Source: a virus
Strand: one strand, 5' to 3'
DNA: 23,718 nt
Virus record (IMG/VR): IMGVR_UViG_3300031841_000927
Span: 1-23,718 of that record
The position numbers and the translations under genes were made by a program. Positions 1 through 23,718 of this stretch are shown piece by piece. Position 1 is the first letter of the stretch. Each line of letters opens with the position of its first letter. The notes beneath the pieces were generated by a model, which saw only the letters and a program-made list of their open reading frames with translations, was not told the DNA's origin and made no database searches.

Positions 1-158
1 ACAATGCATTCGGCAACAGTCATGATTTCGTTGGGCCATAACTTGTTGCCAAGTGCTGTGCCAACCTTCACCAAATCAATGGTTGTTTGGTGGTGCTTCT
101 GCATTTGCAGGGCATCGAACATGCCCTGCTGTGCTGTAAGGTAGGTAGGTAAGGTCAT
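1..158 (-). CDS. Hypothetical protein, partial (C-terminus outside window)
   Basis: An open leftward frame starts at an ATG whose A is at 158 and is still open at position 1, giving at least 52 residues (MTLPTYLTAQQGMF...). A good ribosome site, GGAGG, lies six bases upstream of the start. The start overlaps the stop of the preceding gene as ATGA, so the two are probably translationally coupled in one leftward operon with the ardC-like gene. The visible part has no signal peptide or membrane segment and no motif I recognise. The function is unknown. The frame is well supported by the overlap and the ribosome site. Confidence 0.75.
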   Translation of the reverse strand, partial: MTLPTYLTAQQGMFDALQMQKHHQTTIDLVKVGTALGNKLWPNEIMTVAECI

Positions 159-601
159 GATGCCTCCTTGATTGTAAACAATGTAGGCTGTCCTTGTATT
201 TTGATGCGCTCTACAATGAACCGTTCATCTTTATCAAACCGCCAGATTGTGCCTGATGCTGCCTTTTCTGTGCAGCTCCATATACCTTGTAGGGTTGGCA
301 AGTTGACGGGGATATCACCAGACATGAAGTCACGTAGTTGTTGCAACCGAGCAAGGTCTTTCTTGCCAGCAAGATACGTGCGCTTGATTGGCGAGAAAGT
401 TAGCTGTTTGGTTTCATCTGGCTTTGCTGTTTTAGATGAAACATCTAATGCTACACGAGTCAGAACTTTCATAACTTGTTCTAGTTGTTTGGTGATTGCA
501 ACTAGCTGATGCAGTGTTTCTGTCTGTCGGTTGAGTATAAGCTCAACCTTTTGACGTACAATATTTTCTTCAGCTACTGGGTCTTTCGTAAAGATGCTCA
601 T
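155..601 (-). CDS. Hypothetical protein with N-terminal coiled-coil segment
   Basis: This is a 148-residue leftward gene. The start is fixed by AGGAGGT about nine bases upstream. Residues about 10-55 are rich in charged and leucine/valine residues (VRQKVELILNRQ, HQLVAITKQLEQVMKVL) with heptad-like spacing, suggesting an oligomerising helix. The C-terminal half (about 70-148) is a mixed basic region ending in a predicted beta-rich stretch (GTIWRFDKDERFIVERIKIQG). It lies 12 bases downstream of the ardC-like gene and overlaps the next gene by four bases, so it is in the same operon. I do not recognise the family; a nucleic-acid-associated accessory protein is possible but is only inference. Confidence 0.75.
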   Translation of the reverse strand: MSIFTKDPVAEENIVRQKVELILNRQTETLHQLVAITKQLEQVMKVLTRVALDVSSKTAKPDETKQLTFSPIKRTYLAGKKDLARLQQLRDFMSGDIPVNLPTLQGIWSCTEKAASGTIWRFDKDERFIVERIKIQGQPTLFTIKEAS

Positions 602-613
602 GACATATACCTC

Positions 614-1447
614 CTATGCTATAGCTACATCTTCTGCTGTGTGACTATTAAGTAGTTCCACAGCTTGTTGTGCGACTTTTGCCGCTTCGAACACGTACTT
701 CACATCATTGTTCAATGCTTTCAACCATGATGAGATGTACTGTGCATGGTCATCTCGTGCTGTTGGTTCTAGCCCGAGCTGTGCCATCATGAATGACGCG
801 CCCATCTCTGCAACAAGTTCTTCAAAGGCATAGCCTTTCTTGTTCTTCAGACCGAGGCGGTCAAGTCTGGATTTGTGACCTGTCCAATGGACAAGCTCAT
901 GTATCTTTGTGCTGTAATATGCAAGGCCATCAACAAAGTCAGACCATGGTGGCATGTTGACTTCATCTGTTGCCGGACGATAGCAAGGTGTGCATCCGTC
1001 AACTTCAACAACTTTCGCTGGTATATTAACAAGTTGTTTGTCGATAGACGCGACAGGTTTGTCTGCATTGATATACAGTTCTTGCTTTGGATAGTAATGC
1101 GATGGCAGGCCAGTTATCTGAGATGCATTGAAGACAGAGTATGCTTTGGCATACGAATAGAACTTGTCTTCCTTGTCTTTGTCTTTGGCTGTGCCAAAGT
1201 GAAAGACTTTGGTTGGTGACTTCTGACCTTTCTTGACTTGACCACCAAGCTGTTGTGCTTGGTTGTAAGTCATCCAATATGGATTGTCATAGTCACACAT
1301 CCATAGCATGATGATGTTCATGCCTCGGTATGATATACCGTTGTGCCGTAGTGGTAAGCCACCACCAACTTTGTTGTATGGACGCAACCATGGTGGGCAT
1401 CCATCTTCAATCTTTTTGATTATCTGTTGTGTAATATCTGCGTACAT
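614..1447 (-). CDS. ardC: ArdC-like antirestriction protein with zinc metallopeptidase domain
   Basis: This 277-residue protein fits the ArdC family, in which an N-terminal ssDNA-binding domain is joined to a C-terminal zincin-like metallopeptidase. The N-terminal part (about 1-125) has the family pattern of PWLRPY, YRGMNIIMLW, WMTYNQAQQLGG and VKKGQKS. The catalytic part has HELVH at about 183-187, then W-TGH-SRLDR, and downstream FEELVAE supplying the likely third zinc ligand (Glu 210 or 214). I chose the ATG at 1447 rather than the upstream in-frame ATGs because GGAGG lies just before it. Known family members protect incoming DNA from host restriction, so a phage copy would act early in infection. 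It lies downstream of a tRNA in the leftward cluster. The family call is strong; the antirestriction role here is inferred from family knowledge. Confidence 0.9.
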   Translation of the reverse strand: MYADITQQIIKKIEDGCPPWLRPYNKVGGGLPLRHNGISYRGMNIIMLWMCDYDNPYWMTYNQAQQLGGQVKKGQKSPTKVFHFGTAKDKDKEDKFYSYAKAYSVFNASQITGLPSHYYPKQELYINADKPVASIDKQLVNIPAKVVEVDGCTPCYRPATDEVNMPPWSDFVDGLAYYSTKIHELVHWTGHKSRLDRLGLKNKKGYAFEELVAEMGASFMMAQLGLEPTARDDHAQYISSWLKALNNDVKYVFEAAKVAQQAVELLNSHTAEDVAIA

Positions 1448-1508
1448 ATTGACCTCCATGTACAAGACTAATACAACTACTGCACAAGTGCAACAGTTAT
1501 ATTTAAAT
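1448..1508 (-). promoter_or_regulatory. Short leader of the ardC-like gene with a TGCAC-AA-GTGCA inverted repeat
   Basis: The 61 bases between the tRNA 3' end and the ardC-like start contain an interrupted palindrome, TGCACAAGTGCA, at 1481-1492 (five-base arms, two-base centre). It sits about 35 bases upstream of the start and could be an operator or a small transcript hairpin. I see no convincing -35/-10 pair at standard spacing (TTGCAC is present, but no matching -10 lies at 16-18 bases), so whether transcription starts here or the gene is cotranscribed with the tRNA is open. Confidence 0.25.
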
Positions 1509-1583
1509 TGGCATCGGTTGAAGGAATCGAACCCTCGCCGTCAGTTTTGGAGACTGCCATGCTACCACTAACACCAAACCGAT
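1509..1583 (-). tRNA. tRNA-Trp (anticodon CCA), CCA end encoded
   Basis: On the minus strand 75 bases fold into a full cloverleaf. The acceptor stem ATCGGTT/AACCGAT is seven perfect pairs. The D arm is GTGT/GCAT with an eight-base loop containing GG. The anticodon stem is GCAGT/ACTGA with loop CTCCAAA. The variable region has four bases. The T stem GAGGG/CCTTC carries a TTCGATT loop. The discriminator is G and the CCA is encoded. The anticodon is CCA, reading UGG. A1-U72, G73 and the CUCCAAA loop match what is known of bacterial tRNA-Trp. One mismatch (27-43, G-A) is present. The tRNA lies three bases beyond the 50-residue ORF and upstream of the ardC-like gene, so it is probably processed from a leftward transcript. 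Confidence 0.93.
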
Positions 1584-1586
1584 TCA

Positions 1587-1739
1587 TTAAGCTGGCATCA
1601 AACCAGTGTTTGTAATACGCCAACTGATAGCTGGGTATTTTCGCTCGAGCTGCTTTTGTTTAGCTCTACAAATACACCACTTGCTGTACTCGTTATAAGT
1701 AAACCAAAAACTGCCATCGTAGAATTGTAAAAGATACAT
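1587..1739 (-). CDS. Small hypothetical protein (50 aa)
   Basis: This leftward ORF encodes MYLLQFYDGSFWFTYNEYSK and onward, rich in aromatics in the first half and basic in the second (CRAKQKQLERKY). I prefer the ATG at 1739 because AAGGAAG lies eight to ten bases upstream. A longer frame using a GTG at 1808 would begin inside the intrinsic terminator. Its stop is three bases from the 5' end of tRNA-Trp. The sequence just upstream of this ATG (the block around 1749-1757) is the outer edge of the large inverted repeat; the coding part itself is not duplicated. No family is recognised, and it may not be translated. Confidence 0.5.
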   Translation of the reverse strand: MYLLQFYDGSFWFTYNEYSKWCICRAKQKQLERKYPAISWRITNTGLMPA

Positions 1740-1777
1740 CAGCTTCTTCCTTGTGTTGCCCCCAGTGTCATAAGCAC

Positions 1778-1811
1778 AAAAAAAAGTGACAGCCTGCTCG
1801 ACTGTCACTTT
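1778..1811 (-). terminator. Rho-independent terminator, leftward
   Basis: On the minus strand a ten-pair stem (AAAGTGACAG / CTGTCACTTT) with a nine-base loop is followed by an unbroken T run, the classical intrinsic terminator. It begins eight bases after the stop of the 1819-2265 gene, so it should end that transcript and separate it from the tRNA and ardC genes. The equivalent position in the inverted copy (about 3070-3104) has lost both the stem symmetry and the T run. Confidence 0.88.
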
Positions 1812-1818
1812 CTGATAA

Positions 1819-2265
1819 TTAGGCTGACTTGGCTAAGATTTTGTCAATCTGTTCTAGCTCGGACTGACTTGCAGACGCGCCGGAACCAGACTTTCTTGGT
1901 GGATTCCATGTTTCGCCTGTCAATTTCTTATAGACCGCACGATCATTCTTGTGCGTTTCTTCAAGCTCTTTCAATTCTTCTTCCATGCTTTTGAAGATAT
2001 CGAGCTTCTTGGAAAGTTTTACACCAGTGATAGTGCCTTTCCCTTCGGTCTTCTCATCGTCCAGCAGTTGCTGTCTGAGACTTGCCATGTCCGCTTTGAC
2101 ATCTAGCATAAGACCATGTTTGTATTCGATAGAATTATTGCTAGTGTAGCACGCATCACGGGCTTTGTTGATTCTGTTATATTCCCCTGAATGGTAGCAT
2201 GCTACAGCCATCTTCAAAGTGAACAAATCGTACTCTTTTATCAGTGTTTCAATTTTATTAGACAT
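1819..2265 (-). CDS. Hypothetical charged helical protein, source gene of the inverted copy
   Basis: This 148-residue leftward protein is preceded by GAGGAG at six-base spacing and followed by an intrinsic terminator, so it looks like a complete monocistronic gene. It is highly charged and predicted helical: residues about 60-80 (KADMASLRQQLLDDEKTEG) and 88-115 (KKLDIFKSMEEELKELEETH) look like coiled-coil segments. A Gly/Ser/Ala linker (KSGSGASASQ) precedes a short terminal helix. No catalytic motif or membrane segment is seen. It reads as a small structural or regulatory phage protein, family unknown. Oddly, the whole gene with its leader and terminator is mirrored, in degenerate form, on the other strand at 2429-3156. 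This left copy is the intact one. Confidence 0.82.
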   Translation of the reverse strand: MSNKIETLIKEYDLFTLKMAVACYHSGEYNRINKARDACYTSNNSIEYKHGLMLDVKADMASLRQQLLDDEKTEGKGTITGVKLSKKLDIFKSMEEELKELEETHKNDRAVYKKLTGETWNPPRKSGSGASASQSELEQIDKILAKSA

Positions 2266-2288
2266 TTCAAACTCCTCGTTTTGCCTAG

Positions 2289-2317
2289 ATTTAAGATACG
2301 TTCTGTAGCCAGAACAA
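2289..2317 (-). promoter_or_regulatory. Possible weak sigma70-like promoter for the 1819-2265 gene
   Basis: On the minus strand TTGTTC (complement of 2312-2317) and TTAAAT (complement of 2289-2294) are separated by 17 bases, placed about 25 bases before the start codon. The match to consensus is modest. In the inverted copy the -35 counterpart is destroyed and the -10 counterpart reads TTGAAT, consistent with loss of function there. Confidence 0.35.
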
Positions 2318-2402
2318 GACTAGGCCTGCCACTATCTTGCAATGCTGTCCAGCAAAGCTGGGCGTCTTCTCGAACTGGCATCGGCGAACAGCCGTCAATC
2401 AA

Positions 2403-2452
2403 ACAGGGGGGCCTGGCTGAAGCCTGCGAAAGCCAAGCCCCCAGCCCCCTGT
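2403..2452. repeat. GC-rich hairpin at the palindrome centre
   Basis: GGGGGC-C-TGGCT (2407-2418) pairs with AGCCA-A-GCCCCC (2431-2442), giving eleven pairs with one mismatch and a 12-base loop. Alternatively ACAGGGGG (2403-2410) pairs with CCCCCTGT (2445-2452), so two G-C-rich foldings compete. No T run follows on either strand, so it is not a standard terminator. It sits at the symmetry axis of the two arms, as expected for the turn-round point of a fold-back duplication or the apex of a long hairpin RNA. Confidence 0.7.
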
Positions 2453-2614
2453 CCGCACAACCACAAACCAGTTACGCACAACCTACCAGTACAGGGGGAA
2501 CAAGCCAGACGGAAGTTGCTGGATGGCAGGGCAAGATTGTGGAAGCCTTATGTCGCAGTCTGGGTACAGAACGTGTCTTGAATCTAGCCTTGCAAAACGT
2601 GGGGTTTGCACCAA

Positions 2615-3063
2615 ATGTCTTGTAAAATTGGAACGCTGATGAAAGAGTCCTTACGATTTGTTCCACTTTTAAGATGGCCTCTTTTGTAGCATGCTTCCAT
2701 TTTCAGTTTACTGCAGGGGAATATAGCACAGAATCCAAAGCCCGTATGCGTACTCCGCTACACTTGCACATGAATTCTGTCGACTACAAACTGGATCGTT
2801 GCTGTCAAAGCGGACATGCTATGTCGAAGCCGCCAACTGCTGGCGATGCACGAAGACCGAAGACGTAAGGCACTGTCGCTGGTTCTTGTAAAACTTCAAG
2901 AAGTGAGATAAAGCATGGAAGAAAATTGACTAAGAGCTTACGCACGAGAATGAACGTCCTTGCGGTCTATTGACAGGCGAAACTGGTATCCGCCTCTGGC
3001 TCCGGCGCGCCTGCTTTACGTCAGTCCCTAGAACAGTGACAAAATCTGCCGCCTTACGTCAGC
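2615..3063 (+). pseudogene. Degenerate inverted copy of the 1819-2265 gene
   Basis: Starting at an ATG that mirrors the true start, the copy reads MSCKIGTLMKE (compare MSNKIETLIKE) before a four-base CCTT insertion shifts the frame, and a stop follows about 25 codons in. Further blocks of the gene appear in all frames (for example those encoding VKADM and LTGE), interrupted by insertions and deletions. The counterpart of the stop codon is lost. The ribosome site is altered (GAGGAG to GTGGGG) and the terminator is broken. It cannot encode the protein. The leader, gene and terminator were copied together, so this was a DNA-level inverted duplication rather than a retroposed message, unless the region is an assembly artefact. 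Confidence 0.8.
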
Positions 3064-3105
3064 CATCAGAAAGGGACTGACACGAGCAGGCTGGCGCTTT
3101 GCCTT

Positions 3106-3114
3106 TGTGCGTTG
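3106..3114 (+). promoter_or_regulatory. TGTGCGTTG motif, copy 1 (before small terminase)
   Basis: This is an exact copy of a 9-mer found five times in the window, always on the + strand and shortly before a new gene block. It overlaps the TTGACA of the promoter candidate upstream of the small-terminase-like gene. Confidence 0.4.
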
Positions 3115-3140
3115 ACAAGCATAATAGCCCCATCCATATT
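3112..3140 (+). promoter_or_regulatory. Candidate promoter for the rightward genes
   Basis: A perfect TTGACA (3112-3117) is followed after 17 bases by CATATT (3135-3140), 40 bases upstream of the 3180 start. CATAAT also occurs eight bases inside the spacer region but at too short a distance. Between the promoter and the gene are two runs of seven G (3141-3147 and 3155-3161). A similar string, TTGACA-CATTATAGCC, recurs at 3663, supporting a shared element. The motif quality is good but untested. Confidence 0.5.
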
Positions 3141-3179
3141 GGGGGGGAACACAAGGGGGGGTAAGAATAGGTAGCATCA

Positions 3180-3560
3180 ATGAATGATATAGCGAAAGTA
3201 CGTCCAGTAACCGCCAAGCAAGCGGCCTTAGTTGATGCGCTTGTAGCAAATGGATGCAGTATCACAGAGGCCGCCCGTTTGGCAGGTTACGCAGACGGCG
3301 AAAGCGGGAGAGTGACAGCCAGCAAAGCTTTGCGCCTGCCGCATGTGCAGATGTACATGATGGAACGAATAGGCGAGACGCTCGGGCTGAATGCTACGGT
3401 TGCTAGCGCAAAGCTTGTTCAGTTGGCAAAAGGGGCCAAGTCGGAGTACGTGCAGCTAGAAGCAAGCAAAGACATCTTAGATCGAGCAGGCTACAAGGCC
3501 CCTGACCGCCAACTGACCATGAGAGCTGGCGACATAGCCGTTAGTATAGACTTGTCCTAG
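3180..3560 (+). CDS. terS: Putative terminase small subunit
   Basis: This 126-residue protein is the first of the rightward genes. Residues about 12-55 (KQAALVDALVANGCSITEAARLAGYADGESGRVTASKAL) follow the small-terminase pattern: a helix, a helix-turn-helix with the 'EAARLAGY' turn, then a helix. A 'LRLPHVQMYMMER' segment leads into a C-terminal oligomerisation-like helix containing LVQLAKGAKSEYVQLEASKDILDRAGY. Known small terminases of this type bind the packaging start site and hand DNA to the large subunit. The large terminase lies about 3.5 kb downstream with many small genes between. The ribosome site is weak (AGG at about nine bases). A DNA-binding regulator with a similar fold is the main alternative. 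Confidence 0.72.
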   Translation: MNDIAKVRPVTAKQAALVDALVANGCSITEAARLAGYADGESGRVTASKALRLPHVQMYMMERIGETLGLNATVASAKLVQLAKGAKSEYVQLEASKDILDRAGYKAPDRQLTMRAGDIAVSIDLS

Positions 3561-3601
3561 TCAGCTAGGTACGCGGCAAAGCCTGCGTACACTGGCTGAC
3601 T
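3559..3601 (+). other. Long stem-loop directly after the small terminase stop
   Basis: The segments AGTCAGC-tag-GTACGC-GGC (3559-3577) and GCC-t-GCGTAC-actg-GCTGACT (3581-3601) pair as three helices (7, 6 and 3 pairs) around an AAA loop. The stop codon of the small terminase gene lies in the stem base. No T run follows, so simple intrinsic termination is unlikely. An mRNA processing or attenuation element, or part of a packaging recognition site, is possible. A second small hairpin (CTGCG/CGCAG, 3600-3615) follows at once. Confidence 0.55.
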
Positions 3602-3637
3602 GCGTGTCATCGCAGACGGTAGGGGGGCAAAAAGTCG

Positions 3638-3696
3638 GTGCTACAACCCTCGACACGACCTATTGACACATTATAGCCGCAAAGGTACTGTAGCAC
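3638..3696 (+). promoter_or_regulatory. Promoter-like TTGACA flanked by an 8-bp inverted repeat
   Basis: TTGACA at 3663-3668 has TACTGT 17 bases downstream (a poor -10). The pair is bracketed by GTGCTACA (3638-3645) and TGTAGCAC (3689-3696), a perfect inverted repeat. The element lies just upstream of the strongly expressed-looking ribosome site (AAGGAGG) of the 3718 gene. The inverted repeat may be an operator or an RNA hairpin. Promoter activity is plausible but weakly supported because of the -10. Confidence 0.35.
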
Positions 3697-3717
3697 TACT
3701 GCAACAAGGAGGTTGTT

Positions 3718-4257
3718 ATGTTACGTGCGTCTTTTGTTTTGCTTGCTGTTTTGGTGTTTGGGTTGTTCCGTCTTGACCAGCTAAACAAGACACCGATACA
3801 TCCAGAAAATTTTTCAACGTATAATGCTGTTGAGATATACACACTTGGCGTGGTGATGTCTGCTTTGGCATACCCTGTCTATCCAGAGATAGCTAAAGAA
3901 CACATGGCTTTGTATGTAAAGAACAAACAAGACAAACATTCTTGCTTTTTTATGCAGTCTGCTTATGTAAGGGAAAAGGTAGCTAACTATACTAAACCTA
4001 CTATGCTTTCTTGGCATTCATCTTCGTATATGTTTGGCAATCCAGAGGCTAGGGTATCTCTTGCCCTTAATGGCGCAATGTTATTTAAGTCTGGTAATGT
4101 TGTGTGGGTGGATGTTCCAATTAAATATCCACGCAACTCTCTTGTTAAATTATTGCCGTTTATAGAAGTACAGGAAGGGTTGTTTTGGATTTTACAACAG
4201 AAGAGATGGTATCACACTGGAACAGTTCGTTGGATTTGTGCGTTGAACAATGCTTAA
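3718..4257 (+). CDS. Hypothetical membrane-anchored protein
   Basis: This 179-residue protein has an excellent ribosome site (AAGGAGG, five bases before ATG). Residues about 4-20 (ASFVLLAVLVFGLFRL) form a single hydrophobic segment after a basic start, that is, a membrane anchor or uncleaved signal sequence. The rest should lie outside the cytoplasm. It carries aromatic and basic residues (YVREKVANY, WHSSSYMF, QQKRWYHTG) and two cysteines at about 76 and 174. I do not recognise a family. Position and topology would fit a host envelope function such as superinfection exclusion or lysis control, but this is inference. The last codons contain a TGTGCGTTG motif and overlap the promoter candidate of the next gene. 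Confidence 0.72.
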   Translation: MLRASFVLLAVLVFGLFRLDQLNKTPIHPENFSTYNAVEIYTLGVVMSALAYPVYPEIAKEHMALYVKNKQDKHSCFFMQSAYVREKVANYTKPTMLSWHSSSYMFGNPEARVSLALNGAMLFKSGNVVWVDVPIKYPRNSLVKLLPFIEVQEGLFWILQQKRWYHTGTVRWICALNNA

Positions 4258-4264
4258 CTATAAT
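4236..4264 (+). promoter_or_regulatory. Candidate sigma70-like promoter with perfect -10 (contains TGTGCGTTG copy 2)
   Basis: TTGTGC (4236-4241) and a perfect TATAAT (4259-4264) are separated by 17 bases, 37 bases upstream of the 4301 start. The -35 overlaps the second exact copy of the TGTGCGTTG 9-mer (4237-4245), which lies in the end of the upstream coding sequence. This is the best-looking sigma70-type promoter I found in the rightward part. Confidence 0.55.
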
Positions 4265-4300
4265 TCAACTATAAGCAAAACAGGACTCTTGTGAGCAACA

Positions 4301-5164
4301 ATGCCAAATTTAGATGAAATACAAAATACTATTCGTTCAAAAGCAATGGTTTCTGAACACTACACTTGGTATGTGCAAGCAATTTTGAATGGCATGCTGC
4401 CTCAATTTTTATCTCCGTTTAAAACAGAATTTACAGCAGATGATGTTTCTGGTGAATATTTAGAAGCTATGCGTATTGTTGCAAAAAAATATGCTTCTGA
4501 TTTAGAAGAGGGCGAGCAGGTAGCTTTAGGTTATAGCAACGTGCGCAAAGCATTAGGCGCAAAGAGCGACTACTGGAAAACATTTGAAGTTGATAGCATA
4601 GCAGACACAATTAACTATACGCTTGGAAGGTTTAACATTAGAAAACAAGACGGAAAGTTATTTGTTTATAAAGATACCTATGATTATCCACCAGAATTTG
4701 CCAATAAATTTTTAGAAGAACAGGGCAGAATGCCAACTTCAATGGATTACATAAAAGAAGCAATCAACCTATCGCAAAAAGATGAAATGATAACAAAAGA
4801 AAAAATACATCGCATTGCGCATTTAGGTGGCGAAATGTTTATGGCGGAAGGTGATGAAAGCAATTTAGTTGCTAATATTGAAATACCAGAAGAGCCTGTT
4901 GTAATTAATACTGACTTTGATGCAGATTATTCAGATGATAGAGCAGCAGTCTTTAAAGGCCCAATGACAACAAAAAGAAAAAGTATATTTGATTCTTTTA
5001 TTGGATTATTTGTTGGTGAAGCACAAGCAGCAGAATCTAATGTTCCTGTTCCTCAACCACGCCCACCAAAAATGGTTGATGTTGAAGCACCATTGTCACG
5101 CCCAACAACAGCACAGATACAAGAATCACAAGGAGATTTTGCATTTGAAGGGCCAGCAGCATAA
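4301..5164 (+). CDS. Hypothetical phage protein, 287 aa
   Basis: A soluble 287-residue protein. Residues 1-180 are a helical, mixed-charge domain (VSEHYTWYVQAILNGML, EEGEQVALGYSNVRKALGA, YPPEFANKFLEEQGRMPTS). Residues about 181-228 form an acidic linker (DFDADYSDDR). A short hydrophobic patch, IFDSFIGLFVGEAQAAE, follows at about 228-245 and resembles a signal-peptidase-like AXA context. The tail is proline-rich (VPQPRPP) and ends FAFEGPAA. I know of similar uncharacterised proteins upstream of terminase genes in marine podoviruses but cannot name a function. No strong ribosome site is seen (CAGGA lies too far upstream). The stop overlaps the next start as TAATG, so coupling is likely. Confidence 0.75.
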   Translation: MPNLDEIQNTIRSKAMVSEHYTWYVQAILNGMLPQFLSPFKTEFTADDVSGEYLEAMRIVAKKYASDLEEGEQVALGYSNVRKALGAKSDYWKTFEVDSIADTINYTLGRFNIRKQDGKLFVYKDTYDYPPEFANKFLEEQGRMPTSMDYIKEAINLSQKDEMITKEKIHRIAHLGGEMFMAEGDESNLVANIEIPEEPVVINTDFDADYSDDRAAVFKGPMTTKRKSIFDSFIGLFVGEAQAAESNVPVPQPRPPKMVDVEAPLSRPTTAQIQESQGDFAFEGPAA

Positions 5165-5508
5165 TGGCAAAGTCACCAGCATGGACACGCAAGGCAGGTC
5201 AGAATCCAAAAGGCGGATTGAACGCAAAGGGCAGGGCATCGTACAGAACGAAGTCTGGCAAGAAGGGCAATCTAAAAGCACCAGTAAAGGGCGCAGCAAA
5301 TACACCAGAGAAGCTAAGAAGGAAGGGTTCGTTCTTAGTGCGCATGGGTTCAGCCAAAGGGCCACTGAAAGACGAAAAGGGCAGACCGACACGTTTGAAG
5401 CTATCACTGGTCGCATGGGGTCACTCTGGTGACAAAGCATCTGCGGTAGCTAAAGGCCGCCGTTTATTGGCTAGGTATCAAGCCGCAAAGAAGAGGAAAA
5501 AGAAATGA
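5164..5508 (+). CDS. Basic phage protein, DUF6321-like
   Basis: A 114-residue, very basic protein beginning MAKSPAWTRKAGQNPKGGLNAKGR, with a later segment SFLVRMGSAKGPLKDEKGRPTRLKLSL and a C-terminal KKRKKK tail. This Trp-x-Arg-Lys-x-Gly-x-Asn-Pro-x-Gly-Gly-Leu pattern matches, from memory, small phage proteins classed as DUF6321; the exact number should be checked. Such a charge suggests nucleic-acid or capsid-interior binding, but no function is established. The start overlaps the previous stop (TAATG), and its own stop overlaps the next ATG (ATGA). Confidence 0.8.
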   Translation: MAKSPAWTRKAGQNPKGGLNAKGRASYRTKSGKKGNLKAPVKGAANTPEKLRRKGSFLVRMGSAKGPLKDEKGRPTRLKLSLVAWGHSGDKASAVAKGRRLLARYQAAKKRKKK

Positions 5509-5612
5509 TGAAGAAACCAGCAGCTAAAAAGTCAATGCTTACAGCAAAACAAAAGACATTGCCAAAAGCATTGCAAGCTAGAATTATGAAAGCAAAGAAG
5601 AAAGGTAAGTAA
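5505..5612 (+). CDS. Lysine-rich microprotein (35 aa)
   Basis: An ORF starting MMKKPAAKKSMLTAKQKTLP and ending KAKKKGK, with more than a third of residues basic. The start overlaps the DUF6321-like stop as ATGA; the next ORF begins two bases after the stop. Strict head-to-tail packing with neighbours of similar composition argues that it is translated. It has no acidic residue, so it is a candidate nucleic-acid-binding peptide. No family is recognised. Confidence 0.6.
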   Translation: MMKKPAAKKSMLTAKQKTLPKALQARIMKAKKKGK

Positions 5613-5613
5613 G

Positions 5614-5721
5614 ATGCCAATGGGAAAAGGCAAAAAGCCAATGGTCAAAAAAGCACCTCCTAAGAAGAAAATGCCAGCCAAGCGTAAACCTGCTGCTGGC
5701 AACTATTCTCGCGGTTATTAA
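5614..5721 (+). CDS. Lysine/proline-rich microprotein (35 aa)
   Basis: An ORF starting MPMGKGKKPMVKKAPPKKKM and ending GNYSRGY. The KKAPPKKK / AKRKPAAG repeats resemble histone-H1 or protamine-like tails in composition, while the glycine-tyrosine end resembles the neighbours at 6079. It begins two bases after the previous stop and ends in TAATG overlapping the next start. It contains no acidic residue. Function is unknown; DNA compaction or capsid association is only a compositional inference. Confidence 0.6.
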   Translation: MPMGKGKKPMVKKAPPKKKMPAKRKPAAGNYSRGY

Positions 5722-5924
5722 TGTTTTATGCATCTCTTCTTTTTTGTTGGGTTGCTTTTGGTGGGCAACAATGTCTCATTGCCCAAGACACAGAAGGGCC
5801 ATACATTAAAGAAGAGCAATGCTTAAATAGGTTAAAGGAAATGGAATTTACTATTCATCAAAAGATTCCTTTATCTAAAATAACAGCAAAAGAGTGCATA
5901 CAACAAAAAGAGGGTAAGGTATAA
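5721..5924 (+). CDS. Small secreted or membrane-associated cysteine-containing protein
   Basis: A 67-residue ORF with a hydrophobic N-terminus (FYASLLFCWVAFGG, residues 2-15) that could be a signal peptide. It is followed by a short charged domain with cysteines at about 18, 34 and 59 (QQCLIAQD, EEQCLNRLKEM, KECIQQKEG). Similar short secreted phage proteins with paired cysteines are familiar in marine phages, without known function. The start and stop both overlap neighbours by TAATG junctions. A periplasmic disulfide-bonded role in lysis or exclusion is possible. Confidence 0.62.
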   Translation: MFYASLLFCWVAFGGQQCLIAQDTEGPYIKEEQCLNRLKEMEFTIHQKIPLSKITAKECIQQKEGKV

Positions 5925-6079
5925 TGGCTTCTATGTTGACCAAGAGACAAACAAGCACATTAAAAAAACACTCTGTTCATCATACAGCCAAGCACATGAA
6001 GTTGATGCGTAAGTTAATGAAAAATGGAAAATCATTTACCGCTGCTCATAAAGAAGCACAAAAGAAGGTAGGTAAGTAA
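5924..6079 (+). CDS. Basic microprotein (51 aa)
   Basis: This ORF starts MASMLTKRQTSTLKKHSVHH and contains HMKLMRKLMKNGKSFTAAHKEAQKKVGK. It is rich in Lys and His and predicted helical from about residue 20. The pattern of paired helices separated by NGKSF is like short phage DNA-binding or scaffold-associated proteins, but I cannot assign a family. TAATG overlaps lie at both ends. Confidence 0.65.
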   Translation: MASMLTKRQTSTLKKHSVHHTAKHMKLMRKLMKNGKSFTAAHKEAQKKVGK

Positions 6080-6246
6080 TGGCTGTCAATGCTGCTGGTA
6101 ATTACACCAAACCTGCAATGCGTAAAGCATTGTTTAACCGCATCAAGGCTGGCAACAAGGGCGGCCGCAGTGGTCAGTGGTCAGCAAGGAAAGCGCAAAT
6201 GTTAGCGAAAGCTTATAAAGCAAAGGGTGGCGGTTATAGAAACTAA
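6079..6246 (+). CDS. Basic phage protein with GQWSARKAQ motif (DUF5872-like)
   Basis: A 55-residue ORF. The core RIKAGNKGGRSGQWSARKAQ, then LAKAYK and GGGYRN, is a recognisable conserved pattern of small phage proteins that I associate with DUF5872; the family number is from memory. Conserved Gly-Gly-x-x-Gly-Gln-Trp-Ser-Ala-Arg-Lys residues are intact, so it is probably complete and functional. The biochemical role is unknown. TAATG couplings lie on both sides. Confidence 0.78.
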   Translation: MAVNAAGNYTKPAMRKALFNRIKAGNKGGRSGQWSARKAQMLAKAYKAKGGGYRN

Positions 6247-6686
6247 TGTTAGCAGAGCTTGCGGCAATAAACGGTGCATTTGCAATCATCAAGACAACGA
6301 TTGCAAACGGGAAGGAACTTGCATCGGCAGGGCAAGCGATTGCGGATTTTGCATTTGCAAAGGAAGACCTGCAATCCAAAGCAAGCAAGAAGCGTAACAG
6401 TACATTTGGTAACGACCTACAAGAGTTTATGGCTCTTGAAGAGATTAAAAGAAAAGAGGCTGAACTTAAAAGCATGATGTACCTTTACGGACGTTATGGT
6501 CTGTGGGAAGATTGGGTTAAGTTCCAAGCAGATGCTAGGGCTAAAAGACAAAGACAGATAAAAGAGGCGCGGCTAAAAAGAGAGAAGATGATTGAAGTTA
6601 TCGGCATTGTTTCTTTATCTCTTGCTATTTTGTTTATGTTTGTTGGCTTTTTTTATATTGTAGCGAGAAAGAAACTATGGCTTTAA
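6246..6686 (+). CDS. Conserved phage membrane protein with C-terminal transmembrane helix
   Basis: A 146-residue protein. The N-terminus (LAELAAINGAFAIIKTTIANGKELASAGQAI) is a moderately hydrophobic helix. The centre (50-110) is charged and coiled-coil-like with the conserved-looking segment YGRYGLWEDWVKFQADARAKR. Residues about 118-138 (GIVSLSLAILFMFVGFFYIV) form a clear transmembrane helix ending in a basic tail. Proteins of this layout are common in marine T7-like and T4-like phages. A lysis-related (holin or inner spanin) role has been an attractive guess, but I have no direct motif for it. It overlaps the next gene by ten bases. Confidence 0.8.
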   Translation: MLAELAAINGAFAIIKTTIANGKELASAGQAIADFAFAKEDLQSKASKKRNSTFGNDLQEFMALEEIKRKEAELKSMMYLYGRYGLWEDWVKFQADARAKRQRQIKEARLKREKMIEVIGIVSLSLAILFMFVGFFYIVARKKLWL

Positions 6687-6928
6687 GACCGTCACAGGCT
6701 TCTTTACGGAAGTGGACAAAACAAAAATGGAGAACCAAAAGTGGCAAGCCATCCACCCAAGGGCCAAAAGCCACAGGTGAGCGTTATCTACCATCAGCCG
6801 CAATCAAGGCGTTATCGCCGCAAGAATATGCAGCGTCCACTGCTGCTAAAAGAAGAGCAACTCGTGCTGGTAAGCAGTTTTCCAAACAGCCTAAAAAGAT
6901 ATCAGCTAAAACCAAAAGATACAGATGA
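6677..6928 (+). CDS. Basic conserved phage protein (RYLP-AAIKALSPQEYA)
   Basis: An 83-residue, strongly basic protein. Features are SLRKWTKQKWRTKSGKPS, then GERYLPSAAIKALSPQEYAA, then a C-terminal block ending KISAKTKRYR. I recognise this as a recurrent small protein in marine podoviruses and myoviruses without an assigned function. The start lies within the end of the previous gene, and the stop overlaps the next start as ATGA. The conserved central motif makes it more than a random basic ORF. Confidence 0.78.
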   Translation: MALRPSQASLRKWTKQKWRTKSGKPSTQGPKATGERYLPSAAIKALSPQEYAASTAAKRRATRAGKQFSKQPKKISAKTKRYR

Positions 6929-7119
6929 GCTTCCTACACACACTAAAGCGTGAAGAGCGCGATATGTTGCGCCAGATTGTCAAGAAGGTGCATCTTGCTT
7001 ACCATCCTAAACAGTTCCAAACTGATAGAGAGGCAGACAAAGTTATTGCTGTTATCGGGCCAGAGGTTGTGGAACGTATGATTAAGTTTGGTAAGGATCA
7101 CAAGATTGACCAAATTTAA
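6925..7119 (+). CDS. Small hypothetical protein preceding the large terminase
   Basis: A 64-residue helical protein (MSFLHTLKREERDMLRQIVKKVHLAYHPKQF...). It overlaps the upstream gene by four bases (ATGA) and the large terminase start by 14 bases, so it is translated as part of a coupled series. The sequence KVHLAYHP recalls a J-domain-like HPD region, but the HPD triad is absent. It carries no other motif. It may assist packaging given its position, but this is inference. Confidence 0.68.
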   Translation: MSFLHTLKREERDMLRQIVKKVHLAYHPKQFQTDREADKVIAVIGPEVVERMIKFGKDHKIDQI

Positions 7120-8626
7120 ATACAAACCTGATGGCGAAGTCCTAAAATCTTTTATGAAAGACGAGTCGTTCTTTCGTGCATTGCGTGGCCCTGTCGGGTC
7201 AGGTAAGTCTGTGTGTTGCTGCGTTGAATTGTTTAGGCGTGCTGTACAGCAAGAGAAGGGCGCAGATGGTGTACGTAAATCACGTTGGGCTGTTATCAGA
7301 AACACAAACCCACAGTTAAAAACTACCACTATTAAAACTTGGTTGGATTGGTTTCCAGAAGAGGACTGGGGCAAATTCCATTGGTCTGTGCCGTATACAC
7401 ATCACATCAAAAAAGCAGACCTAGACCTTGAAGTTATCTTCCTCGCTCTCGACAGACCAGAAGATGTCAAGAAACTCCTCTCCCTAGAATTGACAGGCAT
7501 CTGGATTAACGAGGCGAGGGAGATACCCAAATCTATTATTGATGCATGCTCAATGCGTGTAGGTCGTTTCCCTTCAATGAAAGATGGTGGATGCACATGG
7601 ACAGGAGTTATAGCCGACACAAACGCGCCAGAAGAAGACCACTGGTGGCCCATAATGTCAGGCGAAGTTCCCGTTCCAGACCATATTCCCAAAGAAGAAG
7701 CGAAGATGTTGGTCAAGCCAGACAACTGGAATTTCTACACACAACCAGCAGGCATGCTGGAAACAAAGGACGAAGAAGGGATCATTACAGGTTACGTGCT
7801 AAACAAGAACGCAGAAAACGTAAACAATATGAGAGCCGACTACTATCCGAACATTGTACAAGGGAAGACGAAGAGTTGGATAGATGTATATGTGATGAAT
7901 CGCCTTGGGAGTATCAAAGATGGTAAACCCGTTTATGCCAATTTTGCAGCAGATGTCCATGTTGCCAAAGAAGAAATACCTGTTGCCGCAGGACTACCTG
8001 TTTATATCGGTCTTGATTTTGGCCTTACTCCTGCTGGGGTAGTTGCACAAAAGGTACGTGGACGCTGGTTAATACTACAAGAGATAGTAGCCTTTGATAT
8101 GGGTATTGTTAAGTTTACTGAAGTGTTGCGGCAAGAGTTGTCTACAAAGTATGCAACTAACGAAGCTATTATCTTTGGCGACCCAGCAGGTGACTTCCGC
8201 GCCCAAACTGATGAATCAACACCATTTCAAATATTGCGTGGCGCAGGTTTGAATGCAAGGCCAGCACCATCAAATGATGTTGCTCTTAGAATTGAATCTG
8301 TAAACTCTGCACTTAATCGCATGGTTGATGGCAGTTCAGGACTATTAGTTGACTTTCGGTGTCGCAATATAATCAAAGGCTTTGAAGGCGGCTACCAATA
8401 TAGGCGGTTGCAAGTATCTGGTGAGCGTTATATGGATAAGCCAGATAAAAATCATTTTTCACATATACACGATGCTTTGCAGTATTTAATGCTTGGGTCT
8501 GGCGAAGGACGCGCAATCTTGACGAACATGCAGCATGCGCCTAAACCTTTTCAAGCTGAACGTAACTTTGATGTCTTTACAAGAAAACCACGACAAAAAC
8601 GTAAAGGTCTTTGGGCTAGAATGTAA
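7106..8626 (+). CDS. terL: Terminase large subunit (packaging ATPase and nuclease)
   Basis: A 506-residue packaging motor. Walker A GPVGSGKS lies at about 28-35 and Walker B GIWINEAREI at about 131-140 with the catalytic Glu. The RNase-H-like nuclease has acidic positions in GLDFG (about 302-306), FGDPAGD (about 357-363) and HIHDALQY (about 453-460). The enzyme docks on the portal, translocates DNA with ATP and cuts the concatemer. I prefer a TTG start at 7106 because AAGGA lies eight bases upstream; a TTG at 7088 is also in frame but lacks this spacing, and no early ATG exists. It overlaps the preceding ORF, implying translational coupling. The family assignment is very secure; only the exact start is uncertain. 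Confidence 0.95.
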   Translation: MTKFKYKPDGEVLKSFMKDESFFRALRGPVGSGKSVCCCVELFRRAVQQEKGADGVRKSRWAVIRNTNPQLKTTTIKTWLDWFPEEDWGKFHWSVPYTHHIKKADLDLEVIFLALDRPEDVKKLLSLELTGIWINEAREIPKSIIDACSMRVGRFPSMKDGGCTWTGVIADTNAPEEDHWWPIMSGEVPVPDHIPKEEAKMLVKPDNWNFYTQPAGMLETKDEEGIITGYVLNKNAENVNNMRADYYPNIVQGKTKSWIDVYVMNRLGSIKDGKPVYANFAADVHVAKEEIPVAAGLPVYIGLDFGLTPAGVVAQKVRGRWLILQEIVAFDMGIVKFTEVLRQELSTKYATNEAIIFGDPAGDFRAQTDESTPFQILRGAGLNARPAPSNDVALRIESVNSALNRMVDGSSGLLVDFRCRNIIKGFEGGYQYRRLQVSGERYMDKPDKNHFSHIHDALQYLMLGSGEGRAILTNMQHAPKPFQAERNFDVFTRKPRQKRKGLWARM

Positions 8627-8628
8627 AA

Positions 8629-8637
8629 TGTGCGTTG
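8629..8637 (+). promoter_or_regulatory. TGTGCGTTG motif, copy 3 (after terL, before the 8683 gene)
   Basis: This is the third exact copy, two bases beyond the terL stop. Here it lies inside a tiny ORF of eleven codons (8628-8663, MCVALYSKATV). TTGCTT and TATGAA separated by 18 bases lie just after it and could form a weak promoter. Confidence 0.4.
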
Positions 8638-8682
8638 CTTTATATTCAAAAGCAACTGTATGAAAAGCTAAAGGAGATTGCT

Positions 8683-8934
8683 ATGTGTGTAGGTAGACCA
8701 GCAAGGCCACAGGTTCAAGGCTTAACAGAAGAAGAAAAGAAAGAGCAAGAGCAGGCTAAATTACAAGAAAAGCAGGCACGCGAAGAAAGAGAAGCTGCCG
8801 AGCGTTTGAAGCGTTCGAGAGCAAGAGAAGAAGCTGTTGAAACTGCGGTAAAACAGCAACGCCGTGGCACTGGTGCAACCTCTTTGCTAACAGGCGGTAG
8901 AGGCGGCATGGGTTATTTTGACGAGACTTTGTAA
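8683..8934 (+). CDS. Small virion-associated-like protein (gp7.3/gp6.7 position)
   Basis: An 83-residue protein. The start at 8683 is fixed by AAAGGAG seven bases upstream. It begins with the unusual MCVGRPARP, has a long charged helix (about 12-60, Glu/Lys/Arg-rich, EEEKKEQEQAKLQEKQARE), and ends in a glycine-rich GATSLLTGGRGGMGYF. Short proteins between the large terminase and connector with Met-Cys starts and SLLTGG-like ends are frequent in marine podoviruses. The end loosely resembles that of T7 gp7.3, a tail-adaptor-associated virion protein, which is the basis of this tentative call. It overlaps the connector start (TAATG). Confidence 0.65.
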   Translation: MCVGRPARPQVQGLTEEEKKEQEQAKLQEKQAREEREAAERLKRSRAREEAVETAVKQQRRGTGATSLLTGGRGGMGYFDETL

Positions 8935-10475
8935 TGCATCAGCCAAAAATGATGTTGGAAAAGTATGAGCGTGCTAAAGAAAAACGCTTAAACTTTGAGC
9001 CACTGTTTGATGAGTGCTATGAATATGCGCTACCTATGCGGCAAGGCTTTTATTACGAAGTTGCTGGTCAACGCCGTGATGATAAAATCTTTGACGAAAC
9101 TGCCGTTGTAGGAACACAAGAGTTTGCATCTCGTCTTCAATCTGGGCTTGTTCCAAACTTTGCACGTTGGGCGGATTTTATTGCTGGGTCTGAAATACCA
9201 GATGAGCAAATAGATGAGGTCAACAATCAACTTGATGTGGTGACTAATTATGTTTTTGAAGTTCTGCAATCTTCTAACTTTGGGCAAGAGATACATGAAT
9301 CGTTTATGGACTTGGCTGTTGGAACAGGCGTGTTGCTTGTTGAAGAAGGTGATGCTCTCAATCCAGTACGCTTTAACGCGATACCGCTTCCGTCTGTCGT
9401 GTTGGATACAGGTGCAGATGGCTCGATTGACCATGTGTTTAGAGAGAGGACTCTTAAGAACCGTTCGATTCCTGTTGCCTATGAGCGTGCTAAAGTTAGT
9501 GAGCGACTTGCAAAAGCTATTGCAACACAGCCAGAAGCTGAGTGTAAAATTCTGGAAGTCATTTGTAAGAATTATGAAAAGCGTAACGAAGAACGCTATG
9601 ACTATTTTGTCATCGATACTGCTAACGAAGAAATAATTTATTACGAACAGTTTGTTGGCGCAGGCTCTAATCCTTTTATATGTTTCCGTTGGTCTAAAGC
9701 CAGTGGAGAAATTTATGGGCGTGGCCCTCTTGTCAACGCCCTCAGTGCAATTAAAACTACTAATCTCACAATCGAGCTTGTTCTTGAAAATGCACAAATG
9801 GCTATCTCAGGCATCTACCAGATGGATGATGATGGCGTTATGAACACAGATACAATCAATCTTGTTCCAGGGACTATCATCCCAAAGGCGATGGGTTCAA
9901 TGGGATTGCAACCAATACGTGCTGCTGGTGACTTTAATGTTGCTAATCTTATTCTCAATGATATGCGCAACAATATAAAGAGAGCTTTGTATAATGATAT
10001 GCTCGGCGACCCAAACAAAACACCAGCATCAGCTACTGAAGTTGCAGAACGCATGGCTGATTTATCAAGAAGGATTGGGTCTGCCTTTGGTAGACTACAG
10101 GCTGAGATGGTTCAACCAATACTGCAACGTGTTGTATACATTTTGAAAAAGCAAGGCCGTATTGAATTACCAGTTATAAATGGCAGAGAAGTTAAAGTTC
10201 GTTCTGTTTCGCCCCTTGCGCAAGCGCAAGCTAATCAAGATATTACATCTATATCACGCTATTTGCAGTTGGTTGGCGGCACATTTGGGCCAGAGATTCT
10301 AACCCTTCTTGTAAAGCCAGAAGATGTTGCTGTTCACCTTGCTGAAAAATTTGGCGTGCCTGATACATTGATCCGTGATAGCGTTGAGCGCGAAGAGCTT
10401 GGAAGAGCTGCACAACGATATCAAGAAGCACAGTCAAGAGGTGAAATGCCTGATGTCCAATCACTTAGGCCTTGA
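8934..10475 (+). CDS. Head-tail connector (portal) protein, T7 gp8 family
   Basis: A 513-residue portal. The N-terminus (ERAKEKRLNFEPLFDECYEYALP) and the WADF/AG stretch near 80 follow the Head-tail_con (T7 gp8) family. The NEERYDYFVIDTANEEIIY beta region (about 222-240) and the helical crown segment ASATEVAERMADLSRRIGSAFGRLQAE (about 364-390) are typical. It forms the dodecameric ring at the capsid vertex through which the terminase pumps DNA and to which the tail tube attaches. Length is in the usual range. It lies between the small MCV protein and a Bbp19-like gene, the expected order for this phage type. Confidence 0.94.
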   Translation: MHQPKMMLEKYERAKEKRLNFEPLFDECYEYALPMRQGFYYEVAGQRRDDKIFDETAVVGTQEFASRLQSGLVPNFARWADFIAGSEIPDEQIDEVNNQLDVVTNYVFEVLQSSNFGQEIHESFMDLAVGTGVLLVEEGDALNPVRFNAIPLPSVVLDTGADGSIDHVFRERTLKNRSIPVAYERAKVSERLAKAIATQPEAECKILEVICKNYEKRNEERYDYFVIDTANEEIIYYEQFVGAGSNPFICFRWSKASGEIYGRGPLVNALSAIKTTNLTIELVLENAQMAISGIYQMDDDGVMNTDTINLVPGTIIPKAMGSMGLQPIRAAGDFNVANLILNDMRNNIKRALYNDMLGDPNKTPASATEVAERMADLSRRIGSAFGRLQAEMVQPILQRVVYILKKQGRIELPVINGREVKVRSVSPLAQAQANQDITSISRYLQLVGGTFGPEILTLLVKPEDVAVHLAEKFGVPDTLIRDSVEREELGRAAQRYQEAQSRGEMPDVQSLRP

Positions 10476-10704
10476 TGGGTTTCCACGCCCAAAACAAGAA
10501 GACGACAGAATATCACAGAACATAAACAGTTTGTTCCGCACACCTAATGGTAAAGCAGTGATGCAGTATCTACGCTCTATCACTATCGAATCTGTTAGCG
10601 GTGCGAACATATCTGACGCTGAACTACGTCATTTAGAAGGGCAGCGTTATTTAGTGGGCCTCATAGAGAGGCGATTTAAACAAGCAGAAAAGGCAAAGAA
10701 ATGA
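10453..10704 (+). CDS. Bbp19-like phage protein
   Basis: An 83-residue protein. I chose the ATG at 10453 (inside the connector gene's end), preceded by AGAGGTG, over a longer upstream reading. The core FRTPNGKAVMQYLR ... LRHLEGQRYLVGLIERRF matches the short conserved pattern of Bordetella phage BPP-1 Bbp19-type proteins found between portal and scaffold genes. It is probably a minor virion or assembly factor; the function is not established. It overlaps the scaffold start by ATGA. The family call is from memory and should be tested by profile search. Confidence 0.75.
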   Translation: MSNHLGLDGFPRPKQEDDRISQNINSLFRTPNGKAVMQYLRSITIESVSGANISDAELRHLEGQRYLVGLIERRFKQAEKAKK

Positions 10705-11414
10705 GCGAAGCAGATAATGTAGAAGTAGCGGCTGAAGCCACAGCCACAACTGAAGCACCTGTAGCTGAACGTCCAGAATGGCTACCAGAAAAATTTAATA
10801 CACCAGAAGACCTTGCGTCTTCTTATCAATCTCTTGAGCAGAAACTTGGTGCTGGTCAAGAAGAACTACGGCAGCAAATCATACAGGAGTTTGAAACTGC
10901 TGCCTATGAAAACAGGCCAGCTACTGCTGGTGATTATCAGATACCAGAATCTGTTGATGCAGAAATGGCTGTTGATAATCCACTGTTCCAATGGTGGGCT
11001 GATCATGCATTTGAGAATGCGTACAGCCAAGAAGAGTTTGAATCTGGCATTGCGCAATATGCAGAGTTTATCAACTCACAAACACCTGACCTGCAACAAG
11101 AGCGTGCTAATCTTGGCGACAATGCTGACGCACGTATTGAAGCTGTTGACCTATGGGCAAACAAGTTTTTCCCAGAAGAGCATGCTGATGCTATCTTGCA
11201 GATTGGGCAAACGGCAAAGGGCATCGAGGCTCTTGAGTTTATCATGTCTAAAGTAGGTGGTGCGCAAATGTCTGCTGATGCAGGCTTACCTACTGGGATG
11301 ACAGAAGATAAACTGCGCTCTATGATGACTGACGAGCGTTACTGGAATCCAGCGAAAAGAGACCCAGCCTATGTCAAGGAAGTCCAAGCAGGCTTTTCCA
11401 AAGTCTTCAATTAA
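10701..11414 (+). CDS. Capsid assembly scaffolding protein
   Basis: A 237-residue acidic protein directly upstream of the capsid genes. The pattern is N-terminal Ala/Glu-rich (EVAAEATATTEAPVAE), then RPEWLPEKFNTPEDLASSYQ, which is the familiar start of phage scaffold proteins of the T7 gp9-like kind. A long helical middle and a C-terminal conserved block, RYWNPAKRDPAYVKEVQAGF, follow. Scaffolds line the procapsid interior, bind the capsid protein through a basic C-terminus and leave before DNA entry. It overlaps its upstream neighbour by four bases and its downstream neighbour by 44 bases. Confidence 0.9.
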   Translation: MSEADNVEVAAEATATTEAPVAERPEWLPEKFNTPEDLASSYQSLEQKLGAGQEELRQQIIQEFETAAYENRPATAGDYQIPESVDAEMAVDNPLFQWWADHAFENAYSQEEFESGIAQYAEFINSQTPDLQQERANLGDNADARIEAVDLWANKFFPEEHADAILQIGQTAKGIEALEFIMSKVGGAQMSADAGLPTGMTEDKLRSMMTDERYWNPAKRDPAYVKEVQAGFSKVFN

Positions 11415-11916
11415 CGCCTTCCATGAAGATGGTGATGTAAAGATTGTAACGGCAACAATAGAACATGCTGGATACTTACAACATCATCTTCGAGACACCG
11501 ATATACGGGAGTGCATGATTCATGGCGCAACGCCGTGGCGTGCGCTCCACGTACCTTTATCTAGCAAACATGCAAAAACTTGGACAGGTTTATACAAAGA
11601 TGAGCCTGTATGTATGTTTGGTGTTTATCCCTTTGAAAACACAGCCAATCTTTCGTCTGGGCATATATGGTTGCTAGGCTCTAATGTATTGGATGAGCAG
11701 CCGCGTAAGTTTCTTACAACATCGAAGTTAATGTCTGATTGGCTTTGCAACCAATATGATTGGGTAGAAAACCTTGTTCCTATTGAACACGAGCGCACAA
11801 TCAAGTGGCTTGATTGGTTGGGATATTCTTTTTCAAATCAACCTACCGTTATAAATGGTTATCATTGTTTACGTTTTGTGCGTTGCCAACCAGAGATAGA
11901 AGTGAGATTTGATTAA
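11371..11916 (+). CDS. T7 gp13-like protein with acetyltransferase-like fold
   Basis: A 181-residue protein resembling the phage Gp13 / DUF2833 family: VKIVTATIEHAGYLQHHLRDTDIREC, then GLYKDEPVCMFGVYPF, GHIWLLGSNVLDEQPRKFL, NLVPIEHERTIKWLDWLGYSF. The last block resembles the C-terminal region of GNAT proteins (N..A..W...LGF). T7 gp13 is needed for correct virion assembly; enzymatic activity is not established. The only reasonable ATG overlaps the scaffold gene by 44 bases and has a weak ribosome site. Its position before the capsid gene differs from T7, where gp13 follows the tail tubes. The end of the gene contains TGTGCGTTG copy 4. Confidence 0.82.
   Translation: MSRKSKQAFPKSSINAFHEDGDVKIVTATIEHAGYLQHHLRDTDIRECMIHGATPWRALHVPLSSKHAKTWTGLYKDEPVCMFGVYPFENTANLSSGHIWLLGSNVLDEQPRKFLTTSKLMSDWLCNQYDWVENLVPIEHERTIKWLDWLGYSFSNQPTVINGYHCLRFVRCQPEIEVRFD
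11877..11885 (+). promoter_or_regulatory. TGTGCGTTG motif, copy 4 (before capsid gene)
   Basis: This is the fourth exact copy, within the last codons of the gp13-like gene and about 135 bases before the capsid start. It is more distant from its gene than the other copies. Confidence 0.35.
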
Positions 11917-11956
11917 TACAGCCTGTTTCTAGCTGACGGCCCTACGGGATAACCGA

Positions 11957-11986
11957 TTGACGCGATGTAACGGACAACTGTGTAGT
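11957..11986 (+). promoter_or_regulatory. Possible weak promoter before the capsid gene
   Basis: The 102-base gap upstream of the capsid gene contains TTGACG (11957-11962) and TGTAGT (11981-11986) at 18-base spacing, about 33 bases before the capsid start. A separate promoter for the most abundant virion protein would make sense, but the -10 match is only moderate. The gap otherwise contains a small CCC/GGG hairpin and the capsid ribosome site (AAAGGA). Confidence 0.35.
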
Positions 11987-12018
11987 AAACGTAAACCTCT
12001 TTTGAAAGGACTGATAAA

Positions 12019-12834
12019 ATGGCGAATACTATTGATGTCGCATTTATCAAGCAGTTCGAGTCAGAAGTTCACATGGCTTATCAGCGCATGGGTTCAAAGT
12101 TGCGTAACACTGTACGCACAGTTGGCAATGTCGCTGGTAGCACTGTTCGCTTCCAAAAAATCGGTACTGGTTCTGCTTCTACAAAGTCACGCAATGGTGA
12201 CATTACCGCTATGGAACTCACCCACACACAGGTTGAGGCAACTATGGCTGACCATTACGCGGCTGAGTACATCGACAAGCTCGATGAACTAAAGACCAAC
12301 ATTGATGAACGTCAAGCTGTGGCACAATCTGCTGCTGCTGCTCTTGGTCGTAAGACTGACGAGATTCTTTATAGTGCAATGGATTCAGGTGCTAACTCAA
12401 CTCAAATCCATGACACATCATCTGCTCTTGAAAAGGCAGATTTGTTGTCATTGTTTGAAACATTTGGCTCTGCAAACATCCCCGAAGATGGTGGCCGTTT
12501 CTTGGCTATGCATCCAAAAGGATATGCTGATCTGTTCTTAATTACTGAATTTGCTTCAAGCGATTTTGTTGGTGAACAGAACCTGCCATACGCAGGTGGC
12601 ATGACCATGAAGGAATTTCTTGGCTTCAAGATTTTCTCTACATCAGCAATTACTGCTGGTAAGAACATGGCTTACCACACATCTGCTGTCGGCTTGGGCA
12701 TCAACTCAGATGTTCAAACTGAAATCAACTATGTGCCGCAAAAAGCTGCACACCTTGCAACTTCAATGATGTCAATGGGTGCTACTGTTATTGATGACAA
12801 TGGTATCTATGAAGTCCTTGATAACAACACATAA
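12019..12834 (+). CDS. Major capsid protein (HK97-fold, podovirus type)
   Basis: A 271-residue protein with a good ribosome site. The order after connector and scaffold, the presence of its own leader, and the layout support the major capsid protein. It has an N-terminal arm (MANTIDVAFIKQFESEVHMAYQ), an extended strand region (TVRFQKIGTGSAS, then HTQVEATMADHYAAEYIDKLDELK), a spine-like helix (DERQAVAQSAAAALGRKTDEIL), and a C-terminal domain with FLAMHPKGYADLF, FLGFKIFSTSAI and a buried hydrophobic end. Similar short capsid proteins occur in HMO-2011- and BPP-1-like podoviruses. I do not see an obvious crosslinking Lys-Asn pair. Confidence 0.88.
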   Translation: MANTIDVAFIKQFESEVHMAYQRMGSKLRNTVRTVGNVAGSTVRFQKIGTGSASTKSRNGDITAMELTHTQVEATMADHYAAEYIDKLDELKTNIDERQAVAQSAAAALGRKTDEILYSAMDSGANSTQIHDTSSALEKADLLSLFETFGSANIPEDGGRFLAMHPKGYADLFLITEFASSDFVGEQNLPYAGGMTMKEFLGFKIFSTSAITAGKNMAYHTSAVGLGINSDVQTEINYVPQKAAHLATSMMSMGATVIDDNGIYEVLDNNT

Positions 12835-12844
12835 GGAGTAGAGC

Positions 12845-13108
12845 ATGGCTTTTTCAGCTTCTGGCCTAACTAATATGGCTACTGGTGGCGGTCACAATCT
12901 GTGGTTCTACACCTCAACAGATGCACTGACAGCAGTCCGTGTATCTGGCTACTTTAATGACGCATCCACAATGATGAATGTTGGTGACGTTGTTTTTGTC
13001 TATGACTCAGATGCCCCCACAATGGGCATATCTGTAGTGCTATCTAATGCAAGCGGCGTTGTCGATATTGCTGATGGTACTGCTCTGACAGTTTCAGACA
13101 CCGACTAA
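12845..13108 (+). CDS. Probable capsid decoration (cement) protein
   Basis: An 87-residue acidic, beta-rich protein (AFSASGLTNMATGGGHNLWF, VRVSGYFNDAS, MNVGDVVFVYDSDAP, ISVVLSNASGVVDIADGTALTV) with AAGGAG eight bases before its ATG. It lies ten bases after the capsid gene. Small beta-rich proteins with 'GYFN..a..mnvGDvv' next to podovirus capsid genes are commonly outer-shell cement or decoration proteins, as in BPP-1. The role is inferred from size, fold prediction and position. Confidence 0.72.
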   Translation: MAFSASGLTNMATGGGHNLWFYTSTDALTAVRVSGYFNDASTMMNVGDVVFVYDSDAPTMGISVVLSNASGVVDIADGTALTVSDTD

Positions 13109-13113
13109 GGAAG

Positions 13114-13133
13114 TGGGGGGCGTTAGCCCCCCA
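13114..13133 (+). other. Perfect 8-bp GC hairpin between decoration and tail-tube genes
   Basis: TGGGGGGC-GTTA-GCCCCCCA forms an eight-pair stem with a four-base loop, six bases after the stop of the decoration gene and seven bases before the next ATG. It lacks a T run. It could lower readthrough from capsid to tail genes, protect the 3' end of a processed capsid message, or affect translation of the next gene, which has no visible ribosome site. Confidence 0.7.
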
Positions 13134-13140
13134 TAACCAC

Positions 13141-13725
13141 ATGAGTAGTGTAGCTAATTCAGATATTGATATTGCGTCTCGTGGCCTAATACTTATTGGC
13201 GCGAATCCTATTACTTCGTTTTCCGCAGACAGTACAGAAGCACTGGTTGCGGATAATATTTATGAAGATACTGTACGCACAGCATTGTGTACAACACGCT
13301 GGCGTTTTGCGACTAATCAGGCGCAGTTAAACAGATTAACTAATGCCCCTACTGGACGTTTTGATGCGGCATATCAAGTTCCGTCTGACAATCTTATGGT
13401 GCATGCAGTTACAATAGACGACCAATTAATTGCTTATACAATATACGGCGATAAGATATTTTGTAACGAATCGGATACATCAACATTAGTTATTGATTAT
13501 ACTTTTCGTGCAAGAGAACTGGATTTTCCAAGCTACTTTACACTAGCTGTTCAATATTCTTTGGCTGCAAGTTTTGCATTAGCTATTGCTAGAGATGAGC
13601 AGATGGCTCAAATGATGGAACGTAAAGCACAACTATTAATGCAACAAGCAAAGACACTTGATGCACAACAACAAACAACACGTAAGCTGACAACATCGAG
13701 GTTCATTACTGAAAGGAGAAGTTAA
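13141..13725 (+). CDS. Tail tubular protein A (T7 gp11 family)
   Basis: A 194-residue protein. The pattern DIASRGLILIGANPITSFS, RTALCTTRWRFATNQAQLNRL, YQVPSDNLMVHAV and FPSYFTLAVQYSLAASFALAI is characteristic of gp11-type gatekeeper proteins, which form a ring under the connector and join it to the tail nozzle. Length is close to the T7 protein. No Shine-Dalgarno sequence is visible before the ATG; the upstream bases are the GC hairpin. The stop is followed immediately by the gp12-like gene with a one-base overlap. Confidence 0.9.
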   Translation: MSSVANSDIDIASRGLILIGANPITSFSADSTEALVADNIYEDTVRTALCTTRWRFATNQAQLNRLTNAPTGRFDAAYQVPSDNLMVHAVTIDDQLIAYTIYGDKIFCNESDTSTLVIDYTFRARELDFPSYFTLAVQYSLAASFALAIARDEQMAQMMERKAQLLMQQAKTLDAQQQTTRKLTTSRFITERRS

Positions 13726-15938
13726 TGGCACGCATTCGTGTACCTTTAAACAACTTTTCTTTTGGTGAAGTCAGCCCTTCTTTAACATCTAGGACTGACT
13801 CGCAGGTCTATCAAAACGCCGCAGAAAAGGTAACAAACTTTTTTATTCGCGCTGAGGGTGGTGTCATAAAGCGTCCTGGCTCGAAGTTTATTCATAAGTT
13901 TTCAGATACTTATGACAGTTCTTTAACGCAACAGATAAGGATTGAGCCGTTTGTTTTTTCTGATGATGAGAAGTATATTATTGCTCTTCGCAATGGAAAC
14001 ATCGATGCGTTCTTTATTAACCCGACTACTGGTGCAGTATCATTAAGTGCGACTGTTGCTTTTTCTGAAATAACAAGCGCACGCATACCGCAGATTACAT
14101 TTGCTCAATCTGGTGACTTTATGTTCTTTTGTCATTCAGATTTCTTTCCTGTTATATTAAAACGTACTGCATTAGACACATTTGTTAGAGAGCAGTTTGC
14201 ATTTGATACATCTCTTGATGGCAATAAAACATATCAACCATACTACAACTTTCAAGCCACAGGCGTAACGATTACGCCATCTCACACATCTGGTACTGGC
14301 AGAACTTTTACAACAAGCGCAGATTATTTTAATAGCGCACAAGTTGGTACAAGATTGCTTATTGGCGAAACTGAAGTTGTGATTACTGGCTTCACAGATG
14401 CGCAAAATGTTACTGGAAACATTAAAGGCACGATTAGAAAACAGTTAGATATTGATGCTATTAAAACAAAGAAAGACGTTGATGAAATTGAAATCATACA
14501 TGTTAATCATGGCCTTGCTGCTGGTGCATCAATAACAATAGCAAATGCTGGTGGTGTAGGTGGCATATCAGCAAGCAACATCAATGGCGCGCAAACTATT
14601 GCTCGCGTTATTGATGATAACAGGTATGAAGTTGCTACAGGTCACAATGCCAATTCAGAAGATATTGGTGGTGGCTCTGTAACTATTGAGTCTACAGCAG
14701 CAACAACAGAATGGTATGAACAGTCTTATTCTACATACCGTGGTTTCCCATCTGCAATTACGTTCCATGAAAATCGTTTATGGTTTGGTGGAACGGACAG
14801 CCAGCCTGATGGTATCTGGGGTTCTAAGACTGCTGAGTATTTTAACTTTGATGTTGGCAAAGGTGAAGACACAGACTCTATAGACTTTGATGCTGCTGCT
14901 GGTGTAACTAATCGCATCCGTCATCTTGTGTCAAACAGAGATTTACAAGTGTTTGCATCGCAAGGTGAGTTCTTTGTTCCTAGCTCAACAACACAGCCAT
15001 TGACACCAGCTAACGCAAAGATATCTGCACAGACTCCATTTGGTACTGGCTTTGTTAGACCACAATCTATTGATGGTGCAACATTGTTTGTGCAGTCAAC
15101 TGGTACTGCTGTCAGGGAATACGTATTCGCGGACTCTGAAGGGGCCTACGTTGGCGGTCAGGTGTCTTTGCTATCTTCCCACCTTATAAGCAATCCTAAG
15201 CAGCTAGCGGTCGTTAAAGGCTCATTAAACAGGTCTGGAGCTTATGGGTTCTTTTTGAATGGTGATGGCAACATATCTGTATTCTATCACATTCGTAACG
15301 AAAAGAAGCTAGGCTGGATGAACTGGACAACAAACGGTAACTACGTTTCTGTTGGGTCTACAGACAATAACTTGTTTGCTGTTGTGTCTCGTGATCAAGG
15401 TGACGGCACAACAAAACTGTATCTTGAACAGTTTGATACTGACTTTCAACTTGATTGCAGTAAAGATTATACAGGCACTGCTGGTGTCTTTGATGTATCT
15501 TCTGTTTTTGCCAATGGCGCATCTGTTGATGTTGTTGAAGGTACAGAATACTTAGGCGCATTTACTGTTGCCAGTGGCAATGCAGATGTATCTGCTGTTG
15601 ATGCAACAGCTACGTCTGCTGAGATTGGTTATAAGTTTACGCCAGAGTTGAAGACATTGCCTATTGATGCTGGCGTACAGGGTGGGCCTCTGACCGCAAG
15701 GCCACGCAGACTTTCGTTAGTTGACCTTGACCTTAACGACACATTATCTGTTTCTGTTAATGGAACTGACATGATTATTCGTAATGTAAACTTTGACCCT
15801 TCACAGCCGCGTGTTAAACAAACAGGCAAAGAAGAGTTTAGGCCGTTGGGTTTTAGCAAAGACCCACGGGTAACTATATCACAATCAGCACCGTTGGATT
15901 TGCAAATCAACGGTATGGTAATAGAGGTGGCATTTTAA
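13725..15938 (+). CDS. Tail tubular protein B (T7 gp12 family nozzle)
   Basis: A 737-residue protein starting ARIRVPLNNFSFGEVSPSLT and RAEGGVIKRPGSKFIHKF, the conserved N-terminal signature of gp12-like nozzle proteins ('GG..kRPGt.fi'). The ENRLWFGGTDSQPDGIWGSKTAEYFNFD block (about 345-372) is a familiar part of the propeller. The region about 175-330 is a repeat-like Thr/Gly-rich insertion compared with the shortest family members. It forms the tail nozzle below gp11 and carries the fibres. TAATG overlap with the next gene. Codon use and overlaps match its neighbours. Confidence 0.92.
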   Translation: MARIRVPLNNFSFGEVSPSLTSRTDSQVYQNAAEKVTNFFIRAEGGVIKRPGSKFIHKFSDTYDSSLTQQIRIEPFVFSDDEKYIIALRNGNIDAFFINPTTGAVSLSATVAFSEITSARIPQITFAQSGDFMFFCHSDFFPVILKRTALDTFVREQFAFDTSLDGNKTYQPYYNFQATGVTITPSHTSGTGRTFTTSADYFNSAQVGTRLLIGETEVVITGFTDAQNVTGNIKGTIRKQLDIDAIKTKKDVDEIEIIHVNHGLAAGASITIANAGGVGGISASNINGAQTIARVIDDNRYEVATGHNANSEDIGGGSVTIESTAATTEWYEQSYSTYRGFPSAITFHENRLWFGGTDSQPDGIWGSKTAEYFNFDVGKGEDTDSIDFDAAAGVTNRIRHLVSNRDLQVFASQGEFFVPSSTTQPLTPANAKISAQTPFGTGFVRPQSIDGATLFVQSTGTAVREYVFADSEGAYVGGQVSLLSSHLISNPKQLAVVKGSLNRSGAYGFFLNGDGNISVFYHIRNEKKLGWMNWTTNGNYVSVGSTDNNLFAVVSRDQGDGTTKLYLEQFDTDFQLDCSKDYTGTAGVFDVSSVFANGASVDVVEGTEYLGAFTVASGNADVSAVDATATSAEIGYKFTPELKTLPIDAGVQGGPLTARPRRLSLVDLDLNDTLSVSVNGTDMIIRNVNFDPSQPRVKQTGKEEFRPLGFSKDPRVTISQSAPLDLQINGMVIEVAF

Positions 15939-16378
15939 TGGCTTTTGAAATTGCATTAATGGCGGCTGGTGCGTTTATAACCAGCCAAGGAATAAAAGCA
16001 AAAGAGCGTGCGCAAATTGATTCTGCAAGAATGATGCAACGGCAGAACTTTCAAGAAATGAAGCGTGCGCAACTTGGTGGGCTTATTGATCACAACAATC
16101 GTGTCGAGCAGTTCCGTCAATATGAAAAGCTACTTGTTCTTGCAGGCCAAGGCAGGCAAGACCGTTCAATAAAAGCTATTCGTAAAGAAGCATCAACAAA
16201 GTCAGCAGAGGCTATGCAACAAGCTCAGATTAGAACGCTTGGTCAAATGTCATTGTCTGCTTCCCGTTCTCAACAAGCTATGCTTGATGAGTCTGCCGCA
16301 AGAAGTTCTGCGCGTAATGCACAGATGATGAACCTTGTTGGTGCTGGATTAAAAATGTATCAGGTGACGCCGAGTTAA
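15938..16378 (+). CDS. Internal virion protein, gp14-like
   Basis: A 146-residue protein starting MAFEIALMAAGAFITSQGIK with a hydrophobic N-terminal segment (about 4-17), followed by a long alanine/glutamine-rich helix. By position after the nozzle gene and before two very large proteins, and by length and composition, it corresponds to T7 gp14, which is ejected first and inserts in the outer membrane to form a channel. Sequence similarity to T7 itself is probably low, so the role is mainly from order. It overlaps the previous stop by one base. Confidence 0.75.
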   Translation: MAFEIALMAAGAFITSQGIKAKERAQIDSARMMQRQNFQEMKRAQLGGLIDHNNRVEQFRQYEKLLVLAGQGRQDRSIKAIRKEASTKSAEAMQQAQIRTLGQMSLSASRSQQAMLDESAARSSARNAQMMNLVGAGLKMYQVTPS

Positions 16379-16380
16379 TT

Positions 16381-18567
16381 ATGGAAATAAAAAAGTTTCA
16401 AACATCTGCTCCCGCTGTTGGCCCTATTGGATTGGTAAGGCCATCTAATGCTGGCGTGCGTGCTGCCGAAGGTCAGATGCGCATGGGCCAGCAGTTGCTT
16501 GATTCTGCATTCAAGTTAGCTGTTGACAGACAGCAAGAAGAGGGCAAGGAGTTTGCAGCATCCTATACATTTGCTCGCAACCCAGATGGCTCTCTTAATG
16601 TCGAAGATTACAGTGCAATTATTGAAGAAGCTGATTTGTCTAAAGTTGCTCGTGCTTCTGCAAAGCCCCTTCTTAATCAACGATATCTGAACGCAACAAA
16701 AGTTGATATATCGAATGCTGCTAATGCCTTTCGTTACAATCAAGATGCAGATGGAAAGCCTGATTTATCAAGCCCTGCTAACGAAGACCAGTTTGTTTCA
16801 AACTTTCAATCATACATAGCTGAAACTGCAAAACTATCTGGCGACCTTGGCGGTGCAGTATCTGACCTTGGTGCAGCCGTACAAGTGCAGCATGTACAAG
16901 ATATACGCAACAAAGCTGTAAAAGCTGCACTAGATACTGATAAAGAAAACATGCTGACCATCATCAAGAAAACCAATGATGATATTTTGGCAATGTCTGT
17001 TAGCGGCACAACAAGTGGTCAATTTGCTGCTGATGGGGAAACAGATGATGTTGGTGTTATTTTAGGGCAGTTATATGCACAACAAATGGCAAACATAGAC
17101 CAGTTGCAAGCAAAGCATGCATCTCGCATTGGTGATGATGTTGTGCCTAACCTTAAAAAGCAATTAAGAAAATCATTCTTTGGTGGTCAGGCTAATGGCA
17201 TGGCGGTTAATGTTATGCAACAAGCAGGTGGTGGCGCAAGTTACGATTCGTATAGTCGTGGTCAGTTTCTTCTTAATAGGATGAGCATGACTATGACAAA
17301 CCCAGCACTGTATGATTCCCTGTCTCCATTTGAGAAACGTATCTTTGAACGAGCAGGGTTTACAAAAGAGTTTGTAACTAGTAGCGAGTTTGTTGGTATA
17401 CGCGACGAGGTTGCTAGTAAAATTACTGTTCTTGAAGGTAAGTTGGCGCAAGAGTTTAATACAACTAGAGTAGCTAGAATAAATCAAGATACAGAATTAA
17501 TGTTGGTTGAAGGTAAACCTGTTGGTGCAAAGCAAGCAGGTGATTACCTTACTTCTGTTGGAATACAAACACCATTTGATGTTTTGCGTGAGTTTGGCAA
17601 AGGTGAAGCAGGGCTGTTTGCCGAAGGTGCGCCTTTGCGTCAAATGATAACTGGTCGCTCCATGTTGCCAGCACAAGTTACAAATATATTTAGTCCTGAC
17701 ATTTTGGCAGACTTAACTGCACAAGGTCAGCTAGGTAATGCCTTAAATATGTATTACACCATGACAAGAGATTTTGGTGACTTTGGCACAGAAACAAGAT
17801 TGCAGCGCAATCTAAGTAATGACACAGTTTTGTTGATGGAATCAATGGGTCGTTATTCATCTTCAATGCAGCCAGTTAAAATGGAGGAGTGGTTTCAGAA
17901 AACTGCTGACTTTAATTTAAAGCCAGTTGCTGAAAGACGAGCTTTAGTAACCGCTGAATTAGCAAACTCTGGCAATGAGAATGAGAAAACATTAGATGGG
18001 TTTTTGCAATCTGTTCTTGGTAAAGATATCACAGCAGATGAGCGACAGTTCTTCCGTCCATTAACTGAAAAGTATATTGCTTTTTATGGAATAGATGGCG
18101 CAAGACAAATATTGCAAGAATCTAAAGATACAATCTTCACCACAACAAATTATTTTAGACCCGTTGAAATAGGCAAGCCTATGAAGACTCGTTTTGCACC
18201 AGAAGCAATTATGGGCAAAGATGAGTTAGTTGAATTTGACCGCGCTGTAGATTCTGTTTTAACAACACTTTCTGGTGGCGGAAAGAATATGTTGGGGCAA
18301 ACTCACTATCTTGCACCAACAAGACAAAGAGGCACATATCTAATCATACATAAAGAGTCTGGTTTAATGGCTATAGACGATAGAGGCCAGCCTCTTTATG
18401 TCAATGCAAATGCCATATTAAAAGCAAGAGGCATGCGTTTACGCCAACGTGCAGCATTAGAACAGCAAAAGTTTCAAGATTTGTTAACTCGTGATACGCC
18501 ACAAAAAAGAATACAAGAGTCACAATTTGAACAGCTAGATGCTATTATGCAAAGAGCGCAGCAATGA
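16381..18567 (+). CDS. Internal virion protein, gp15-like
   Basis: A 728-residue, mostly helical protein without membrane segments or catalytic motifs that I recognise. Stretches such as GVRAAEGQMRMGQQLLDSAF (about 26-45) and the C-terminal RQRAALEQQKFQDLLTRDTP are helical. Its place second among three internal proteins and its length match T7 gp15, a component of the periplasmic ejection tunnel. It begins two bases after the previous stop and overlaps the next gene by four bases (ATGA). The role is inferred from synteny. Confidence 0.75.
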   Translation: MEIKKFQTSAPAVGPIGLVRPSNAGVRAAEGQMRMGQQLLDSAFKLAVDRQQEEGKEFAASYTFARNPDGSLNVEDYSAIIEEADLSKVARASAKPLLNQRYLNATKVDISNAANAFRYNQDADGKPDLSSPANEDQFVSNFQSYIAETAKLSGDLGGAVSDLGAAVQVQHVQDIRNKAVKAALDTDKENMLTIIKKTNDDILAMSVSGTTSGQFAADGETDDVGVILGQLYAQQMANIDQLQAKHASRIGDDVVPNLKKQLRKSFFGGQANGMAVNVMQQAGGGASYDSYSRGQFLLNRMSMTMTNPALYDSLSPFEKRIFERAGFTKEFVTSSEFVGIRDEVASKITVLEGKLAQEFNTTRVARINQDTELMLVEGKPVGAKQAGDYLTSVGIQTPFDVLREFGKGEAGLFAEGAPLRQMITGRSMLPAQVTNIFSPDILADLTAQGQLGNALNMYYTMTRDFGDFGTETRLQRNLSNDTVLLMESMGRYSSSMQPVKMEEWFQKTADFNLKPVAERRALVTAELANSGNENEKTLDGFLQSVLGKDITADERQFFRPLTEKYIAFYGIDGARQILQESKDTIFTTTNYFRPVEIGKPMKTRFAPEAIMGKDELVEFDRAVDSVLTTLSGGGKNMLGQTHYLAPTRQRGTYLIIHKESGLMAIDDRGQPLYVNANAILKARGMRLRQRAALEQQKFQDLLTRDTPQKRIQESQFEQLDAIMQRAQQ

Positions 18568-21500
18568 TTGAATATAATCGTCGTGGTCGTAATTATGTAA
18601 GTCACATGCCACCAGAATATATGGCAACTCCAGACCCAACATGGGTGCAGGGTTTTAGTGCTGCTGTTGCATACAACAATATGCCATTTATTGAATCTGT
18701 TGAAGAGTCAGCATTGTTTGCTCATGTTCCTTTTGAAGAAGGGTTTGTTGCTGCTGACCATATTTCAGAAGAGTATCTGCCTTATGCTGAAGATCTTGTG
18801 CGTGCCAAGAATGCAGACCACTTAGCCTATCTTGAGGGCCGTCTTGCAGACGCATTACAGCGCAAACAAATTATGCGTGATGCACCATTTACATCACAAC
18901 TTGCTGGCGGCACAGTTGGCGATCCTCTTTTCTTTTTATCTTTTGTGCCAGCCTTAAATGTACTCAAACTGGGTAAAACAGTTACCAGTTCTGCTGCTCG
19001 TTTTGGTGGTGTTGGTTTGGCTTATGGCACAGCATCAGAGGCAAGGCGTGCGCCATTTGCCGTTGGTGATGACCCTTATGAATCTGTTAGCAACATTGCT
19101 ATGGAAACAGCAATGGGTGCGTTTCTTGGTGGTGGCTTACGTTTTGGCGTAAATATGTTGCCAGCTATCCGTTCTGGTATTGGTAAAGCTAGAGCAAGAA
19201 TGCGTGGTGAAGAGGTTGCTCATACTATTGATCCAGAGACAGGTGAGCTAGTTTATGCGAACTCTCGTGGTGAATATACTGCATCATTTGGTAATCCATT
19301 TGGTAGTCGTGGGCAACGCATTATGGCAAGTGATGAGTTTAGCGATGACATTAAAAAATATTTTTATTTGTTAAATTATAATATGGGTGTGCCTATTGAA
19401 GGGCAAAAGGCACGTTCACTTGGGCAATCTGTTGCTGCTGGCATACAAGGTCATGTCGGTAATGCTATGCGTTTGATGCGTTCTCTTGAAGACTTGCATG
19501 CACAAGAAGTGTCTGCATTTAGAAAAGGTGAGCAGGGTGTAGAAAAAGCATCGCGCATATTAAACACACATCTTGCTGATTTTGTTCCTTTGGGCAAAAG
19601 GCCGTACAATGAGTGGTTTGAAGATACGGTAATGAAGTATCTGCAAGCTGGGCAGCCAAATCCACAGGCTGTTGATGCACTTATGGCTGGCGTTACTGAC
19701 CAGCAAAAGAAGGCATTTACTTTGTTCAAAGAGTTTTTTGATGGCTTCAACTTTGATGCTCGTCACTTTGGTGTAATCAAAGATGATGATTTTATTAACA
19801 AAGCTATTCTTGATGCACAGGAAAAAATAAGCACTAAGATGGATCTTTTGCGTGACATAGAAAAGTCTGTAAAAGATTATAATACAAAACTATTTGATCG
19901 TCTTACAAAAGCCTATGCAAAGAAAGCAGAGTTTCTTGAAGGTATAGAAGTTAATGTACGTAAGAATGGCTCATATAGTGCAAAGCAATTAGCTGCTATT
20001 AAAAAATTAGATGATGAAATGGCAGACCTCCTCAAGCAAATTGATGAGCTAGAAGGTGGTTTGAAAGTAGGCACACCAAAGCAACGCAAAAAAATATTAG
20101 ATTTGCAACGTGAAATAAGTTTTCAAACTACGTTTGCTAGTCGTATGCATGATGCTCTCGGATTGCCTACACGAAAGAACTACCGCTTTCCTATTTTTTA
20201 CGACAAGATGACGTTGGCAGAAGATGAAGAGTTGTTAGCTTCATTTCAGCAACGTCTTGCAGATAAATACTTTGCACGCCGCATGAAAGACAATCCTAAA
20301 ATGGATGAGGCTTTTCATCGTGAGCAAGCCAATAATGATGCAGCTAAAACCGTATCTCGCATTCTTGAAGAAGATGGTGCAGATTTGGAAGCGGACTTTG
20401 GAGGCAAGTTAGGTGGTGCTAAGTATTTTGCACATCGTAAGACCGACTTCGATGAATGGGAAGTTGCTGATGTTATGATTAAAAAACCAGAAGTGTTGCT
20501 TACGTATGCAATGCAAATGGGTCGTAAGATAGAGTTTTCTCGTGCATTTGGTGGCAAGTCGCCAGATGAAGTGTTTAAAGATATTGAAGCAGCAGGCAGG
20601 GCGCAGGGGTTATCAGAAGTTAAAGTTGCAGAACTACGCAAAGATTTTGTTTCTGAATATGACAGGGCTATGGGTTTGTTAAATCGTGATGCAAACCGTC
20701 TTGATCAACAGGCATTGCGATTGACAAAGACATACGCTGGATGGACATATCTTGGTGGTGCTGGAATATCTGCTTTATCTGACCCAGCAACTATTGTTCT
20801 TGCACATGGAATGGTTGATGTTGTTCGCGCTGGCAAAGCAATGCTTACTGATGGCGTGTTGCGAGGTAAGGTGTTAACTGATGCCGCAGGTGCTAATACT
20901 GCGCTTGATGTATCAATGGCTCAAGCACAGTTGCGTGTTCTTAATGATTCATTGCAACAGCATAGCATGACACCAATGGAACAATTTATGCAGTTTGGTA
21001 ATAGATTATTTTACACATTGAATGCACTTGGCCCTATAACAGTTACCTTTAAGGCACTCGACCAAGTTCTTGTTAATGATAAGTTTATTCGTTTGTCAAA
21101 GAAGTTGTTAGACAAAAGCATTGACCGCCAAGACAAAGAATATCTGTTTAGGTACGGCATTGACGAAGACCTTGCTAGATATATTAATGATATGCCTGTG
21201 CAGCGTGCAGAAGCGGATGACTTTTTTCTAGCCAATACTGATGAGTGGCCTAGAGAAACACCACAGCAACGCGCTTTCTTGCGTCAGTATCAAACAGCCA
21301 CTGCTGCTCATGCCGATAATGCTGTTGTTATGGCACAAAACTTTGATAAGCCATTGATTATGGATGGCGTTCTTTATTTAAAAGACAATCCGTTTTTTGC
21401 AATGATGCGCAAACAGTTTCCGAATCTGTATGCTATTGATGAGCGTGCATCAACAGCAGCGCAAAAATTTGTTCGCATTGAAAATCAGGCAATGACTTTG

Positions 21501-22016
21501 CCATTTACATTTATGAACTTTGCTTTTGGTGCAAACAACAAGATACTTACTGCTGTTCGTGACCCTATGCGTAAGCATAGATTAGCTGGTGTGGTGTCAT
21601 TGCTTGGCTTGTCATACCTGTCATTGGAAGTAAAGGACAGATACTGGTGGAATAGTGAAGATGAAACACCTGACATGATTGCACGCTTGATTGACCACTC
21701 AGGTATTACAGGCATTTATTCTGACCTTGGTTATATGGGGCTTTCTCTTGCAGCAGGGTTTGCTGATACACCAGAAGACTTCTTTATTGAGCCACGATAT
21801 GTTTCGCCTAACAGAGAAGACCGCGTATGGGATTCTTTGACAGAACCGTTTGGCGCGCCTGTTGGTTTGGGTTTGTCTTATTACAGAGCAGCTAGTGACT
21901 ATCTCGCTGGTAGATATACAGACGCGAACAAAGAGCTATTTTACAATGCACCGTTTTTAGGGTTGCCTTTTATTCGTGATGACATGCGTGATTTGATGAT
22001 AGGCGGTAGACGATAA
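18564..22016 (+). CDS. Internal virion protein, gp16-like
   Basis: A 1150-residue protein, by position and size the equivalent of T7 gp16, the large ejected protein that helps pull the genome into the cell. Hydrophobic stretches occur near residues 117-160 (DPLFFLSFVPALNVLKLG), 190-205, 725-760 (YLGGAGISALSDPATIVLAHG) and 1003-1025 (RLAGVVSLLGLSYLSLE). A coiled-coil-like region spans about 420-515. I do not see a lytic transglycosylase signature at the N-terminus, so the peptidoglycan-cutting activity known for T7 gp16 may be absent or elsewhere. It ends with TAATG, beginning a ten-codon mini-ORF. Confidence 0.82.
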   Translation: MIEYNRRGRNYVSHMPPEYMATPDPTWVQGFSAAVAYNNMPFIESVEESALFAHVPFEEGFVAADHISEEYLPYAEDLVRAKNADHLAYLEGRLADALQRKQIMRDAPFTSQLAGGTVGDPLFFLSFVPALNVLKLGKTVTSSAARFGGVGLAYGTASEARRAPFAVGDDPYESVSNIAMETAMGAFLGGGLRFGVNMLPAIRSGIGKARARMRGEEVAHTIDPETGELVYANSRGEYTASFGNPFGSRGQRIMASDEFSDDIKKYFYLLNYNMGVPIEGQKARSLGQSVAAGIQGHVGNAMRLMRSLEDLHAQEVSAFRKGEQGVEKASRILNTHLADFVPLGKRPYNEWFEDTVMKYLQAGQPNPQAVDALMAGVTDQQKKAFTLFKEFFDGFNFDARHFGVIKDDDFINKAILDAQEKISTKMDLLRDIEKSVKDYNTKLFDRLTKAYAKKAEFLEGIEVNVRKNGSYSAKQLAAIKKLDDEMADLLKQIDELEGGLKVGTPKQRKKILDLQREISFQTTFASRMHDALGLPTRKNYRFPIFYDKMTLAEDEELLASFQQRLADKYFARRMKDNPKMDEAFHREQANNDAAKTVSRILEEDGADLEADFGGKLGGAKYFAHRKTDFDEWEVADVMIKKPEVLLTYAMQMGRKIEFSRAFGGKSPDEVFKDIEAAGRAQGLSEVKVAELRKDFVSEYDRAMGLLNRDANRLDQQALRLTKTYAGWTYLGGAGISALSDPATIVLAHGMVDVVRAGKAMLTDGVLRGKVLTDAAGANTALDVSMAQAQLRVLNDSLQQHSMTPMEQFMQFGNRLFYTLNALGPITVTFKALDQVLVNDKFIRLSKKLLDKSIDRQDKEYLFRYGIDEDLARYINDMPVQRAEADDFFLANTDEWPRETPQQRAFLRQYQTATAAHADNAVVMAQNFDKPLIMDGVLYLKDNPFFAMMRKQFPNLYAIDERASTAAQKFVRIENQAMTLPFTFMNFAFGANNKILTAVRDPMRKHRLAGVVSLLGLSYLSLEVKDRYWWNSEDETPDMIARLIDHSGITGIYSDLGYMGLSLAAGFADTPEDFFIEPRYVSPNREDRVWDSLTEPFGAPVGLGLSYYRAASDYLAGRYTDANKELFYNAPFLGLPFIRDDMRDLMIGGRR

Positions 22017-22025
22017 TGTGCGTTG
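22017..22025 (+). promoter_or_regulatory. TGTGCGTTG motif, copy 5 (before tail fibre)
   Basis: This is the fifth exact copy, overlapping the end of the gp16-like stop region. TATGAT (22041-22046) lies 15 bases after it and is a good -10 match, so a promoter for the tail fibre gene may exist here. The motif is again within a mini-ORF starting ATGTGCGTT, as at copy 3. Confidence 0.4.
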
Positions 22026-22057
22026 AGGCTGCAATTTTTGTATGATAGGGGACTAGA

Positions 22058-23718
22058 ATGACTATAAATCTAGCAGATAATGATCCACGGATTGAATACA
22101 CAGTTGCGGATGGTAATTCGCAACAGGTATTTACTGTGCCGTTTGAGTTCTTTGATGATGGTGATTTGAATGTCTATCAGGATGGCACATTAAAAACGCT
22201 GACAACACACTATTTAACGGCGGATAATAATGATGCAGCATCAAGAGTCGCACACACTTCAGGAACTACAGGCTTTATCCACTTCACTACTGGAAACGTG
22301 CCAACAGCTTCTGGGGCTGATATCAAAATTGTTATTACTCGCTCCATCGATATTGAGCGAACTACTGACTTCCCTTCTTCTGGGCCTTTCGATGTTGGTT
22401 CATTAAACACTGCGCTTGATAAAGTTATTGCTATTCAAGCTGACTTGCAAGATGATATTAGCCGTTCATTACGCTTAACTGATTTTGACCTTGATGCAAC
22501 ACTTACACTCCCTGCTGTTGATTCTCGCAAAGGTACAGTGCTTGCGTTTAACTCAACAACAGGCGCAGCAGAAGCTGGCCCACAAACTGGCAATGTAAAT
22601 ACTATTGCTGCTATATCTACAGATATTGATACTGTTGCAGGGATTGCCGCTAATGTCACCACTGTTGCTGGAATTAATTCTAACGTTACTACTGTGGCTG
22701 GCATTTCAAGTAATGTCACCACTGTAGCTGGTATTGCTAGTGATGTTAGTGCTGTTGCGGCAGATGCCACTGATATTGGTGCTGTTGCTGCAAAAGCAAC
22801 TGAGATTGGAAGATTAGGCACTGCTGATGCAGTAGCTGATATGGCTATTCTTGGAACTGCTGATGTTGTTGCTGATATGAATACTTTGGCAACATCTGCT
22901 ATTGTTACAGACCTTGATGCTCTTGCTAATCTTGCAACAGAGATTGATGCTCTTGGTGATATAACCTCGAACATAACTACAGTTGCTGGTATATCAAGTA
23001 ATGTAACTACAGTTGCTGGCGTTGCTGCAAATGTAACAACAGTAGCTGGCATTGCATCTGATGTAACTGCCGTTGCTGGCATATCTAGTGACGTTGCGGC
23101 TGTAGAAAATATTGCAGCAAATGTTACTACTGTTGCTGGTATTGCTTCTAATGTAACTACTGTTGCTGGCATATCTGCAAACACAACTACGGTTGCTGGT
23201 ATTAGCGCAAATGTGACAACAGTAGCTGGAATTGCGAGCGATGTTACTACTGTTGCTGGGGATTCGGCAGATATATCAACGGTAGCTGGTATATCTAGCA
23301 ATGTAACAACAGTAGCTACAAATAACGCTAATGTTACAACCGTTGCGTCAAACATAACAGGTGTAAACAGTTTTGCTGAACGTTATCGTGTTGGTTCTTC
23401 TGACCCAACTACGTCTCTTGATGAAGGAGATTTGGCTTATAATAGTACATCTAATCAATTAAAATATTATAATGGCTCTAGTTGGGAAGCTATTTCGCCT
23501 GGAATAACTGATGTTGTAAATGACACAACACCTCAACTTGGCGGTAATTTAGATGTTAATGGCAACTCGATTGTTTCTGTTTCTAACGGTAACATTAGCA
23601 TCACACCAAACGGTTCTGGCAAAGTCATTCTTGATGGTCTATCTCATCCAACGTCAGACGGTTCTGCTGGTCAGTTCTTGAAAACAGATGGTGGCGGTAA
23701 TCTATCCTTTGCTACTGT
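22058..23718 (+). CDS. Tail fibre protein, partial (C-terminus outside window)
   Basis: At least 553 residues with ribosome site AGGGGA five bases before ATG. The N-terminus (residues about 1-150, MTINLADNDPRIEYTVADGN... VFTVPFEFF ... YLT ... SGADIKIVITRSIDIERTTDF) is the T7 gp17-type fibre attachment domain that binds the nozzle. Residues about 185-433 are many ten-residue repeats related to NVTTVAGISS. After this come RYRVGSSDPTTSLDEGDLAYNS and YYNGSSWEAI, familiar short fibre modules, then PNGSGKVILDGL and GQFLKTDGGGNLSF. The host-binding tip lies beyond the window. It forms trimers that recognise the host surface. Confidence 0.92.
   Translation, partial: MTINLADNDPRIEYTVADGNSQQVFTVPFEFFDDGDLNVYQDGTLKTLTTHYLTADNNDAASRVAHTSGTTGFIHFTTGNVPTASGADIKIVITRSIDIERTTDFPSSGPFDVGSLNTALDKVIAIQADLQDDISRSLRLTDFDLDATLTLPAVDSRKGTVLAFNSTTGAAEAGPQTGNVNTIAAISTDIDTVAGIAANVTTVAGINSNVTTVAGISSNVTTVAGIASDVSAVAADATDIGAVAAKATEIGRLGTADAVADMAILGTADVVADMNTLATSAIVTDLDALANLATEIDALGDITSNITTVAGISSNVTTVAGVAANVTTVAGIASDVTAVAGISSDVAAVENIAANVTTVAGIASNVTTVAGISANTTTVAGISANVTTVAGIASDVTTVAGDSADISTVAGISSNVTTVATNNANVTTVASNITGVNSFAERYRVGSSDPTTSLDEGDLAYNSTSNQLKYYNGSSWEAISPGITDVVNDTTPQLGGNLDVNGNSIVSVSNGNISITPNGSGKVILDGLSHPTSDGSAGQFLKTDGGGNLSFAT
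22610..23360 (+). repeat. Tandem 30-bp (10-residue) repeats in the tail fibre
   Basis: About 25 imperfect tandem units of 30 bases encode [N/D]VTTVAGI[S/A][S/A]-type decapeptides. The central units (around 22750-22980) are more diverged (ADATDIGAVAAKATEIGRL), while those on both sides are almost regular at protein level with varied codons (GTTACTACT, GTAACAACA), implying selection on the peptide and not very recent slippage. They probably form an extended trimeric shaft. Confidence 0.85.

Follow-up and report, generated by a model that had tools for sequence, protein, structure and literature searches.

The window analysed here, positions 1–23,718 of IMG/VR record IMGVR_UViG_3300031841_000927, takes in the whole of that record, a 23.7-kb viral fragment. 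Recombination and SSB genes are read leftward and structural genes rightward, a gene content from which we infer that the leftward genes are early and the rightward genes late. The rightward unit opens with terS, preceded by a conserved promoter and a double G-run, and the leftward unit with a gene for a 148-residue protein (Table 1). Among the leftward genes lies a tRNA-Trp (CCA) gene at 1509–1583, about 82% identical over 70 bases to the tRNA-Trp of T4-like Aeromonas phages. An ArdC-type antirestriction protein (ArdcN plus MPTase-PolyVal) is encoded at 614–1465 and has a counterpart in the early region of Pelagibacter phage Hodr. The long ORF that follows the internal virion proteins (22058 onward) contains, at 22590–23350, a degenerate repeat that stays in frame, of the type VAGIASNVTTVAGISSNVTTV.

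The junction between the divergent units is occupied by an imperfect palindrome of 1.4 kb. Comparison of the window with itself by blastn returned exactly one long inverted repeat, in which 1766–2355 pairs with 3117–2516 (72.6% over 653 columns, 65 mismatches, 37 gap openings, E = 1.2e-84). Symmetric local alignment of the arms, with no wobble bonus, also recovered one inverted repeat and carried it to the apex, joining 1766–2422 with 3117–2424 over about 602 columns that are 88% Watson–Crick; at the base, the palindrome extends to 1749–1763/3142–3156. We saw no second such feature in the window or in the genomes of several relatives. The first-pass annotation, made from the letters alone, had described one continuous fold-back at this junction, and the alignments bear it out, down to blocks at 2061–2101/2803–2843, 1910–1924/2969–2983 and, outermost, the basal pair. 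Its single anti-diagonal also stands, although the range it gave for the sum of paired coordinates, 4872–4905, was slightly too narrow: the sum falls from about 4905 at the base to some 4846 at the apex, around a centre at about 2423–2425.

Table 1. Features of the hairpin locus (window coordinates; both arms as read in the terS-sense RNA)
Feature	Position	Strand	Remarks
Basal block, left arm	1749–1763	+	mirrors the G-run motif (CCTTGTGTTGCCCCC); inverted repeat
Left (5′) arm	1766–2422	+	antisense to the leftward gene with its leader and terminator; inverted-repeat alignments, fold
Intrinsic terminator of leftward gene	~1779–1812	−	GTGACAG...CTGTCAC then T-run on minus strand; direct reading
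Leftward gene, 148 aa	1819–2265	−	wholly within left arm; predicted antiparallel helical protein; dN/dS 0.26–0.45
Apical loop region of predicted rod, GC-rich centre	2418–2431	+	RNAfold of 1711–3175
Right (3′) arm	2424–3117	+	non-coding, complementary to left arm; no ORF homologous to the 148-aa gene
Promoter of terS, sigma70 type, conserved	3112–3140	+	TTGACA-17-CATATT; at 3′ base of rod
Double G-run	3141–3161	+	GGGGGGG-AACACAA-GGGGGGG; directly after promoter; 64/115 loci
Basal block, right arm	3142–3156	+	inside the G-run motif (GGGGGGAACACAAGG); inverted repeat
terS, terminase small subunit (Terminase_2)	3180–3560	+	

The same annotation had taken the structure for a complete gene unit mirrored in degenerate form. 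The left arm does hold the complete leftward unit, and the terminator of that unit has a degenerate mirror near 3065–3101; we found no ORF in the right arm homologous to the 148-residue gene. The gene itself is under purifying selection. Its product is predicted to be a helical antiparallel coiled coil (pLDDT 84), for which we found no Pfam or PDB match and one weak PHROG of unknown function, and Foldseek returned generic helical coiled coils only.

Related phages carry hairpins at the same position

We collected terS relatives from IMG/VR together with the isolate Pelagibacter phage EXVC031P Hodr; removal of near-duplicates left a non-redundant set of 115 loci. Among the first 80 relatives, only L001 and L002 share the arm sequence of the window (91–95%). 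Many others have an inverted repeat of their own at the same place, usually with unrelated arm sequence. Scoring of Watson–Crick pairs only gives a clear inverted repeat in 39 of the 115 loci. Hairpin length ranges from 0.45 to 1.6 kb across the terS relatives. A short class of about 450–700 nt takes in the leader and N-terminal part of the leftward gene. In a long class, of about 1.2–1.5 kb, the whole leftward gene lies inside the 5′ arm; intermediate sizes also occur. In the loci checked, the apex falls roughly 35–160 nt upstream of the leftward start codon. The 148-residue protein family occurs in long-class loci, where hairpins persist around homologous proteins of only about 24–43% identity, and short-class phages have other genes in its place, with no detectable relation to that family. 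The element is conserved in position and mostly unconstrained in sequence. The only conserved motifs that we found in the rod are the terS promoter, the G-runs and the complement of the ribosome-binding site of the leftward gene.

By symmetric self-comparison, other inverted repeats in the relatives' genomes are few and all small, and the more distant phages HTVC010P, Baldr, MEP301 and Vibrio phage 1.257.O show no comparable inverted repeat. Hodr and G005 are missed by this comparison, presumably because their pairing is gap-rich, yet they fold well. Some relatives, L330 for example, have no clear hairpin, and L040 has no clear terS-sense rod. In the Hodr-like branch, L293 and L294 have long hairpins, about 1.42 kb upstream of terS, that are about 90% Watson–Crick with little G.T bias and are apparently young or recently homogenised. 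L022 has a second, smaller palindrome at 5738–5843 (G011:C1:18698–18803), directly beside the main one. The locus tags of GenBank OQ414635 and OQ414636 look swapped, the EXVC031P Hodr record bearing EXVC032PBaldr tags and the EXVC032P Baldr record EXVC031PHodr tags.

On the terS side, TTGACA is present in 91 of the 115 loci, against 6 of 115 in a control stretch. The double G-run, whose spacer varies in sequence and length among relatives, is missing from Hodr and may serve as an operator or activator site.

Concerted change of the arms

Comparison of close relatives showed that the two arms change together. Of the changes on the 526 Watson–Crick pairs compared between the window and L001, 30 lie in the left arm and 40 in the right, and 20 pairs have changed on both sides to another Watson–Crick pair, where 2.3 double changes of any kind are expected. 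L001 and L002 are 97.8% identical, and five of the six left-arm changes between them are exactly complemented in the right arm; for L061 and L068 (98.1% identical), this holds for five of seven. Compensated pairs involve transversions about as often as transitions, 63 against 66 in a multi-pair table in which some rows are the same contigs twice, so that these totals are not independent counts, and 29 against 16 in L061/L079. The changed pairs cluster in tracts: at about 2047–2053 of the left arm, the window reads GGTCTTC and L001 reads AGTGGCT, with the matching change in each right arm. In a four-way comparison, 18 columns were concerted and none had the reverse, cross-matching pattern.

Adjacent transversions in both arms are hard to reach by stepwise compensation through G.U pairs, and arm-to-arm copying can explain them. 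The concerted tracts, together with the near-equality of transversions and transitions, indicate that one arm has probably been copied from the other as a template. RNA hairpins are known to arise and to be maintained by template switching (Monttinen and Löytynoja 2022, PMC8794818), which on a quasi-palindrome would both enlarge and repair the hairpin. An excess of exact complementary changes in short tracts, with transversions on a par with transitions, is the pattern that marks a quasi-palindrome maintained in this way, and it is the pattern found here.

Mismatches, folding and the strand that acts

Where the arms do not match, the mismatches are strand-specific. Read on the terS-sense strand under symmetric scoring and corrected for arm composition, G.T outnumbers A.C by 523 to 135 (against 55.5% expected; P = 7e-38), A.G outnumbers C.T by 433 to 191, G.G outnumbers C.C by 150 to 46 and T.T outnumbers A.A by 226 to 118. 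Ordered by observed over expected, the mismatches run GU > GA > UU, GG > CU, AA > AC, CC, which parallels their stability in RNA. The most extreme single hairpins have G.T to A.C counts of 64:2 (L036), 57:2 (L186) and 37:5 (L061). RNA-type asymmetry is a property of the clade and is weak in the window alone (19 GT to 14 AC). The near-perfect hairpins of L293 and L294 show no mismatch bias, as expected if copying resets the arms. The arms of L062 combine a large A.G excess (63) with 30 G.T, unlike the other hairpins. An earlier alignment that rewarded wobble pairs gave nearly every relative a hairpin and a huge G.T excess; it was dropped, as its genome-wide background is 200–300 and it favours G.T by construction, and our claims rest instead on symmetric scoring and on folding against shuffles.

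Folded as terS-sense RNA (RNAfold), the window element forms a single 534-pair rod that spans 1711/3174 to 2418/2431, at −797 kcal/mol; its dinucleotide shuffles, the control used throughout, fold at about −427 kcal/mol (−421 to −437). Long-class hairpins fold as one structure, and the short ones, too, give a single rod. Across the clade, 86 of 115 loci fold more than 25 kcal/mol below shuffles over the 510 nt before terS, a fixed stretch in which the longest hairpins are represented by one arm only. In minimum-energy folds, the terS leader is predicted to be base-paired at the base of the rod. Plus-strand folds are the more stable (L036, −805 against −546 kcal/mol), by a median of −21.8 kcal/mol upstream of terS; coding controls downstream favour the plus strand too, by a median of −14.6 kcal/mol (paired P = 0.0009 against upstream). 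Folding energy alone is therefore weak evidence for the strand, and it is the mismatch spectrum that bears this claim. Less probably, a strong strand-specific mutation bias lies behind that spectrum; its RNA-like, strand-specific pattern is best read as selection on the fold of the terS-sense RNA, and we consider RNA more likely than DNA to be the acting form.

Possible roles and comparison with known systems

Two forces seem to maintain the hairpin: copying from arm to arm, and the tolerance of the terS-sense RNA for particular mismatches. The acting form that we infer from these patterns is a rod-shaped RNA of about 0.5–1.5 kb, transcribed in the direction of terS. An RNA that came in from the left would form the rod, whose base would cover the terS promoter and leader and whose 5′ arm would lie antisense to the leftward gene, over its leader and start or, in the window, over its full length. 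With its leader buried at the base, read-through RNA would be kept from expressing terS and the late genes, and the rod would at the same time oppose the leftward gene; RNA begun at the dedicated terS promoter would lack the rod and so escape. That the element is a cis-acting early/late switch is our guess at its role. Taken as a whole, the proposal that the terS clade keeps a giant hairpin between leftward early and rightward late genes, acting as a terS-sense rod RNA and perhaps as an early/late switch, seems to us evenly balanced between right and wrong. Somewhat less likely than not, in our view, is that it represents a class of RNA not described before: a rod, about 0.5–1.5 kb long, set by fold and position and hardly by sequence, its arms written by template switching, with an antisense protein gene in the 5′ arm and a part in the early/late switch.

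The main rival to an RNA is a DNA element, in which the terS-sense strand would fold as single-stranded DNA during replication or packaging, as a packaging or origin structure or a concatemer-junction hairpin like the one proposed for T7, and selection would act on that fold. The position beside terS suits such an element, as do the SSB, RecE-like exonuclease and RusA-like Holliday junction resolvase in the genome context of Hodr. G.T, G.G and G.A are the milder mismatches in DNA too, and no conserved sigma70 promoter from which an RNA could start was found at the 5′ base of the rod in the relatives' loci. Against this, the long hairpins have G.U at about the frequency of ordinary RNA helices (64 GT among 489 WC + GT pairs in L036), and the excess of T.T over A.A fits RNA better; we regard the DNA reading as unlikely, if the strongest competitor. 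Slightly less probable still is that the hairpin has no function of its own, the inverted duplication having arisen once or repeatedly and template switching keeping the arms alike as a mutational by-product. In favour of this, the templated tracts are clear in both arms, and hairpins differ greatly in length and age, from about 90% Watson–Crick in L293/L294 to about 75% in L036. Yet compact phages across the clade retain, at one position, a non-coding right arm of up to 0.7 kb, the element is the only one of its kind in the genomes of several relatives, and the mismatch spectrum is strand-specific and leans towards RNA stability.

Two further readings had been offered by the first-pass annotation and fare much worse. 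A fold-back duplicate of the 148-residue gene, now in decay, would account for a left arm that codes under purifying selection opposite a right arm that is non-coding. But right-arm changes track those of the left arm, long hairpins outlast extensive divergence of the proteins within them, short-class relatives mirror only the leader and part of a gene, and the hairpin stays in place through complete turnover of its sequence; we think decay very improbable. An assembly or amplification artefact has in its favour that fold-back chimeras do turn up in amplified and long-read DNA. Here the arms differ by 28%, near relatives (the window, L001 and L002) show concerted differences, and the same structure recurs in contigs of many independent metagenomes and in the cultured phage Hodr, which excludes an artefact for practical purposes. 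The annotation's remaining suggestion, a control region, is possible and is the functional class that we prefer.

If the terS-sense rod is real, position and pairing, not sequence, are what is conserved in a functional element that ordinary homology and covariance searches would miss; it would also be a natural, large-scale case in which template switching both creates and preserves a structure. The ocean phage group that has the element at its early/late and packaging junction counts a cultured SAR11 phage among its members, so the element can be tested. Long palindromes are normally unstable in bacteria, and one of 0.5–1.5 kb raises the question of how the genome tolerates it.

We found no description of an element like it in the open-access papers searched. 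Packaging regions offer one likeness: the T7 concatemer-junction hairpin and phage pac and cos regions also place hairpin-prone DNA beside the terminase, but the element here is far larger and its sequence is not conserved. A hairpin telomere of the N15 type, which would put a genome end at the palindrome, was rejected, as the two arms are flanked by unique genes that differ from each other, and the deposited Hodr genome is circular; in the part of each genome whose proteins were scanned, no protelomerase appeared among the PHROGs families shown. GOLLD, ROOL and IMES, some of them phage-associated, are large RNAs, as the rod is presumed to be; they have conserved sequence and branched folds, whereas the element is predicted to form a single rod of mostly unconstrained sequence, and a covariance-model search (GOLLD, ROOL, IMES and others) returned no Rfam family. 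The rod of hepatitis delta virus (HDV) is paired to about 70–75%. HDV and the Obelisks (PMC11922315) resemble the window element, which has a rod-like fold of about 1 kb, in being imperfectly paired rods of about 1–1.5 kb with a single reading frame, in one of the arms; but they are replicons of circular RNA, whereas the element is encoded in the DNA of a dsDNA phage and has its reading frame on the strand opposite to the presumed rod RNA. We rejected a replicon of their kind, a DNA-free circular RNA genome, as the element lies in phage DNA contigs and in the DNA genome of an isolate. In Nematomorpha mitochondria, inverted repeats are likewise kept alongside protein-coding constraint, but as perfect palindromes that reach 284 bp, lie within coding genes and number many per genome (PMC6649704), whereas here there is one long, imperfect element with one non-coding arm. 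Another parallel is with quasi-palindromes and RNA stems kept by template switching (PMC8794818), in which, as here, multi-base complementary changes, transversions included, appear in both arms, and stems are created and repaired in single events. Those are short helices of RNA genes, and this is a position-conserved phage hairpin of 0.5–1.5 kb, one arm of which holds a coding gene; in mutational terms, it is of their kind, on a much larger scale.
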